Source of the DNA: Planctomycetota bacterium
Lineage (GTDB): Bacteria > Planctomycetota > Phycisphaerae > Phycisphaerales > UBA5793
Assembly (NCBI GenBank): GCA_963205185.1
Contig: CAUJHZ010000006.1
Coordinates: 62,001-126,000 of the forward strand
Direction of reading: 5' to 3'
Length of the DNA stretch: 64,000 bases
The position numbers and the translations under genes were made by a program. The stretch's first letter is position 1. Every line of letters starts with the position of its first letter. The notes under the pieces are model-generated. The model did not search any database. It had not been told where the DNA came from and saw nothing but the letters and a program-made list of their open reading frames with translations. Shown one piece after another: positions 1-64,000 of this stretch.

Positions 1-1
1 C

Positions 2-328
2 ACCCCCGGCCGCCGGGACACCACCGATCAGATCGAGCGCGAGGCGATCGACATCGCCGGCGAACTGATCGGAGCGGCCGACTGCCTCATCGGCGCCGCG
101 GCGCCGGGGATCGGCTGGCCCGATCTGCCGCGCCCGGCGGATCTTCACGTGCAACTCAAGGCCGATCTGCCTGGCGGCAATGCGGCGGAGGGCGCGCTGC
201 GCGTCAGCGCCCGGCAGGGCAGCGGGCTCAGCGAATTCGTCAGCGCCGTCCGCGAGTTTCTCGTGCCGAGGGACGTTCTGGCTCATCCGGGACCGTGGCT
301 GTTCGATGAGAGGCTTGCCGCGAGCTGA
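2..328 (+). CDS. mnmE: tRNA modification GTPase MnmE, C-terminal part (partial at window edge)
   Basis: The frame is open from the left edge and ends at TGA 326-328. It begins inside the G domain: the first residues (PGRRDTTDQIEREAID) match the switch-II segment that follows the DTAG motif of MnmE/TrmE. Further on VSARQGSGLSEFVSAVRE matches the G5 SAK-like loop and the helix after it. MnmE acts with MnmG to form the cmnm5 modification at U34 of certain tRNAs. The usual C-terminal CI[F/L]GK tail is not seen; the protein ends in PWLFDERLAAS. Only about 108 residues are visible, so the family call rests on two motifs. A related Era/Der-type GTPase is the alternative. Confidence 0.7.
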   Translation, partial: TPGRRDTTDQIEREAIDIAGELIGAADCLIGAAAPGIGWPDLPRPADLHVQLKADLPGGNAAEGALRVSARQGSGLSEFVSAVREFLVPRDVLAHPGPWLFDERLAAS

Positions 329-407
329 TTCGCAACCCTCCGCTTCGGACCCTATGATCGAAGCCCGACGCGCATAGGCGCAACCGGGATTGAAAAGGAA
401 CCGGCGC

Positions 408-1319
408 ATGGCAGATAAACGACTGCAGGACATCCGCACGAGCGATGACGCTGAATCGACCGTCAACGTCGAACTCATCGAGTGGCTCAAGACGAGCGGT
501 GTCAATTACCTGCTGTTCATTCTCGTGATCGTGATCGTCTTCCGCGGCTGGCTGTGGTGGGGCGAGCGCCGCGAGCGCATCAGCGACGAAGCCTGGGCCG
601 ACCTGGTCGGGACGGACACTGCGGCCTCGCTCGAAGCGCTGGCGGACCGGGCGGCGGGAATCGATTCCGTGCCCGAACTGGCGCTGCTCCGTGCGGCGGA
701 CCTGTATCAACTCGACATCCTGCGCGACCAGACGCTCGATCTCGTCCCCGACGAGCCGGCGATGGACGATCCGAACCGGCCGGACTCAGAATCGACTGAC
801 GATGAACCGAAGGTCACGCCGCGTATGACCGAGCAGGAGCGGACCCAGACGCTCGATCGCATGCAGCGCATCTACCAGCGCGTCTATGACTCGACTGCCG
901 ATCGGGGCAGCGGCGCCAACTGGAAGGAGCTGCTGCACATCCGCGCGATGTTCGGCCTGGCAGCGGTCGCGGAAATGCGCGGCCAGGCGGAGGAGGCGCA
1001 GCAGTGGTACGCGAAGATTGACGCCGCGGCGCGCCCCCGGTATGCAGAACTCGGTGAAGTCGCGCTCGCGTGGAAGAACCATCCCGAAGCGCTGATGCGC
1101 ATTGAGTTTCCCGAAGAGTCGGTGGTGAATAAGGCGCTGCGCGATCCGCCCGCCGCCGCGGCGCCGGTCGAAGGTGAATCGACCGAGCCGCCGAGCGAAG
1201 CCGCGCCGGACGACGCCACCAAGACCGAACCGGCCGGAGAGTCAACAGACCAGCCTGCCGACCCGCCCGCCGATGAACCGGGTCAGGCGGACGAGCCGGC
1301 GCCGGGCGGCGGCGGCTGA
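408..1319 (+). CDS. membrane-anchored hypothetical protein with acidic, proline-rich tail
   Basis: I do not recognise a named family. The 303-residue product has a cytoplasmic-looking N terminus of about 30 residues and one hydrophobic segment (about residues 31-50, NYLLFILVIVIVF). A helical, tetratricopeptide-like region of some 200 residues follows, then a low-complexity Pro/Glu/Asp tail from about residue 245. This order (short tail, one membrane helix, helical repeat domain) resembles YfgM-type periplasmic chaperone-like proteins, which is only a resemblance. The ATG at 408 has AAAGGAA just upstream and is preferred to a TTG at 390. The RluD-type gene begins 5 bases after its stop, so the two are probably co-transcribed. 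Confidence 0.75.
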   Translation: MADKRLQDIRTSDDAESTVNVELIEWLKTSGVNYLLFILVIVIVFRGWLWWGERRERISDEAWADLVGTDTAASLEALADRAAGIDSVPELALLRAADLYQLDILRDQTLDLVPDEPAMDDPNRPDSESTDDEPKVTPRMTEQERTQTLDRMQRIYQRVYDSTADRGSGANWKELLHIRAMFGLAAVAEMRGQAEEAQQWYAKIDAAARPRYAELGEVALAWKNHPEALMRIEFPEESVVNKALRDPPAAAAPVEGESTEPPSEAAPDDATKTEPAGESTDQPADPPADEPGQADEPAPGGGG

Positions 1320-1324
1320 AGCGC

Positions 1325-2572
1325 GTGCCGCGCGAGACGCGCCAAGCCCGACCGGGCGAGCCTGCCCGCGTCCGGTCGTCTGACGCTCCACCGGGCGAGG
1401 CGGCGCCGCCGGTCGATGATCCCGCTGCGGACCTTTCACTGCTGACTGGCGGGGGCAACGTCGATCCTGACCTGGTCCGCGCTGCTTCCGCAGGCGCTGA
1501 CGACGACAACACCGACGCCGCGCTCACCGTTACATTCCGCCTGACGCGCGACCTGCGCAAGCGGCTGGACAAGTACCTGCAGGACCGCATCCCGTTCATG
1601 AGTCGGACGCAACTTCAGCGGCTTATCGCCGAGCAGGCTGTGACGGTCAATGACCGCCGGCCGAAGGCTTCAACGACGCTGCGCATCGGCGACGTGGTGA
1701 CGGTGGTCGTGCCTCCGCCGCCCACGAAGGACATTCCCGCCGAGGATATTCCGCTGCACGTGCTCTACGAAGATGATGATCTCATCGTCGTCAACAAGCA
1801 GCCCGAACTCATCGTTCACCCCGCGCGCGGCAACAAGCGCGGCACGCTCATCAACGCCCTCGTCTGGCACTTCACGCACCGGACCGGCGGTGCTCTCTCC
1901 AGCGTCGGCGCCGACGAGGCACGCCCCGGCGTCGTGCACCGGCTCGACCGCAGCACGACCGGCGCGATCGTCGTCGCCAAGACTGACATCGCGCACTGGC
2001 GACTGGCGCGGCAGTTCGAGAATCGCACCACGGACAAGCGCTATCTCGCCGTCGTGCATGGCTGCGTTGAACCCGTCGCCGATGTCATCGATTTGCCCAT
2101 CGGCAAGCACCCGATCCACCGCGAACTCATGGCCGTGCGCTACGACGATACCGCCAAGCCGTCGCAGACGCTCTACCGCGTGCGCGAGCAGTTTGAGGAC
2201 TACGCGCTGGTGGAACTCGAACTGCACACCGGCCGCACGCACCAGATCCGCGTGCACCTGTCGCACCTTGGCTGGCCGATCGTCGGCGACGAGCCGTATG
2301 GCGGTCGGCCCGTCAGCGAACAGCAGATCGCTTCGGGCGGGGGAGGCGCCGAGCCGATCATTGACCGGCAGGCGCTGCACGCGACGAGCCTGGCGATCCG
2401 CCACCCCATGACTGGAAAGCCGATGGAATTCATCGCGCCGCTCTGGCCGGACCTGCGTCGGCTCATCGAACTGCTCCGCCGAGACCGGCGGAGTGCCGGG
2501 CCGATCGCGCCCGCGGGTTCGCGACTCGACGTGGAGGCCATCCTCGGTCTGCCGCTCGCGCCGCCCGGCTGA
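1325..2572 (+). CDS. rluD: RluD-type 23S rRNA pseudouridine synthase
   Basis: Converts uridine to pseudouridine in structured RNA, most likely the 23S rRNA helix-69 sites modified by RluD. An S4 RNA-binding domain lies at about residues 75-135 (RLDKYLQDRI then RLIAEQAVTVN). The RsuA/RluA catalytic domain follows, with the motif HRLDRSTTG near residue 205 holding the catalytic aspartate. HTGRTHQIRVHLSHLGWPI appears later, as is usual. The first 70 or so residues are Pro/Ala/Asp-rich and not part of the family. The start is a GTG at 1325 and may lie further in. Which RluA/C/D specificity applies cannot be told from sequence alone, so the symbol is a best fit. Confidence 0.88.
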   Translation: MPRETRQARPGEPARVRSSDAPPGEAAPPVDDPAADLSLLTGGGNVDPDLVRAASAGADDDNTDAALTVTFRLTRDLRKRLDKYLQDRIPFMSRTQLQRLIAEQAVTVNDRRPKASTTLRIGDVVTVVVPPPPTKDIPAEDIPLHVLYEDDDLIVVNKQPELIVHPARGNKRGTLINALVWHFTHRTGGALSSVGADEARPGVVHRLDRSTTGAIVVAKTDIAHWRLARQFENRTTDKRYLAVVHGCVEPVADVIDLPIGKHPIHRELMAVRYDDTAKPSQTLYRVREQFEDYALVELELHTGRTHQIRVHLSHLGWPIVGDEPYGGRPVSEQQIASGGGGAEPIIDRQALHATSLAIRHPMTGKPMEFIAPLWPDLRRLIELLRRDRRSAGPIAPAGSRLDVEAILGLPLAPPG

Positions 2573-2629
2573 GGCGGGCTGCGGTTCTGTCCCATGCTGC
2601 ACCTGGCGCGCGGCGGATAGACTCAGGCC

Positions 2630-4087
2630 ATGTCGTCGGTGAGTTGGGTCACCATTCTGCTGTTCTCGCTGGATTGGATCGTCCGTCTCGGGCTGGCGGC
2701 GCGCGTCATCCTCGGCCGCTCGTCGGTGCCGGTGACGCTGGCCTGGCTGCTGATTCTGCTCTTTTTTCCGTTCGGCGGAATCGCGTTGTACCTGCTCATC
2801 GGTGAAAACCGCCTCGGCCAGTGGCGCGTCGCTCGCTACAACCGACTCTCTTCTGAGATCGATGCCGAGACGGTGTCGATCTGGCGGCACCACCACCTCG
2901 ACTGGAATCAGGAGCAGGACGCCTATCGCCAGGCCGCGCGCATGGGCACTGCCGTGTCCGGCTTTCCGCCCGTCGGCGGCAACGCACTCGAACTCATCTC
3001 CGAGTGCGACAAGATGGTCGATCGCCTCATCGGCGACATCGACAGCGCCCAGCATCACTGCCACCTGCTCTACTACATCTGGATGGAAAGCGGTTGCGGC
3101 GTGCGCGTCGTCAGCGCCATGGTGCGGGCAGCGCAGCGCGGCGTGCAGTGCCGCGTCATCGTTGATTCGGTAGGCAGCCGGCCATTCCTGCGCAGTCCGC
3201 TCGCCGCGCAGTTGCGCGATGCGGGCGTGCAGGTGATCGAGGCGCTGCCGGTCAATCCGATCCGCATGCTCTTTGCCCGCATTGACCTTCGCAATCACCG
3301 CAAGATCGCCGTCATCGACGGGCGCATCGGCTACGCCGGCAGTCAGAACATCACGGATGACACGTTCAAGTTCAATCCCCACTACGGCATCGGGCCGTGG
3401 GTGGATGCCACGCTCCGTCTCGAGGGTCCGGCGGTGCACGCGCTGCAGACTATTTTCCTGCGCGATTGGATTCTGGACAGTTACGACGAGTTCGCTTCGT
3501 TCGAAGACTTCTTTCCGGAGTTTCCCCCGACCGAAGGCGGCTCGATCGTTCACGTCATTCCCTCTGGCCCGGGCACGCAGATCGACGCCGTCCACCAGTC
3601 GTTTCTTTCGACGATCTACGCGGCGCGCGAGGAGCTGGTCATCACCACGCCCTACTTCGTTCCCGACGAGGCGACCAAGGCCGCCATCTGCATGGCGGCG
3701 CTGCGCGGCGTCGAGGTGACGCTCGTGGTGCCCAAAGAGCCCGATGCGCCCCTCGTTGCCGCGGCCGCCCGCTCGCATTACCTTGATCTCCTTGAAGCGG
3801 GCGTCAATCTCTACGAGTTCCACGCCGGTCTGCTCCATTCCAAGACGATGACCACCGACCGCAAACTCGCCATCATGAGTTCGGCCAATGTGGACATGCG
3901 CTCGTTTTGGCTCAACTTCGAAGTGACGCTGTTCATCTACGACGACGACTTTTCCAGCCTCGTCCGCTTCATGCAGAAGGACTACCTCAACCAGGCGCGC
4001 AAGGTCAAGCGCGAAGACTGGAACAATCGCAACATCTTCCAGCGCTTCGGCGACAACTGCGCCCAGCTCGTCGGACCGCTGCTCTGA
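2630..4087 (+). CDS. cls: cardiolipin synthase (phospholipase D family)
   Basis: Condenses phosphatidylglycerol molecules to cardiolipin at the inner membrane. Two N-terminal hydrophobic segments (about residues 5-25 and 34-58) are followed by two PLD half-domains. The HKD motifs are HRKIAVIDG near residue 223 and HSKTMTTD near residue 403. Each is followed by the usual GS/SSAN pattern (YAGSQNITD, MSSANVDMRS). At 485 residues it matches bacterial Cls. It stands alone, 57 bases after rluD and convergent with the metallo-hydrolase gene. No regulatory site was seen. Confidence 0.92.
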   Translation: MSSVSWVTILLFSLDWIVRLGLAARVILGRSSVPVTLAWLLILLFFPFGGIALYLLIGENRLGQWRVARYNRLSSEIDAETVSIWRHHHLDWNQEQDAYRQAARMGTAVSGFPPVGGNALELISECDKMVDRLIGDIDSAQHHCHLLYYIWMESGCGVRVVSAMVRAAQRGVQCRVIVDSVGSRPFLRSPLAAQLRDAGVQVIEALPVNPIRMLFARIDLRNHRKIAVIDGRIGYAGSQNITDDTFKFNPHYGIGPWVDATLRLEGPAVHALQTIFLRDWILDSYDEFASFEDFFPEFPPTEGGSIVHVIPSGPGTQIDAVHQSFLSTIYAAREELVITTPYFVPDEATKAAICMAALRGVEVTLVVPKEPDAPLVAAAARSHYLDLLEAGVNLYEFHAGLLHSKTMTTDRKLAIMSSANVDMRSFWLNFEVTLFIYDDDFSSLVRFMQKDYLNQARKVKREDWNNRNIFQRFGDNCAQLVGPLL

Positions 4088-4110
4088 CGCCGCGCGGGCA
4101 TCGCGGCGCG

Positions 4111-5067
4111 TCAGGATGCTGCCGAGGGCTCGCGCAGCGCCGCCTGCCACCACACGTCCCCGGGCGCGCAGCGGATGATCTTCCCGAGCCCGACGTCGCC
4201 GGCGGCTGCGATGAGCCGCTCAAGCGGTTCGTCATGGTGCTCATCGCTCAACTTGAATGTCGAGTGATGCACCGGCAGCAGCAGCCGCCCGCCGCACGAG
4301 TTGAACATCGACCATACCTGCTCCGGCGTGGCGTGCGCTTCCTCCCACGGGTCGTAGGCGCCGATGCCGAAGATGGCGAGATCCACGTCGCTGATGTGAC
4401 TGAACGCGGCAGTCAGCGCCGTGTCGCCGGCGTAGAGCACGCGCCGGGGGTCTGATTCGATAAGGTAACTGTTGTAGCCGCGATGCTGATCCCAGGCCGA
4501 CCGGGCGCCCCAATGGCGCGGCCGGATCGCGGTGAAGCGCAGGCCGTGCACCGAGATGCTCCGATCCCAGCCGAGTTCGATCACGCGGCGAAAGCCCTTG
4601 GGGATGAGCCGCTTGGTGTGCCGGGCGGTGATGACAGTTGTCTGCGGGCTGACCAGGCGCGCCAGCGTGTGCTTGTCGAGGTGATCGAAGTGCGCGTGCG
4701 AGATGGCGATGATGTCAATTGGCGGCAGGTGCTCGGGTTCGGCAGGCAGTTCGCACAGCCGGGAGATGCCGACCTTCATTTTGCCCACGCACGGCCCGAT
4801 GCGGTGGGAGAGCACGGGGTCGGTCAGAATGGTCTTGCCGTTGAGGCGCAGCAACACTGTCGCGTGGCCGAGCCACGCCGCAGCGATGGGCTGCTCCTCG
4901 AATTCAGTCGGCACGGTCCACGACGCCACCGCATCCACTTGGCGGTAACGCGGCCGGACGGATTGCCAGAGTTCGCGCGGGTAACGCCGCATGCCTGAGC
5001 GCACGACCTTGACGGCGTTGCGGCCCCGGCCGGTCTGCGGCGTTTGGCGATTTTCCTGGCGGTTCAT
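4111..5067 (-). CDS. metallo-beta-lactamase fold hydrolase (UlaG / NAPE-PLD-like)
   Basis: A metal-dependent hydrolase of the beta-lactamase-like superfamily. The N-terminal LGHATVLLRLNGKTILTDPV is the signature of the UlaG/NAPE-PLD-like group. The metal-binding motif SHAHFDHLD supplies HxHxDH, and YAGDTA and LPVHHSTF supply the later Asp and His ligands. The substrate is unknown; relatives cleave N-acyl phosphatidylethanolamines or lactones. The ATG at 5067 is chosen because GGAAGGA lies just upstream; an in-frame ATG at 5109 is possible. It is the last gene of a reverse-strand set after leuD-like and CYTH genes. Confidence 0.85.
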   Translation of the reverse strand: MNRQENRQTPQTGRGRNAVKVVRSGMRRYPRELWQSVRPRYRQVDAVASWTVPTEFEEQPIAAAWLGHATVLLRLNGKTILTDPVLSHRIGPCVGKMKVGISRLCELPAEPEHLPPIDIIAISHAHFDHLDKHTLARLVSPQTTVITARHTKRLIPKGFRRVIELGWDRSISVHGLRFTAIRPRHWGARSAWDQHRGYNSYLIESDPRRVLYAGDTALTAAFSHISDVDLAIFGIGAYDPWEEAHATPEQVWSMFNSCGGRLLLPVHHSTFKLSDEHHDEPLERLIAAAGDVGLGKIIRCAPGDVWWQAALREPSAAS

Positions 5068-5111
5068 CTCATCCTTCCCGATGGCGGCAGCGTGCGGCGA
5101 ACACGGCAATT

Positions 5112-5648
5112 CTATTTACGGTCCGGTTCATCGGCCGGTTCATGTCTCAGGTGATCCAGAAGATTCGCATATCCGCCGGCAATCGCTTCACCGAGGATCG
5201 GCGAAAACGCCTCGCGCAATTCCGCAATCCGCTGATGGCACGCTTTCACATCGTTCTTACGGCTGACCTGCGCCTCGAATTCGATGAAACTTCCGAGTTC
5301 TTCCACACGATCGAGGTGGATGCGGACGTGGTCGAGCAGCCACAACTCGCGCGTCTTGCGGACCACGAGCCATTCGCGCAGGGGCAGCACGCCCCAGCGG
5401 GCTTTGGCCTGCTCATCCGAATAAAGCATGAAGTGGCTCATCTTCGACGTCGGCCGGTCGTTGCGGTGGTAGAAGATCCACTCGATCGGTTCGCCGGGCA
5501 CGGCCCGCTTCTTCAGGCGGCCGTCGGGAATCCGGTAGTACGTGTCGGTCTGGTCGAGCACGCGGACGAACCCGGCGCCCAGCGCGCGGCACTGCGAGCG
5601 CGCCACCTCGAGATCGCGCAATTCGGCTTTGAACTCGACGTTCTGCAT
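5112..5648 (-). CDS. CYTH domain protein (class IV adenylate cyclase / triphosphatase-like)
   Basis: A 178-residue single-domain protein of the CYTH (CyaB, thiamine triphosphatase) family, which acts on triphosphorylated substrates inside a beta tunnel. The N-terminal EFKAEL matches the ExK-type start of the class IV subset. Basic and acidic residues recur along the expected strands (YYRIPDGRLKKR, RTRELW-like WLVVRKTREL, HLDRVEELGSFIEFE). FIEFEAQV is the typical late-strand signature. Whether it makes cAMP or hydrolyses inorganic or nucleoside triphosphates cannot be decided. It lies 12 bases after the LeuD-like gene and 44 bases before the metallo-hydrolase. Confidence 0.8.
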   Translation of the reverse strand: MQNVEFKAELRDLEVARSQCRALGAGFVRVLDQTDTYYRIPDGRLKKRAVPGEPIEWIFYHRNDRPTSKMSHFMLYSDEQAKARWGVLPLREWLVVRKTRELWLLDHVRIHLDRVEELGSFIEFEAQVSRKNDVKACHQRIAELREAFSPILGEAIAGGYANLLDHLRHEPADEPDRK

Positions 5649-5660
5649 GGAAGGGGAATC

Positions 5661-6221
5661 CTAGCGGCCTCGCGCCGTCTTCAGGAACGCGGCAAGCCCG
5701 CCGGCCGCCACGATCTCGCGCATCACGCCGGGCGGAGCAAGTTCGATCCGCTGCTCCGGCGTCCTGAGCGTCAGCGCGTCCATGTCGATTTCGACGCTCA
5801 TCCCCGTCGCCAGCCGCCGCTCGCCGGCGGAGGTCGCAAACCTGAGGCAGTGCAGCCAGCCGCCGTTGACCGCGGAGCGCAGAAATCCCGGGCAGTAGTG
5901 GTCGGCCACGACGCAGCGCACGCCGGCTTCCTGCAGGGCGATGGCCGAGTGCTCGCGCGCGCTGCCGTGGCCGAAGTCCCGACCCGCAGCGAGAATGCTG
6001 TAAGTGGAATGGAACTCCCCCACGGGAACGAACGTACCGAAGGAGTCGGCGAGGCGCGCCAGCGCGTAGGCCCCCAGCCATCGCCGCTCAGTGGGATCAG
6101 ACAGATCGAACGACAGGTATTCCGGGGCGAGGATGTCGTCGGCTCCGATTCCGTCGCCGACGCAGTAGATGCGGCCGCGGATGGACGTGGGGGAGTGGGT
6201 CGGGAGCGGGTCGGATGGCAC
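5661..6221 (-). CDS. leuD: LeuD-like aconitase swivel-domain protein (isopropylmalate dehydratase small subunit family)
   Basis: This is the swivel domain that pairs with a LeuC-type Fe-S subunit to isomerise isopropylmalate, homocitrate or related hydroxy acids. GRDFGHGSAREHSAIALQ in the middle is the family signature (GxNFGxGSSREH). It is followed by the expected VVADHYCPGFLRSAVNGGW. The Cys that LeuD usually carries after FG is His here. No leuC-type gene is in the window, so the partner must be elsewhere. It heads a reverse-strand run with CYTH and metallo-hydrolase genes. The true substrate is uncertain. Confidence 0.75.
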   Translation of the reverse strand: MPSDPLPTHSPTSIRGRIYCVGDGIGADDILAPEYLSFDLSDPTERRWLGAYALARLADSFGTFVPVGEFHSTYSILAAGRDFGHGSAREHSAIALQEAGVRCVVADHYCPGFLRSAVNGGWLHCLRFATSAGERRLATGMSVEIDMDALTLRTPEQRIELAPPGVMREIVAAGGLAAFLKTARGR

Positions 6222-6281
6222 GGGATGTTCCGATAATGCGGAAGGGGTTTGGACGTTCTTTGAAGCCGGTCGCCGAATTGA

Positions 6282-6310
6282 TTCGAAATCGACTCGGGAC
6301 AGGCTATATT
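6282..6310 (+). promoter_or_regulatory. candidate sigma-70-type promoter of the HlyD/M50/SecA operon
   Basis: TATATT at 6305-6310 is a good -10 element. TTCGAA at 6282-6287, 17 bases upstream, is a weak -35. It lies about 190 bases before the first HlyD-type gene and is the only such pattern I saw in this spacer. Inference only. Confidence 0.35.
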
Positions 6311-6337
6311 CTTAGGAGCAGTTCGCCCGCCGGACCC

Positions 6338-6357
6338 GCGGCGCCGCCAGGCGCCGC
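6338..6357 (+). repeat. inverted repeat in the 5' leader of the export operon
   Basis: GCGGCGCC at 6338-6345 and GGCGCCGC at 6350-6357 form a perfect 8-bp stem with a 4-base loop, downstream of the candidate promoter. There is no T run, so it is not a typical terminator. It may stabilise or attenuate the leader. Confidence 0.5.
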
Positions 6358-6499
6358 CGCAGGCGACTGTAACCGATGGACTCGCGTCGAGCGGATTCGT
6401 GGATGAACGCCAGGCGAGGTGGTCGGGGCCGCATCGAGACAAGTGTTCCCGCCAGCGGGATGCGGTTGGCAATCCCAGAAGATGTCAAGGAGCCTCGCG

Positions 6500-7453
6500 A
6501 TGGAGATGATGCGTCGCCCGGAAGTTGCGTCCCCAGCCGCGCCGCGCCGTCGGCGCCGCGTGTCGTCGCGTTTGGCCGGTGTGGCGTGCCTTGCAGGACT
6601 CGCCGCGCTGACCTGGCTCGCCGGCGCTTCGTACTCGCAGCCGGCCGGCCGCAGCGCGCCGCCCCTGTTCGAGGGCTACCGGCCCGAAGGCTACCCGGCC
6701 ATCTCCACCCCCAGCCGCACCATCACCCTCGCCTTCACCCAGTCGGGGACCGTCGAACGCCTTCCGGTGGTCGAGAGCCAGGTCGTGGCGCCGGGTGATG
6801 TCATCGCTCAACTCGACGATGAAGTGCAGAGGTTGCAGGTGCAAGCCCATCGGCTGGCAGCGGAAGACGACTCGGCAGTGGCCGCAGCCGAACGGCAGGC
6901 GGAGCTGGCGCTTTATGACCTCGAAAACGTGAGAGAACTGACGGCCCTTGATTCGGCCGCGCCGCGCGAACTCAAGCGAGCCGAGGCCGAGTATGCGCTG
7001 CGCCAGATCGACGTCCGCGCCGCCAAGCGCGATCACGAGCAGGCGGGTATTGTCTTTGCACGCGAAACCGCGACACTCAGTGACATGACGCTGCGCAGCC
7101 CAATCCACGGCATCGTGGCGCGCGTCGCCGCGCAGGAAGGCGAGACGCTCGAAGGTCTCGAGCCCGTAGCGCACATCGTGTCGATCGATCCGCTCTGGAT
7201 GGATGTCGCCATACCGGTGCGACTGGGTCTGCTCGTCGAGCCCGGCAGCATCGCCGTCATCCACTGGCGCGACGTGCCCGGCGATGTGCCGTTCGAAGGC
7301 CGCGTGCTCTGGGTCTCCACCGTGGCCGACGCTGCTTCCAGCTCGATCGTCGCGCGCCTCGAAATCGACAATCCCGATCGACTGCCGGCGGGTCTGCACG
7401 CCCTGGTGCAGTTTCCCGAAGCGCAGGACGCTCTGTACCGTTTGAATCCCTGA
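6500..7453 (+). CDS. HlyD/RND-type membrane-fusion (periplasmic adaptor) protein
   Basis: The 317-residue product carries a basic N terminus and a signal or anchor helix (about residues 27-46, LAGVACLAGLAALTWLAGAS). The adaptor core follows: a lipoyl-like half (TLAFTQSGTVERLPV, VVAPGDVIAQLDDEV), a long coiled-coil hairpin (about residues 105-175), the second lipoyl half (LRSPIHGIVARV) and a beta-barrel. Adaptors of this family link an inner-membrane transporter to the outer envelope. AAGGAG seven bases before the ATG at 6500 decides the start; an upstream in-frame start at 6419 has no such site. It is the first gene of an operon whose other members are also HlyD-type, M50 and SecA-like. Confidence 0.85.
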   Translation: MEMMRRPEVASPAAPRRRRRVSSRLAGVACLAGLAALTWLAGASYSQPAGRSAPPLFEGYRPEGYPAISTPSRTITLAFTQSGTVERLPVVESQVVAPGDVIAQLDDEVQRLQVQAHRLAAEDDSAVAAAERQAELALYDLENVRELTALDSAAPRELKRAEAEYALRQIDVRAAKRDHEQAGIVFARETATLSDMTLRSPIHGIVARVAAQEGETLEGLEPVAHIVSIDPLWMDVAIPVRLGLLVEPGSIAVIHWRDVPGDVPFEGRVLWVSTVADAASSSIVARLEIDNPDRLPAGLHALVQFPEAQDALYRLNP

Positions 7454-7499
7454 CTCACACCTACCATTGACCGACGAACCACCAACGAAAGGACACGAA

Positions 7500-7844
7500 G
7501 TGGCAGAACAGAAACCGCAATTGACCGAGACTCAGGCCGGCCCCGAGGGACAGCGCCGCGAAGTGACGCTGCGCATCGACGAGTCTGATATGAGTTCGGC
7601 CTATTCCAACACGTTTCGCACCGACGGATCTGCCGAGGAGGTCATTCTCGATTTCGGCCTCAACCGCATGGTGCCCGGCCGGCAGAACGAGATGGTCTTC
7701 AAGGTGCGCAACCAGGTGATTCTGAACTGGCGCAACACCAAGCGCCTCGCGCTCACGCTGGCCAATATTGTGCGCCAGCACGAAGAGCGATTCGGCGAGA
7801 TCGACATCAAGCAGGGTCAGGCGCAGCCGCAATCCGGCCAATAG
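7500..7844 (+). CDS. DUF3467 family protein
   Basis: A short soluble protein of about 114 residues. The core (VTLRIDESDMSSAYSNTFR, VILDFGLNRM, LTLANIVRQHEERFG) matches DUF3467, a family of unknown function whose members bind no recognised cofactor. The GTG at 7500 is chosen for AAAGGA six bases upstream; a further TTG at 7467 is less likely. The C-terminal tail is Gln-rich. It sits 46 bases after the first HlyD gene and 48 bases before the GAF-HlyD gene, so it is part of the same operon. Confidence 0.8.
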   Translation: MAEQKPQLTETQAGPEGQRREVTLRIDESDMSSAYSNTFRTDGSAEEVILDFGLNRMVPGRQNEMVFKVRNQVILNWRNTKRLALTLANIVRQHEERFGEIDIKQGQAQPQSGQ

Positions 7845-7892
7845 TTGCACCAGCGCGCCAAGCGCTTCGGCACTTGAGCTGAAGGTCAGTCC

Positions 7893-9776
7893 ATGGACGA
7901 ACAGGTCGTCTCTATTTCTGCATCGACCACCTCCGAGGTGGAGGGTTCCGGGCCGCTGCGCCCGGGACTTGGGGTCGATGCGTTTCTGAGCGACCTGGTC
8001 AAGCGGCAGTGCGGGCTGGTCCAGGCCGTCGCGGGCGTCGTGTTGCTCCGGCCCACGCGCGAGCAGCCCTCGGGCGCGACGGTCCGTCACGAAGTGGACG
8101 GGCGCTTCAGCATCACGCCGCGCCACTATCGTCGCCTGACTGAACTGGCCACGCGCGCTGCCCAGCAGAGCAAGCCGCTCATCGACCACATCGCTGCCGA
8201 TACCGGTTTGCTCTCTGCCGCGCCCGAGTACCGCGTGCTGGCGGCGCCCCTCATGCTCGCGGGCCGGCCGCACGGGGCCTCGGTGTGCATCGTTCCGGAT
8301 CGATCCGAGCGTGAACTCGAAGAGAGCCTCAAGCGGCTTGAACTGAGCACCATCGCGTTCGAAGCATTCCTCTGGCGCCAGCAGGCGTTTGTCGAGGCCG
8401 AATCGAAGATCCAATTGCGCGAAGCGCTTGACCTGCTCGACAAGTCCAACCAGGGACACGACACGAGCGAAATGGCGGCGATGTTCTGCAACGAACTGCA
8501 GCGCCGCTTCGGATGCACACGCGTCTCCATCGGGCTCATCCACGGCCACGCGGTGCGCGTCGTCGCCATCGGCGGCAGCGAGCATCTCGACAAGCGCAGC
8601 GAACTGGCCGAAGCACTCGAAGCCGTCATGGAAGAGTGCGCCGACCAGGACACGGAGATTCGCTACCCCCAGCCGTCCGACGCCGACGCCTCGGAGCGGC
8701 GCGTGGTGCGCGCTCATGCCTCGCTCAGCGAGCGCTACGGCCCGTGCTCTATCGCGAGTTTCCCGCTGCGGATCGAAGACGGCCTGATCGGCGTGGTGGT
8801 CATGGAGCGCGATGCGAGCGATCCATTCAACGATTCGACGCTGCGCCTGCTGCGCCTGATCGCCGAATACATCGGCCCGACGGTGTGGACGCGGCGCATG
8901 GCGGACCGCGGCGTGCTCGCCGTGAGCCGGGATCGCGCCATCGATCTGTCCGAGTCCCTTGTCGGGCCGCAGAAAACCGGCCCGAAGGTGTTTGCGCTGG
9001 TGGCGCTGCTGCTGCTGGCGATATCGGTGCTTATTCCGGTACGCGACCGGGCGGTGGGCACGGGCCGCATCGAGGCCGATCAGCGCCGCGAAATCGCCGT
9101 GCCCTACGCCGGTCGGCTCGACGAGGTATTCGTCAAACCCGGCGACGGTGTCGAAGCGGGTGTGACGCCGCTGTTTCGGCTCGACACCCGCGAAGCCAAA
9201 CTGCAATTGCAATCCACGATCGGCGAAGTGCAGCGTCTGCGCACTCAAGCGGATGATGCGCGCTACCGAGGTAAGATGGCCGAGGCGGCTCAGTTCGACG
9301 CGCGCATTCTCGCCGCGCAGGCTGATATCGATCTCTACCGGTATCAGATCGACAGCGCCACTGTTGTGGCGCCGATCAGCGGCATTGTCACGGTGGGCGA
9401 TCTGACCGACCGGCTCGGGCAGATCGTTCAGCCCGAGAGGCCGATCATGGAAGTGGCGCAACTCGATTCGATCACCGCCGTGGCGATGATTCCTGAGAGC
9501 GGCATCGCACGCGTGGCCGTCGGCCAGCGCGGCGCCCTGGCGATTACGGCCCGTCCCGGCGACAAGGTCGGATTCGAGGTGGTCCGCATCACGCCCGCCG
9601 CCGAGATGTTCGAACAGAAGAACGCCTACCGCGTCGAAGTCCAACTGACCGACCGCCCCGAGTGGCTCCGACCGGGCATGGAGGGCCAGGCGAAGATCTG
9701 GGGCGAGCGAACGAACCTGTTCACGATCTACACCCGGCCGCTCTTTGATGCGCTGCGTCTGCGCTGGTGGTGGTGA
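7893..9776 (+). CDS. GAF-domain/HlyD fusion membrane-fusion protein
   Basis: A 627-residue protein with an unusual order. The first 340 residues are cytoplasmic-looking, with one or two GAF-like sensor folds (for example MFCNELQRRFGCTRVSIGLI and SIASFPLRIEDGLIGVVVME). One membrane helix follows at about residues 367-386 (KVFALVALLLLAISVLIPV). Last comes a complete HlyD adaptor, with IAVPYAGRLDEVFVKPGDGV and VVAPISGIVTVGDLTD as lipoyl halves and a short coiled coil between. A cytosolic ligand or signal could be coupled to an envelope adaptor. GAAGGT precedes the ATG. It is followed after 58 bases by the M50 gene. Confidence 0.85.
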   Translation: MDEQVVSISASTTSEVEGSGPLRPGLGVDAFLSDLVKRQCGLVQAVAGVVLLRPTREQPSGATVRHEVDGRFSITPRHYRRLTELATRAAQQSKPLIDHIAADTGLLSAAPEYRVLAAPLMLAGRPHGASVCIVPDRSERELEESLKRLELSTIAFEAFLWRQQAFVEAESKIQLREALDLLDKSNQGHDTSEMAAMFCNELQRRFGCTRVSIGLIHGHAVRVVAIGGSEHLDKRSELAEALEAVMEECADQDTEIRYPQPSDADASERRVVRAHASLSERYGPCSIASFPLRIEDGLIGVVVMERDASDPFNDSTLRLLRLIAEYIGPTVWTRRMADRGVLAVSRDRAIDLSESLVGPQKTGPKVFALVALLLLAISVLIPVRDRAVGTGRIEADQRREIAVPYAGRLDEVFVKPGDGVEAGVTPLFRLDTREAKLQLQSTIGEVQRLRTQADDARYRGKMAEAAQFDARILAAQADIDLYRYQIDSATVVAPISGIVTVGDLTDRLGQIVQPERPIMEVAQLDSITAVAMIPESGIARVAVGQRGALAITARPGDKVGFEVVRITPAAEMFEQKNAYRVEVQLTDRPEWLRPGMEGQAKIWGERTNLFTIYTRPLFDALRLRWWW

Positions 9777-9834
9777 ACCGGACGCCGCAACGGCGGGCCG
9801 GTCGATCGTGGTGAACTGCACACGTTGAGCGATC

Positions 9835-12060
9835 ATGGCTGAGATCAGCAGGACATTCAGCGAACTCTGGTACCGCGTGGCGGAATTCCGTCCGCGTCTC
9901 AGCGCGCACCTCGTCGTCCGCCGCCACACCTATCGCGGCCAGACCTGGTTCGTGCTGGGCGATCCCACGAGCACCAAGTTCTACCGGTTCAACGCCGCCG
10001 CGTATCGGTTCCTCGGCCTGCTCGACGGCCAGCGGACCGTGCAGGAAGCGTGGGACGTCTGCAACGCCCAACTCGGCGACGATGCGCCCACGCAACGCGA
10101 CTGCCTCGATCTTCTCGCGCAACTGCAGATGTACGGCCTGCTGCGCAACGACTTGCCCGTGGATGTGCAGCGCCTGCGCGAGCGCATCGTGCAGATCCGC
10201 GAGCAGCGGTACCGGGAACTCACGGGAAACTACCTCTTCTGGACGGTGCCGCTGTTCAACCCCGAGAGATTCCTCGCCAAATTCGCCGACGTGGCGCGCG
10301 TCGTGTTCGGCAAGTGGGGTTTTGCGGCGCTTGGCGTGCTGCTGGTGCTGGCGGTCCGCGCCGTCGTGCCGCGCTGGGAGGAACTGACCGGCTCGCTCAA
10401 CAGCGTCATCGCGATTGACAATCTCTTCTGGCTCTCGATCACGTTCCTCGTGCTCAAAGCGATCCACGAACTCGGGCACGGCTTCGCCTGCAAGGCTTAT
10501 GGCGGGCGCGTGACCGAAATCGGCATCATGTTCATGATTGTGTTGCCCATCCCGTACTGCGACGCGACGACCAGTTGGGCCTTTGCGAACAAGTGGCATC
10601 GCATCCTGGTGAGCAGCGCGGGCGTCATGTCCGAACTCGCCGTGGCGTCCATCGCGGCGATGGTCTGGGCCGCGACCGACGCCGGATTCGTGCACACGCT
10701 GACGTACAACATCATGTTCGTCGCGTCCGTCGCGACGGTGCTCTTCAACATCAATCCGCTGCTGCGCTACGACGGATACTACATCCTTGCCGACCTCACG
10801 GAGATACCTAATCTATCCACGCGCTCGCACGAACTGCTCAAATGGATGGTGCGGCGCTACCTCTTCGGCGTCAAGGGCGAGCCCTGCCCGCCGCTGCACG
10901 ACCGCGCCGAGGGCGCGATCATGGTCACCCACGCCACTCTCGCGTTTCCCTACCGGCTGCTGGTGATGGTCTCGATCGTTTCTTTCGTCGCCCAGAAGTA
11001 TTTTGTGTTCGGCCTGTTGCTGGCGCTGTTCGGCACGATCATGTGGCTGGGCGCGCCGATCGTCAAGGGGCTCAGTTACGTCCTCTCCGAGCCGACGCTG
11101 CAGGTGGTGCGAGTCCGCGCCGTGGCGGTGTCATTCGGCCTGGTGCTGGCGGCGGTCGCCTTCGTCGGGCTGGCGCCGATGCCGGCGCGCGTGGCGGCGC
11201 TGGGCGTCGTTGAGCCGCTGGAGCGCAAGACCTACCGGGCTCCGCACGAGGGTTTCCTCGACCAGTGCTTTGTCGGCAACGGGCAGCGCGTTGCCGCGGC
11301 CGAGCCGCTCTTTGCCATGTCCAATCCCGAGATGGAGCAGCAGCACAAGCGAGCGGTGGCCGGCGTGGAACTCGAGCGCCTGCGCCGCGACGCCGGCTAC
11401 GCCAGCAGCGCCTCCGAGGGGCAGGTGGGCGAGTCCCTCTATCACGACGCCGTCGATCGACTCCATGCGATCGAGGAAGCAATGAGCGAGATGTACGTCG
11501 AGGCGCCCTTCGAGGGCTACGTCATCGCGCCGGATCTCGACACGCGCATCGGCTCGTACTTCAAGGCGGGTGACACGCTGCTCCTGCTCGCCACCCTCGA
11601 CGACATGGTCATTCGCGCGTACGTGGACGATCGCGACTTCGCCTGGCTGTTTCCCGACGGGCTCACGGAGGGCGCGACGGCATCGGTGCGAGTGAAAGGT
11701 CGCCTCTATGACATACCTGATCAGGTCGTCGAGTTCGACATCGACGTGCAGCGCTCAGGGTACACCGGCGAGCGCACCCTGCCGTTCCAGTCGCTGGGCA
11801 TGAACGTGAGCGGCGGAGGCATCGAGGTTGATCCAACCGATCAACAGGGTCAGCGCACGCTGAGCCCGCAGTGGCTGGTGACGCTCCGCCCGCGCACGCC
11901 GCTGGTCGAGCGCGGCAGGGGCGACGGCGGGCAGGCCGAAGCCGTGGCGGCTCTGCCCGGCACGCGGGCGCGCATCCGCTTCAGCCGGCCCGCCGAACCG
12001 CTCCTGACGCAGTGGGTGCGCCGGCTGCGCCAGGCGCTCACGCGGAGGTTTGAGATCTGA
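9835..12060 (+). CDS. PqqD-like / M50 zinc metalloprotease / HlyD fusion protein
   Basis: A 741-residue polytopic protein. Residues about 20-105 resemble PqqD, the RiPP precursor-binding fold (FYRFNAAAYRFLGLLDG ... LLAQLQMYGLL). An M50 site-2-protease core follows, with HELGHG at 211-216 (zinc and catalytic residues) and NPLLRYDGYYILAD from 307 supplying the third ligand. Several membrane helices run to about residue 450. The C-terminal part has HlyD-like lipoyl halves (APHEGFLDQCFVGNGQRV, VEAPFEGYVIAPD). The same architecture is known from YydH-type peptide zinc metalloproteases. Its stop overlaps the ATG of the SecA-like gene (TGATG), which implies translational coupling. Confidence 0.88.
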   Translation: MAEISRTFSELWYRVAEFRPRLSAHLVVRRHTYRGQTWFVLGDPTSTKFYRFNAAAYRFLGLLDGQRTVQEAWDVCNAQLGDDAPTQRDCLDLLAQLQMYGLLRNDLPVDVQRLRERIVQIREQRYRELTGNYLFWTVPLFNPERFLAKFADVARVVFGKWGFAALGVLLVLAVRAVVPRWEELTGSLNSVIAIDNLFWLSITFLVLKAIHELGHGFACKAYGGRVTEIGIMFMIVLPIPYCDATTSWAFANKWHRILVSSAGVMSELAVASIAAMVWAATDAGFVHTLTYNIMFVASVATVLFNINPLLRYDGYYILADLTEIPNLSTRSHELLKWMVRRYLFGVKGEPCPPLHDRAEGAIMVTHATLAFPYRLLVMVSIVSFVAQKYFVFGLLLALFGTIMWLGAPIVKGLSYVLSEPTLQVVRVRAVAVSFGLVLAAVAFVGLAPMPARVAALGVVEPLERKTYRAPHEGFLDQCFVGNGQRVAAAEPLFAMSNPEMEQQHKRAVAGVELERLRRDAGYASSASEGQVGESLYHDAVDRLHAIEEAMSEMYVEAPFEGYVIAPDLDTRIGSYFKAGDTLLLLATLDDMVIRAYVDDRDFAWLFPDGLTEGATASVRVKGRLYDIPDQVVEFDIDVQRSGYTGERTLPFQSLGMNVSGGGIEVDPTDQQGQRTLSPQWLVTLRPRTPLVERGRGDGGQAEAVAALPGTRARIRFSRPAEPLLTQWVRRLRQALTRRFEI

Positions 12061-14126
12061 TGGCTGTGCGCGCCAAGGCCCATTCCGACGGCGGCGATGG
12101 CCCCGGCGGCGCCGCGTCCGCCACGGCCGTTGCGATCGAACCGGCCAGCACGCAGCGCCTGTGGCGGCCGTTCTCGTATCGCCCCAGGCGGCCGCGCGAA
12201 CTCAAGGAACTCGACCGCTACAACGAATCAATGCTTGGGGCCGTGCAGCGCCTGTACTGGGCGCATCGTCGCCTGCACGCTTCGGCCGAGCGCGTCGTGC
12301 GGCTCAGCGATGCCATGATGCGGCTCTCCGAAGCCGTGTTCGATCAGGAGATCGAACAGGCGCGCGAGATGGCGCGGCGGGGCCGGCGTGACCACGAGTC
12401 GCGCACGCACGCCTTTGCCGTGGTGCGCGAAGCCGTTCGCCGCACCACCGGCCTGCGCCTGTTCGTCGAACAGGTCATGGGCGCGTGGGTGATGGAAGAC
12501 GGCTGCCTCGCTGAAATGGCGACCGGCGAAGGCAAGACGATTACGGCGTGTCTCACCGCCGCCGTGCAGGGGTGGATGGGATACGGCGCCCATGTGGTTA
12601 CGGTCAACGATTACCTCGCCCGGCGCGATGCTGAACTCAACGGCCCGGTGTATCGCCGCCTGGGCCTGAGCGTGGGCATCGTGCAGGATTCGAGCCTGCC
12701 GCCCGAGCGTCTCGAAGCCTATTCGCGCGACATCACCTACATCACCGACCAGCAGCTGATCTTCGACTACCTTCGCGACAAACTGCACGCGCCGCTGCAG
12801 CCGCGCGTCTCGTCGCTGCTGCTCGACGAGGTGACGGATACGGCGATGGCGGGCCGTCGCGAACTGTGGACCAGCCGCATCGTGCAGCGCGGCTTGTACG
12901 CCGCGACGATCGACGAGGCCGACAGCGTGCTTATCGACCAGGCCACCACGCCGGCGATCATCGGCTCGGAAGGCGGCGAAGACAAGGCGGCGCAGTATTA
13001 CTTCACGGCCGCCGAACTCGCGGCGTCGCTGCGGCCTGGCGAGCACTACATCGTGGATGTGCCCCAGCACCGCGTCGATCTCACGGATGAGGGCCTCCGT
13101 CGGCTGGATGCGGTGGCCGATGCGCTGCCGCCGTTCTGGTCCGGACCGCGCCGCCGCGCCGAACTCGTCACCCAGGCGCTCGTGGCCAAGGAACTGTTTC
13201 ACAACGAAGATCATTACATCGTCCGCGACGGCGATGTGCACATCGTCGATCCGCAGACGGGGCGCATTCTCGACGGTCGGCAGTGGCAACTCGGCCTCCA
13301 TCAGGCGGTGCAGGCCAAGGAAGGACTGACCGTGACCGGCGCCCGCGAGACGATGGCGCGCATCAGTTACCAGCGCTTCTTTCAGATGTACCGCCGGCTC
13401 AGCGGCATGACCGGCACGGCGTGGGAAGTCCGCAAAGAGATGTGGAGCATCTACCGACTGCCCGTCGTGCGCATACCGACGCACAAGCCGATGATCCGCA
13501 GGCAGGCGCGCGACCGCGTCTATCTCGATCGCGCCGCCAAGTTCGAAGCCGTGGCCGATCGCGTGGCCGAGCTGCACCGGCAGGGGCGGCCGGTGCTCGT
13601 GGGCACGCGCAGCGTCGATGCGAGCGAAGCGATGGACCGCCTGCTTGAGGAGCGGAACATTCCACATCGCGTGCTCAACGCCGTGCGCCACGAACAGGAA
13701 GCGACGATCGTCGCGGCGGCAGGCAAGCCGGGCTCGGTCACCGTTGCAACGAACATGGCCGGGCGCGGCACGGACATCATCCTTGGTCCGGGCGTTGCGG
13801 AGAAGGGCGGACTGGTGGTGATCGCGACTGAACGCCATGAGTCGCGCCGCATCGACCGGCAACTGTTTGGCCGCGCCGGCCGCCAGGGCGACCCCGGCCT
13901 CGCGGAGGTTTATAAGTCGCTCGACGATGCCCTGATTAAGCAAAGCGGCATCAAGCCGCTGGCGCGGCTGTTGCGCCGCTCGACCTTGGCGCGGCGCCTG
14001 GGCCTGGAGCGATTTCTGTGGTGGCACGCCCAGCGGGCCGCCTCGCGCCGCCAGTCGCTGAGCCGCCAGATGATCGCCAAGAGCGATTTGTGGTTCGACC
14101 GGGCCTTGTATTTCGAGAACCGGTAA
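12060..14126 (+). CDS. SecA-like preprotein translocase ATPase (short paralogue)
   Basis: A 688-residue SecA homologue, shorter than housekeeping SecA (about 900). The Walker A region is EMATGEGKTITA (lysine near residue 158). VTVNDYLARRDAE is present, and the Walker B is IDEADSVLID (near 284), where typical SecA has VDEVDSILIDEARTP. The second motor domain has VGTRSV, NMAGRGTDI (near 565) and RQLFGRAGRQGDPG. About 25 extra residues separate FDYLRDKL from the Walker B. The protein stops soon after the second motor domain, so most of the helical scaffold, the wing and the zinc-binding tail are missing. It probably powers or gates export for the M50/HlyD partners. Confidence 0.88.
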   Translation: MAVRAKAHSDGGDGPGGAASATAVAIEPASTQRLWRPFSYRPRRPRELKELDRYNESMLGAVQRLYWAHRRLHASAERVVRLSDAMMRLSEAVFDQEIEQAREMARRGRRDHESRTHAFAVVREAVRRTTGLRLFVEQVMGAWVMEDGCLAEMATGEGKTITACLTAAVQGWMGYGAHVVTVNDYLARRDAELNGPVYRRLGLSVGIVQDSSLPPERLEAYSRDITYITDQQLIFDYLRDKLHAPLQPRVSSLLLDEVTDTAMAGRRELWTSRIVQRGLYAATIDEADSVLIDQATTPAIIGSEGGEDKAAQYYFTAAELAASLRPGEHYIVDVPQHRVDLTDEGLRRLDAVADALPPFWSGPRRRAELVTQALVAKELFHNEDHYIVRDGDVHIVDPQTGRILDGRQWQLGLHQAVQAKEGLTVTGARETMARISYQRFFQMYRRLSGMTGTAWEVRKEMWSIYRLPVVRIPTHKPMIRRQARDRVYLDRAAKFEAVADRVAELHRQGRPVLVGTRSVDASEAMDRLLEERNIPHRVLNAVRHEQEATIVAAAGKPGSVTVATNMAGRGTDIILGPGVAEKGGLVVIATERHESRRIDRQLFGRAGRQGDPGLAEVYKSLDDALIKQSGIKPLARLLRRSTLARRLGLERFLWWHAQRAASRRQSLSRQMIAKSDLWFDRALYFENR

Positions 14127-14266
14127 ACACCAGCCACGACTCTCTGAACGAAACAAGTCCGGGTTGAAATCCCGCTGTTGCAAGAACTCCGACTCAATAG
14201 AATAGCGTGCTTGGAAAGGTGCTTGCTGCGCGCAACGGTGTTAGACCGATCAAGAGGGAGGTTCAA

Positions 14267-15523
14267 ATGGCGGAGGCGCACACTAAATTCAGTCGCCTTG
14301 GTCTTGACCGGCTTCTGGCAGGCATCAGCGCTCTGATCTTCATCGCGAGTGCCGAAGCACAGGATTGCGAATGGTCATACGTCGGCAACGCTCCCCCTCG
14401 ATACGCCCATGCCATGGTGTACGACAGCCATCGTGACGTCATGGTGCTCTTTGGCGGTTCCGTCGGCAGCGAGCGACTTGGTGACACATGGGAGTGGGAT
14501 GGACAAGCCTGGACGCTCGCGTCTCTGAATGGTCCAAGCCCGCGATCTCACCACGCTATGGCCTATGACTCCGCGCGTGGTGTGACCGTCCTCTTCGGCG
14601 GCAGAACATCAACGGAATACTTGTGGGACACGTGGGAGTGGGACGGTCAGTCGTGGACCCAAGTGAGCGACGCGGGCCCCGGTCGCCGCTGGCTGATTTC
14701 CATGGCCTTCGACACCCGCCGCGGCGTTTCGATTCTCTTCGACAGTATGCTGAGTGACACCTGGCAATGGGATGGCCGAAACTGGACTCTTCTTTCGGAC
14801 GTCGGGCCCGCTCTCTCGACAGTCGGGCAGGCGATGGCTTACGACAGCGGTCGCGACGTCATGGTGCTCTACGCCTGGCGTGAGACTTGGGAATGGAACG
14901 GTGCGGTCTGGACACAGGTGAACCTGAAGTCAGGGGCTCCGCATCCGACCTCGTTGACAGGGCACGCGATGTGCTATGACCCGGTCCGCGGCGTCACGGT
15001 GCTCTTTGGAGGCGGTGGCGGGCGATTGCGCGACGAGACCTGGGAGTGGGATGGGAGTTGCTGGCTGGATGCAAACCACACCGCGCCAGGAGCTCGCGAT
15101 CACTTTGGGATGGCATATGACACTGCGCGAGAGCGAATCATGATCGCCAGTGGATTCGGCAGTTCAGGCTTGCTCGATAGCGCATGGGAGTACGCCTGCA
15201 TCGCGCCATTCGAGTTGGTGATCGACGCCACCTGCCCCGACGGCGGTCCGATTCGCATCGAATGGTCCGGCGCCACGCCGCGCGGCCGCGGTGCACTGCT
15301 CTTTGGGAGGCGCACAGGGGCATCGCTCATCCCGCTTCAATACGCCTGTGCCGGAACCACTCTCGGGCTCGCCCGACCCGTTCATCTGCTCCTTGAGGCG
15401 ACAACGGGCGCGGGCGGCAACGCGACGATCGTGGCTGAAGCGCGAGCCGCTGCCTGCGGCGGGCACATGCAACTGGTGGACGTTACCACGTGCAACACCA
15501 GCAACGTCGCGCGACTCGAATGA
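14267..15523 (+). CDS. secreted kelch-repeat protein with four-cysteine C-terminal domain
   Basis: The 418-residue product has a signal peptide (cleavage likely after IFIASAEA). About six kelch-type beta-propeller repeats of the form H-x-MxYDSxRxVxVLFGG...DTWEWDGxxWT follow. The last 110 residues are a separate domain with the pattern TCPxGGP...WSGATP...CAGTTLGL...CGGxxQLVDVTTCNTSN. The same domain ends the two tandem CxxCH proteins near 41-42 kb. GGGAGG six bases before the ATG at 14267 sets the start. No enzyme motif is visible; it may bind a surface ligand. The gene stands alone after the export operon. Confidence 0.85.
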   Translation: MAEAHTKFSRLGLDRLLAGISALIFIASAEAQDCEWSYVGNAPPRYAHAMVYDSHRDVMVLFGGSVGSERLGDTWEWDGQAWTLASLNGPSPRSHHAMAYDSARGVTVLFGGRTSTEYLWDTWEWDGQSWTQVSDAGPGRRWLISMAFDTRRGVSILFDSMLSDTWQWDGRNWTLLSDVGPALSTVGQAMAYDSGRDVMVLYAWRETWEWNGAVWTQVNLKSGAPHPTSLTGHAMCYDPVRGVTVLFGGGGGRLRDETWEWDGSCWLDANHTAPGARDHFGMAYDTARERIMIASGFGSSGLLDSAWEYACIAPFELVIDATCPDGGPIRIEWSGATPRGRGALLFGRRTGASLIPLQYACAGTTLGLARPVHLLLEATTGAGGNATIVAEARAAACGGHMQLVDVTTCNTSNVARLE

Positions 15524-15544
15524 GGCGCCGCGTGGTGGAGTCGC

Positions 15545-16789
15545 TCAGTTCCGCGCCGAGCCCGCGTGCTCCTGCACGTACTTGAGAATGTCGCCCTTGA
15601 GTGCGTGGCCGTTTCCGGCGTAGACGATCCTGCCTTCGCGATCGATGAGGACGCAGAAGGGGATGCCCTGCACGCCATAGGTCTGTGTCACCGCGCCTGC
15701 TGCGTCGTGCACCTTGATCCACGAGCATTCGCCGCGCGTGTGATTGCCGCCGCGGATAACCGGCTCGTCTTTCGCTTCCGCCCAGGCGAGTTGCATCTCG
15801 GCCGTTTCGCCGCGCCAGTTCGTGCCGACGCCGAGGATGACCAGGTCCTTGTCCTTGAAGTCGCGGTGGAGATCGACCAGAAACGAGTCCATCAGGCTCA
15901 CGCACGGTCCGCACCACGTGGCCCAGAAGTCCAGCAGCACGATCTTTCCGCGCAGCCGTTCGAGCTTCACTTCGTGGCCGGTGTGAATGTCATTGAGCGC
16001 AAAGACCGGGGCGGCCTTGCCCGGTGCGATGTCGCCGACGCCTGCAAGAGCCGCGGCGCGGCTGCGAAGCTGCATCTGCGCACGCAGGACGTTGGCTGAT
16101 TGAACCCCCAGCGCCTGAGCCTGCTCGACGAGCGATTGCGCCTGTTCAAGATTCGCATCGCCGCCTTGCTCGATGAGAAGCATCGCCTTGGCGCCCAGGG
16201 CATCGGCGCGAAGGCCGCCGGCTTCGCCAGCCAGCGATATCGCCTGTTCGATGGTCGCCAGTCGCTGCTCGATGCTCTGGCCCTCGATGCCCGAGCGCAC
16301 CAGCAGCAGCCTGACCTGCCTCGTCTGTGCCGCGGCAATAGCGCGGTCGATTTCCGTTAGCGCGGCGTCGGGACCGTGCAGTTTGACCGCGGCCAGGGTG
16401 CGCATGTTCAGGGCGCGATCGAACTCGGCCGGCGTCAGAAGATCAGCCGCCATCCAGCGGTCCACCGTGTCGATGACGCGCTGCGGCTCATCCATGCGAG
16501 CCAGGCACGACAGGACCGTCGATCGGGCCATCACCGCCCGGTCGCCCTGCGGGAAAGAGTCGGCGTACGTGGTGCACGCGTCGGCGTAAGCGCTAAGAAG
16601 TTCGGGCGGCGACGTGCCGCCGCGCGGCGTTGCATCCACCAGCGCCTGGCGCGCCGCATCCATCGCGGCGATGAGTGTCTCCTGCGACGCCGCCGGCTCG
16701 TCGCTCTGCGCTTGGGCCAGAGGCGCGTGCAATGCCGCAACCAGAGCAACGCATGCGGCCAACGCTCGCCAGAGACTCAGTGAATTCAT
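15545..16789 (-). CDS. secreted TlpA-like thioredoxin-fold protein
   Basis: The 414-residue product has an N-terminal signal peptide (AACVALVAALHAPLAQAQS) and a helical, TPR-like region to about residue 265. A TlpA/ResA thioredoxin domain follows, with the active site FWATWCGPC and the cis-proline loop VQGIPFCVLIDREG. This type of protein reduces or isomerises disulfides, for instance of apocytochromes, in the periplasm. CAGGAG lies upstream of the ATG at 16789; a longer frame without a signal peptide was not used. It follows fsa on the reverse strand, 114 bases apart. Confidence 0.85.
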   Translation of the reverse strand: MNSLSLWRALAACVALVAALHAPLAQAQSDEPAASQETLIAAMDAARQALVDATPRGGTSPPELLSAYADACTTYADSFPQGDRAVMARSTVLSCLARMDEPQRVIDTVDRWMAADLLTPAEFDRALNMRTLAAVKLHGPDAALTEIDRAIAAAQTRQVRLLLVRSGIEGQSIEQRLATIEQAISLAGEAGGLRADALGAKAMLLIEQGGDANLEQAQSLVEQAQALGVQSANVLRAQMQLRSRAAALAGVGDIAPGKAAPVFALNDIHTGHEVKLERLRGKIVLLDFWATWCGPCVSLMDSFLVDLHRDFKDKDLVILGVGTNWRGETAEMQLAWAEAKDEPVIRGGNHTRGECSWIKVHDAAGAVTQTYGVQGIPFCVLIDREGRIVYAGNGHALKGDILKYVQEHAGSARN

Positions 16790-16903
16790 TTCACTTCTCC
16801 TGAACAGGCCGAGGCGACAATTGAGTTGCGCATTCCCCGGCACGGAGTGTCGGGGCTCTGCCTTACCTCGCTGTCTTGGTCCCTCGATGCCTTCCACCCT
16901 TGC

Positions 16904-17548
16904 TCACCCCTGACCCTTCTTCCAGTCGGCCAGGAACTTCTCCAGGCCGACGTCGGTGAGCGGGTGGCTCATCATCTGCTTGATCACGCTGAAAGGAACG
17001 GTGGCGACATCGGCGCCGGCTTTGGCGACATCCACGAGATGCTTGCTGTGCCGGATCGACGCGGCGAGAATGCGCGTGTCGTAGCCGTAGTTGTCGTAAA
17101 TGGTGCGGATTTCGCTGATGAGCTGCACCCCGTCGCCGGCGATGTCATCGATGCGCCCGAGGAACGGGCTGACCAGAAACGCCCCCGCCTTGGCCACGAG
17201 CATCGCCTGCAGTGACTGGAAGCACAGGGTCATGTTCACCCGCACGCCGCGGTCACTGAGCGTCTTACAGGCCTTGAGGCCTTCGACGATGCACGGCAAC
17301 TTGATGACGATATTGTCGGCGATCTTCGTGAGCGCGTTCGCTTCGCGGATCATGCCGTCGTGATCGACGCTGACGACCTCGGCCGAAACCGGACCCGACA
17401 CGATCTCGCAGATCTCTCCAAGGCGCTTGTGGAAATCGACTTTTTCCTTGGCGACCAGAGACGGGTTGGTGGTGACGCCGTCGAGCACGCCCATGTCGTT
17501 GGCCTGGCGGATCTCGTCGAGGTTGGCGGTGTCAATGAATATGTCCAT
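16904..17548 (-). CDS. fsa: transaldolase / fructose-6-phosphate aldolase family (short form)
   Basis: The 214-residue product is the length of the short TalC/FSA transaldolase group. The N terminus MDIFIDTANLDEIRQ and the segment GVTTNPSLVAKE are characteristic. IVIKLPCIVEG holds the Schiff-base lysine, and ILAASIRHSKH is the usual late strand. It transfers dihydroxyacetone units or cleaves fructose 6-phosphate; the two activities cannot be separated by sight. AAGGATGAA lies before the ATG. A HAD phosphatase gene lies 95 bases upstream. Confidence 0.9.
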   Translation of the reverse strand: MDIFIDTANLDEIRQANDMGVLDGVTTNPSLVAKEKVDFHKRLGEICEIVSGPVSAEVVSVDHDGMIREANALTKIADNIVIKLPCIVEGLKACKTLSDRGVRVNMTLCFQSLQAMLVAKAGAFLVSPFLGRIDDIAGDGVQLISEIRTIYDNYGYDTRILAASIRHSKHLVDVAKAGADVATVPFSVIKQMMSHPLTDVGLEKFLADWKKGQG

Positions 17549-17643
17549 ATCGCTTCATCCTTCCCGATGGTTTGTCGCGTGCATGTCCCTCACTCAAAGC
17601 GTAGGCTTGCTGGGACGCCAGAAAGCCCGGCGATCGCCGGTGC

Positions 17644-18528
17644 TCACCACGCACCCGCGAGGATCTGCTCGATGGCGTGCGCGACGCCGTCCTGTTCCTG
17701 GTGGAGCGTGACTCGGTCGGCGACCTGCTTGATCGGGTCGATGGCATTGCCCATGGCGATGCCGAGGCCCGCGTGACGGATCATCGCCACGTCATTGATC
17801 TCATCGCCGATCGCCGCGACCTGCGCCGGCGTGAGCCCGCGGTCCGCCGCCAGGGCCGCGATCGCCGCCCACTTGTTCGTCTCGGCGTTGAAAATCTCCA
17901 TGAGGTGGATGGCGTCGTCGTGCAGGTGCCGGCCGTTGCCATCGGCGGAGATGACGGGAAAGTGATGCACGAAAGTGCGCTGAGCAAAGTCCTGCACCAC
18001 GCGGGCGCCCAGCTTCTTCATCTCGCGCGCCGTGGTCACGATTCCCAGCCGCACGGTCTCATCCGGATGCGGGTCATCCTCGAACCGCTCGGCCCGCGTG
18101 ACAATCACCGGCACCTGGCGGAACCACCACTCGCTGGCGGCGTCCACCTTGCCGTTGCCCAGCAGCACGTAGTCCACGCCGGTGCTCGATCGGTCCTTGA
18201 GCAGCAGGACGTAGTGCCCCGTGGCGTCGTTGAGAATCAGCGAGAGATCGCGAACCAGATCGGCCGGCATGGCGCTGCGGTGCACCGTCTTGCGCGAAGG
18301 CAGCTGAACCGTCATGGCCCCACCCGCGACCACCGCGGCGCCCGCCAGGTCGAGTTGCTCGATCACGTGGCAGCACTCGGCCAGTCCGCGACCCGTACAG
18401 ACCACGACTTCGATCCCCGCCTCGACCGCCCTGGCGACGGCGTCGCGATTGGCGTTGCTCAAGGCGCCGCCGGGGTCGAGCAGCGTCCCATCGAGGTCGA
18501 TCGCGAGCAGTCCGTAGGCAGCAGCCAT
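17644..18528 (-). CDS. Cof-type HAD superfamily phosphatase
   Basis: The 294-residue product has the HAD motif I AIDLDGTLLD at residues 8-17 with the nucleophile and acid aspartates. Motif II is VVCTGR, and motif IV is AIGDEINDVAMI near residue 242. The large type IIB cap and overall size match Cof/YidA sugar-phosphate phosphatases. The exact substrate is unknown. It lies upstream of the transaldolase gene on the same strand, which fits sugar-phosphate metabolism. Confidence 0.87.
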   Translation of the reverse strand: MAAAYGLLAIDLDGTLLDPGGALSNANRDAVARAVEAGIEVVVCTGRGLAECCHVIEQLDLAGAAVVAGGAMTVQLPSRKTVHRSAMPADLVRDLSLILNDATGHYVLLLKDRSSTGVDYVLLGNGKVDAASEWWFRQVPVIVTRAERFEDDPHPDETVRLGIVTTAREMKKLGARVVQDFAQRTFVHHFPVISADGNGRHLHDDAIHLMEIFNAETNKWAAIAALAADRGLTPAQVAAIGDEINDVAMIRHAGLGIAMGNAIDPIKQVADRVTLHQEQDGVAHAIEQILAGAW

Positions 18529-18631
18529 GAGCAGATGATTCTAACCGCCCCGCCAAGTGTCGCGAATGGCCAGAGCTGCGGCAACATTCACGGCTTGTCG
18601 GGTGTCTCGTCGATACGAAGTGGAACTCGCG

Positions 18632-19414
18632 ATGACGAAGGCAAGTGCGTGCCAGGCCGGTCTGAGACGTCTGGACGCTGGCTGGCTGTATCTGCTGGCC
18701 GGCGCGGCTCTTGTCTCGTCGATGGTGCTCATCGGTCCGGCGGACGATCTCGCTCAGCTCCGCCACCGCCGCGACCGTCTGGCGGGACTCGAATCCGACG
18801 CGATCAGCCGGCTGCAGGCGTATGAGACATTTCTCGAAGCGCTGGACGACGCCGACCCCATGCTCGTGCGCCGCCTCGCCGCCGCCCAACTCAACCTCAT
18901 ACCGGAAAACGTCAAGCCCATCGGCCTGATCGGCGTCGAACTGGATGCCCACGTGGACGACTGGATCCTCGAGGCGCTGCCGCCCCCGACGGTCGTCGAT
19001 CCGCCGCAGGTGAAGGACTCCTGGCTGCGCCGCCTGGCCACCGGCCCGACGCGGCTGTGGACGATGCTCGCCGGCATGCTGCTCATCTTTATTGGCCTGC
19101 TGCCCCAGGCGGACCGCGCCGCTGCAACTGACCCACGCGACGAATTGGCGGACGCTCTGGTCTCGGACGCGATGGCGACCGAGTCGCGGGCCGACTCGGA
19201 AGAGTCTGATGAACTCGATGAAGGCTGGGAGGCCGAAGAAGAGCGCAACGAGGAGGAGTTCGAAGACCCGGATGATTCGCCGCCCCTGCCCCGGCGGTTG
19301 ATCGCCTCGGAGGATGGCGAACTCATCAGCGCCGATGATGAAGAAGATGAGGATGATGACCACGCGTCGCCGCGCGTGCAGGTCGTCTCAGTCTCCGCGT
19401 CGTCAGCGAGATAG
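18632..19414 (+). CDS. hypothetical membrane protein with acidic tail
   Basis: Not recognised. The product (about 260 residues) has a membrane helix near residues 17-32 (WLYLLAGAALVSSMVLI). A predicted coiled-coil stretch (LRHRRDRLAGLESDAISRLQAYETFLEAL) follows, then a second membrane helix near residues 150-166 (LWTMLAGMLLIFIGLLP). The C-terminal hundred residues are extremely acidic. The helix plus coiled coil recalls FtsB/FtsL-type septum proteins, but no motif confirms that. The start is uncertain; frames from 18557 are open. Confidence 0.65.
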   Translation: MTKASACQAGLRRLDAGWLYLLAGAALVSSMVLIGPADDLAQLRHRRDRLAGLESDAISRLQAYETFLEALDDADPMLVRRLAAAQLNLIPENVKPIGLIGVELDAHVDDWILEALPPPTVVDPPQVKDSWLRRLATGPTRLWTMLAGMLLIFIGLLPQADRAAATDPRDELADALVSDAMATESRADSEESDELDEGWEAEEERNEEEFEDPDDSPPLPRRLIASEDGELISADDEEDEDDDHASPRVQVVSVSASSAR

Positions 19415-19426
19415 TGCCGCAGCAGA

Positions 19427-20716
19427 TCAGACGCTCTTGTTGAAGATGACGGCGGGGCGGAAGGCCCCCTTGAGCACCTTCCTGCTGTCAGCCTTGAGCC
19501 ATGATTCGAGAATCGCGGCGTAGATGCAGCGGAAATCGATGCCGAACTTGAGATCGCCCTGATCGAGATCGGTCAGGGACGGATGCGGCCCGAGCACGCC
19601 AGGCCGAACCATCGGTCCGAGCAGAAACATCGGCGCTGCCGTTCCGTGGTCGGTGCCCTGGGAAGCGTTCTGCTTCACGCGCCGGCCGAATTCACTGAAT
19701 GTCATCGTGAGCACGCGGCCGTCGTTGCCCTGCGCCTTGAGGTCCTTCAGGAACGCGAGCAGCGCCGAGCCGACCTGCGTCATCAGATTGGCGTGGCTGC
19801 CCGCCTGCCCCGCGTGGGTGTCGAAGCCGCTGATGGTAACGTAGTAAACGCGCGTGGGCAGTTCGGCGCGGATCATCGAGCCCACCATCTGCAACTGCTG
19901 GCCCAACTGGTTCCGCGGATACTCGACCAGCGGCCGCACGCGGACCGCATTGCGAATCTGCTCGCTGGCGATCTGGGCGTTCAGCGCGGTTCGGGTGAGG
20001 AACTCAAGTTGCGTGCCCGCTTTCACGCCCTCGACGCGGTCTCCGCCGCGGTTGATTTCCTCGTAGGGCTCGCCGAGCGAGTTGTGCAGGTCTTCGCCGA
20101 TCCAGCGGAACAGATCCGCCGTTTCGAACGACACGGGCTTGTTAAGATCGCCCATCATGGCCTTCGGCGCTTCGCGGCCGATGGCGATCTCCGCGTTTGG
20201 CTCCGGCGTGCCGTTGCAGGTGTTGTCGAAGTAGCGCCCGATCCACCCGTTGCCCGACGGTTGCTGCGGGTTGGCGGTGTGCCAGATGTCCATTGACGTG
20301 AAGTGCGATCGATTGGGGTTCGGATAGCCTACGCCCTGCACCGTAGCGAGCAGGCCGTCGTCGTGCAGTTCCTTGAGCCCGGTGAGGTTCGGGTGAAGCC
20401 CGATGCCATCGGCGCCGCCGCCAAAGCGCAACACGTTGTTGGCCGGGATGCCCAGTTGGGGCCTCGCGCGGTAGTACTGGTCATCGCCGAAGGGCACAAC
20501 GGTGTTGAGCCCGTCGTTGCCGCCGCCGAGTTGCACGACGACCAGGATGCGGTCCTGCGGCTTGCCTGCGATCGAACTCGTTTGAAGGAGATCAAACGGG
20601 TCGGTGAGGCCGAATGCCGACGACTGGATGAAGTACGGGACCGTCGCCGCGGCCGAGACCATCGTCAGGCCCTTCTGGAGGAAGATGCGGCGCGTGTAGG
20701 CGTGTTCATTGCACAT
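19427..20716 (-). CDS. DUF1501 family protein
   Basis: The 429-residue product has an N-terminal signal of Tat-like form (TRRIFLQKGLTMVSAAATV). The DUF1501 core includes ILVVVQLGGGNDGLNTVVP and FGRRVKQNASQGTDHGTAAPMF. DUF1501 proteins are abundant in planctomycetes and belong to a sulfatase/alkaline-phosphatase-like superfamily; their role is unproven. The gene lies 12 bases after the DUF1800 gene, so both are likely in one operon, as is common for this pair. Confidence 0.93.
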   Translation of the reverse strand: MCNEHAYTRRIFLQKGLTMVSAAATVPYFIQSSAFGLTDPFDLLQTSSIAGKPQDRILVVVQLGGGNDGLNTVVPFGDDQYYRARPQLGIPANNVLRFGGGADGIGLHPNLTGLKELHDDGLLATVQGVGYPNPNRSHFTSMDIWHTANPQQPSGNGWIGRYFDNTCNGTPEPNAEIAIGREAPKAMMGDLNKPVSFETADLFRWIGEDLHNSLGEPYEEINRGGDRVEGVKAGTQLEFLTRTALNAQIASEQIRNAVRVRPLVEYPRNQLGQQLQMVGSMIRAELPTRVYYVTISGFDTHAGQAGSHANLMTQVGSALLAFLKDLKAQGNDGRVLTMTFSEFGRRVKQNASQGTDHGTAAPMFLLGPMVRPGVLGPHPSLTDLDQGDLKFGIDFRCIYAAILESWLKADSRKVLKGAFRPAVIFNKSV

Positions 20717-20728
20717 GGCATTCGTTCC

Positions 20729-22228
20729 TCAGCAGAGTTGGTACTCCGGCATCGCCGTGATCAGGCAGAGCATGCCGATGATCAGTTCGTTGTTCACGCG
20801 CCCGCCGTTGGAATCCGCAAACTCCAGCAGCGTGGCGCGTCGGGCTTCGAGCGGTTTGGCGCCCAGGCACGACTTGAGCAGAAAGTCCACGGCTTCGGTC
20901 TGCGCATACTCGCCGTCGCTGCCTTTGGTCAGGTGCGCGAGCAGGTGCATGGCGTCAAACTTCGATCGCGTGGATGAGCCGCGGAACCCGCTGGGCAGGC
21001 GGCCGGTAAGCAGGTGCGTGAGCAGATTCTGGCGCACGAACAGCGTGGACGTGTTGATCCACGAGCGCCCGCCGACCCAGCCCTTGACCGAAGGCGGAAA
21101 AAAGACGTCCTGGCCCATCAGTTCCAGCGCATCGACGAGGATGTTCAGATCAAGAATCGGCGTTTTGAGCGAGCGCACCGCCTCGACCACCAGCTGCACC
21201 GGCGACTTGATTTCCGCCGCAATGTTCGCCTCGTCGTAGAAGTGCTCGCTGCGAAAGAGCGTGCCCAGAACCGGCGCCAGGTCATACTTGTTCGATCGCA
21301 TCTCCCTGGCGAGATTCAGGATGAATGTCTTGACCGCCGGCTCAACGGGACCGGGCAGATCATTGACGAAGAAGCGATACAGCTTCAGTGCGATGAACTC
21401 GCTGCATTGCGTCCTGCCGAGGATCAGGCGAACGAAGTCATCGCCGTTGTACGTACCGCGCTTGCCGAAGATGACCTTCTGTCCGTCGTCGTGGAAGTCT
21501 TCCCGGAAGAGGAACTCGTTGCCTTCGAACGAATAGCCGGTGAGGGCTCGCGCGCCTTCCTTGATGTCGTTCTCGGTGTAACCGTTGCCCTCGCCGAGCG
21601 TAAAAAGCTCCATGAGTTCACGCGCCAGATTCTCGTTGGGCTGGCGCTTGTGCGACTCGTTGTTGTCGAGGAAGGCGAGCATCGCCGGGTCGCGGATGAT
21701 CTGGAAGCACAATTCGGCAAAGTTGCCCACGGCGTACTTGCGGAACATCTGGTTCTGCAGGAACATGTGGTAACTGTTCTCGATCGTGCGGTATCCGGTC
21801 GCAAAGTGGCCGTGCAGGAAGAGCGTCATCTTCTCTTCGAGCGGGCGCGGCGTCTCGATCATGCGCTTGAGCCACCACTGCTGCATGGCCCGGACCTGCT
21901 GGCGATCCTGGCGCTGCCGCTCCTGGCGCAGGCGGCGGAGCCGCTCGAGCGTAACTTCATCCTGCGCTTCCTGCGCCTTGCGATAGGCGAGGCGCTCTTC
22001 GGGCGAGGGCGGCGTCATGATGTCGCCGCGGAAGTCGTCGGGCTTGATGGCTTCGGTGGGAATCTCGCGGTACTTGATGAGGTAATCAACGCTGCGATCG
22101 AGCCCCCACTCGACGAGCAGGCGGACCTGGTCGGGCGTGCCGCCGAAGCCGGCTCGGCGGAGCAGGTGGTTCGCCTCCCAGTGGCCGAAGGCGTCAGGTC
22201 GCAGCGGCTTGAGCGTGGCAGTGGGCAT
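20729..22228 (-). CDS. DUF1800 family protein
   Basis: The 499-residue product shows the family hallmarks: HLLRRAGFGGTPDQVR at the N terminus, MTLFLHGHFATG, NENLARELMELFTLGEGNGYTENDI in the middle, and LELMGQDVFFPPSVKGW later. No function has been assigned to DUF1800. It is normally paired with a DUF1501 gene, as here. No signal peptide is evident; the partner carries one. Confidence 0.93.
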   Translation of the reverse strand: MPTATLKPLRPDAFGHWEANHLLRRAGFGGTPDQVRLLVEWGLDRSVDYLIKYREIPTEAIKPDDFRGDIMTPPSPEERLAYRKAQEAQDEVTLERLRRLRQERQRQDRQQVRAMQQWWLKRMIETPRPLEEKMTLFLHGHFATGYRTIENSYHMFLQNQMFRKYAVGNFAELCFQIIRDPAMLAFLDNNESHKRQPNENLARELMELFTLGEGNGYTENDIKEGARALTGYSFEGNEFLFREDFHDDGQKVIFGKRGTYNGDDFVRLILGRTQCSEFIALKLYRFFVNDLPGPVEPAVKTFILNLAREMRSNKYDLAPVLGTLFRSEHFYDEANIAAEIKSPVQLVVEAVRSLKTPILDLNILVDALELMGQDVFFPPSVKGWVGGRSWINTSTLFVRQNLLTHLLTGRLPSGFRGSSTRSKFDAMHLLAHLTKGSDGEYAQTEAVDFLLKSCLGAKPLEARRATLLEFADSNGGRVNNELIIGMLCLITAMPEYQLC

Positions 22229-22488
22229 GGCGTCACCTCATCGGCAGACCGGTCGGGAATCGACACCCGCACAACGCCCCCGGCGATGGCGGTATTGCCG
22301 GCGCATCCAGCCTCGGGTCTGCCCCGCTCATTTATTGGCTGGCCGTGCTTGAATATACCGGCAAACGGGCGGCTGCGGCGTGAAAACTCGCCCGAGAAAA
22401 GACGCCAGGTACTTTTTCCTCGGATTGACCCGACCCTCCGGCGCGACCATCATCGTGGGCTGGCGCGCACAAGGGGTTGGATGATCTG

Positions 22489-23460
22489 ATGGCACAGGCA
22501 GCTGCATACGTCGTCGGCGTCGATCTGGGCGGCACGTACACCCAGGTCGGAGTCGTCGATGCCAAAAACCGCGTCGTTGGCCAGGCGCGGCCAAAAACGC
22601 GCGCCGACGAGGGAGTCGAGACGGTCATCGAACGCCTTTGCGAGGGCATCGAAGCCGCGTGCGGCGATGCCGGGATCGCGCCGGCCGACCTGGGCGGCAT
22701 CGGCATCGGCGCCCCATCGCCCATCGACGCCGATTGCCGCATCATCATCAACGCCGTGAATCTGCGCTGGACAAACGTTCCGCTGGCCGACCTCGTGTCA
22801 AAGCGACTCCACGGCGTGCCAACGACTCTCGACAACGATGTCAATGTCGCCGTCTGGGGCGAGTACCTCCTGGGCGCCGGGCGCGGCTTTCGCAATGTGC
22901 TCGGGATGTGGATCGGCACCGGCATCGGCGGCGGCCTGGTCATCGAGGGCCGGCTCCACCACGGGTCGTTCGGCACGGCCGGCGAGATCGGCCAGGGCGT
23001 CATTCTGCCCGGCGGCGGGCCGGCGTCGGAGAAACTTGAAGAGCACGCCGCTCGCTCGGCGATGGAGCGCCGGGCTGTTGCCCTGCTTCGCGCCAATGCG
23101 CCGTCCTCCCTGCGCGAAGCAGTGCATGGACGAGTGGATGAAGTGCGCATCAGTCACATCGCTCAAGCCGTCGAGGCAGGCGACGCACTGGCCTCGCGCA
23201 TCGCAGGGCATTCGGCGCGGATGGTCGGCGTCGCCGCCGCCAACTCCGCTACGCTGCTCAGTCTCGATTGCATCGTCCTCGGCGGCGGGGGAGTGGAGGC
23301 GCTCGGGCAGTGGTACGTCGACGAGGTGCGTCGCGTCTTCGATGAGGCCGTCTTCCCCGATACGCTGCGCCAGTGCGCCATCGTGCAGACGCAGCTGCGC
23401 GAGAACGCCGGCCTGCTCGGCGCAGCACTGCTGGCGCGGCAGCGTCTGTGCTCCCCATGA
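22489..23460 (+). CDS. ROK family sugar kinase (glucokinase-like)
   Basis: Phosphorylates a hexose, probably glucose. VVGVDLGGTYTQVGVV at the N terminus is the phosphate-binding motif, TTLDNDVNVAVWGE holds the catalytic aspartate, and WIGTGIGGGLVIEG and GTAGEIGQ follow as in ROK kinases. The usual zinc motif CxCGxxGCxE is absent; after GEIGQ the segment is GVILPGGGPASEKLEE. The ATG at 22489 is preferred to a TTG at 22477. Its stop overlaps the debranching-enzyme start (ATGA), which fits use of glucose released from glycogen. Confidence 0.85.
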   Translation: MAQAAAYVVGVDLGGTYTQVGVVDAKNRVVGQARPKTRADEGVETVIERLCEGIEAACGDAGIAPADLGGIGIGAPSPIDADCRIIINAVNLRWTNVPLADLVSKRLHGVPTTLDNDVNVAVWGEYLLGAGRGFRNVLGMWIGTGIGGGLVIEGRLHHGSFGTAGEIGQGVILPGGGPASEKLEEHAARSAMERRAVALLRANAPSSLREAVHGRVDEVRISHIAQAVEAGDALASRIAGHSARMVGVAAANSATLLSLDCIVLGGGGVEALGQWYVDEVRRVFDEAVFPDTLRQCAIVQTQLRENAGLLGAALLARQRLCSP

Positions 23461-25517
23461 ATGTCGAGCACGGTCCATCTTCCTTCGATCGCACTCATCT
23501 CATCCGCTTTCGCGGCGAGGGAGATGTGCGGCGCTTCATCGAGACGGAGTGGCTGATTACCGACGGCCTGGGCGGCTTTGCCATGGGAACGGCGCTCGGC
23601 CTCAACACGCGCCGCTATCACGGCTGGCTCATCAGCGCCCGCAAGCCGCCCGTCGGCCGGATCATGCTGCTCAACAACGTCCTCGAGCGGCTGACGCTTG
23701 CCGCGCCCGACGGCCGGGAAGAGACGGTGGAGCTGAGCAACTTCGAATTTGCGCCGCACCACATTGCGCCGCGCGGTTATCGACTCCTCCAGCAGTTCGA
23801 GCGCGGCGTAAACGCCTGCCGCTGGGTCTACCGCACTGGCCAGTTCACCTTCGAGCGCATCCTCAGCCTGCGCTGGCGCGTCGGCGGCGCGGATGTGACC
23901 TACCGGATATCCGGCCCGGCCGGCTCGACCATGCGGCTCGCGCTGCTGCCGCTCGTGCGCTGCCATGATTTCCACCATCTCATCCGCTGCGACGGGCGGC
24001 GATTTCTCGTACGCGGCACGCGCGAGGGCATCGCCGCCGCCGCACCGGATGGGCAAGACGTCCATCTGTCTACGTCTGACGGCCAGTTTCATGCGCAGTC
24101 CGACTGGTGGTTCAATTTCCACTACCAGCAAGATGCCCAGCGCGGCCTCGATCACATCGAAGACCTCTTCACGCCCGGCGAATTCCGTCACGAGTGCTCG
24201 ATCGACGGCTCCGGATGCTGTGTTTTTCAGTTGCACGCCGGCGCCGACGGCGATTCGGGGCGCCCTCCCGCTGGACAGGCGGAGGAGCATCGTCGCGCCC
24301 ATCTCGCGCGGCACCGCACATCGGTCCAGGCGAAGTCGCCGTCGCTGGCGGCGCGGCTTGATCTGCTCGCCGCGGCCGATGACTTCGTCGTGCCGCGCCG
24401 GGTCGACGAGGAGTCGCTGATGACGATCCTCGCGGGTTATCCGTGGTTCGGCGACTGGGGGCGCGACACGATGATCGCCCTGCGCGGCCTGCTGCTGGTC
24501 ACCGCCCGGTTCGACGAGGCTCGCGCGACCCTCCGCGCCTTTGCCGCGCATCGCCGCCACGGCCTGATTCCAAATCTTTTTGATGACTACGGCGAGGCGG
24601 CACACCACAACACCGCCGACGCCAGTCTTTGGTTCATCGACGCCGCGTGCAAGTACCGCGCCATGTCCGAAGACACGGCCGGATTTGACCGCGATCTGCG
24701 CGAAGCCTGCCTGGACATCATCGATTGCTATCGCCGCGGCACTGATTTTGGCATCCGCATGGACGAGCGAGATGGGCTGATCGCCGCCGGCGACGCTTCG
24801 ACGCAACTCACCTGGATGGACGCCAAGCGCGATGGCGTCGTCTTCACGCCGCGCTTTGGCAAGGCCGTCGAGATCAACGCGCTGTGGTACAGCGCCCTGC
24901 GAAGCATGGCTGAGGCGGCGCCGCAACGCGCTGCTGAACTCAACGCGATTGCCGATCGCGTGCGCGAGCACTTTGCCGCGCTCTTCTGGTGCGAAGAAAC
25001 GAACTGCCTGGCCGATGTGCTCGTGCCCGATGGGGACGGCTGGGTGCAGGACCGTTGCGTGCGGCCCAATCAGATCATCGCGTGCTCGCTGCCCCACAGT
25101 CCGCTGGACATCGAGCGCCGCCGGCGGGTCATCGCGGTTGTCGAAGAGCACCTGCTCACGCCGGTGGGATTGCGCACGCTCAGCCCGCGCGATTCGCGCT
25201 ACATTGGCCGCTTCGAAGGCGGCATGTTCGAGCGCGACCGGGCCTATCACCAGGGCACCGTCTGGCCCTGGCTCATGGGGCCGTTCATCGAGGCGGTGCT
25301 GCGCGCCGAGGAATTCAGCGACGTGGCCCGCCGCCGCGCCAAATCGCTCCTGCAGCCGCTCATTGAGCAGACGATCGTCGGCCGCAGTCTCGGGCAGCTC
25401 GCCGAGGTCTATGACGGCGATTCGACTCCGCAGCGCCAGCGTCTGCCCGGCGGCTGCATGGCCCAGGCATGGTCCATCGCGGCGATTCTCGATGGCCTGG
25501 CGCTGTGCGAGAAGTGA
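23457..25517 (+). CDS. glycogen debranching enzyme (amylo-alpha-1,6-glucosidase type)
   Basis: The 686-residue product releases 1,6-linked branches of glycogen or related glucans. The N-terminal domain has EWLITDGLGGFAMGT and NTRRYHGWLISA, typical of the bacterial/archaeal GDE. The catalytic (alpha/alpha)6 barrel has PWFGDWGRDTMIALRG, HHNTADASLWFID and, late, YHQGTVWPWLMGPFIEA. The ATG at 23457 overlaps the stop of the ROK kinase by four bases, indicating coupled translation. An upstream extension of the frame overlaps the kinase and was rejected. Confidence 0.92.
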   Translation: MNVEHGPSSFDRTHLIRFRGEGDVRRFIETEWLITDGLGGFAMGTALGLNTRRYHGWLISARKPPVGRIMLLNNVLERLTLAAPDGREETVELSNFEFAPHHIAPRGYRLLQQFERGVNACRWVYRTGQFTFERILSLRWRVGGADVTYRISGPAGSTMRLALLPLVRCHDFHHLIRCDGRRFLVRGTREGIAAAAPDGQDVHLSTSDGQFHAQSDWWFNFHYQQDAQRGLDHIEDLFTPGEFRHECSIDGSGCCVFQLHAGADGDSGRPPAGQAEEHRRAHLARHRTSVQAKSPSLAARLDLLAAADDFVVPRRVDEESLMTILAGYPWFGDWGRDTMIALRGLLLVTARFDEARATLRAFAAHRRHGLIPNLFDDYGEAAHHNTADASLWFIDAACKYRAMSEDTAGFDRDLREACLDIIDCYRRGTDFGIRMDERDGLIAAGDASTQLTWMDAKRDGVVFTPRFGKAVEINALWYSALRSMAEAAPQRAAELNAIADRVREHFAALFWCEETNCLADVLVPDGDGWVQDRCVRPNQIIACSLPHSPLDIERRRRVIAVVEEHLLTPVGLRTLSPRDSRYIGRFEGGMFERDRAYHQGTVWPWLMGPFIEAVLRAEEFSDVARRRAKSLLQPLIEQTIVGRSLGQLAEVYDGDSTPQRQRLPGGCMAQAWSIAAILDGLALCEK

Positions 25518-25532
25518 AACGCGCTGGGTTGT

Positions 25533-26573
<1,041 letters not shown>

Positions 26574-26682
26574 CGTGGTCGCATCATATACTTGGGGCAA
26601 GGCCCAGCCGCGTCTCACGCTCCCGCGTGGGTCGGGCCGAAGAATCAGCAATCCGGGCGCCAGTTGCGAGGGTGCATCGCCG

Positions 26683-27081
26683 ATGCGCGAGCCATTCGAG
26701 CCATTCATGACCGACGAACAGACGAACCAGCCGCAAGTGGACCGGCCCCGCGCCGACGAGCCCGCTGGCGGCGACGAGCAGCGCGGAGCCGGCGCCGCCA
26801 CCGCGACGAAGACCCGGCCCGCCAAGCCCAGCCGCAAGGTCGAACACCTGCCGCCCTGGCGGGTGCTGCTGCACAACGACGATGTGAACGACCAGCTGTA
26901 CGTCGTGGAGTCGATCACGAAGATCACGCCGCTGGGACTCAAGGATGCAGCGCGCTGCATGCTCGAAGCCCACATCACCGGCGTGTCGATGCTCCTCGTC
27001 ACCCACCGGGAGCGGGCGGAACTCTACAAAGACCAGTTCCACAGCAAGGGCCTGACGGTCACCATCGAGCCGACGGAGTAA
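26683..27081 (+). CDS. clpS: ClpS adaptor of the Clp protease
   Basis: Delivers N-degron substrates to ClpA/ClpC. The conserved core is at residues about 50-132: WRVLLHNDDVNDQLYVV, then DAARCMLEAHITGVSMLLV and LTVTIEP at the end. HNDD is the hallmark. The first 50 residues are Pro/Ala/Asp-rich and absent from most ClpS proteins. The start could also be the ATG at 26707. It is divergent from the moxR-type gene, so the region 26574-26682 must hold promoters for both. Confidence 0.87.
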   Translation: MREPFEPFMTDEQTNQPQVDRPRADEPAGGDEQRGAGAATATKTRPAKPSRKVEHLPPWRVLLHNDDVNDQLYVVESITKITPLGLKDAARCMLEAHITGVSMLLVTHRERAELYKDQFHSKGLTVTIEPTE

Positions 27082-27290
27082 CGCCGGCGCTTTGCCGCCG
27101 CCGACGATTGCACGCCCACCTTACACTACCCGGCCGCGGCTGTGCGCCTTTCGTTCGGGGTGGTTTCCCTCCCTCGAATCCCCGCTTTTCTCGGACATTT
27201 CAACCGGGATTATGCTACACTTGAAACATCGCCGATCTTAAGCGATGATTCACGGTTCCGAACCTGGTCCCCACTCGAAAGGGCCGGACC

Positions 27291-27602
27291 ATGACCGACG
27301 CTCTTGATCTCTCCATCGACGAACTCTACGGCACCGGCTGGTCCGCTCTGGATTCCACCGGCTGCGAGCACACGCGCGACGGGCGCGCCTATCCGGGCCT
27401 GGTCCGCATCCAGCGCGAGTTCGCCAAACTGGGCTACGAACTGCGCCTGCGCTTCGTGCAACTGTTCGACTGCTACCGCGCCGAATGGACCGATGCGCAG
27501 GGCAAGGCCGCCGGCGCCGTGGTCGGCTCATCGGAGATCGAAGCCGCGATCTACGCGCTGGCCCAAGTCCGCCAGACGACCAAGACCGGCGTGCGGCCCT
27601 GA
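27291..27602 (+). CDS. small hypothetical protein
   Basis: A 103-residue soluble protein with no recognised domain. The sequence has balanced composition (LYGTGWSALDSTGCEHTRDG, FAKLGYELRLRFVQLFDCYRAEW) and the codon use of its neighbours, which supports it as a real gene. It lies about 210 bases after clpS and 49 bases before a glycosyltransferase gene on the same strand. The function is unknown. Confidence 0.65.
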   Translation: MTDALDLSIDELYGTGWSALDSTGCEHTRDGRAYPGLVRIQREFAKLGYELRLRFVQLFDCYRAEWTDAQGKAAGAVVGSSEIEAAIYALAQVRQTTKTGVRP

Positions 27603-27651
27603 GTCCGCCGCCGGCTCAGCCCGGCCGCACGCGCATACACTGCCCGCGCTC

Positions 27652-28542
27652 ATGCCGTCGCCGTCTCCTGTCCACGTCATCATCCCGACGCACACCGATC
27701 GCTACCTCGACTTCGTTCTCGTCGGCCTGGCCCGGCAGACGGTCGCGCCGGCGTCGATCACTGTCACTTGTGACGTTGTCGATGAACGCATCGATCAGGT
27801 GATCCGCCGCTGCGCCGATTGGCTCGATCTGACAATCCGCCACGTCCGCCGCGCGCACACCGGCACCGAGCGCCTCGCGCAGGTGCGCAACAACGCGGTG
27901 CGCGCCCTGCTGGATGACGGCATAACGGCCGGGCGGCTGCTGTTTCTCGACGGCGACACGTATCCATCGGACACCTGCGTGGCCCAGCACGCGCGGCTGG
28001 GCGATGGTGTCGATCTCATCCTGCCTCATCGCATCTACCTCACGGAGCAGCAGACTGCCGCGCTCGAGCCCGGCGCGCTGCTGCGCGGCGAGCAGGTGAT
28101 CGAACCGGCGCCTGAGCAACTCGCCGAACTGGCGCGCCTGCACCGGCGCTACGTCATGCACCAGCGACTGCGCCGCATCCGTCTGACCAAGTCGCACAAA
28201 CCCAAGATGCTCGGCGGGCACCACAGCGTGACGCTCGAGATGTACCGCCGGGTCAACGGTCATGACGAGCAATATCACACCTGGGGCACGGAGGATGATG
28301 ACTTCTGTCGCCGCGTCTACCAGGCGGGGGGCAGCGCCCGCGTGGCGGTGCGCGACATTCTGGTCTTTCACCTGCACCACCCGACCCGTGCCCCGGGGGA
28401 GTGGTCCGACCGGGCCAACGCCCGGCGGTTTCTGCGGCGCGACCTGCCGGTGCGTTGCGAGCATGGTCTGGAGTCGCCGCTCGACCAGCCGCCCGTGCAG
28501 GTGGACCTCATCGCCCCGGCGGTGGCGTCCAGCCGGGGGTAG
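27652..28542 (+). CDS. family 2 glycosyltransferase
   Basis: The 296-residue product starts with VHVIIPTHTDRYLDFVLVGL, the GT-A nucleotide-sugar fold. FLDGDTYPSD holds a DxD-like motif at about residue 103. The later HTWGTEDDDFCRRVYQAGG resembles the acceptor-side motif of GT2/GT7 enzymes. It probably transfers a sugar to a surface polysaccharide or protein. A longer open frame to 27304 overlaps the small upstream gene in another frame and was not used. No other polysaccharide genes are adjacent. Confidence 0.8.
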   Translation: MPSPSPVHVIIPTHTDRYLDFVLVGLARQTVAPASITVTCDVVDERIDQVIRRCADWLDLTIRHVRRAHTGTERLAQVRNNAVRALLDDGITAGRLLFLDGDTYPSDTCVAQHARLGDGVDLILPHRIYLTEQQTAALEPGALLRGEQVIEPAPEQLAELARLHRRYVMHQRLRRIRLTKSHKPKMLGGHHSVTLEMYRRVNGHDEQYHTWGTEDDDFCRRVYQAGGSARVAVRDILVFHLHHPTRAPGEWSDRANARRFLRRDLPVRCEHGLESPLDQPPVQVDLIAPAVASSRG

Positions 28543-28627
28543 CGCATGGCTCGGTCTGCGGGACTTCAAGGGCCTGCGGAGACTCCCCCAAACCCCGGTC
28601 GTCGGTTGGCCGTACAGAGATTGAACC

Positions 28628-28642
28628 CTAGAATCATTCTAG
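28628..28642. promoter_or_regulatory. perfect dyad upstream of the isc operon, candidate operator
   Basis: CTAGAAT and ATTCTAG at 28628-28634 and 28636-28642 form a perfect inverted repeat with one central base. It lies 64 bases before the iscS start and is the only strong dyad in that spacer. A repressor such as an Rrf2/IscR-type protein could bind here. It does not obviously match the Escherichia coli IscR consensus. Confidence 0.45.
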
Positions 28643-28706
28643 AGAAAGTTGCAATCTGGCCCGGTTCAGCCCTCTGCGGCTGGCCGACGATGGAGACCGA
28701 ATCGAA

Positions 28707-29948
28707 ATGCCCGTGAAACTCCCGATTTACCTTGACCACAACGCCACTACGCCGGTCGATCCGCGCGTGCTCGAAGCGATGCTGCCGTACTTCACGACCA
28801 AATTCGGCAATGCCGCTTCGCGCAACCACTCCTTCGGCTGGGAGGCCGAGGCCGCCGTTGACAAGGCGCGCGAGCAGGCCGCCGCGCTCATCAACGCTTC
28901 GCCCAAGGAGATCATCTGGACGAGCGGCTCGACGGAAAGCAACAACCTCGCCATCAAGGGCGCCGCCGCGATGTACGAGAAGGCCCCGCGCACGGCCGAG
29001 AGCGGGCGCGGCCACATCATCACCTGCACCATCGAGCACAAGGCGGTGCTCGACCCGGTCAAGCGACTGATGCGCGAAGGCTACGACGCGACCTTTATCG
29101 ATCCGCCCAAGGACGGCGTCGTCCGCCGCGAGCACATCGAAGCCGCGCTAAGGCCGGACACGATTCTCGTCTCGATCATGTGGGCCAACAACGAGATCGG
29201 CACGATCAACGAAGTGCCCGAGATCGGCGCCCTCTGCCACGAGCGCGACATCATCTTCCACACCGACGCCACGCAGTGGGTCGGCAAGATGCCCACCAAC
29301 GTCGAAACCGACAACATCGATCTGCTCTCCTGGTCGGGCCACAAGATCTACGGGCCCAAGGGAGTGGGGGCGCTTTACGTCCGCCGCCGCAAGCCGCGCG
29401 TCCGACTCGTCGCCCAGCAGGATGGCGGCGGGCACGAACGCGGCTTCCGCTCGGGCACGCTCAACGTGCCGGGCATCGTCGGCTTTGGCGCCGCGTGCGA
29501 GTGCTGCATGACCGACATGGACAAGGACCGCGAGCGGCTCCTCGCCCTGCGCCAGCACCTCGAAGAGAGCATCAGCAGCCAGCTCGACGTGGTGCAGATC
29601 AACGGCCATCCGACGCGCCGCCTGCCGCACACGACCAACATCTCCTTCGGCTTCGTCGAAGGCGAATCGCTCATGATGGGCATCAAGGAGATCGCGGTGT
29701 CATCCGGCTCGGCGTGCACGAGCGCCAGCCTTGAGCCGTCATACGTGCTCAAGGGCCTGGGCGTGGGCGATGAACTGGCGCACTCTTCGCTGCGCTTCGG
29801 TCTCGGCCGCATCACGACGCGCGAAGAGATCGACTACACCATCGAGCACGTCGTCAAGGCGGTCAACCACCTGCGCGACATGAGCCCGCTCTACGACATG
29901 CACAAGGAAGGCATCGACATCAGCAAGATCGAGTGGGCCCAGCACTGA
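28707..29948 (+). CDS. iscS: cysteine desulfurase IscS/NifS type
   Basis: A pyridoxal-phosphate enzyme that takes sulfur from cysteine and passes it to the IscU scaffold. [18 protein letters not shown] starts the protein. [17 protein letters not shown] carries the cofactor lysine, and [19 protein letters not shown] carries the catalytic cysteine. At 413 residues it is the usual length. GGAG lies upstream of the ATG. IscU and an A-type carrier follow, making a three-gene Fe-S assembly operon without HscA/HscB or ferredoxin. Confidence 0.95.
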
Positions 29949-29969
29949 ACCGATAAGATGAACAGAAAG

Positions 29970-29991
29970 CCCAGGGAAGGCTTTCCCTGGG
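29970..29991 (+). repeat. hairpin in the iscS-iscU spacer
   Basis: CCCAGGGAA at 29970-29978 and TTCCCTGGG at 29983-29991 form a perfect 9-bp stem with loop GGCT. There is no T run, so it is not a terminator. It may set a processing or stability boundary between the iscS and iscU parts of the message, by analogy with other isc operons. Confidence 0.55.
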
Positions 29992-30008
29992 TGTTGAAAG
30001 GCACTCAC

Positions 30009-30473
30009 ATGGCATACAGCGACAAAGTCATCCGGCACTACGAGCAGCCGAGCAACGTGGGCTCGTTCGGCACCACCTCTGAAGTCAAGAAGAAGAAGGA
30101 CATCGGCGTGGGCATCGTCGGCGCGCCCGAGTGCGGCGACGTCATGCAGCTGCAGATCAAGGTCAACGAGAAGGGCGTCATCGAAGACGCCAAGTTCAAG
30201 ACCTTCGGCTGCGGCTCGGCCATCGCCTGCTCCAGCCTCGCCACCGAGTGGCTCAAGGGCAAGACCCTTGACGAGGGCGTCGCGATCAAGAACACCGAAC
30301 TGGTGCAGGAACTCAGCCTGCCCCCGGTCAAGATCCACTGCTCGGTGCTGGCCGAAGACGCGATCCGCGCCGCCGTGAGCGACTACAAGAAGAAGAACGG
30401 CCTCGAAGCCGGCGACGACGACCACCAGCACGCCAAGGTCGAGGCGATTCCCTGCAAGACGAACGCGAACTGA
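30009..30473 (+). CDS. iscU: Fe-S cluster scaffold IscU
   Basis: The 154-residue product builds [2Fe-2S] clusters from sulfur of IscS. All three ligand cysteines are visible: GAPECGD, FGCGSAIACSS and KIHCSVLAEDA. The segment LPPVKIHCS is typical (LPPVK is the chaperone-binding motif). The ATG at 30009 follows AAAGGC; an open extension to 29958 runs through the hairpin and is not used. The His/Asp-rich tail of about 25 residues is longer than usual. Confidence 0.94.
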   Translation: MAYSDKVIRHYEQPSNVGSFGTTSEVKKKKDIGVGIVGAPECGDVMQLQIKVNEKGVIEDAKFKTFGCGSAIACSSLATEWLKGKTLDEGVAIKNTELVQELSLPPVKIHCSVLAEDAIRAAVSDYKKKNGLEAGDDDHQHAKVEAIPCKTNAN

Positions 30474-30554
30474 CCGAAGCACGTATAATGGATGACAACG
30501 CCGCGGCTCCGAGCGACGGACCGCTCCAACGAGGCACTCTCAAGGGTCAATGAC

Positions 30555-30887
30555 ATGGGCATTCAACTCAGCGAAACCGCCGCACGCGAAATCAAGACCA
30601 TCATCCAGCAGCAGGAACTCGACGCCGAAAAGATCCGCCTGCGCGTGGGCGTCAAGGGCGGCGGCTGCTCGGGCTTCTCCTACGTCCTCGATCTCACCGA
30701 GAACGAGCGCGACACGGATGAGATCACCGAACAGCACGGCGTGCGCATCGTCTGCGACCCCAAGAGCCTGATCTACCTCGACAACACGACGATCGATTTC
30801 AAGGATGAGATCATGGGTCGCGGCTTCGTCTTCAACAACCCCAACGCGACCAGCAGCTGCGGCTGCGGCAGTTCGTTCAGCGCGTAA
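30555..30887 (+). CDS. iscA: A-type Fe-S carrier protein (IscA/ErpA/SufA family)
   Basis: The 110-residue product has the A-type signature: VGVKGGGCSGFSYVLDL with the first cysteine, then NPNATSSCGCGSSFSA with the C-terminal pair. These proteins carry Fe-S clusters to apoproteins. Which of IscA, ErpA or SufA fits best cannot be told. The ATG at 30555 is chosen; an open start at 30492 lacks family similarity. It closes the operon, ahead of a strong terminator. Confidence 0.92.
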   Translation: MGIQLSETAAREIKTIIQQQELDAEKIRLRVGVKGGGCSGFSYVLDLTENERDTDEITEQHGVRIVCDPKSLIYLDNTTIDFKDEIMGRGFVFNNPNATSSCGCGSSFSA

Positions 30888-30936
30888 AGGCGCTGGCTGC
30901 GAAGCGGCACAGAAGGCTCAGTGAAGTAAATCAAAG

Positions 30937-30963
30937 CCCACCCTCAGCCGAGGGTGGGTTTTT
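30937..30963 (+). terminator. rho-independent terminator of the isc operon
   Basis: CCCACCCTC (30937-30945) and GAGGGTGGG (30950-30958) form a perfect 9-bp stem with loop AGCC, followed by TTTTT. It lies 49 bases after the last isc gene. Confidence 0.92.
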
Positions 30964-31021
30964 CATCGCGCTCAAAGCGAGCCCGAAGCGTGAGCGAGGT
31001 GTGATGTCGCCGCGACGCGAA

Positions 31022-31315
31022 CTACCCACTTCGAACATACGCGAAAATCGACGGCACTGCGTATTGCAGTTCCCAAAGCAGGTACGCGACAACAACAGCT
31101 CCGCCAAGCGACGCAGTTATTCGATCCGCACCCTGGGCTCGATGCAGACTCTCAAATACGAGCACCAGTGAGGCGCCGCCCAGCAGCGCGTTGAAGATGT
31201 ACGCCTCTTAGGTGATTCTGAGTGGAAAAAAGGTGAGGATCGACAGCAACGTGCACAGGAGTGCGCCAACGACAAGTCCGATGATAGCATGCGATTCATC
31301 GGGCTGTTCATTCAT
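31022..31315 (-). pseudogene. small membrane protein gene interrupted by an in-frame stop
   Basis: Reading from ATG at 31313-31315 gives a 35-residue start (MNEQPDESHAIIGLVVGALL ... FPLRIT), then TAA at 31208-31210. The same frame stays open for about 60 further residues to TAG at 31022, with two more hydrophobic segments (FNALLGGASLVLVFESL and ASLGGAVVVAYLLWEL). The whole would be a three-helix membrane protein of about 97 residues. This suggests a nonsense mutation or sequencing error. The similar neighbour at 31355-31624 is intact. The protein family is unknown. Confidence 0.55.
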
Positions 31316-31354
31316 GGTGCCGCTCGCAATTCACATACGCAGATGTGTCGCCGA

Positions 31355-31624
31355 TCAGTACCGCATGTTCAAGCCGATGACGTAGTACAACTCGAGCGCC
31401 AGTATGACGCCGAATGCAAGCCAGCCTGCGGGTAGATTGGCCTTTCTTCGGCCCCGAGCAACATGCCGGCATCCGAGGAGCAGCAGCAGGGCCAGTCCCA
31501 TGAGCAGAGATCCGAGTGTTGCGCCTTCCTCTTCGCCGCTTGCAATCGCGAACAGTGATCCGAACGCGCAAATGACAGACCAGACAACGAGTGCCGTGAC
31601 CTCCGTCGAAGTCTCGTTTGCCAT
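31355..31624 (-). CDS. small membrane protein, three predicted helices
   Basis: An 89-residue product (MANETSTEVTALVVWSVICA ...) with helices at about residues 9-26, 37-50 and 68-83. The family is unknown. The ATG at 31624 is used, since the further upstream frame reads as non-membrane, Arg-rich sequence. It ends 39 bases before the start of the interrupted membrane gene on the same strand, so the two were probably one transcript. The composition is slightly richer in A/T than in the neighbours. Confidence 0.6.
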   Translation of the reverse strand: MANETSTEVTALVVWSVICAFGSLFAIASGEEEGATLGSLLMGLALLLLLGCRHVARGRRKANLPAGWLAFGVILALELYYVIGLNMRY

Positions 31625-31965
31625 CGAAGCGCCTCCGCAGAGTCCGCAAAGCCGATAGTCGATGCGCATCCTGCGCTGCGGAGGATGCTGAATTCGGCCG
31701 GAGATTTGCGGGAACTGGTGCCGTGGTCTGCAGGGAGGTTCCGCGACCGGAAAGCCACGCCGAGCGCGCGAGCCGGGTTCGGAGTGACGAGTCAATCATC
31801 CGCGCGCTCGCGTGGCCTTCCCTCCCAGAGCCTCAGTCAGACCACGCCACCCGGCCTCCGCCGAGGGTGGGCTTTTGTTAGCGGCGCGGCACGGCCTCGC
31901 ACGTTGCTGCGCGGCCAGTGCAGTTTCGAGCGCGTGTGGCCAGCGCGCTACGTTCGCCATCATCG
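31625..31965. other. intergenic stretch without a convincing gene
   Basis: About 340 bases lie between the small membrane gene and the SMI1/KNR4 gene. The only structure seen is an imperfect stem at 31845-31850 and 31863-31868, followed by CTTTTG. Its core GCCGAGGGTGGG is also found in the isc terminator near 30948. Frames here are Arg-rich and look like shadows. Confidence 0.6.
31845..31874 (+). terminator. terminator-like stem with T run, similar to the isc terminator
   Basis: CCACCC (31845-31850) pairs with GGGTGG (31863-31868); an inner GGC/GCC pair and TTTT at 31871-31874 follow. No forward-strand gene ends just upstream, so it may be a relic or a duplicated copy of the isc terminator. 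Confidence 0.4.
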
Positions 31966-32445
31966 TCACCGATGAGTATCCGGCATGTCGCGGATCGCTC
32001 GCTCGATCCACTCTAAAAAGCTTCTCGCCTCCGGTTCGAGGCGATCATCCTCCAGCGCATCGTGGCGCCAGCGGAAGATCGGCCACCCCTCGTCGCGGGC
32101 GGCGGTGTCAAAGCAGCATTCATCGCCCAGGCCGTCGCTGAAGAAAGCGATCAGATCGGCGGGCACGCCGCGCACAGCACGAAGCCACCGGTTGCGCGTC
32201 ACGATGTCATAGCGCTCCAGGTCGGCGGCCGTCGCCGGAACGAAGCGATACAGCTCCCAGTTCGGCAGCGCCAGTCCGTCAAGCGCCCTGATGAAGCGAA
32301 CATAATCAGGCGGGAACGCGAATCCCAACTCCCGCTCCGCGCGCTCAAGCGCCTCGACCGTCAACACCAGTGCGTCGCACGGCTCGACACACTCGAATCG
32401 CCGCAACGACTGAATGAGGTTGTGAACGGGCGGCTCGCTGAACAT
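31966..32445 (-). CDS. SMI1/KNR4 family protein
   Basis: A 159-residue product with the SMI1/KNR4 pattern: ALERAERELGFAFPPDYVRFIRALDGLAL near the N terminus, LYRFVPA, VPADLIAFFSDGLGDECCFD and RSFLEWIERA at the end. In bacteria this family often serves as an immunity protein for polymorphic toxins. No toxin gene lies beside it, so its role here is open. The ATG at 32445 is preferred to a GTG at 32490. Confidence 0.8.
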   Translation of the reverse strand: MFSEPPVHNLIQSLRRFECVEPCDALVLTVEALERAERELGFAFPPDYVRFIRALDGLALPNWELYRFVPATAADLERYDIVTRNRWLRAVRGVPADLIAFFSDGLGDECCFDTAARDEGWPIFRWRHDALEDDRLEPEARSFLEWIERAIRDMPDTHR

Positions 32446-32669
32446 GGGTGAGGGTCCGATTTCGACCTCGGGGAGCACAGAATGTAGCACGGGCGCCGCG
32501 TTTGGTCAGCGTCGCGCCGCTGGCGCGCTGCCCGACAAGTAACGCCTTGACGCCTCCGTCGCCCCTCCGGGGCGGAATGAGTCTCAACTCACGCATCCAC
32601 GGGTTCCGCGCGCTGCGCTTTGCTCCACCCGTGGCTACGCTCGCGCGCCCCTCCGGGGCGAAGCCAAAG

Positions 32670-33812
32670 TCATCCCCACCACAACCCCTCCGGCAGTTCA
32701 TTCAGATTCTCACATCCATCCGGCCGGGCGATGACCATGTCCTCGACGCGCACGCCGCCCACCGCTTTGCAGTACAGCCCCGGCTCGATCGTCAGCGCGT
32801 CGCCATCCACCAATTCGCCGCACAGCAGGTCGAGAATGGGCGGCTCGTGGCATTCCAATCCAATGCCGTGGCCCGTGCCGTGCGGGTAGAAGATGAGGTC
32901 GTCGGGCGCATCATCCGGCGGCATACCGATGTGGTACTGCTCGCGCGTGAACACGTCGAGCACCGCCTGGTGCACGGCAGCGCCGGTGCGGCCCGCCCGG
33001 CAGGCATCGATCGCCCGCAGTTTTGCCTCCACGACGTGACCGTGCATCATCGACAGCGTCGGGTGCGGCGCGCCGCGGCAGATCGTCCTCGTGCAGTCGC
33101 CCCAGTAGCGGCTCTTGCCGCTCATGGGGAACACGTCGATGATGATCGGCTCGTTGAGGCGCAGCACACCCTCACCGCGATGATGGCAGTCGGCGCCGAT
33201 GCGCCCCGGCGCCACGATGCAGTCGTTCGGATTCGACAGACCGCGCTGCAACAGGAAGATGATGATCATCGACCGCAGCCTCTCTGCCGTGAGCGCTGCA
33301 CCGTCATGCTGGAGCACGCCATCGACGACGTTTGCGCGCGCGATGGTGTCGTAGGCGTGGCGAATGGCCGCTTCGGTGTGCTGCTGCGCTTCGCGCAGCT
33401 GCTGCACTTCCCAGTCGTCTTTCATGCGCCGATCGACGCGGCCGAGGTCGGGATCGAACTGCACCTCGATGCCGCGCTTGCCGAGCACATCGACCAGCAG
33501 CAGCGGCAGCAGGTAATCACCCCGAATCTCAGTCACGCCTTCGCGGCTGAGCAGTTCCGCCGCCGCCTGGGCAAAGGACGTGTCGCGGTCGCTGGCCAGG
33601 CCGCCGGCCGGGGCGAGGTCTTCGGGGCACCAGATGTGCCGTGCGCGGCCCGCCTGGCGGGCCCGAGGCAGCTCGATGTTGCGGACGATCAGGTGCGTGT
33701 TGCCGCCGCCCAGATCGAGAAAGACGGTCATGTCGCCGCAGAGGAAGCGGATCCGGTGGTAGACGCCGGGAAAGCGGTCGGGATAGCCGGCGAGGATGAA
33801 TGGCGTAGCCAT
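32670..33812 (-). CDS. M24 family aminopeptidase (Xaa-Pro peptidase-like)
   Basis: The 380-residue product cleaves the N-terminal residue of peptides, probably before proline. The pita-bread core shows the metal ligands: IIIDVFPMSGKSRYWGDCTR (two aspartates), GTGHGIGLECHE (histidine), LTIEPGLY and GVRVEDMVI (glutamates). The N-terminal creatinase-like domain spans about residues 1-150. CGGAG lies six bases before the ATG at 33812; the longer open frame to 34142 lacks similarity. No operon partner is evident. Confidence 0.9.
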   Translation of the reverse strand: MATPFILAGYPDRFPGVYHRIRFLCGDMTVFLDLGGGNTHLIVRNIELPRARQAGRARHIWCPEDLAPAGGLASDRDTSFAQAAAELLSREGVTEIRGDYLLPLLLVDVLGKRGIEVQFDPDLGRVDRRMKDDWEVQQLREAQQHTEAAIRHAYDTIARANVVDGVLQHDGAALTAERLRSMIIIFLLQRGLSNPNDCIVAPGRIGADCHHRGEGVLRLNEPIIIDVFPMSGKSRYWGDCTRTICRGAPHPTLSMMHGHVVEAKLRAIDACRAGRTGAAVHQAVLDVFTREQYHIGMPPDDAPDDLIFYPHGTGHGIGLECHEPPILDLLCGELVDGDALTIEPGLYCKAVGGVRVEDMVIARPDGCENLNELPEGLWWG

Positions 33813-34041
33813 GAGTTGCTCCGAAAGGTTCAGCGCCGCGGACACACGGCAAGGTACGATAAGCCGCCTCGGGGCTCTTCCCACTGCGGCCGGCGTCAAA
33901 GTAGCCGGACTTTTCGCACGATACCGGACTCGGGACGGCCTCTTTGCGGGATCACCCTTGAAAGCCGCCCAAGGTGATGCACAATACTCTTGAGTCGGCG
34001 ACGGGTTCGCCGCGATCGGCTGGTCTGAAAGCGAGCAGGGG

Positions 34042-34500
34042 ATGCTGAAGTGGCTCAAGGCATGGAGGGACCGGGCCCCGCAGTTTGTGCGGCGGGAGCC
34101 GGTGTTCCGCGCGCTGCCGGATATGACCACCGATGCGCACATCCGCGCGCTCGTCCGCTGGGGCGAGCACGCACTCGAGCAGGGCTACAAGGTGCTCGTG
34201 CTCGATCTCTCGGATGCCATCAGCGTGGACAGCGGCCTGGTCGCGGGGATCATCCTGCTCAGCCGCCGGGCGAGGCCGATGCGTGCCACGCTCAAACTCG
34301 TGGGCTACTCCGAGCAGTTCGAATCGCTTATGAAGATCTACAAGGTATGGACGCCGCTGGCGCAGTCGGGCGTGATTCTCCAGCCCAAGGAGCATGAGCC
34401 CGGCGAGCACGTCGGCCCGGCGCCAGCTCCCGCCCGCCCCGGCTCGCCCGATCTGCCCGCCCCGAAGACCGACCGCGTCCGCCCGCACCCGGCGGTGTGA
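34042..34500 (+). CDS. STAS domain protein
   Basis: A 152-residue product with a STAS fold at about residues 20-115: VLVLDLSDAISVDSGLVAGIILLSRRAR is the strand-helix motif of anti-sigma-factor antagonists. The aspartate-serine pair corresponds to the phosphorylated serine site. The C-terminal 35 residues are Pro-rich. Anti-sigma-antagonist or lipid-transport roles are both possible. No kinase or sigma factor gene is nearby. Confidence 0.75.
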   Translation: MLKWLKAWRDRAPQFVRREPVFRALPDMTTDAHIRALVRWGEHALEQGYKVLVLDLSDAISVDSGLVAGIILLSRRARPMRATLKLVGYSEQFESLMKIYKVWTPLAQSGVILQPKEHEPGEHVGPAPAPARPGSPDLPAPKTDRVRPHPAV

Positions 34501-34558
34501 CGGCGCGGCGGGTCGAAGTCGCGCGCTTTCTGAATGCTCTCGCTGCCGAATGTCGGAT

Positions 34559-35788
34559 TCATGCGGACTCTCGCACTTCCGCCAGCAGTTCGCGGGCCAG
34601 ATCGCGATCCGGGCCCGCGGCGAGATGTTCGGCGGCCTGCTCGAGGGGCTGCCGCGCCTCCTGCGGCCGATCGAGATACCTTGCCAGCGCCAGGCCCATG
34701 AGCAGCCGCAGTCTGCCGCTCGGGTCGCTCGAGGGGTACTGCCTGAGCAGCGCGCGGTAGGCTTCGACGGCGGCGGCGTAATCCTGCCGGCTATACAGGT
34801 GGTTGGCGACGTCGAGTTGCGCCGGGGCCCCGAGCACAAAACCCGGCCAGCGCTGGGTTGATTCGAGATACTGCTTTGCGGCAGCGTCGAGATCGCCCGC
34901 GATCGCCAGGTCGGCGACTTTCTGCCTCGCTTCGAGTTGGGCCTGATCTTCGGGCGGCGCGGCCGGCGTGGGGGCCGCTTGCTTGCGCGGCTTCTCGCGC
35001 CCCTGACGAAAGGCGCTCTTGCCTCCGCTGCGCCGCCCGGCCCACGGGTCGTAACCGCGATCCGTAACGGACCGGAACTGCCGCCGCCGATTCCACTGGT
35101 TGATCATGCTCAGCAGGTCATAGGGGTCGCGCGGCACGAGCCGCATCCAGAGTAGCGACATGCCCAGCACAAAGCCGAACGCGTTGCCGCCGAGGTGGGC
35201 GAAGTAGGCCACGTTGCCGCCGCCGCTCAGCGCTCGCCAGATGTCGACGGCGATGCTGAAGCCGATGAACCACAGACTCGGGATTTCAGAGATCGAGATG
35301 ATGAAGAACAGCCAGAGGACCTTGATCCGCGTCTGGGGAAACAGGGCCAGGAAGAGGCCGGTGACGGCCGAGACCGAGCCGCTGGCCCCGAGCACCGGAG
35401 CGTCCGAGGTCAGGCAGTGCATCAGCCCGGCCGCCACGCCGCCGGCGAGATAGAAGCACAAGTAGCCCAGGTGCCCGATCTTGTCCTCGATGGCGTTGCC
35501 GAAGACCCAGAGAAAGAGCATGTTGAAGGCAATGTGGGTGACGCCGTGCGGGTCGTGGAGGAACTGATAGGTGATGAATTGCCAGAGGTGCGGGGCCAGC
35601 ACCGCCCGGGAGCCATCCGGCAACTTGTACCAAGCGACCGTGGGAAGCAGCCGCAGGTGCTCGGCGGTGAACATGAGCACCTGGTCCGAGGCGGCGACGG
35701 CCAGCGCGATGAGGACGTTGACGACGATGATCGTCACGTTAATCACGGGCGTGCGGCGGATCGGTCTGTCGGTGCTCAATGGGATCAT
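34559..35788 (-). CDS. rhomboid family intramembrane serine protease with TPR-like tail
   Basis: The 409-residue product cleaves membrane proteins within the bilayer. Six or seven helices lie in the first 215 residues. GASGSVSAVTG holds the catalytic serine, and AYFAHLGGNAFG holds the catalytic histidine. HIAFNMLFLWVFG is another family segment. After a basic linker, residues from about 290 form TPR-like helices (ANHLYSRQDYAAAVEAYRALL). The reverse-strand gene is divergent from citrate synthase. Confidence 0.92.
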   Translation of the reverse strand: MIPLSTDRPIRRTPVINVTIIVVNVLIALAVAASDQVLMFTAEHLRLLPTVAWYKLPDGSRAVLAPHLWQFITYQFLHDPHGVTHIAFNMLFLWVFGNAIEDKIGHLGYLCFYLAGGVAAGLMHCLTSDAPVLGASGSVSAVTGLFLALFPQTRIKVLWLFFIISISEIPSLWFIGFSIAVDIWRALSGGGNVAYFAHLGGNAFGFVLGMSLLWMRLVPRDPYDLLSMINQWNRRRQFRSVTDRGYDPWAGRRSGGKSAFRQGREKPRKQAAPTPAAPPEDQAQLEARQKVADLAIAGDLDAAAKQYLESTQRWPGFVLGAPAQLDVANHLYSRQDYAAAVEAYRALLRQYPSSDPSGRLRLLMGLALARYLDRPQEARQPLEQAAEHLAAGPDRDLARELLAEVRESA

Positions 35789-35994
35789 GCGCTGGTCCGC
35801 CTGGCGCGGTGACTTCCCCGATCAAAAGACCCTGATCTTCGCCCAAGTGCCCGAAAAAGCCACCTCTTGCTCCGCTGCAGCGTTTGATTCGCTTGCGGGA
35901 CATCGCGGCCTGTCATAGTATCCCTTCCCGATCCTGAACACTTTTTTGATCGGTCGTTTCGTCGGCTGAAACTCATTTCGGACAGGGAGTTGCC

Positions 35995-37143
35995 ATGACC
36001 ACCGCCACTGCACCATCCACCGCGTCCAAGGGCCTCGAAGGCGTCGTCGCCGCCGAGACCAAGATGTCCTTCATCGACGGCGCCAAGGGCATTCTCGAGT
36101 ATGTCGGTATCCCCATCGCAGCGCTGGCCGAGAATTCCACCTTCGAAGAGACCGTCTACCTGCTGTGGAACGGCCGGCTGCCCAACCGCTCTGAACTCGA
36201 CGGGTTTGTCAGCGAGATTCGTGCCCAGTACGCCCTGCCCCAGCAGCTCATCGACATCATCACGTCCTTCCCCAAGACCGCCGAGCCCATGCACGTGCTC
36301 CGCACCGGCGTGAGCGCGTTGTCGCTGTGGGATGCCAAGCCGGACTCGATTGAACCCGACGACGTCCACGCCAAGGGCATCTCGATGATGGCCAAGATGC
36401 CGGCCATCCTCACCACGTTCGACCGCTACCGCCAGGGCAAGCCGGTCGTCGCGCCCGACGCCTCGCTCTCGTTCGCGGCCAACCTGATGTACATGCTCAA
36501 TGGCGAGAAGCCGACGCGAACGATGGAGCGGGCCCTGGACGCCTGTCTGATTCTCCACACCGACCACGGCCTGAACGCCTCGACGTTCACCGCCCGCGTG
36601 ATCGCCTCGACGCTCAGCGACGTGTACTCGGCCATCAGCGGCGCGATCGGCGCGCTGCGCGGCCCGCTGCACGGCGGGGCCAACGAAGGCGTCATGCACA
36701 TGCTCAACGAGATCGGCACGCTCGAGAACGTCGAGCCGTTCATCCGCCACAAACTCGAGACCAAGGACAAGATCATGGGCTTTGGCCATCGCGTGTACAA
36801 GACCCGCGACCCGCGCGCCATGTTCCTCAAGAACTTCAGCAAGAAGCTGGCCGAGCAGACCGGCAACTCGAACCTCTACGAAATGAGCCGCCGCATCGAA
36901 GACCTGATGGAGCAGGCCGTCGCGGCGCGCGGCATCTATCCGAACGTGGACTTCTACTCCGCCACGACGTACCACTGCATCGGGCTGAAACTCGACCTTT
37001 TCACGCCGATGTTCGCCATCTCGCGCATCGGCGGCTGGCTCGGGCACGTCATCGAACAGCAGGACGGAAACCGGCTCATCCGGCCCAAGGCCGACTACAT
37101 CGGTCCGCACGATCAGCCGTACATCCCCATCGACGAGCGCTGA
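35995..37143 (+). CDS. gltA: citrate synthase
   Basis: The 382-residue enzyme condenses oxaloacetate and acetyl-CoA at the entry of the citric acid cycle. ILHTDHGLNASTFTARVIAS holds an active-site histidine, GPLHGGANEGV the second, and GFGHRVYKTRDPRA with NVDFYSATTYHCIG the later residues including the catalytic aspartate. The length matches the short bacterial type. GGGAG precedes the ATG. The 206-base spacer to the divergent rhomboid gene probably holds its promoter. Confidence 0.95.
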   Translation: MTTATAPSTASKGLEGVVAAETKMSFIDGAKGILEYVGIPIAALAENSTFEETVYLLWNGRLPNRSELDGFVSEIRAQYALPQQLIDIITSFPKTAEPMHVLRTGVSALSLWDAKPDSIEPDDVHAKGISMMAKMPAILTTFDRYRQGKPVVAPDASLSFAANLMYMLNGEKPTRTMERALDACLILHTDHGLNASTFTARVIASTLSDVYSAISGAIGALRGPLHGGANEGVMHMLNEIGTLENVEPFIRHKLETKDKIMGFGHRVYKTRDPRAMFLKNFSKKLAEQTGNSNLYEMSRRIEDLMEQAVAARGIYPNVDFYSATTYHCIGLKLDLFTPMFAISRIGGWLGHVIEQQDGNRLIRPKADYIGPHDQPYIPIDER

Positions 37144-37191
37144 CAAACGCGCTCGCCGCCTGGCTTTTCCTGCGGGCGCAGACTTCGCCTT

Positions 37192-37917
37192 TCATCGCGC
37201 CGAAACCGCTTGCGCGCCCGCCGCTCGCATTTCCTCGGCGCGCTGCAGATATCGCTCGACTCCAAACGCGACGATGGCCAGTGCGATGACCTGATAGGCG
37301 CTGAAGGGCGTCTGGCCGATTCGCGCCGTGTCGCGTGCGAACTCCTCGACGAAGCGGAATACGCCGTAGGCGATCAGATAGATGTGGAACTGGTTGCCGC
37401 GCGCCCAGCCGATCCGCCGCGCCGCCAGGGCCCACGCGAGGAACGTCGCGTTGAACCCGATCTCCAGCGGCACGACCGGCCATCGCGATGCGCCCGCGCT
37501 GTCGTTGAGTGACCACCAGTGCTCCGCGCACAACGCGCCTTGGCAGCAGCCTTCAATCCAGCATCCGATGCGGCCGAGCATCAGCCCGGCGGGCACGATC
37601 AGCGCGAAGGCGTCGCCGGTCGCCCGGCTAAACCCGGTGCGCCGCTTGGCGAACTCCACCGCGGCGTAGCCGCCGAGCAGGCCGCCGGTGATGCTCCTGC
37701 CCGTGAGCAGCGCGAGCCAGTTGTCGCGGTAGTGCCATCCTTCGGCGAGCAGGAAGGCGAGCTTGGTTCCGATGATCGCGCCGATCAGCGCGGAGATGTA
37801 GATGACGGTGAGCCGCGGATCGCGCCGGCGCTGCTGCCCGGTGATGCGGCCCCACAGCCACGCCCCGAGCACGATGCCGGTGATCATGAGCACGCTGTAC
37901 GCGCTGCCAAGGTTCAT
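37192..37917 (-). CDS. Lgt-like prolipoprotein diacylglyceryl transferase family protein
   Basis: A 241-residue, seven-helix protein of the Lgt family, which moves diacylglyceryl from phosphatidylglycerol to lipoprotein cysteine. Matching segments are SITGGLLGGYAAVEFAKRR, GLMLGRIGCWIEGCCQG and, near the end, YGVFRFVEEFARD. The GRxGCxxEGCCxG segment, with three cysteines, replaces the usual GRxGNFxNGE. The His of the usual YHGG motif is not seen. Its start overlaps the stop of the radical SAM gene by four bases. It may be a specialised Lgt relative rather than the housekeeping enzyme. Confidence 0.8.
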   Translation of the reverse strand: MNLGSAYSVLMITGIVLGAWLWGRITGQQRRRDPRLTVIYISALIGAIIGTKLAFLLAEGWHYRDNWLALLTGRSITGGLLGGYAAVEFAKRRTGFSRATGDAFALIVPAGLMLGRIGCWIEGCCQGALCAEHWWSLNDSAGASRWPVVPLEIGFNATFLAWALAARRIGWARGNQFHIYLIAYGVFRFVEEFARDTARIGQTPFSAYQVIALAIVAFGVERYLQRAEEMRAAGAQAVSAR

Positions 37918-39293
37918 CGCTCCGCGCTCGCGGCGGTCGCCGCTTCCGCCGCCCGGCCGCCGCTGAGGTAGTATCGGCAGAACGAATCGAGCCGCCCGTC
38001 GCGCCGGATCACGTGCGTGCAGCAGCGGTCGATCCGGTCCTGGTCGAACGTCCACGCATCCATGAAGGGCTTGATGAAGATGCGAAACGGTTGGTCGGGG
38101 CCGATCTCGAGTTGCTTGAGGACGGCGCCGAGCGGCTCGCTTTCGCAGCCGCACTGCGCGAGATCTTCGAGGCGATAGTCGAGCCGATTTGAAAGAAATC
38201 CCTGCAGCGACTCAAGGTCGATCAATCGGCTCAGTCCGATTGGACCCGCCGTGGTGCGGATCAAGTAACTCATGGTGTGGCAGTTCGGATCGCCGCAGGG
38301 CAGGGGGGTGAAGTCCTCGAAAGCCAACTGGCCGGCGCTCTGGCCGACGAGATCGGCAATGACGTCGCCCACGGAGATCGGCTCGTGGGCCTCACGCGCC
38401 ATCGGCAGCGAAGTCTCGACGGCCGGTACGCGGCCGGAGGCGAACATCGGCTGAAGGGTGATGCCCCGGCAGTGCGGCCGTTCAAGCCCGAATCGCAGCG
38501 CCTCGCCGAGATGCGTTCGCGTCTGCTCGGTGACGACCATGGCCAGCGTCGTCGGCACGCCGGCGCTGCCTGCCAGGTCGATCGCCTGCCCGCGCAGGGC
38601 TCGCAAATCGGCGCCGCGCAACTCGACCTGCCCGGCCTGCTGGACTCCGTCGAACTGCAGGTACAACTCGAACTTGCGGTGCAGCCGGCGCAGTTGGCCG
38701 AGTCGCTCACGAAAGGCGGCATCGCGCGCGATGCGCACGCCGTTGGTGTTGATGAGGATGTAGCCGATGTCGCTGCGCTGCAGAGCCCACTCGAGCAGCC
38801 GGAAGAACTCGGGATGGATGGTCGGCTCGCCGCCCGAGAGTTGCAGGATGTCGATGTAGCCCTTGCGCGTCAGCACCTGCTCGACGCACTGCACGAACTC
38901 ATCGAAAGTGATGCAGTCGATGCGGTCGTCAACGCCCGGGGGCGAGGCCGCGAAACACGTGGGGCAGGTGAGATTGCACGTGTCGACAATCTCGATGAGC
39001 GCCACGCACGTTGAAAGCACGTCGAAAGGGTCCATTGCGGTGTGCGAGCCAGGTTGATCTGCCGGACCGCATCCGCACCCCGCGCCGCACGCGCCGCGTG
39101 AGTCGTAGTAGAAGCGGGCATCGCGCGCCAGAAGCGTCTCAAAGCCGCCGTGTGTCTCGCAGCGCTTACTCATGAAGACCGATCCATCGCGCTCAACGAC
39201 CTGGGCGTCGATCTCCGCCAGGCACACTGGGCAGCGGCTCCGTGTGGTCTTGATCGGCCGCGGATCGTTCAGAATGGAGAGCGAAACGCTCAT
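37914..39293 (-). CDS. radical SAM enzyme, tetraether lipid synthase (Tes)-like
   Basis: The 459-residue product has the radical SAM motif CNLTCPTC near residue 105, followed by ILQLSGGEPTIHPEF. An N-terminal cysteine set (RCPVCLAEI, RCETHGGF, GACGAGCGCG) precedes it. The C-terminal part has CGDPNCHTMSYL and FMDAWTFDQDRIDRCCTH...FCRYY, which recalls the extra-cluster region of archaeal Tes/GDGT-MAS proteins. Those join lipid chains by C-C bonds. The ATG at 39293 overlaps the zinc-ribbon gene by four bases. Its real substrate is not known. Confidence 0.82.
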   Translation of the reverse strand: MSVSLSILNDPRPIKTTRSRCPVCLAEIDAQVVERDGSVFMSKRCETHGGFETLLARDARFYYDSRGACGAGCGCGPADQPGSHTAMDPFDVLSTCVALIEIVDTCNLTCPTCFAASPPGVDDRIDCITFDEFVQCVEQVLTRKGYIDILQLSGGEPTIHPEFFRLLEWALQRSDIGYILINTNGVRIARDAAFRERLGQLRRLHRKFELYLQFDGVQQAGQVELRGADLRALRGQAIDLAGSAGVPTTLAMVVTEQTRTHLGEALRFGLERPHCRGITLQPMFASGRVPAVETSLPMAREAHEPISVGDVIADLVGQSAGQLAFEDFTPLPCGDPNCHTMSYLIRTTAGPIGLSRLIDLESLQGFLSNRLDYRLEDLAQCGCESEPLGAVLKQLEIGPDQPFRIFIKPFMDAWTFDQDRIDRCCTHVIRRDGRLDSFCRYYLSGGRAAEAATAASAER

Positions 39294-39772
39294 GCGACGG
39301 TCATCACTACCCAGAGACAACCGCCGAACACCAGAAATGGCCACAGGATTGAAAGCACGCCGAGTGTGACCATCAGGCGGCGGTTCTGCTCGGCGCGCGG
39401 GCCAAGGTTGATGTCCCGTCGATTGAGCAGCCGGTACTGAACCGGGACGTTGAAGATGCACGCCAGGAACGAGGCGGCAAGGAGAATCAGAGACACCGGC
39501 AGGATGAAGCTGCCGTCGCCCATGCCCGTCATCGGCACCACCGTGAAGAGCAGGTAGAGCGCCATCGGCCAGCCGAAGCGCAGGAGCAGATTCGCCGTCA
39601 TCGGCGCCGGCTCTTTCGCCACCGAAAGCGGGTCGTATTCCTCGCCGCACTCCGGGCACGCGCCCTCTTGGGGCAGTCCGGAGAGTTGATAGCCGCATTT
39701 GATGCAGTACGCTCGTTCGCCAAGCGTCGCCGGTTTCACGCCAGGATCGACAGGCAGAGGTTCTTCAGTCAC
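39290..39772 (-). CDS. membrane protein with N-terminal zinc ribbon
   Basis: The roughly 160-residue product starts at a GTG (39772). Its zinc ribbon near residues 20-45 reads YCIKCGYQLSGLPQEGACPECG. Three to four membrane helices follow (LLLRFGWPMALYLLFTVVPM, LPVSLILLAASFLACIF, MVTLGVLSILWPFLVFGG). It has no recognised function. The same ribbon ends the protein at 53598-54371. It heads the overlapping trio with the Tes-like and Lgt-like genes. The start is uncertain. Confidence 0.7.
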   Translation of the reverse strand: MTEEPLPVDPGVKPATLGERAYCIKCGYQLSGLPQEGACPECGEEYDPLSVAKEPAPMTANLLLRFGWPMALYLLFTVVPMTGMGDGSFILPVSLILLAASFLACIFNVPVQYRLLNRRDINLGPRAEQNRRLMVTLGVLSILWPFLVFGGCLWVVMTVA

Positions 39773-39879
39773 GCACAAGCATATCTCACATCGTGATGAC
39801 GAGGCACGCCCCGAGCAGCAGAAAGAGACACGCCGAGGACACCACGCCGGGCAGCACGACCCCCACCCTTGCGCAAGAA

Positions 39880-39904
39880 GAGCCCCGGCCTTGCGCCGGG
39901 GCTC
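39880..39904 (-). terminator. rho-independent terminator after the peroxiredoxin gene
   Basis: GAGCCCCGGC (39880-39889) and GCCGGGGCTC (39895-39904) form a perfect 10-bp stem. On the reverse strand it is followed by TTCTT. It lies about 40 bases after the peroxiredoxin stop. Confidence 0.75.
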
Positions 39905-39942
39905 GCTGGAAATCGAATGTTGCGGCCACTTCGCCGCGCGAA

Positions 39943-40413
39943 TCACGCCGCGTTCTGCACGGCCTTCTGCACTTCGTCGTAGTTCGGCTCGACGCCGGGA
40001 TTCTCGGCGACCCATGAGTAAGCGACCTTGCCGTTGCGGTCGATGACGAACGCGCTGCGCATCGCCACGTTCTTGAGGCCGATGAGATCTTCCATGAGCA
40101 CGCCGTACGCCTTGGCCGCTTCGCGGTTGAAGTCGCTAAGAAGGGCGAACGGGAGTTTGTTTTCTTCGGCGAACTTCTTGTTCACGAACGGGCTGTCCAC
40201 GCTGACGCCGTAGACCTTGGCGTTGAGTCCGCTCCACTTGCTCCAGTTGTCGCGCATGGTGCAGAGTTCCTTGGTGCACACGCCCGAGAACGCCAGCGGG
40301 AAGAAGAGCAGGACGATCTTGTTCTTGCCGATCTCATCGCCGAGATTGATCCACTGCTTGGGTTCGGGTGAGAGTTTGACCGCTGCGGCCTCGTCGCCGA
40401 CCTTGAGTGCCAT
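39943..40413 (-). CDS. peroxiredoxin (AhpE/BCP-type)
   Basis: The 156-residue product reduces peroxides. LLFFPLAFSGVCTKELCTMRD holds the peroxidatic cysteine at VCT and a second cysteine four residues on. VYGVSVDSPFVNKKFA and AFVIDRNGKVAYSW are typical. GGAG lies eight bases before the ATG at 40413; a further open extension to 40488 lacks similarity. It is preceded by a terminator for the CxxCH gene and followed by its own. Confidence 0.9.
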   Translation of the reverse strand: MALKVGDEAAAVKLSPEPKQWINLGDEIGKNKIVLLFFPLAFSGVCTKELCTMRDNWSKWSGLNAKVYGVSVDSPFVNKKFAEENKLPFALLSDFNREAAKAYGVLMEDLIGLKNVAMRSAFVIDRNGKVAYSWVAENPGVEPNYDEVQKAVQNAA

Positions 40414-40520
40414 AATGTGCTCTCCGTGTTGATGGTTCAGGTGTGAATGGAAGGGTATGGCGCGGCGATGCACCGGGCATCCAGTCAATCGAGCATTAGG
40501 CGATAGGCTCTAGAGGGAGA

Positions 40521-40553
40521 AAAAGCATCGCGGCGCCCCGCGAGGCGCCGCGA
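40521..40553 (-). terminator. rho-independent terminator after the 40582-41505 gene
   Basis: On the reverse strand TCGCGGCGCC and GGCGCCGCGA (40544-40553 and 40528-40537) form a 10-bp stem, then TGCTTTTT follows. It lies just after the stop of the secreted CxxCH gene. Confidence 0.85.
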
Positions 40554-40581
40554 CAGGCGTATCTTGGAACGATCGCAGCGA

Positions 40582-41505
40582 CTACTGGGCCCGCACAACG
40601 TTGCTCGTCGTGCACGTCGCGACGTCGAGCAACTGGAAGTAGCCTCCGCACACGCCCGGGCCGACGTTGGCATTGAGCGTGCGGCCTCCGCTGTTACTCG
40701 AATTGCCCTGGAAGGCGATCTGAATCTGGTTCGATCCAAGGCCCAGTTGCGTTCCCGCGCACGGGTAGCCGGTGGGTATGACGAAGCCGCCCGTGTTGCG
40801 GGCGTAGACCAGCGCCGCGGTTCGATTGGGCGTCGCGCCGGTCCACGAGATCACAATGGCGCCGCCTCCGGGGCACGTGGCGTCCACTGTCAGGATCGGT
40901 CCACCACCTTCAGTGACTTCGAGATAGAACAGCTCGCTGTGATACCAGCCATCGCGCTGCACATCGCGCCCGACGAGCGCAAACTGGAGCAGGTAGTACC
41001 CGGGCGGTGTGGCGGCGTCAACGTGAATGTCGTAGGTCGCGTCGGTCGGGTCATTCGTGCCCCAGTCGTAGCCGTCGTACTCGCCGTCGGCGCGGATGAA
41101 GTAGGTCGGCCAGTTGGCGCCGCGAAAGACGATCCACGACGGGTCGTCGTCGTAGACGAGCGTGCCGCCCTGCGTCACTTCCTCGTCGTCGAAGCCGATG
41201 ATCTGAAAGGCGTAGTTCTCCGTGCCGTCGATGGCGCGCATGCTCAAGCCCACGCTGCCGCCTGCCGGCGCGGAGTAGAACTTGAGTTCGCCCTGGTCGG
41301 GCACGCCCTGCCGCTCCACGGGATCGACGAGCCCGGTGTAGTCGAGCAGTTCCATGCGATCGTTGACGATCGTGGAATGGCAGAAGTAGCAGTTGCCATC
41401 CACGCCGGTGCCGAACGCCGGGTAGGCGATGGCGCGACCGGTCGCCGTCGTGATAACCGCAACGCAGAGTGCGGCCAGTCCAATACGGAGTTGGGCAAGG
41501 CTCAT
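40582..41505 (-). CDS. secreted CxxCH protein with four-cysteine C-terminal domain (copy 1)
   Basis: The 307-residue product has a signal peptide (RIGLAALCVAVITTATGRAIA) and then NCYFCHST, a single CxxCH heme-attachment motif. The middle part (ELKFYSAPAGGSVGLSMRAI, YDWGTNDPTDATYDIHVDAA) has a reelin-like or immunoglobulin-like beta pattern. The C-terminal 105 residues carry the domain TCPGGG...WTGATP...CAGTQLGL...CGGYFQLLDVATCTTSN. It closely matches the next gene, so the two are tandem duplicates. GGAG lies upstream of the ATG at 41505. Function unknown; electron transfer or surface binding is possible. Confidence 0.82.
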   Translation of the reverse strand: MSLAQLRIGLAALCVAVITTATGRAIAYPAFGTGVDGNCYFCHSTIVNDRMELLDYTGLVDPVERQGVPDQGELKFYSAPAGGSVGLSMRAIDGTENYAFQIIGFDDEEVTQGGTLVYDDDPSWIVFRGANWPTYFIRADGEYDGYDWGTNDPTDATYDIHVDAATPPGYYLLQFALVGRDVQRDGWYHSELFYLEVTEGGGPILTVDATCPGGGAIVISWTGATPNRTAALVYARNTGGFVIPTGYPCAGTQLGLGSNQIQIAFQGNSSNSGGRTLNANVGPGVCGGYFQLLDVATCTTSNVVRAQ

Positions 41506-41699
41506 GTCTTTCTCCTCTCCGGAATCACCCGCTGGTGGAGCGGCCACCCTCATGGCTAGCCCCTCCGTCCACCGGCAGTCTAGGGTACACCAGAAACGTT
41601 GCGCAGGCGGAGAAATCTCGCACAAAACAGCGAAGTAGCGACAGTTGCGCTTGGTCTGCTGCGAGTGGCCGGACGCGGTGCCGTGCCCCGAGTGAAACG

Positions 41700-41725
41700 C
41701 CGCGACGCCTTTTGGGGCGTCGCGG
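41700..41725 (-). terminator. rho-independent terminator between the tandem CxxCH genes
   Basis: CCGCGACGCC (41700-41709) and GGCGTCGCGG (41716-41725) make a perfect 10-bp stem with a 6-base loop; CGTTTC follows on the reverse strand. The T run is short. Confidence 0.65.
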
Positions 41726-41797
41726 TGATCCATCGCAGGATGTGAGCCAGGCACCCGAAGGCCCGCTTTTCCGATCGGGCGCTTCGAACCCAGCAGA

Positions 41798-42712
41798 TTA
41801 TTGCGCCTGCACTACGTTGCTGGTTGCGCAGGTCCCGCCATCCACGAGTTGGAAGTAGCCGCCGCAGACTCCGGGCCCGGCATTCGCGTTGAGAGTGCGG
41901 CTGCCGTTGTTGCCCGCCGGACCCTGGAAGGCCAGTTGCAGCTGGTTCGGCCCGAGGCCGAGCCGGGTGCCGGGGCAAGGGCTGCCGCTGGGGATCACGA
42001 AGTTGCCGGTGGTGCGAGCGTAGACGAGGCCGATCTGGCCGCCGGGCGTCGCTCCCGACCACGAGATGACGATCGGTCCGCCCGACGGGCAGGTGGCGTC
42101 CACCGTCAGCGTCGGACCGGTGCTTCCCGTGACCTCGAGGTAGAAGAGTTCGTCCTGGTACCACTCGCCGCTCTGCTTGCCGGCGAGAGCGAAGCGCATG
42201 AGGTAGTACCCGGGTGCTGCCGATTGATCGACCTGAATGTTGTAGGTGACACTGGTCGGGTCGCCGGTGCCCCAGTCGTATCCATTGCGCCCTCCGTCAG
42301 CGCGGCAGAAATAGGTCTTGAAACTGCCGCGGTAGGCGAGCCAGGTCGGATCATCGGTGTATGCGAGCGTTCCGCCGTGCGTGACGTCGGTGGCGTCGAA
42401 GCCGGTGATCTGGAACGCGTACTGGTTGGCGCCGTTGATGGCGCGGATTGTCATGCCGACGTTTCCGCCGGGCGCGACGGAGTAGAACTTGAGCGAGCCC
42501 TGATCGGGCACGCCCTGCATCTCGACGGGATCGACCATGCCGTTGAAGTTGAGCAGTTCCATGCGCCCGGTCTGGATGCTCGTGTGACAGGAGAAGCAGT
42601 CGCCGTTGGTACCGACGGCGAGATCCGGGAATGCCAGCGCCGGCGCGGCCGCCGCCGAAACAAGCATGACGCACATGATATAGAGGCAATAGAAGTACCT
42701 TTGAAACGCCAT
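41798..42712 (-). CDS. secreted CxxCH protein with four-cysteine C-terminal domain (copy 2)
   Basis: The 304-residue paralogue of the preceding product. Its signal peptide is followed by DCFSCHTS (CxxCH), then ELLNFNGMVDPVEMQGVPDQ, almost the same as ELLDYTGLVDPVERQGVPDQ in copy 1. The C-terminal domain is TCPSGGP...WSGATP...CPGTRLGL...CGGYFQLVDGGTCATSN. AAGGAG six bases before the ATG at 42712 sets the start. A promoter lies 83 bases upstream. Confidence 0.82.
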   Translation of the reverse strand: MAFQRYFYCLYIMCVMLVSAAAAPALAFPDLAVGTNGDCFSCHTSIQTGRMELLNFNGMVDPVEMQGVPDQGSLKFYSVAPGGNVGMTIRAINGANQYAFQITGFDATDVTHGGTLAYTDDPTWLAYRGSFKTYFCRADGGRNGYDWGTGDPTSVTYNIQVDQSAAPGYYLMRFALAGKQSGEWYQDELFYLEVTGSTGPTLTVDATCPSGGPIVISWSGATPGGQIGLVYARTTGNFVIPSGSPCPGTRLGLGPNQLQLAFQGPAGNNGSRTLNANAGPGVCGGYFQLVDGGTCATSNVVQAQ

Positions 42713-42794
42713 TGTCCGCTCCTTGATGTGAAAGAAAGTATTTGCCGATCGCGCGGGTGCTTCGGGTATGCGCCGTCGCGTGGGGCTGAGGCAC

Positions 42795-42823
42795 AAAGTA
42801 ACACATCCTGCAATAGAGGTCAA
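42795..42823 (-). promoter_or_regulatory. sigma-70-type promoter of the CxxCH gene
   Basis: On the reverse strand TTGACC (42818-42823) and TACTTT (42795-42800) are 17 bases apart, near-consensus -35 and -10. It lies upstream of the ATG at 42712. Confidence 0.6.
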
Positions 42824-42985
42824 TAAGAACTCACACAGTGCGCGAGTAATGAGGGAAGTGGCCCTGATCGTTTCTGCAAGTGGCGAAAGTTTCCGCCGAA
42901 GGCGGTCAGCGCTCGTGACCCGTTGCGGGGATGACGCGACCGCAAGCGATCGAAAGTGTGCCGAATCGAGCGGAGCGCAACTGCG

Positions 42986-43789
42986 TCAGGGTTGATCCGG
43001 CGATTGTGATTCCTGCGCTGCTTCACTGCACAGCGGGCATGCCGCTTCACCGAGAGCCGCATCAGCGCGCGCCTCACTCGGCCACGATCGCCAGAGGAAG
43101 ACCGAGCCGACAATCAACGCCATGAGCATGCCGGCCCGATGGCCCTGCGTGCGCCAGCGGATCGGAATCAGGCGAACGGCCAGCACCACGCCGGTGAGCG
43201 CCGGGAGCGTGCCCAGGCCGAACGCGATCATGCTCATCGCCGCGGCAAGCGGATCGCCCGTCGCGCTGACGGCGGCGAGCATCATGTACACCAGCCCGCA
43301 CGGGATGAACCCCATGATGCCGCCGAGCAGGAAACGTGCGGCCGCACTGCGCTGTTGCGCCAGGGCGCGGAGCAGCGCGGCGATCGCCGTCAGAGGGCGA
43401 CTCCGGCCGCGCGACTCAAACACTCCACCGCAAGTCTTCGCAGGTCTGAATAGCAGTGCGAGGGCGATGAGAATGGCCATCGCGCCGGCAGCCACGCCGA
43501 GCCAGTTCTGAAGGTGCCCCAGCCAGAGCGCCTCGCGCAGTCGTGCCCCCAGCGCGCCGGCGACCGCGCCGAGCAGCGCATAGGTGCTGATGCGGCCGGC
43601 ATGGTACCAGAGCAGCTCGCCCGCGGCGCGGCGGGCGGTTTGCGAGACGCTTCGGCCGTTGACGGTGACTTCCGCGCGCCGCTCGACCCCGGCGATCGCC
43701 GTAAGAATCGGGCCGCACATGCCGATGCAGTGCAGGCTTCCGGCAAGTCCCGCAACAAAGAACCCGAGCCAGGTGAGTGCGAGCGTCAT
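42986..43789 (-). CDS. SafE/UreH-type membrane protein of the cbb3 cluster
   Basis: The 267-residue product has about six helices. GLAGSLHCIGMCGPILTAIAG at the N terminus and GGIMGFIPCGLVYMML later match the sulfite-exporter TauE/SafE-like, urease-accessory type found next to ccoI genes. The two CxxxC/PCG elements may bind metal. It overlaps the ccoI stop by four bases and is the last gene of the cbb3 cluster. A role in copper delivery is inferred from context. Confidence 0.85.
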   Translation of the reverse strand: MTLALTWLGFFVAGLAGSLHCIGMCGPILTAIAGVERRAEVTVNGRSVSQTARRAAGELLWYHAGRISTYALLGAVAGALGARLREALWLGHLQNWLGVAAGAMAILIALALLFRPAKTCGGVFESRGRSRPLTAIAALLRALAQQRSAAARFLLGGIMGFIPCGLVYMMLAAVSATGDPLAAAMSMIAFGLGTLPALTGVVLAVRLIPIRWRTQGHRAGMLMALIVGSVFLWRSWPSEARADAALGEAACPLCSEAAQESQSPDQP

Positions 43790-45987
43790 GCGGGTTGCAC
43801 CTTCGAGGCTTTCAGAGGTGGGCGGCGGTCGCCGGGCGCGCGAACCGCCGGGCGCCGCAAGGTGCGAGGCTCAGCGAGGGCTGGATTGGCTTGAAGTGCG
43901 ACGCTTCGGGAGGCGATGATGATGGTGATTGCGCTCGAGAGCACCATGGCGATGGCCGCAAACGCAGGCGTGAGCATTCCCAGTGCCGCGAGTGTCAGGC
44001 CCACGGTGTTGTAGCCGAACGACCAGCACAGCGCCAGCGCGATGCGGCGCCGCGCGAGGCGGCCGGCGCGGAGCAGCAGCGGCAGCCGGTGCAGATCACC
44101 ATCGAGCAGGCTCACCTGGCCTGAAGCGTGCGCCAGATCGCTGCCTCCCGCTACGGTGATGCCCAGATCAGCCTCAGCGAGGGCGAGCGCATCGTTGATG
44201 CCGTCGCCGGCGAACGCGACGGGCGTTTGCGATTCAGCGCGGCGCCCGCGGATCGCGTCCCGCTTGGATTCGGGCGTCTGCGAACTGTGCACCGGCAGGT
44301 GCAGCGCCTCGGCAAGTTGAGCCGCGCGAGTGGACACGTCGCCTGTGAGCACCTCTGCGCGCACCTGCAGCGACCGAAGATCGGCAAGCACCGCCGCGGA
44401 CTCAGGTCGAATCGACTCGGTGAGACCGAACCACGCGACAGGTTGATCGTCTCTCGTGAGCACGACGGGCAACAGCCCATCAAGTTCCGCGGGCGGGCTG
44501 ATGCGCGCCGCTCCAGCCGGATCCTTCGCGCCGGCGCGGCCGATGAACCAGTTCCTTCCGTCGATGACGCCGCGCACGCCGGCGCCACTGATGGGCTCGA
44601 GATGCGCCGCAGCAGGCAGCGCTGCAGGATCGCAATCCGACCATGCCCGCGCAATTCGGTGACTGGATGCTCGCTCCAACGCTGCGGCAATGGGCAGGGG
44701 GTCCACGGCGGCGTCGAGGCGGATCGTCCGCTGCACGCGGAAGTCGCCGGTCGTCAGCGTACCGGTCTTGTCAAAGAAGATGTGGCGGACTGTGGCGGCC
44801 AGTTCCAAAGCGCGGGCACTGCGCACGACCACGCCGTGCTTCGTCAGATAGGATGCGACCGCCGAAATGACCAGCGGAGCCGTGAGTCCCAGCGCGCATG
44901 GGCAAGCAATGAGCGCCACGGCAAGCGCCCGCATGACGCCTTCCATTGGATCAGCGCGCACGCCCCACTGGAACGCAAGCACCGCCAATGCGAGCAGAGT
45001 CGTCCCCGGAATGAACACTGCCGCGACCCGGTCGGCGAGGCGCTGGATATCGGCCGGTTCGCGCTGGAGATTGTGAAGTTGGCGGACGATCATCTCGATG
45101 CGTCGCTGCGATGAGATCGATGTCGCCCGCACCCAGATGGCGCCGTCGATGACAATCGCGCCGGCGAAGACGGCAGCACCGGGGCCGACGCGCTGCGGTT
45201 CCGATTCGCCCGTCAGCAGCGATGCGTCAATGGTCGCCTGCCCGCGGTCAATCTCTCCATCGACGGCGATCGCTTCTCCCGCCGCGATGCGGACCACTTG
45301 TCCGGGTTCGACGTCGGTGATGCAGACAGCGCGATCACCCTGAGCCGTTTCAATGGTGACTTCATCGGGGACGTTGAACAGTTTGCCTTCAGCGCTGCGG
45401 ACCGCGGCGGTTTTCATCTTTGCTTCGAGATACTGGCCGATGGTGACGAGCAGCAGGATCATCGAGGCGGAATCGAAGTAGAGCGGCCCCGCGCCGCGCA
45501 GCACCGACCACGCGCTGACGAGGTAAGCAGCAAGGGCGCCGCCGGCGATGAGCAGCGCCGCCTGCAGCCGGCCGCGGCGCAGATCCTCCCAGGCGCCGCG
45601 GGCGATGGGCATCCACAGCGTGAGCATGACGCCCGAGCCCAGCAGCAGCAGCAGCCAGCGAAACAACCCCTCCAGCGCCGCATCGGCGTGCGTCGATGAC
45701 GCGGCGCCGGCGAGCGCGTCGGCGCCATAGAAGCAGAACGAAAACACCATCAGGTTCATGCTGAAGAAGATGCCCAACCCGACGCGAAGCATCGCCGAAC
45801 TGACGCTCTGGTCAGCCTCGCGGCTGGCGAGCAGCGCGTGAACGAAGCGACAGCCGCTGCAGCAGAACAGCGGTTCGTCGGCGCCGGCGGTCGACCCGCG
45901 CCGCCGCAGCAGCGAAGGCGCGACCGGCAGGCCGCAGTGGGCGCAACCGCCTGCCACCGGCGACAGACTCTCGGGCGGGGAGGTCAT
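43786..45987 (-). CDS. ccoI: CcoI-type copper-transporting P-type ATPase
   Basis: The 733-residue product supplies copper for cbb3 oxidase assembly. A cysteine-rich zinc-ribbon-like N terminus (CAHCGLPVA, FCCSGCRF) precedes eight helices. IACPCALG is the metal-binding CPC motif, FFDKTGTLTTG has the phosphorylated aspartate, TGES is present as LLTGES, and GDGINDALALAEADLG is the hinge. It follows the small cbb3 subunits on the reverse strand. FixI is an alternative name. Confidence 0.93.
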   Translation of the reverse strand: MTSPPESLSPVAGGCAHCGLPVAPSLLRRRGSTAGADEPLFCCSGCRFVHALLASREADQSVSSAMLRVGLGIFFSMNLMVFSFCFYGADALAGAASSTHADAALEGLFRWLLLLLGSGVMLTLWMPIARGAWEDLRRGRLQAALLIAGGALAAYLVSAWSVLRGAGPLYFDSASMILLLVTIGQYLEAKMKTAAVRSAEGKLFNVPDEVTIETAQGDRAVCITDVEPGQVVRIAAGEAIAVDGEIDRGQATIDASLLTGESEPQRVGPGAAVFAGAIVIDGAIWVRATSISSQRRIEMIVRQLHNLQREPADIQRLADRVAAVFIPGTTLLALAVLAFQWGVRADPMEGVMRALAVALIACPCALGLTAPLVISAVASYLTKHGVVVRSARALELAATVRHIFFDKTGTLTTGDFRVQRTIRLDAAVDPLPIAAALERASSHRIARAWSDCDPAALPAAAHLEPISGAGVRGVIDGRNWFIGRAGAKDPAGAARISPPAELDGLLPVVLTRDDQPVAWFGLTESIRPESAAVLADLRSLQVRAEVLTGDVSTRAAQLAEALHLPVHSSQTPESKRDAIRGRRAESQTPVAFAGDGINDALALAEADLGITVAGGSDLAHASGQVSLLDGDLHRLPLLLRAGRLARRRIALALCWSFGYNTVGLTLAALGMLTPAFAAIAMVLSSAITIIIASRSVALQANPALAEPRTLRRPAVRAPGDRRPPLKASKVQPA

Positions 45988-46015
45988 TTCCGGAAGATCG
46001 CCTCTGCGTGCGCGC

Positions 46016-46156
46016 TCAGTTTGGCCCGCTGAGCAGCAGGAAGCGCACGATGTAAATGATCGCGGCGGTGAAGAAGGTGATCCACGCCAGCGTTAGAAAC
46101 CAGGGGAAGTGATAACCTTCATACGTATGCGCCATGTGGCGGCGGAAGACTTTCAT
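46016..46156 (-). CDS. small membrane subunit of the cbb3 cluster
   Basis: The ATG at 46154-46156 opens a 46-residue product, MKVFRRHMAHTYEGYHFPWF..., with one helix (FLTLAWITFFTAAIIYIVRF). It overlaps the previous gene by four bases. It lies where ccoQ or ccoH would be expected; no family motif can be seen in so short a chain. Confidence 0.75.
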   Translation of the reverse strand: MKVFRRHMAHTYEGYHFPWFLTLAWITFFTAAIIYIVRFLLLSGPN

Positions 46157-46491
46157 AGGCGACCTCCCCGGGCATCGATCTCATCCTGCAGTTCGAGCAT
46201 GCGATACTTGGCTCGCTCGACGTCCTTGTACTCGCCGCGGTTGAACGACCAGGCAAAGACGCACAGGAATCCGGCGGCGACCGCCAGGTAGGAAACCACG
46301 GGCACGATCGCGAATGCGGCGGCGCCGCCGCGCGACCACGCCAGCGTGAACTCGATGAGCTTGAAGATGAACCCGCCGCCGGCGAGCACGGTGATGGACC
46401 AGAGGAAGATCCATACCCACAGCGGGTTCTTCTGCCGCCCTCGGGGCGCGCCGCGGGAGGTCGGCGGGTTTTCAGGGTGTTCGCTGCGCAT
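46153..46491 (-). CDS. CcoS-like membrane protein of the cbb3 cluster
   Basis: The 112-residue product has two helices: WVWIFLWSITVLAGGGFIF and FAIVPVVSYLAVAAGFLCVF. The tail FNRGEYKDVERAKYRMLE resembles the CcoS pattern (SGQFDDLEGPA.RIL), which aids cofactor insertion into cbb3. It overlaps ccoO by one base (TGATG). The assignment rests only on the tail. Confidence 0.75.
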   Translation of the reverse strand: MRSEHPENPPTSRGAPRGRQKNPLWVWIFLWSITVLAGGGFIFKLIEFTLAWSRGGAAAFAIVPVVSYLAVAAGFLCVFAWSFNRGEYKDVERAKYRMLELQDEIDARGGRL

Positions 46492-47273
46492 CAATAGTCC
46501 TCCTCACCGCCATAGGGATCCTCCTCGGCGTAGGGGTCGCCCTCTTCGCCCGGCTGCGTCTCCGGCGGCACGTACGGCGGATACCAGGACTCATCGAAGG
46601 GCAGTTGCGGCAGATCCTCGTACTGGCTCGGCGCGAACTGCGTGTGCCACGATCCGAGCCACTGCAGATAGGTCACCATTCCAAGGCCGCGCTTGTTGGG
46701 CACCTTGCCCTGGTCGTCATCGAAGAACCACGTGTACGGCGGCATGACGGAGTAAGGCGAAGTCTCGCGCGGGTTCCACAGGTGCGCGAGGTGCCAGTCG
46801 TTGCTGTGCCGGCCCGAGCTGCGGATGAGATCCGGCCCCACGCGGCGCGTGCCGAACAGGTGCGGGTAGTTCATCGCGTTGTGGTATTCGTCGGCTTCGG
46901 ATTCGAGGCGCGTGTCCGGGGCCCAGCGGCTCACGTCGTGACCGACTTCGGTCCCGTCGTTCGGGTCGATGCGGCGGATCTGCTGCGTGTGGCAGTGCCA
47001 GCATGCTTCGGCAATGTAGGCCTGCCGACCGGTTTCAAGCGCTTCCTTGAACGCATCGGCGGTCGGTTCAGTCGTGCCGAAGGCCTTTTCAAACGCCTCG
47101 GGGTAATCGCGCGCCAGTTCGTCGAACTGGTAAGGAATGTTCGTGGCGATCTGATCCATGCTCACCACGTCGATGCCCTGATACTGCGCCAGCGGCAGAG
47201 CGCCCATGATGACGAACGCCAGCGTAAAGAACAGGATGCCCGCGACGATGAAGATGAAGTTGAATCTTTCCAT
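46491..47273 (-). CDS. ccoO: cbb3-type cytochrome c oxidase subunit II (CcoO)
   Basis: The 260-residue product is the monoheme subunit of cbb3 oxidase. It starts with one anchor helix (FIFIVAGILFFTLAFVIMG), then EACWHCHTQQIRRI with CxxCH near residue 92. PPYTWFF and MVTYLQWLGS follow as expected, with VMPPY the likely methionine ligand. The C-terminal 30 residues are Pro/Glu/Asp-rich. It overlaps ccoN by one base. Confidence 0.94.
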   Translation of the reverse strand: MERFNFIFIVAGILFFTLAFVIMGALPLAQYQGIDVVSMDQIATNIPYQFDELARDYPEAFEKAFGTTEPTADAFKEALETGRQAYIAEACWHCHTQQIRRIDPNDGTEVGHDVSRWAPDTRLESEADEYHNAMNYPHLFGTRRVGPDLIRSSGRHSNDWHLAHLWNPRETSPYSVMPPYTWFFDDDQGKVPNKRGLGMVTYLQWLGSWHTQFAPSQYEDLPQLPFDESWYPPYVPPETQPGEEGDPYAEEDPYGGEEDY

Positions 47274-48733
47274 TATGCATTCACTCCCGTTGCCGCGGCC
47301 GCTTCGGGGAACTGCCCGGCGTAGACGGTGTCCACGTGATCCTGCCGGGAGACGAACGACATGAGCATGTTGATCGCGAGGCAGACAAAGCCGATGAGGA
47401 TCATCCAGCCGGAGATCATGCGAAGAAACCAGCCGATTTCAGAATAGCGAATCGACTCTTCCCACGGCCGCAGGCTGTCCCAGAGCAGCCCCTGCACCAC
47501 GCCGATGATGGTGAGGTCGGTGAACATGAGCGCGATACCCAGCGTCCAGAGCCAGAAGTGCCAGAGGTTCAGCCGGCGCGACCACCACTCGCGGCCGGTG
47601 AGTTTGGGCCAGAGGTGCTCGATGACGCCGGCGATCCAGAACGAGAAGACGCCGAACATGACCAGGTGCGAATGTCCGACCACCCAGTCGGTGAAGTGAA
47701 TGACCTTCTGCATGGTCAGCGTCGTCTGGAACGCGCACTGGAAGCAGGTGATGAAGTAGCACGTCATCCCGACCATGAACCAGCGCAGGGCGATCGACTC
47801 CTTCAGGCGGTACCACTCGCCGCGCATCGTCAGGACGAAGTTGATCACGACGGTGGTCACGACGATCTCGACGGCGATGGTCGAAATGACGGCGCCGTAC
47901 TGCGCGAACATCGGAATCGGCGACCAGAGGAAGTGATGCACGCCGTTGAGCGGATAGAAGAACGCCAGGCCCCAGAAGCCCACGAGGCTGATCGCGTGCG
48001 AGTAGATCGGCTTGCGGGAGATGACGGGGACGAAGAAATACATGAGCCCCCAGCCCATCGGCGTGACGAAGAGGCCGACGAGGTCGTGGATGTAGAGCCC
48101 CACGAGCGCAGCGCCTCCCGTGCCCGGCACCAGCGTCTGGGGCAGATAGTTGCCCATGATGTAGACCAGCGGCGTCCAGACGAATGCGGCGGTGAAATAC
48201 CACAGCGTGACGTACATCGATTTCTCGCGCGAACGGACGATCGACCACGTGAAGTTGATGACGACCAGCGCGACGCCGACGACGACGAGGTGGTCGGCCC
48301 AGAAAGGCGTCTCGCCCCACTCAATTGCTTGCGCGTGGCCGGTGAGAATGCCCCACATGGCGGCGGCGACGATGGCGTTCCAGGCGATCCAGATGAGCTT
48401 GGACAGCGCGTGGCTGAGCACGGGCTCACCGGTCAGGCGCGGCACGACCCAGTGCAGCATGCCGATGAATGCGTTGGTCAGAAAGCCGTACGCCATCAGA
48501 TTCGTGTGCATCATCCGGATGCGGCCGGGACTGAGCACTTCGACACCTTCGTGCGGGTAGAGCCGCAGGAAGACGAACGAATAGAGCAGGCCGGCGACGA
48601 TGCCGACGCCGATCCAGGCGACCGCGGCGATGAAGTGCAGTTTGGCCGAGGTCGTGTCAACCAGCACGCGCGTCTCGCCGCGACTGGTGATCACGGTGGG
48701 TCGAATGAGTGGAGTTGTCGCTGTCTGGGTCAT
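47273..48733 (-). CDS. ccoN: cbb3-type cytochrome c oxidase subunit I (CcoN)
   Basis: The 486-residue catalytic subunit reduces O2 at the heme-copper centre and has about twelve helices. Matching segments are MMHTNLMAYGFLTNAFIGML (heme-ligand histidine), HDLVGLFVTPMGWGLMYFFVP, YSHAISLVGFWGLAFFYPLNGVHH (pump and copper histidines), and DWVVGHSHLVMFGVFSFW near the end. It is part of a reverse-strand run with ccoO, small subunits and ccoI. Confidence 0.95.
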   Translation of the reverse strand: MTQTATTPLIRPTVITSRGETRVLVDTTSAKLHFIAAVAWIGVGIVAGLLYSFVFLRLYPHEGVEVLSPGRIRMMHTNLMAYGFLTNAFIGMLHWVVPRLTGEPVLSHALSKLIWIAWNAIVAAAMWGILTGHAQAIEWGETPFWADHLVVVGVALVVINFTWSIVRSREKSMYVTLWYFTAAFVWTPLVYIMGNYLPQTLVPGTGGAALVGLYIHDLVGLFVTPMGWGLMYFFVPVISRKPIYSHAISLVGFWGLAFFYPLNGVHHFLWSPIPMFAQYGAVISTIAVEIVVTTVVINFVLTMRGEWYRLKESIALRWFMVGMTCYFITCFQCAFQTTLTMQKVIHFTDWVVGHSHLVMFGVFSFWIAGVIEHLWPKLTGREWWSRRLNLWHFWLWTLGIALMFTDLTIIGVVQGLLWDSLRPWEESIRYSEIGWFLRMISGWMILIGFVCLAINMLMSFVSRQDHVDTVYAGQFPEAAAATGVNA

Positions 48734-48775
48734 GCGGCTGTATTCCGTCGAGAGAGATGCGTGGATGGCGGCAGT

Positions 48776-49897
48776 TCAGTTGCCGTTCGAGCCGGTGGCG
48801 TCCGGTGTCGTGGGATCTTGGGCGGGGGCGCTCTGAGTCTCGCTGCCGGTCGACGGTTGGCCCGATGCGGGCTCTTCCTCGCCGGAGGCGGCGCGGTGCG
48901 GCCAGATGGCCGCGCTGTGCTTGCCCGCGGGCTTGCTCTGCTCGCGCAGCCAGAGCGTGTAGGCGACCAGGTCCCAGGCGCGCTCGTCACTGTACTGTTC
49001 GTAGCGTTCGGGTGCGCTTTCCGACCACTGCTCGACTTCCGCCTGGGTCGGCAGTGAATCGACATAGGGCTCGATGAGCGCCTGCTCTTCAGGCACGAGC
49101 GAGCCGAACACGGCCGGCTTGAGGTCGCGAGTCACCAGGCCCAGCGTGCTCGACTGGTAATTGGGCATGGGCGTCACGCCCGTGCGGAAGGTGCGGTAGA
49201 TGTCCATGGGCGTCGCGCCGCCCTTTGGCGCACCGCGGTGGTAGTTATAGGGCCGCACGGGATTGCCCCAATCGTCGCGCAGGGCAAAGGCGCTGGCGCC
49301 GTCGCCGCGGCCGGTCATGCCGTGGCAGTGCTGGCAACCCATGCCGACATAGGCGAAGCGGCCTCGCCACACGCGCTCTTCCGTGAGCAGGTTGTCGGGC
49401 GCCGCGCTGGGCAGAAGAACGCGCTGGCGGTTCTGGATCTCCGTCTTCCACTTGGGCGAATAGAGTTTGATGAACGCGATGACCGCGTTGCGCTCGCGCT
49501 CGGGCATGAACTCGAAGGCCGGCATGGAACTCCCCTTGAGGCCCTGCCGGATGGTGCGGTGCAGATCCTCGTCGAGCGGCAATTGCCCGTTGGGAGTCGA
49601 GCGGAACTTGAACACTCCGGTGGTGAAGTTGCGCGGCTGAATGGTGAGCCGATCGGCGGCCGGCCCGGCGCCGTCGCCGGTGACGCCGTGGCAGCCGACG
49701 CAGTTGCGCGAATACACGGCGAATCCCAGTTTCAGATCGGGCGACTCGAGCACGGCGCTGCGGATCTCGGTGGGCAACTCATCCATCGTCGCGATGGTCT
49801 CGGTCGGTCGCGTGTCGCGCGAGCAGCCGACCGGGCCCGCGACCAGCGCCGCACCGGCCACGAAGGAAACACTCAGCAAGGCCAGAGATTTGGTCAT
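48776..49897 (-). CDS. diheme cytochrome c lipoprotein of the cbb3 cluster
   Basis: The 373-residue product has a signal ending in the lipobox-like AGPVGC. Two heme-attachment motifs are visible, RNCVGCHGVTGDG near residue 66 and MGCQHCHGMTGRGDG near 187. Each has a later methionine candidate. The C terminus is Pro/Ser/Thr-rich. It lies where ccoP is usually found and probably donates electrons to CcoO/CcoN. The start ATG at 49897 could also be the one at 49906. Confidence 0.87.
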   Translation of the reverse strand: MTKSLALLSVSFVAGAALVAGPVGCSRDTRPTETIATMDELPTEIRSAVLESPDLKLGFAVYSRNCVGCHGVTGDGAGPAADRLTIQPRNFTTGVFKFRSTPNGQLPLDEDLHRTIRQGLKGSSMPAFEFMPERERNAVIAFIKLYSPKWKTEIQNRQRVLLPSAAPDNLLTEERVWRGRFAYVGMGCQHCHGMTGRGDGASAFALRDDWGNPVRPYNYHRGAPKGGATPMDIYRTFRTGVTPMPNYQSSTLGLVTRDLKPAVFGSLVPEEQALIEPYVDSLPTQAEVEQWSESAPERYEQYSDERAWDLVAYTLWLREQSKPAGKHSAAIWPHRAASGEEEPASGQPSTGSETQSAPAQDPTTPDATGSNGN

Positions 49898-49947
49898 AAT
49901 CTGCATCCGAATTGGGCAGGTGTTGAAGATCGACACCGCGCGGTCCA

Positions 49948-50613
49948 TCACTCTTCCTGAGCCTGCGCGCGGCGGGCTGGATCGACCCACGGCGCCAGCA
50001 CGCGGGCACGGTCGAAGCGACCCCAGGATGAGAACAGGAAGTAGGACATCGAGAACACGAGGTGCGTTGAAAGCCCGACGTACCACGGCGTCTCGTCCAC
50101 GATCCAGTTGCCGTCGAACGCCGCCGGCTGAATCCAGGGCAGCAGCACCAGGAAGTTCAGCGCCCACAGACCGGCGCCAAACGCAGCGCAAACGATCGCC
50201 CGCACCATCGCGCCGGCGCGGCCGAAGAAGCCCTGCAGAATGAACTGCAGCAGAATCCCGAACAGCGCGCCCGTCGCAAGGTAGAGAAATGAGCCGGCAA
50301 AGAGCAGCAGGCCGCGATTGGGCCCGGGCTCGAGATGCAGCGCCTCTTCGCCCATGCCGAATGTGAGATACACCTGAATAATGCGCAGGGGGTGATTGTC
50401 AGGCAGCATGAGCGTGGCGCCGAGCACGTTCCACAGCAGGCTGACGGCGGCCGCGACGCCGCCGATCGTAATCCCCGCCATGATGTGGTAGAGCGTGTAA
50501 AACCCGCGCGGCCTCCAGTCGTGCGACACGGCGCTGTCGATCTGGTCGCGCAGGCGATGCGCTTCGGCCACGTGGAAATCCAGTTCGCGGAGCAGGTCGT
50601 CGCGTTCATTCAT
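49948..50613 (-). CDS. polytopic membrane protein of the cbb3 cluster
   Basis: The 221-residue product has five or so helices and no motif I can name. It begins with a charged helix (ELDFHVAEAHRLRDQIDSAV). HIMAGITIGGVAAAVSLLWN, GLLLFAGSFLYLATGALFG and THLVFSMSYFLFSSWGRFD are its membrane segments. GGAGG lies upstream of the ATG at 50613. Lying between the diheme cytochrome and ccoG genes, it is probably an accessory or quinol-side protein. Confidence 0.78.
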   Translation of the reverse strand: MNERDDLLRELDFHVAEAHRLRDQIDSAVSHDWRPRGFYTLYHIMAGITIGGVAAAVSLLWNVLGATLMLPDNHPLRIIQVYLTFGMGEEALHLEPGPNRGLLLFAGSFLYLATGALFGILLQFILQGFFGRAGAMVRAIVCAAFGAGLWALNFLVLLPWIQPAAFDGNWIVDETPWYVGLSTHLVFSMSYFLFSSWGRFDRARVLAPWVDPARRAQAQEE

Positions 50614-50901
50614 GAACGGCAGCCTCCGGTGCGGCATCGGTTGAGCAGGTGCGGTTGATTGGTCGTGCAGCCTCGCACTCGTGCGATATTGTGCCCGCCG
50701 GGTGGGCCGTTTCAAGCCTACCACCCCGGGGCGGTTTCCCTGTTTTGCCTCACGCGCGGTCCGGCGTTTGCAACCTGTGCCGGCCGCTCTCGTTTCGTGG
50801 GCGAGCACTGTTCGCATTTGGATCGGTATGAGAGGGCCGCAGGACGGCGAATTCTGGTTGCGAGAGAGCATGAATAGCCGGCGGACCTGCCGCGAAGCGT
50901 C

Positions 50902-51861
50902 TCAGGCGACCGTGTCGGGTGGCGCCGCAGCCGGACTCGCGGAAGTGGCCTGGGCGGCTCGTCGTTCGATGCGCTGCTCGCCTTTGTAGAAGCCAAACTG
51001 CAGCGGCACTTCCGTGATGCCACGGCGCTGGGCGGCTAGGTCGATCATCATCTCGCACGCCTGGATGCAATCGCCGCACTTGAGGCAGTGGTTGTTGGCG
51101 GGAGCATCGGCGACGCTCACGCCGCCGCGCGCTGCAATCGGCTGGGCCAGGTCCATCGGATTGAGATCAACCGGACAAACCTTGATGCACGCGTTGCAAT
51201 GCAGGCACGCGTCGCTGGCGCCGTCGCTCGTGGCCTCGCGGAAGTAGATGCCGAACTCTTTGCTGGGTGCGATGAAGGAGTAGTAGAGCCCGATGGGGCA
51301 GGCTCGCATGCAAAAGCCCCAGCGCCACCACCAGCCCAGCGCGGCCAGAGACGCGATGCCGCCCAGCGTGAGGCCCCACACCCACGCCAGCGCCTCGGGC
51401 GAGTCAAACGCTACGAACGCGGCAGGGCTGGTCCACCACAGCATGCACGAAATGACCAGCAGCGCGCTGTGACCCAGCGGCCCGGCCAGATCGCGCCAGC
51501 GCCTCCAGCGCGCGTAGCGCTTGTCGGGCTTGAGATTCGCTACGTCGGCCAGTCGATTGAGAAAGCCCACCGGGCAGCCCCAGCCGCAGAACATCCGCCC
51601 GCACGCGAAGTTGATCAGGAACGTCACAATGTAAAGCGCGGCGATGCCGAGGATGACCGCCGCGAGTCCCTCTCGGAGCGTCGCTTCGCGGTACAGCATC
51701 CGGTGCTGCCCGCTGTAGAGATCGACCTGCGCCAGGCCCGAGAGGGGGATGATAAACAAAATGCCGATGGTGATGGCCTGCGTGAGATAGCGCAGCCAGA
51801 CGTAGCGGTGGCCGCGCTGCTCGACGCGAGGAAGCACTTTCAGTCGGACGTCGGTAGCCAA
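50902..51861 (-). CDS. ccoG: CcoG-like ferredoxin-type membrane protein (cbb3 assembly)
   Basis: The roughly 320-residue product has five or so helices and two [4Fe-4S]-like cysteine sets: CLHCNACIKVCPVDLNP and CLKCGDCIQACE. FACGRMFCGWGCPVGFL is the NapH/CcoG signature. CcoG is thought to reduce copper during cbb3 assembly. A TTG at 51861 has GGAG just upstream; a TTG at 51912 is possible. It is the first gene of the reverse-strand cbb3 cluster, opposite the Rrf2 gene. Confidence 0.87.
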   Translation of the reverse strand: MATDVRLKVLPRVEQRGHRYVWLRYLTQAITIGILFIIPLSGLAQVDLYSGQHRMLYREATLREGLAAVILGIAALYIVTFLINFACGRMFCGWGCPVGFLNRLADVANLKPDKRYARWRRWRDLAGPLGHSALLVISCMLWWTSPAAFVAFDSPEALAWVWGLTLGGIASLAALGWWWRWGFCMRACPIGLYYSFIAPSKEFGIYFREATSDGASDACLHCNACIKVCPVDLNPMDLAQPIAARGGVSVADAPANNHCLKCGDCIQACEMMIDLAAQRRGITEVPLQFGFYKGEQRIERRAAQATSASPAAAPPDTVA

Positions 51862-52040
51862 GTCTTCTCCAGTCGGCAGCGCCGAGCCCGGTGGCCGGGC
51901 GCAGCTCTGCAAGGGTAGTTGGACAGCGCACCCGACGGCTCAATTCAAGGTCGGCTCCAGCGGCAATTGAGGGCTCGCCCCGGCCTGCGGCCCGGATTGG
52001 GGGCGGAATCCCCGAAGTGGCTGCCAAAACGGGGGAAGCG

Positions 52041-52063
52041 GGATAAAGGAGATTCATTTATCC
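52041..52063. promoter_or_regulatory. dyad between the ccoG and rrf2 genes, candidate operator
   Basis: GGATAAA (52041-52047) and TTTATCC (52057-52063) form a perfect 7-bp inverted repeat with 9 bases between. A TATACT at 52075-52080 lies 12 bases after it, upstream of the rrf2 ATG. A second dyad, CTCAATT and AATTGAG, lies at 51939-51945 and 51965-51971. Autoregulation by the Rrf2 protein is inferred. Confidence 0.45.
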
Positions 52064-52110
52064 GATTTCGCCGGTATACTCACTTGACTTCCTAACCCCG
52101 GGGGCTGGCC

Positions 52111-52590
52111 ATGCTCTCCACCACCGCTGAATACGCCCTGCGCATGATGATCGCTCTGGCCGAAGCCGAAGGCCGGCCTCTCACCAGCGAACAGCTCTCG
52201 CGCCGCACCGACGTTTCGCCCGACTACGCCGTCAAAATCCTCCAGCAACTCGGTCGGGCGAAGTTCGTACGCGCCCAGCGCGGTCGCGGCGGCGGATTCC
52301 GACTCGCCTGCGATCCGGCGAAGACTACTCTGCTCGATCTCGTGCGCGTGATCGATCCGCTCGATCGCATCAATCGCTGCCCGCTCGGTCGGGTCGAGCA
52401 CGAGGGCCGCCTGTGCGCGTTGCACGCGAGTATCGATCGCGCCATCGAAGTGCTGCACGAGCAGTTGCACTCCTACACGCTTGCCGACCTGCTCGAAGAT
52501 GAGCGCGGCACGATGTGCGCTACCGATGAAGAGAGCGTGCAGGTCAGCATCGAGCGCACCGGCAACGGCGCGGTGCCACGATCGAACTAA
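52111..52590 (+). CDS. Rrf2 family transcriptional regulator
   Basis: The 159-residue product has the winged-helix DNA-binding N terminus (TAEYALRMMIALAEAEGRPLT, LSRRTDVSPDYAVKILQQL). The loop carries cysteines at 90 and 102 (NRCPLGRVEHEGRLCALH), fitting the Fe-S sensing part of Rrf2 proteins such as IscR or NsrR, although the middle cysteine of IscR is absent. It is divergent from the cbb3 cluster and may regulate it in response to O2, NO or Fe-S status. Confidence 0.88.
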   Translation: MLSTTAEYALRMMIALAEAEGRPLTSEQLSRRTDVSPDYAVKILQQLGRAKFVRAQRGRGGGFRLACDPAKTTLLDLVRVIDPLDRINRCPLGRVEHEGRLCALHASIDRAIEVLHEQLHSYTLADLLEDERGTMCATDEESVQVSIERTGNGAVPRSN

Positions 52591-52613
52591 ACGCACGCGG
52601 CTCGGCCTGACGA

Positions 52614-53515
52614 CTACCCAGCGCCGAGATGCGCGCTGAAGAAGTCGATCATCATCTGGTCAATCTGCGGGTGGGTGTCGCGCAGCGTGTTGTGCCCGCC
52701 GCCGGGCAGGATGACAAGTTCCGCGTGTCCTGCTGACGCCGCCTGCAGCCGGCGGCTGTGGCTGGCCGGCACGACGACATCGGCGTCGCCGTGGAGCAGC
52801 AGCATGGGCCGGTCGATGCGCGCCATGGCGTCAACCGGCCGCGCGTGATCCGGAATGCAGATCGCCGCCAGCCACGCGGCGCCAAAGAACGGCGGATCGC
52901 CTCCCACCGCGCTCGCTGCGGCGTCGCGCCAACTCGAAAACGGCGACTCGAACACCGCGCAGCGGATTTCGCCTCGCTGTGCCATGACGTTCAGGCCGAT
53001 CGCCCCGCCGAGCGACTGGCCGTACATCCCGATCCGCGCCGGATCGACGTCGTCGCGCGACAGCAGCGCATCGAGCGCAGCGATCGCGTCGGCGATGAGA
53101 TCATTCCGGTGCAGTGCGGCGCCTTCGCTCTGGCCGTAACCGCGAAAGTCGAAGAGCAAGACGTTGAAACCGGCGCGGGCAGGTGCTCGGTGAAGTAGGC
53201 GTGGCTGAGGATGTTGCCGGCATTGCCGTGCACGTGCAGGATCGTCGCGTGCTGCCGCCGCTGCTCGGCCGTCGTCGCCCCGCGCGCCGGGATGAACCAG
53301 CCGAAGAGGCGGGTGCCGTCGGCCGAAAAAAACTCCACCGCTTCGGTCCCAGGCGGCGCCTCGGTGACCGGCGTCAGTCCGACCTGCGGGTAATAGAACA
53401 TCCGCTCCATGCAGCCGGTGCTCCAGAGAAAGAAGGCAATGAGCGGCAGCAGAATCGACCAGCGGATGACGGCGTTCCGTACGCGGCGCATCCGGGTTTT
53501 CGGCTGCCTGGCCAT
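52614..53515 (-). pseudogene. alpha/beta hydrolase gene with a frameshift
   Basis: Two frames together make one hydrolase. The first (ATG at 53515) reads a lipobox-like signal FLWSTGCMERMFYYP, then HVHGNAGNILSHAYFTEHLPA. It loses similarity near 53175, where a second frame continues with RAGFNVLLFDFRGYGQSEG. The rest has GQSLGGA (nucleophile), DADVVVP (acid) and GGGHN (histidine). One base appears to be missing near 53175-53180. It could be a sequencing error or a true inactivation. Confidence 0.75.
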
Positions 53516-53597
53516 CGCATGAGCGTAGCGGGGGAGTCCGGCGGCGACCGGGCCGAGCGCGGGTACGGGCAACGGCAGCGGCTACGCTTGAGCGGCG

Positions 53598-54371
53598 ATG
53601 CGGCGATTCATCCTCCCCATTCTCGTCTACCTGGTGATCGGCGCGGTCGTCAACGTCGGCGTGGCGTGGTGGCTCGCCGCGCGGCCGGAGGTGCCGGCGC
53701 CGCAGTCCATGTTTCAGCCGCAGGCGAAACCCATCGTGTGGTCACGCGTGTATGGCGAATCGTTCCGACACGAGGCAGGGGCATATATCCGCCGCGGCGA
53801 GCTGCGCGTGACGGAATACTACGAAGCAAATCCGTGGCCAGGGTTTAGCTTTTCGTTCATCCCCGAGGACACTCCGGCAGAGCGGATGTTCCAGTTGCTT
53901 CCGAGCATGTCGCTGCATCACAACGGCGATCCGCTCGATGCATTGCGCAAGCAGTATCCCGAGCGCGATCTCAAGTCGATGGAGCATTACACCGGCTGGC
54001 CGCTTCTCTGTTTTGCGATGCGCAGACTCGAAGTCGCCGAGATCGGCTTCGGTTCATATCCAAGATCACCCACCTTCCGTACGCTCGATTCCGCTGGGAT
54101 CATGCAGGTGAAGCAGGAATGGCTGCCGCAAGGCTGGCGGCAGGAGATCCCGACGCGAATCGTCTGGCCGGGGCTCGTCACGAACACGGTCTTCTTCGCA
54201 ACCTGCTGCTGGTTGCTCACGTTCGGCCCTGTTCGCCTGCATCGCCGCACGCGCGCCTGGCGGAGATCGCGCGCGGGCCTCTGTCTCGACTGCGGCTACG
54301 ACCGGCGCGGCCTGGCAGCCGACTCGCGTTGTCCCGAATGTGGCGCAGCGCCCGCGAAAGGTCCGTCATGA
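53598..54371 (+). CDS. membrane protein with C-terminal zinc ribbon
   Basis: The 257-residue product has a helix at the N terminus (ILVYLVIGAVVNVGVAWWLA) and one near residue 198 (VTNTVFFATCCWLLTFGPV). A zinc ribbon at the C terminus reads CLDCGYDRRGLAADSRCPECG. The ribbon type recurs in the protein at 39290-39772. It has no known function. It overlaps the EEP-family gene by four bases, so they form one operon. Confidence 0.75.
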   Translation: MRRFILPILVYLVIGAVVNVGVAWWLAARPEVPAPQSMFQPQAKPIVWSRVYGESFRHEAGAYIRRGELRVTEYYEANPWPGFSFSFIPEDTPAERMFQLLPSMSLHHNGDPLDALRKQYPERDLKSMEHYTGWPLLCFAMRRLEVAEIGFGSYPRSPTFRTLDSAGIMQVKQEWLPQGWRQEIPTRIVWPGLVTNTVFFATCCWLLTFGPVRLHRRTRAWRRSRAGLCLDCGYDRRGLAADSRCPECGAAPAKGPS

Positions 54372-55363
54372 CCACGGAGACCGCGCCGGCGCTTCCACAG
54401 GCTCGCAGCACTGCAGGCCGGGCAGTCGTGCTGCTCGTGCGCCTGGCGGTGCTCGCCGTCGTATTCGCGAGTCTGCTCGGGCATTTCGGCAGGCATGGAC
54501 TCATCTTTGAACTCATGTCCCATTTTCGAGTGCAATATGCGCTTTTGCTGCTCGCGGGCGCTGCCATCCTGCTCGCGCTGCGCTCGCGACGGCTGGCCGT
54601 CCTTGCAGCAGTGATCGCAGCTGCAGATGCAGTTGCCGTCTGGCCTTATGTCATGCCTGCGGGTCACGCGGCGCTCGCCGCCGTCGAATCGGCTCCACCG
54701 CTGCGAGTGCTCAGTCAGAACGTCAACACGGCCAACGATCAGTATGCGCAGGTGCTTTCGCTGATCGAAGCCGAGCAGCCCGATCTCGTGCTGCTTCTCG
54801 AGGTCAATGCGCGCTGGATGGAGCGGATGCGGCCGCTCGACGCGTCATATCCATACCGCATCTCAAGCCCGCGGAGCGACAACTTCGGCATCGCGCTGTG
54901 GAGCCGCGTTGCATTGATGGAGCCGCGCATCGAACCGATGACCGAGGCGCGCGTGCCGACGATCATCAGCCGGATCGCGCTGCCGGATGGAGAGATTCGC
55001 TTCATCGGCACGCATCCGCTGCCTCCGGTCAGCGCCCGCTACCTGGCGCTGCGAAACGAGCAACTCAAGCTCGTGGCGGCGGAAGTGGCGAGCAGCGATC
55101 TTCCGACGATCGTCATCGGCGATCTGAACATCACGCCGTGGTCGCCCGCGTTCGCCGATCTGCTGCGCGTCGGCAATCTGCGCGACACGTCGCGCGGCCA
55201 GGGCCTGCAGCGCACGTGGCCGGCATCGAGTTGGCTCATGCGCATCCCAATCGACCACGTGCTGGTGAGCAACGCGGTTCAGGCAACGTCCCGGCGCGTC
55301 GGCCCGGATGTCGGATCGGACCACCGCGCGGTCGTGGCGGACCTTCGCCTGCGAGCAAATTGA
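54368..55363 (+). CDS. endonuclease/exonuclease/phosphatase (EEP) family membrane protein
   Basis: The 331-residue product has three N-terminal helices. An EEP domain follows from about residue 115: LRVLSQNVNTANDQY, LVLLLEVNARW, RFIGTHPLPP, TIVIGDLNITPWSPAF and DHVLV...GSDHRAVVADL. These are the metal-dependent phosphodiesterase residues (Asn, Glu, Asp, Asn, His). The ATG at 54368 overlaps the previous gene. Its substrate is unknown; nucleic acids, phosphoinositides and sphingolipids are possible. Confidence 0.87.
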   Translation: MTTETAPALPQARSTAGRAVVLLVRLAVLAVVFASLLGHFGRHGLIFELMSHFRVQYALLLLAGAAILLALRSRRLAVLAAVIAAADAVAVWPYVMPAGHAALAAVESAPPLRVLSQNVNTANDQYAQVLSLIEAEQPDLVLLLEVNARWMERMRPLDASYPYRISSPRSDNFGIALWSRVALMEPRIEPMTEARVPTIISRIALPDGEIRFIGTHPLPPVSARYLALRNEQLKLVAAEVASSDLPTIVIGDLNITPWSPAFADLLRVGNLRDTSRGQGLQRTWPASSWLMRIPIDHVLVSNAVQATSRRVGPDVGSDHRAVVADLRLRAN

Positions 55364-55510
55364 GCGCTTGTTCGCATTGACGCATGACTGCTGTCGGCGT
55401 TGCACACGGAGCGTGCCCGGGCGATTGGCGATCCCACGCCCGGAGGGCGTCGAGGCGGACAAGCGGTATCATGAGACCATTCGGAGAGCCTGTCAGCGAA
55501 GGGCGGTTCG

Positions 55511-55945
55511 ATGGCGGCGGCCGGACTACTGAGCGAAGCAGATCAGCGGGCCGTTGAAACGGCCGTGGCCGAAGCGGAACGCTCGACCACGGGCGAGATC
55601 AAGGTGGTCGTGCTGCGCTGGTGCTGGGTTCCGCTTCACGTCAAGGCCGTCGAGGTCTTTCATCGTCTCGGACTGGATCGAACCAGCAAGCACAATTGCG
55701 TGCTCATCCTGCTCGTGAGCACCAACCGCGAGTTCATCGTCTATGGCGATCGAGGCATTACGGCCTGCGTGGGTTCCGCCTACTGGTTTGACATTCGCGA
55801 TCTGATGGTCGGCCACTTCCGGGCGGGTCGGATTGCCGAAGGTCTGTGCGCCGGGGTGCGGCTCATCGGCCAGCGGCTCGCCGAGCACTTCCCCGCCAAT
55901 CCGTCAGACGTGAACGAAGTCGACGATGCGGTGGTGCAGGAGTGA
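55511..55945 (+). CDS. TPM domain protein, short form
   Basis: The 144-residue product has the TPM fold (TLP18.3/Psb32/MOLO-1), with the segments VAEAERSTTGEIKVVVLR, CVLILLVSTNREFIVYGDRGI and LIGQRLAEHFP. TPM domains are found in photosystem-repair phosphatase-like and channel-accessory proteins, with no agreed activity in bacteria. It is directly followed by a second TPM protein. Confidence 0.8.
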   Translation: MAAAGLLSEADQRAVETAVAEAERSTTGEIKVVVLRWCWVPLHVKAVEVFHRLGLDRTSKHNCVLILLVSTNREFIVYGDRGITACVGSAYWFDIRDLMVGHFRAGRIAEGLCAGVRLIGQRLAEHFPANPSDVNEVDDAVVQE

Positions 55946-55955
55946 GGTGGCGGCC

Positions 55956-56798
55956 GTGAGGCGGTTTGTGGCAATCATGCTTGCGGTGATACTCTTGCAA
56001 CCGATGCCAGTGTCGGGGCAGGATGCGCCTCCCGTCGATGTCGAGACTGCGGCGCGGCACGAAGGCGTCGCCGCCGAGCCGAAGGACTACAGCCCGTATC
56101 CCGCGCCTGATCCCGGCTACATCACGGACATGGGTCACATCCTCAGCTCGGACCGGCTCGACCATCTGAACGCCTACCTCCGGCAGGTCGAAGCGCAGAC
56201 CGGCGTGGAGATCGCAGTCCTCATCATCCAGTCCATGAAGGATTATCCGGGAACGGACAACGCATCGATCGAAACGTTTTCGCGGGCTCTTTTCAACGCG
56301 TGGGGCATTGGAAACCTGCCGGCAAATGACGGGGTGCTGCTGGTCATTGCGCTCAACGACCGCAAAGCGCGCATTGAACTCGGAGCAGGCTACGGCAATC
56401 TGCGCGACGGCGACGCCCAGCGCATCATGGATCACATCATCCTTGCTCGCTTCAAGAAGGGCGACTACGCCGACGGGGTGACGGCGGGGACCGAGGCGCT
56501 CGGCCTGGAGTTCGCCCATGTCCGTTCGGGCCTCAACTGGCCGCTGCTGCTGGCCGGAGTCGCGCTGGTCATCAGCATCCTCATTTCGACCAGCCTCTTT
56601 CTAAACGGCAAGCGCGGCTGGGGCTGGGTCGCCGTGGGAGGAGCTATCGTGGCGTTCCTGTATCTTCTCCATACCCTTGATCGACTCAACAACATTCACA
56701 TCGGTGACTACGGCACTCTCGGTGGCGACGGCGGCGGATTTGGCGGTGGGTTTGGAGGCGGCTCATCCGGCGGCGGCGGCGCGAGTGGAGGCTGGTGA
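55956..56798 (+). CDS. secreted TPM domain membrane protein with glycine-rich tail
   Basis: The 280-residue product has a signal peptide (FVAIMLAVILLQPMPVSG). A TPM domain lies near residues 45-170 (VTDMGHILSS-like ITDMGHILSSDRLDHLNAYL, IAVLIIQSMKDYPG, NDGVLLVIALNDRKARIELGAGYG). Two helices follow, then a glycine-rich tail. The GTG at 55956 has GAGGTGG upstream and is preferred to a longer ATG at 55926. In other genomes a LemA gene lies beside such genes, but none is here. Confidence 0.83.
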   Translation: MRRFVAIMLAVILLQPMPVSGQDAPPVDVETAARHEGVAAEPKDYSPYPAPDPGYITDMGHILSSDRLDHLNAYLRQVEAQTGVEIAVLIIQSMKDYPGTDNASIETFSRALFNAWGIGNLPANDGVLLVIALNDRKARIELGAGYGNLRDGDAQRIMDHIILARFKKGDYADGVTAGTEALGLEFAHVRSGLNWPLLLAGVALVISILISTSLFLNGKRGWGWVAVGGAIVAFLYLLHTLDRLNNIHIGDYGTLGGDGGGFGGGFGGGSSGGGGASGGW

Positions 56799-57253
56799 CG
56801 ATGACGGCGCGAATCATCGAGTGCCCGAGATGCATGATCGACGGCTGGCCCAGGGGAAGTTGTGACTGCAAGCGCCGCTTCGTGAAGGGGACCGGAGTCA
56901 TCATCGACTGGTGTCCGAGGTGCGAAGGAATCTGGTTTGACGGCGGCGAGCTCGAGCGGTCCTTCGCGTCTGCGGATCGGCAGATTGAGATTCCGCACGA
57001 AGCCCTCGCCGGCGCTTTTCGCTGCCCTCTCGGACATGGACCGCTGCGCTCGTTTCACTACCCCGACACGCTCGCCCTGATTGAAATGTGCGAGCACTGC
57101 TTTGGAATCTGGCTGGACGGTGGCCAGTTCAGGGAGATCCGCATCGTGCGCAAACATCGAGCAGCCGAGGCGGAGAAGAAGCAGCGCGAGGGAGTGCGCG
57201 GCGCGATCTGCGATTGGATCGACGCAAAGATCGCCGAACTCAGCGAGGATTGA
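56795..57253 (+). CDS. double zinc-ribbon (zf-TFIIB type) protein
   Basis: The 152-residue product carries two copies of a ribbon of the form CxxCxGIWxDGGEL: CPRCEGIWFDGGEL and CEHCFGIWLDGGQF. CPRCMIDGWPRGSCDC lies at the start. The GTG at 56795 overlaps the TPM stop by four bases; an ATG at 56801 is also possible. It is likely part of the TPM operon, with unknown function. Confidence 0.8.
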   Translation: MTMTARIIECPRCMIDGWPRGSCDCKRRFVKGTGVIIDWCPRCEGIWFDGGELERSFASADRQIEIPHEALAGAFRCPLGHGPLRSFHYPDTLALIEMCEHCFGIWLDGGQFREIRIVRKHRAAEAEKKQREGVRGAICDWIDAKIAELSED

Positions 57254-57335
57254 CCGCCTTCGCCGGCACGAGCGCCGAGCACGGGAGCGCGAACTTGCGC
57301 GCTCCCGCGCTTGCGACAGATCACTGCCGGACGAT

Positions 57336-58256
57336 TCAGTTGATCCGCGTCGCCACGACATTGGTCGTCAGGCCGTACTGCGCTGCCTGGAACCAGATGT
57401 TGTGGCCGCGTCCGCCGGGCGGGATGGGCAGCGTCCACACGGCGTGGCCGCTGCTGTTGGTGGTCTTGAACGTCCCGGCCTGCTGCGGCTGGGCGAGATC
57501 GAGCGTGACATTGAGCTGGCCGACGTACGTGCTCCCCGGGCCGCGCAGGCTGTAGATGAGATACGTCCGCGTCGAAGGCGCCATGAAATCCACGGTAAAC
57601 GTGCCATTGTGCCCGGCGATGAGCGGGTCAGGCGAGACGGCGAGCGTCGGTACGTGGCTCTGTCCCAGCAGCGTGAGCGCTCGCTCATCGCCCAGGCGCG
57701 TGTAGCGGCCGCCGTCAGCGCGTTGCCAATAGAACGTGCCGGTGCCCGGGCCGATGCCCTGGGCCCACTTCCACTGGAGATAAGGCTGCGGCGTCAGGCC
57801 GATGATCGAGACGAAGTAGCGCGTTGCGCCGAGCAAAGACTGCGGCACGGCCACCTGCACTTCGAGCGAGTAGAGCCCGTTGCCGATCGACGTCTGCGTA
57901 ACGCTCGGGTAGTCGTGCTCATCGAAAGGGCCGGTGAAGATGTCCGGCTGGATCGAAGTCGTGTTCGGATCCTGATTCCAGAACCCGATGCGGAATCCAT
58001 GCACCGGCGCTGCCTCGCCGATCCACCGCACCCGGGTGATGGTCGCGTCGGCAGACAAGGTGAAGTCTTCCCACGCGATGGCGTCGAGGTCCGAGTCATT
58101 GCCATTGGGATCCTGCCACAACTGGCTCGGGCGCAGCGTGCCGCCGGTGTTGAAGAGCGGCTGTTCGTAGAGCGGAGACTGAGCGGCGGCGGCGGAGGCA
58201 AAGAGCGCACAAGCGCAGAGCAAGGCGGCGGACAGGGCGAGACTGAGGCGGTTCAT
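57336..58256 (-). CDS. secreted hypothetical protein
   Basis: The 306-residue product has a signal peptide (LSAALLCACALFASAAAAQ). The rest looks beta-rich, with no recognised domain (FTLSADATITRVRWIGEAAP, GTFYWQRADGGRYTRLGD). GGAG lies seven bases before the ATG at 58256. No CTERM tail or extra cysteine-rich domain is seen. Its genomic neighbours are the zf-TFIIB gene (convergent) and a PEP-CTERM gene (divergent). Confidence 0.8.
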   Translation of the reverse strand: MNRLSLALSAALLCACALFASAAAAQSPLYEQPLFNTGGTLRPSQLWQDPNGNDSDLDAIAWEDFTLSADATITRVRWIGEAAPVHGFRIGFWNQDPNTTSIQPDIFTGPFDEHDYPSVTQTSIGNGLYSLEVQVAVPQSLLGATRYFVSIIGLTPQPYLQWKWAQGIGPGTGTFYWQRADGGRYTRLGDERALTLLGQSHVPTLAVSPDPLIAGHNGTFTVDFMAPSTRTYLIYSLRGPGSTYVGQLNVTLDLAQPQQAGTFKTTNSSGHAVWTLPIPPGGRGHNIWFQAAQYGLTTNVVATRIN

Positions 58257-58693
58257 TGATTCTCTCCACGGTGGTGGCAGGCGCGGCAATCGGCAGCGCG
58301 AAACGGAAGCGACAGGCGGCAGGCTGCGTCTGTGCGTCAACAATACAGACATCAACATCCATTTTACGCACGCGGTAGCGCGCGGTTCGCTGAAAGTGCG
58401 CGTCGCGGCACGACTCAGGGGGATGGACCAAGATTACCCACGTTACGGCTACCCGTATCTGATGGACGGCGCGATCTGGGCATCTACGCGGGCTGCGAGT
58501 GGGATGAGATCATCGCGGCGGCCAGAAAGCTCGAAGTTTTTCCGCAAATGGGGGCTGGAGACTTGCGTCCCTACGCGATATGAAGTATCCTTAATGCCAT
58601 CGCACCCCCGGCCGGGCGGCTGCGGTCCGCCACCTGACCCGGATGCGCCGTCGATCTTCGGAACGACGCTGTTGAGAGGAGAGAAAGATCGTG
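58257..58693. other. intergenic stretch between divergent genes
   Basis: About 435 bases between two divergent secreted-protein genes. Short open frames exist (for example around 58430-58600) but none is supported by a start site, length or a known motif. I see no strong promoter or repeat. Confidence 0.55.
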
Positions 58694-59401
58694 ATGATCG
58701 CTTCAAAAACGCGCCTGCTCTGCGCCGGTCTCGGAGCAGTGCTTTTTGCACCCGCGGCCCTGGCGGACTCGGTGTCCTATTCGTTTTCCAATCGCACCAA
58801 CAATTACCTCGATCTTTCATCGCAGTTCAAACTGACGGTGAGCGATGACGGAGTCGGCGCCGGCCAGGTTGGATTGCTGTTTGAGAACTTTGTCGGCGGA
58901 GCGTCATCGTCCATCGCCAATGTCTACTTCGAGGATGGCACCGTTTTCGGTTCCTTTGCCTCGATGAGCGACGGCGGTGGCGTGGAATTCGGGCATGATG
59001 CCGGCGCGCCCCACGATCCGCCGGGCATCAACGATTTCGTGAGCACGCAGTCTCTGTCGGTGAATGCAGACAATCCCAAGCCCGAAAACGGCGTCAACCC
59101 CGGCGAATGGCTGCGGGTAGTGTTCAATCTCCAGACCGGCATCGATTTCAATGGAGTCATTTCCGCTCTGGCCAACGGGCTGCTGAAAACCAACGGCGAT
59201 CCCGGCTACAACTCGCAGGTGCCGTCGCTGCGCGTGGCGTTCCATGCGATTGGACTGCCGCTGGGTGAGAGCGACACCTACATGTCCGAGGGTCCGCAGA
59301 ACATCCCTCTGCCGGCTCCGCTCGGGCTGGGCATCGTGGGTCTCGCGGGGATGTTCGTCATGGTGCGAAAGAGCCGGCGGTCCGCCGCGGCGCCGCTCTG
59401 A
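58694..59401 (+). CDS. PEP-CTERM-type secreted protein (IPLPAP tail), copy 1
   Basis: The 235-residue product has a signal peptide (LLCAGLGAVLFAPAALA) and a beta-rich body. Its C terminus (NIPLPAPLGLGIVGLAGMFV then RKSRR) has the sorting-signal order: proline-rich motif, helix, basic tail. Such tails are processed by exosortase. GAGGAG lies upstream of the ATG at 58694; a GTG three bases before is also possible. It is followed by a terminator. Confidence 0.8.
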   Translation: MIASKTRLLCAGLGAVLFAPAALADSVSYSFSNRTNNYLDLSSQFKLTVSDDGVGAGQVGLLFENFVGGASSSIANVYFEDGTVFGSFASMSDGGGVEFGHDAGAPHDPPGINDFVSTQSLSVNADNPKPENGVNPGEWLRVVFNLQTGIDFNGVISALANGLLKTNGDPGYNSQVPSLRVAFHAIGLPLGESDTYMSEGPQNIPLPAPLGLGIVGLAGMFVMVRKSRRSAAAPL

Positions 59402-59428
59402 GCAACTGTTCAATTGAGTCACAACGCG

Positions 59429-59465
59429 CCAGCGCCGGGGCTCGCCTCGGCGCTGGTTTGGTTTT
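59429..59465 (+). terminator. terminator after the first PEP-CTERM gene
   Basis: CCAGCGCCG (59429-59437) and CGGCGCTGG (59448-59456) pair perfectly over 9 bp; TTTGGTTTT follows. The loop is 10 bases. Confidence 0.75.
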
Positions 59466-59753
59466 CCGGGTTGCCCAACTCAGTCACAACCCGGAACGTT
59501 TGCTTGAAGCGCCGGCAGGTCGAGCACCGCGCTGTATTCGAGACGCCGCACCGAGGATGCCTGGCGCCTTCCGACCACGTCTTCTTGAGCCTTGTGCCAG
59601 CGAGCAGGCAGCCTGACGAGCAGGCGGCGGCTGACTTGTATCTCGCCGGCCGGCGCGACGCACGATGACCAGGATTTGGCTCCGATAAGCCGTCGCGGTT
59701 GGCCGCCTTCACGCAATTGCGGAGCAAATCGCTCGTCTTTCGTTGTGGTTCTC
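59466..59753. other. intergenic stretch without a recognised gene
   Basis: Roughly 290 bases between the terminator and the next promoter. The short frames here look random, and no strong repeat was seen. Confidence 0.5.
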
Positions 59754-60033
59754 TTGACAACCGGGCAGATTGGCACAAACTAACTGCTTGCCAGCACAGC
59801 TCTTAGGCTGCTGCGTGGGAGAGAGTTACCGGTCGCGCCAGCCGACCACATCGGCCGGCGCGACCTGCCTTTGCAGACGAGCGCGTTCCAAGCCCTTTCC
59901 CGGGACGGCGAGCGCAAACGTGGTCGCCGCCTGACGGTTCAGGCGGGGCCGACTCCGGCGGGCCGGGCTCGGCACAGGGATCGGAATCAAGACCCGTCCT
60001 GCAGCACGGCAGGACATTGAGGAGAGAAAGAAA
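59754..60033 (+). promoter_or_regulatory. promoter and hairpin-rich 5' leader of the second PEP-CTERM gene
   Basis: A consensus -35 TTGACA lies at 59754-59759, with CAAACT at 59776-59781 as a weak -10. Three stems follow before the ATG at 60034. The first is 59831-59865, 14 paired bases with one mismatch (GGTCGCGCC against GGCGCGACC, GCCGA against TCGGC). The second is 59927-59934 with 59939-59946. The third is 59996-60002 with 60009-60015. GAGGAG lies just before the ATG. A leader this structured is unusual among the neighbouring genes. Confidence 0.55.
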
Positions 60034-60756
60034 ATGAAATTGCGTTCGCTCTGCATTGCCGCCATGGCGCTCACTGCTCTTACGGCCGCCACCCAGGTGC
60101 AGGCCGGCCCGGTGTACGCCGGGAAGATGCGATTCGATTCGATCCTGGCCGGCAACGGAACGGGAGGCGAGTTTGCCTGGACGAATGTCTCGCTGAACTT
60201 CACGCCCGGAGGTCAGGGCGATGCAAGCCGCGGCCTCGGCGCCAGCCAGTTCATCAGCTTCTGCGTCGAGAAGAATGAGCATGTCGCGTACGGCCAGACG
60301 GCTCATGCCTTCCTCAACACCGAGTCCGTCAACACCGGCGTGCCTCTCAAGGCTCAGACGGCGTTCCTCTTCACCCAGTTCGTGCAGGGATCGCTCAGCG
60401 GCTACACCTACAACACGAACGCGAGCGCGACGTCGCTGCAACTGGCCATCTGGTATCTCCAGGAACAGATTGCGAGCCTCGGCGGCGACGTGCAGGCGCA
60501 AGCCTGGGTCGATCTCGCGGACGACGAGGTCAATCTCGTTGACGGCGGCACGTGGGGCGACACGATTGGCAAGGTGCGCATCGTCAATCTCTGGAGCGGC
60601 ATGAGCGGCGGCAACCCGACGGGCACGGCGCTGCAGGATCAGCTCGTGATGATTCCGCTGCCGGCTCCCATCTGGCTCGGCGGTCTGGGTCTGATTGGCG
60701 TGATTGGCGGCAGCGCGTATCGCCGTCGAGCCGCGCGTCCGGCTGATGTGATTTGA
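60034..60756 (+). CDS. PEP-CTERM-type secreted protein (IPLPAP tail), copy 2
   Basis: The 240-residue product has a signal peptide (LCIAAMALTALTAATQVQAG). The middle has FISFCVEKNEHVAYGQ, NTESVNTG and LQLAIWYLQEQ, closely matched by the next gene. The C terminus is MIPLPAPIWLGGLGLIGVIG followed by YRRRAARP. Such proteins are moved to the surface and cleaved by exosortase. GAGGAG lies ten bases before the ATG. Confidence 0.85.
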   Translation: MKLRSLCIAAMALTALTAATQVQAGPVYAGKMRFDSILAGNGTGGEFAWTNVSLNFTPGGQGDASRGLGASQFISFCVEKNEHVAYGQTAHAFLNTESVNTGVPLKAQTAFLFTQFVQGSLSGYTYNTNASATSLQLAIWYLQEQIASLGGDVQAQAWVDLADDEVNLVDGGTWGDTIGKVRIVNLWSGMSGGNPTGTALQDQLVMIPLPAPIWLGGLGLIGVIGGSAYRRRAARPADVI

Positions 60757-60767
60757 TCTCTGACATG

Positions 60768-60788
60768 CCGGCGGATTCGATCCGCCGG
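60768..60788 (+). repeat. hairpin between the two paralogous PEP-CTERM genes
   Basis: CCGGCGGAT (60768-60776) and ATCCGCCGG (60780-60788) pair perfectly around TCG. There is no T run. It lies 12 bases after the second gene's stop and may mark its 3' end. Confidence 0.55.
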
Positions 60789-60879
60789 GAGAACTATCTC
60801 GCGTGGCCCGGTGGAAACGCCGGGTCATGCTTTTGTACGGCGGCCGGCCCAGCCGCCTGTCCCGTGGCAGAAAGTGAAG

Positions 60880-61680
60880 ATGGCCATGGCCAGCGCAGCC
60901 ATTCGTTTGTTGCGACAGATCATTCCGCTTGTGGCGTGCATCCTGGCCGTCGCACTGGGCGGCGGTCGCGCATCTGCCGATCCGATTCCCGTCGGCCAGA
61001 TCCGAATGGACGGCCTGCGCAACCGCTTCGCCGTGCCCGGAGGGGCTTATGCCGGCGAGTTCATTGTTAATGCCGGCGAGCTGACATTCACGCCCGCGGG
61101 GCTCGGCCGCAACGGCGTTGACAGCGCGCATTTTGTCAGCTTCTGCGTGGAGACGACGGAATTCCTGCAGCTTCACACGTGGTATGACGCCGAACTCAAT
61201 ACGGAGTCCCGCAACACGAATCGAGCGGTGCAATCCGAGACAGCCTATCTGTACTCGCGCTTTGTCCGGGGCGATCTGGCCGGCTATCGCTACTTCGACG
61301 ATGTCTCCGCAAGCGATGAGGAGAAAGCGGCATCGGCACGCGCGCTGCAGGAGGTGATCTGGTACTACCAGGATCCGGTCGGCTTCGCGGCGCGGTACGG
61401 CGAAGATGCCTTCGCGGCCGGTGGGTATTTCCGCGGCGCCGCGATGCACAAGGTGCTCGCGCGCCACTGGCACAGCAATCTTGCCGCGTGGATCCAGGAC
61501 TCCGGCCCTGGCATGGGCAAAGTGAGGATCATCAACCTGTGGGACGCCGGCAATGCGCGGCAGGATACGCTGGTCATGATTCCGTTGCCGGCGCCGGCGC
61601 TCCTCGGCGCCGCCGGTCTTGGATTCGTCGCGCTCGGATCTGCTCGAAGCCGTCGGCGAATCAAGGCGCGCATTGAATGA
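60880..61680 (+). CDS. PEP-CTERM-type secreted protein (IPLPAP tail), copy 3
   Basis: The 266-residue paralogue of the preceding product. FVSFCVETTEFLQLHTW, NTESRNTN, LQEVIWYYQD and GKVRIINLWD match the equivalent segments. The tail is MIPLPAPALLGAAGLGFVAL and then RSRRRIKAR. The signal peptide is LVACILAVALGGGRASA. The ATG at 60880 is used; others at 60886 or 60811 are possible. Both copies may be substrates of one exosortase, encoded outside the window. Confidence 0.83.
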   Translation: MAMASAAIRLLRQIIPLVACILAVALGGGRASADPIPVGQIRMDGLRNRFAVPGGAYAGEFIVNAGELTFTPAGLGRNGVDSAHFVSFCVETTEFLQLHTWYDAELNTESRNTNRAVQSETAYLYSRFVRGDLAGYRYFDDVSASDEEKAASARALQEVIWYYQDPVGFAARYGEDAFAAGGYFRGAAMHKVLARHWHSNLAAWIQDSGPGMGKVRIINLWDAGNARQDTLVMIPLPAPALLGAAGLGFVALGSARSRRRIKARIE

Positions 61681-61698
61681 GCCGTCGAGCGGCCGCGA

Positions 61699-63513
61699 TC
61701 AGGGGTGGAACGGCCAGATCACCGGCGCCAGGCACGAGGTGATCGTCCACATCGTGAGGTTCAGCGGTATCCCGACGCGGAAGTAATCGGTGAACTTGTA
61801 CCCGCCCGGGCCGAGCACCATGAGATTGGTCTGGTAGCCGATGGGCGTCGAGAAGCTTGCCGACGCCGCCATCATGACCGACATGGCATACGGCGTGAAA
61901 TCAACGTTCAACTGCTGCGAGATCGAGTGGGCGATGGGAAACACGAGCACTGCCGCGGCGTTATTGGTGATGAGTTCAGTAAAGAGCATCGTTACGCCGT
62001 AGATAATGATCAGCGTGGTCCACGGGTTGTCCGAAGCCAGACCGACGAGCGAATGTGCGATCGACTGCGCTGCCCCGGTTACTTCGAGCGCGTTGCCAAG
62101 GCCGAACGAGGCCGCAATCACGACGACGACCTGCCAATCGACGCTCTTGCGCGCGATGTTGCCAGGCACGCAGCGCGTGATGATCATCAGGCCCGCCGCG
62201 GTCATGGCGCCCACGAGAACCGGCACGCCGAATAGCGTAATCGCGGTGATCATCCCCGCGAGAATGAGCATCGCCAGCACGGCTTTCTCGTGCCTTGGCG
62301 GATTCGAATTCTCGATCTTGCTGACGAGGTAGAAGTCGCGGCTGTTGCGCTGCTGTTCGGCAAAGTTCGGATGCGCTTCGAGCAGCAGTGTGTCGCCGGC
62401 GCGGACCACGATGTCGCCGATCTTCTTCTTGATGCGCTCGCCGTTGCGGGCGACGGCGATGACCACCGCGTTGTAGACCGTGCGGAACTGGCCGTCGCGG
62501 ATGGTCTTGCCCACCAGGCCGCAGGTGTCGGAAACGACCGCCTCGATGAGGCACCGCTGGACGCGCGGCGCATCGAGTTTGAACACCTGATCGCTCGCGG
62601 GAGTGAGGCCGCGCACGCGATGCAGATCAACAATTGAGTCCACGATGCCGACGAATATGAGGCGATCGCCGGCAAGCAGCTTCTCAGTAGGTCCCACGGC
62701 AGGAAGCACCTGTCCCTGGCGATCGATCTCGGCGAGGAACAAGCCGGTGAGTTGACGCAGGCCCGCCTCCTCGATCGTCTTGCCGATGAGCGGCCCGTTG
62801 GCGTCCACCGTCATCTCCACCGTATAGGCACGCGGGTCGTCCTGCGGGCTCAGCGGCGGCTTGCGGTCCGGCAGCAGCCAGCGGCTGAACACGAGCAGGT
62901 AGGCGATGCCTACGGCACAACACGGCACGCCCACCCAGGCGATGTCGAACATGCCGATCGGCTCGCGCTCCGGGAAACTCTGCAGCCACAGGCCGGCAAC
63001 CACCAGGTTCGTGCTTGTGCCGATGAGCGTGCACGTGCCGCCGAAGATCGCGGCGTAACTGAGCGGGATCATCAGTTTCGAAACGCTGAGGTGGTGCTGC
63101 TTGGCCCACTCCGTGACAGCCGGGATCAGCATGGCCACGAGCGGCGTGTTGTTCATGACGGCGCTGAAGCCTGCCACGGGCAGCATGAGCCGCGCCTGGG
63201 CTGCGACGATGTTTTTTGGACGGCCCAGGAGCCGCTGCCCCAGCCAGGTCACGCCGCCGGTTTCCTGCAGCCCGGCCACGACCACGAAAAGGACGGCGAC
63301 GGTCAGCATGCCCTCGTTGGCCATTCCAGCGACGGCCTCTTTGGGGGTCAGGATGCCCATGAGGACCAGCAGCGTCACGCCGCCGACGATGAGCACGTCG
63401 GTGCTCACGCGGTTCCAGATGAGCATGACGAGAATGAGCAGGATGACGCCGACCGTGGCCCACGCCTGCCACGACGGGGGCGCTTGAGGCTGAGCGCCGG
63501 CCTGCGCGAGCAT
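61699..63513 (-). CDS. SLC13/DASS-type anion transporter with TrkA-C domains
   Basis: The roughly 604-residue product has about ten helices. The two family motifs are FSAVMNNTPLVAMLIPAV and, in the second half, LITNNAAAVLVFPIA. Two TrkA-C/RCK-C-like domains lie between the helix blocks (about residues 180-370), which may regulate transport by a bound ligand. Sulfate, phosphate or dicarboxylates are possible substrates. The ATG at 63513 is preferred to a TTG at 63600. Confidence 0.87.
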   Translation of the reverse strand: MLAQAGAQPQAPPSWQAWATVGVILLILVMLIWNRVSTDVLIVGGVTLLVLMGILTPKEAVAGMANEGMLTVAVLFVVVAGLQETGGVTWLGQRLLGRPKNIVAAQARLMLPVAGFSAVMNNTPLVAMLIPAVTEWAKQHHLSVSKLMIPLSYAAIFGGTCTLIGTSTNLVVAGLWLQSFPEREPIGMFDIAWVGVPCCAVGIAYLLVFSRWLLPDRKPPLSPQDDPRAYTVEMTVDANGPLIGKTIEEAGLRQLTGLFLAEIDRQGQVLPAVGPTEKLLAGDRLIFVGIVDSIVDLHRVRGLTPASDQVFKLDAPRVQRCLIEAVVSDTCGLVGKTIRDGQFRTVYNAVVIAVARNGERIKKKIGDIVVRAGDTLLLEAHPNFAEQQRNSRDFYLVSKIENSNPPRHEKAVLAMLILAGMITAITLFGVPVLVGAMTAAGLMIITRCVPGNIARKSVDWQVVVVIAASFGLGNALEVTGAAQSIAHSLVGLASDNPWTTLIIIYGVTMLFTELITNNAAAVLVFPIAHSISQQLNVDFTPYAMSVMMAASASFSTPIGYQTNLMVLGPGGYKFTDYFRVGIPLNLTMWTITSCLAPVIWPFHP

Positions 63514-63704
63514 GGTCAGAGCGGTATGAATCACGATCGAAGCGTTCCCATCCAATCGCACGGTCCTGCCGGCGGCAGGGCCGATAAGGATAGCCGGCAA
63601 GCAGCGCGATCTGGACTTTACATCGGTCAGGTCACCGATTCACAACACTTCTTGCCCGCGCCCACTGGCTTGGGGGAATGGCCTCGACGCAGTACAATGC
63701 CGAC

Positions 63705-64000
63705 ATGGCCACCAACACCACCAGCCTCGCCAGCCGCGTCTCCGAACTGATCGCACAGGACCTCGATTACCTCATCGGGTTCCGCCACGATCTGCACGCC
63801 CACCCTGAACTGAAATACAAAGAGCAGCGAACGAGCCGGCGCGTGCGCGAGGAACTCGCCGCCGCAGGAATCGAGTTCGTCGGCGATCTCGCGGGAGGAA
63901 CGGGTGTGCTGGCGCATCTGCCCGGCAGCCGCCGCGACGACGCGATCGGCCTGCGGGCCGACATGGATGCGCTGCCCATCGTCGAAGAGAACGAGATCGA
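63705..64000 (+). CDS. M20 family amidohydrolase, N-terminal part (cut by window edge)
   Basis: The first 98 residues are visible. DLDYLIGFRHDLHAHPELKY is the N-terminal motif of the M20D group (N-acyl amino acid or IAA-amino acid hydrolases), and IGLRADMDALPIVE holds the metal-binding aspartate. The ATG at 63705 is used; an in-frame ATG at 63678 with a GGGGGA upstream is also possible. It is divergent from the SLC13 gene. Confidence 0.88.
   Translation, partial: MATNTTSLASRVSELIAQDLDYLIGFRHDLHAHPELKYKEQRTSRRVREELAAAGIEFVGDLAGGTGVLAHLPGSRRDDAIGLRADMDALPIVEENEI

Follow-up and report, generated by a model that had tools for sequence, protein, structure and literature searches.

This locus raises the question whether a radical SAM protein and a membrane protein of the Lgt superfamily, encoded side by side in a planctomycete genome (assembly of 4.55 Mb), act together on membrane glycerolipids. 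The window, as used here, is the whole stretch of 64,000 nucleotides of DNA that was analysed. The initial annotation had described three genes at positions 37192–39772 which overlap by four bases, and this was borne out: all three lie on the minus strand, with ATGA at both junctions (Table). The overlap between the radical SAM gene and the Lgt-like gene is also found at loci L002, L003/L026, L027, L030, L033 and L036. The open reading frames are not due to chance, since the radical SAM and Lgt-like products match Pfam models, since relatives carry the same frames (88% and 79% identical), and since the pair recurs far beyond these relatives. The three-gene block is flanked by a convergent citrate synthase gene and, upstream, by a gene for an AhpC/TSA peroxiredoxin. 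A scan for promoters and terminators gave no helpful signal above chance.

Table. Features of the three-gene block, with positions counted from the first nucleotide of the window.
Feature	Position	Strand	Basis
Zn-ribbon membrane protein, 160 aa, GTG start	39290..39772	minus	ORF; peripheral
Tes-like radical SAM protein, 459 aa, ATG start	37914..39293	minus	PF23545 and Radical_SAM; 7TOL profile and fold
Lgt-like (PF01790) integral membrane paralogue, 241 aa, ATG start, 7 predicted TM helices	37192..37917	minus	
4-nt ATGA overlap, Zn-ribbon/radical SAM	39290..39293	minus	sequence
4-nt ATGA overlap, radical SAM/Lgt-like	37914..37917	minus	sequence
Rubredoxin-type metal site C21-x2-C24-x20-C45-x2-H48, radical SAM protein	39150..39233	minus	
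Radical SAM CxxxCxxC motif (C106, C110, C113)	38955..38978	minus	
C-terminal cluster region K408-P-FMDAW...RCCTHV...FCRYY, radical SAM protein	37968..38072	minus	
Lgt-like arm-2 motif G-R-S-I-T-G-G (E. coli G-M-S-F-H103-G-G)	37681..37701	minus	
Lgt-like signature GRIGCWIEGCCQGALC (E. coli GRLGNFINGELWG): R143 retained, N146 replaced by C119, E151 by C124	37528..37575	minus	
Lgt-like YGVFRFVEEFAR: equivalents of Y235, R239, E243 and R246 retained	37333..37368	minus	

In Pfam, the radical SAM protein matched Radical_SAM (E=3e-12) and PF23545, 'HMPTM N-terminal zinc ribbon' (E=8e-18). The latter name apparently goes back to the first annotation of MJ0619, since this protein, now known as Tes/GDGT-MAS, carries the UniProt name HMPTM_METJA (PMC9433317). 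A profile of 24 radical SAM homologues matched PDB entry 7TOL over nearly the whole length (E=1e-83). The AlphaFold model (mean pLDDT 77.5; low-confidence loops at residues 69–85, 285–301 and 368–388) matched the same structure (Foldseek E=3.4e-32; TM 0.74/0.69), and 7TOL and 7TOM were far ahead of every other structure in the fold search. As judged from profile and predicted fold, the protein is distantly homologous to archaeal Tes/GDGT-MAS. The best NCBIfam model was TrsS (NF045646, 218 bits), while Tes (NF045702) reached 156.5 bits; as the curated cut-offs are 490 and 450 bits, respectively, membership of either family was rejected. The Tes-like nature proposed in the initial annotation holds for the architecture of the protein and does not extend to membership of Tes proper. 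The protein also groups with no family of known unrelated function, and its nearest named match is from Phycisphaerales bacterium UBA5793.

The two motifs which had been pointed out in this protein, CNLTCPTC and CCTH...FCRYY, are present at residues 106–113 and 424–442. The three cysteines of the radical SAM motif are invariant, and the cysteines of the C-terminal cluster (C338, C424 and C439) are retained. The rubredoxin-type site has a spacing identical to that of the iron site of Tes (C9-x2-C12-x20-C33-x2-H36). The N-terminal auxiliary cluster of Tes consists of three cysteines and a histidine, whereas the window protein possesses a cysteine-rich stretch with an acidic residue in place of the histidine. 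The histidine is missing from the window clade, the cysteines of this cluster vary across relatives, and the motif is gone in locus L041 (most cysteines) and in the actinobacterial copies. Met439 and Tyr459 of Tes, which are fully conserved across 1000 archaeal Tes homologues (PMC9433317), correspond to Lys408 and Val428; the actinobacterial copies share the lysine with the window clade. These replacements are compatible with the same reaction, since the Tes variants M439A and Y459F/L remain active (PMC9433317). One subclade that is paired with an Lgt paralogue has also lost the cysteines of the C-terminal cluster, so that members of the family may not all carry out the same chemistry. The score below the Tes cut-off, the missing histidine and the replacement of Met439 and Tyr459 count against a glycerolipid-modifying module.

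The Lgt-like protein passed the gathering score of PF01790 (87.6 versus 24.9 bits, E=1e-24) and missed the cut-off of the Lgt equivalog model TIGR00544 (51.5 versus 118.9 bits). E. coli Lgt (5AZB) was the sole significant fold match of its model (pLDDT 88.6, seven long helices). A role as house-keeping Lgt was rejected, because the same genome holds a second, canonical copy (201 bits) in which SHGG and ANFINGE are retained. In the two relevant stretches of the alignment, the E. coli Lgt sequence that served as reference coincides with the 5AZB chain. The catalytic arginine pair R143/R239 corresponds to R116/R188 and is kept in all 48 paired copies, as is the equivalent of Y235; that of E243 is kept in 44 of the 48. 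In E. coli Lgt, R143 and R239 activate the glycerol C3-O bond, and these two residues together with Y235 and E243 bind or activate this bond or support the site (PMC4728403). None of the 48 paired copies retains H103, N146 or E151, which belong to the sites for lipobox binding and phosphatidylglycerol recognition. E151 binds the phosphatidylglycerol head in the E. coli enzyme, and for H103 an orientation towards the lipobox peptide has been proposed; the variants H103A/N/Q/R/Y and E151A/Q are inactive (PMC4728403). Since both residues are lost, neither use of phosphatidylglycerol nor lipoprotein modification should be assumed for a protein with this predicted site. Of the earlier assignment to a family handling phosphatidylglycerol, membership of the Lgt superfamily was confirmed by PF01790 and fold, and the substrate was not; the suggested lipoprotein modification conflicts with the loss of the lipobox-side H103. 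The paired proteins suggest that a part of the Lgt superfamily has departed from lipoprotein biogenesis.

Gene order was compared across 392 Planctomycetota genomes, in which an Lgt paralogue was found within 5 kb of 40 of the 79 radical SAM matches. Pairing followed the radical SAM score (5/5 above 600 bits, 35/51 at 250–600 bits, 0/23 below). All 40 pairs are encoded on the same strand, with the Lgt paralogue downstream in 21 and upstream in 19 cases, and 39 of the 49 Lgt paralogues scoring above 75 bits lie within 5 kb of a radical SAM gene. Both genes occur in 39 genomes, the radical SAM gene alone (at least 250 bits) in 13, the Lgt paralogue alone in 6 and neither in 334 (Fisher p=4e-36, from counts which take no account of shared ancestry). 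In close homologues with sufficient flanks, the Lgt-like gene adjoins the radical SAM gene, with loci L050 and L032 as exceptions. The pair was also detected in a Verrucomicrobia MAG (L042). Two mycobacterial plasmids carry it as well, one from Mycobacterium avium and the other from M. branderi; an annotated 'prolipoprotein diacylglyceryl transferase family protein' is encoded there about 1 kb upstream of the radical SAM gene. The Lgt-like gene lies directly upstream in Nonomuraea gerenzanensis and Persicobacter psychrovividus. The actinobacterial radical SAM copies cluster with the window clade in the tree (99/97). Viral copies were not found. The radical SAM gene and the Lgt-like gene, rather than the trio described initially, form the conserved unit, and no third conserved partner was found across the wider loci.

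The Zn-ribbon gene accompanies the radical SAM gene in most close relatives and is absent from the wider loci. As its product has about 17 matches in its own genome, it is at most accessory, and this number together with the absence from the wider loci led to its rejection as a core part. Other members of the radical SAM family have other neighbours. Haloarchaeal copies, plasmid copies of M. vanbaalenii and three planctomycete copies adjoin a methyltransferase gene; these partners (haloarchaea, Mycolicibacterium and some Planctomycetota) are of the DVU_1556 type or arsenite-methyltransferase-like. No DVU_1556-type methyltransferase is encoded beside the radical SAM gene of the window, the neighbour being Lgt-like. 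The methyltransferase partners give no lipid hint by themselves and count against a glycerolipid-modifying module. A multi-copy sister clade from Planctomycetota and Riflebacteria lies amid genes for ketosynthase, FabG-like, FabZ and ACP-like proteins, and fatty-acyl chemistry therefore belongs to the neighbourhood of this family. A search with PF09989 gave no match to the ether-lipid gene Ger/PlsA (DUF2229) in the host genome, a further point against a glycerolipid-modifying module.

Taken together, the radical SAM protein and its Lgt-like partner probably constitute a two-enzyme module modifying glycerolipids, to which we assign a rough probability of 0.55; the chance that the two modify lipids of some kind is a little better than even. 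The lipid reading is preferred because the lipid-coupling GDGT-MAS/Tes is the only full-length structural relative of the radical SAM protein and the rubredoxin site, the radical SAM motif and C338/C424/C439 are retained. It is further preferred because the partner retains R143, R239, Y235 and mostly E243, because the pair is linked in Planctomycetota, Verrucomicrobiota, mycobacterial plasmids, Nonomuraea and Persicobacter, and because the sister clade adjoins fatty-acyl genes.

From homology, from the residues kept and lost in both sites and from the conserved pairing, we infer a substrate, acyl radical chemistry, an order of steps and a product as follows. The soluble radical SAM enzyme would accept a membrane glycerolipid offered from the cytoplasmic leaflet, and a 5'-deoxyadenosyl radical would attack an acyl chain of that lipid, abstracting hydrogen at an unactivated carbon. 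The C-terminal Fe-S cluster might hold the resulting carbon radical as in Tes until it is coupled to a second chain or group. Coupling of two chains, yielding a cross-linked or membrane-spanning glycerolipid, is a tentative part of this proposal. The 7-TM partner would bind a glycerolipid within the bilayer and, by means of the catalytic arginine pair of Lgt, may transfer or release the head or the diacylglyceryl part. The acceptor would be something other than a lipobox cysteine, since the lipid-entry arm and the head-binding site are changed.

The strongest form of the glycerolipid-modifying module would combine a membrane-spanning synthase with a head-group remodeller. A Tes/Mss-type enzyme would join the acyl-chain ends of two phospholipids, and the Lgt-like protein would trim or exchange the outward-facing head in the outer leaflet. 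The Tes fold with its lipid-binding precedent is consistent with such a division of labour. Lgt works at the periplasmic leaflet (PMC4728403), where a bacterial spanning lipid must present one head, and of 684 Planctomycetota MAGs from the Black Sea, 110 are reported to carry Tes homologues, their function unconfirmed (PMC11868695). On the other hand, Met439 and Tyr459 are replaced, the N-terminal cluster is altered and the C-cluster cysteines are lost in one paired subclade, and chain coupling has not been demonstrated for any bacterial Tes homologue in the literature covered. The lack of a Ger homologue points in the same direction, although ester-linked spanning lipids need none. We regard a spanning lipid as a possible yet doubtful product. 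The glycerolipid-modifying module also competes with non-lipid chemistry of the TrsS type, in which the substrate of the radical SAM protein would be a small molecule, with the Lgt-like protein serving as its membrane anchor, carrier or transporter. The higher score of the TrsS model (218 versus 156 bits for Tes) and the DVU_1556-type or arsenite-methyltransferase-like partners of relatives fit this explanation, which we nevertheless consider rather unlikely: the cut-off of 490 bits was missed, the sister clade is embedded among fatty-acyl genes, and a catalytic arginine pair kept in 48 of 48 copies would be unexpected in a mere anchor.

That the Lgt paralogue attaches an unusual diacylglyceryl anchor to a lipoprotein, which the radical SAM protein then alters, appears improbable. 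Membership of the Lgt superfamily would agree with it, as would two DUF3558 proteins with lipoprotein-signal-like N-termini (LLAAC, LGGC) encoded ahead of the M. branderi cluster. However, H103, of which every tested E. coli mutant was inactive (PMC4728403), is missing in 48/48 paired copies, a separate canonical Lgt is present, and no recurrent lipoprotein gene accompanies the pair in Planctomycetota. The notion of mere neighbours, whose overlap reflects ordinary operon packing and no joint function, is already disfavoured. Four-nucleotide overlaps are common in compact operons and the Zn-ribbon gene is unspecific, but the pairing survives across four phyla and a flip of the gene order, and the pairing label changes only 4 times on the tree as compared to 20 times after shuffling (7 versus 29 in the wider tree), which renders this explanation highly improbable.

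Bacterial Tes homologues, including those of Planctomycetota, have been reported without a confirmed function (PMC8941075, PMC11868695, PMC9433317). Their role bears on lipid biochemistry and on the source of the branched tetraether palaeoclimate proxy (PMC8941075, PMC11868695). The pairing of a Tes-like radical SAM protein with an Lgt-like protein was not described in the literature searched, which covered few subscription papers and preprints. Its occurrence across planctomycetes, verrucomicrobia, actinobacteria and one bacteroidete points to an undescribed remodelling of membrane lipids. It is conceivable, though rather less than probable, that a Tes-like enzyme cross-links or modifies acyl chains while an Lgt adapted to a new role acts on the lipid from the side of the outer leaflet, in a hitherto undescribed bacterial pathway. 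If so, planctomycetes, some mycobacteria and others would contain a new class of lipid, either membrane-spanning or arising by protein-free diacylglyceryl transfer. The fixed Lgt-like partner provides a concrete handle on the substrate side and the leaflet, and the pair is directly testable, since it is present in cultured bacteria.

Compared with known systems, the radical SAM protein shares with Tes the domain order, the radical SAM motif, the C-terminal cluster cysteines and the FMDA...C...FC tail. It differs in its low identity (about 24%), in last cluster cysteines that are closer together and in being encoded with an Lgt paralogue. GDGT-MAS/Tes was crystallised with two phospholipids bound in the active site (PMC9433317). 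For Mss, a bacterial membrane-spanning lipid synthase, a Tes-like catalytic architecture was reported (PMC13274423). Zinc ribbon and radical SAM core are common to TrsS and the window protein, whereas the partner in the window is Lgt-like and several TrsS-like relatives adjoin a methyltransferase instead. Beside the 7-TM fold, the Lgt-like protein has equivalents of R143, R239, Y235, Y26, E243 and R246 of E. coli Lgt; it differs by Thr77, Cys119 and Cys124 in place of H103, N146 and E151 and by a shorter head domain. The two cysteine replacements were rejected as a hallmark of pairing, as they are common to paired copies and to GRxGCFxNGCC-type paralogues without a radical SAM neighbour. Eight of the 12 unpaired paralogues have a tyrosine at position 103 and 9 of 12 lack the basic arm residue. 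This basic residue at the position of M100 discriminates better, being present in 48/48 paired and 3/12 unpaired copies.

In one subclade of radical SAM proteins whose genes lie close to an Lgt-like gene (homologous loci L088, L101, L104, L123 and relatives), the cysteines of the C-terminal cluster are substituted (C338 by A or S, C424 by S or T, C439 by D or E; numbering of the window protein), and the radical-holding cluster may therefore be changed or absent. On mycobacterial plasmids, two small membrane proteins, both possessing a CTGLNP motif, separate the Lgt-like and radical SAM genes; in M. branderi, two further proteins (DUF3558) are encoded immediately upstream of this cluster.

A methyltransferase gene adjoins the Tes/TrsS-like radical SAM gene on haloarchaeal plasmids (L126, L128, L131, L132) as well as in L124 (M. 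vanbaalenii), L110, L112 and L108, and DUF547 is often present too. Within one clade of Planctomycetota, the methyltransferase appears to have replaced the Lgt-like partner.

The contig of L032 was binned as 'Candidatus Kuenenia stuttgartiensis', and its copy falls within the phycisphaeral clade beside L050; it is possibly mis-binned. In L004 and L037, the radical SAM frame stays open without a stop for about 500 more codons upstream. In that extension the profiles match the core region again at the wrong position, and these hits seem to be artefacts of a frame with high GC content.

In the window, two tandem paralogues of secreted type each contain a CxxCH motif (CYFCHS and CFSCHT) and had no Pfam match. 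Genes for Fe-S assembly and the radical SAM gene are some 7 kb apart.

Coordinates of the features in the window and at homologous loci
Locus	Position	Feature
L125	5175-5947	region with the CTGLNP membrane proteins, mycobacterial plasmid
L130	3189-5947	region with the CTGLNP membrane proteins, mycobacterial plasmid
L004	1501-4371	extended radical SAM frame
L037	6195-9386	extended radical SAM frame
Window	40582-42823	tandem CxxCH paralogues
Window	29958-30887	NifU_N/IscU-like gene and IscA-like ORF

Tes-like radical SAM genes occur in multiple copies, up to three per cluster and together with an additional radical SAM gene, in L096, L099, L102, L092 and L093 (Planctomycetota) and L047 (Riflebacteria). 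Ketosynthase, FabG-like, FabZ and ACP-like genes adjoin these copies. The clusters look like uncharacterised fatty-acyl biosynthesis clusters and recall the proposed ladderane clusters.
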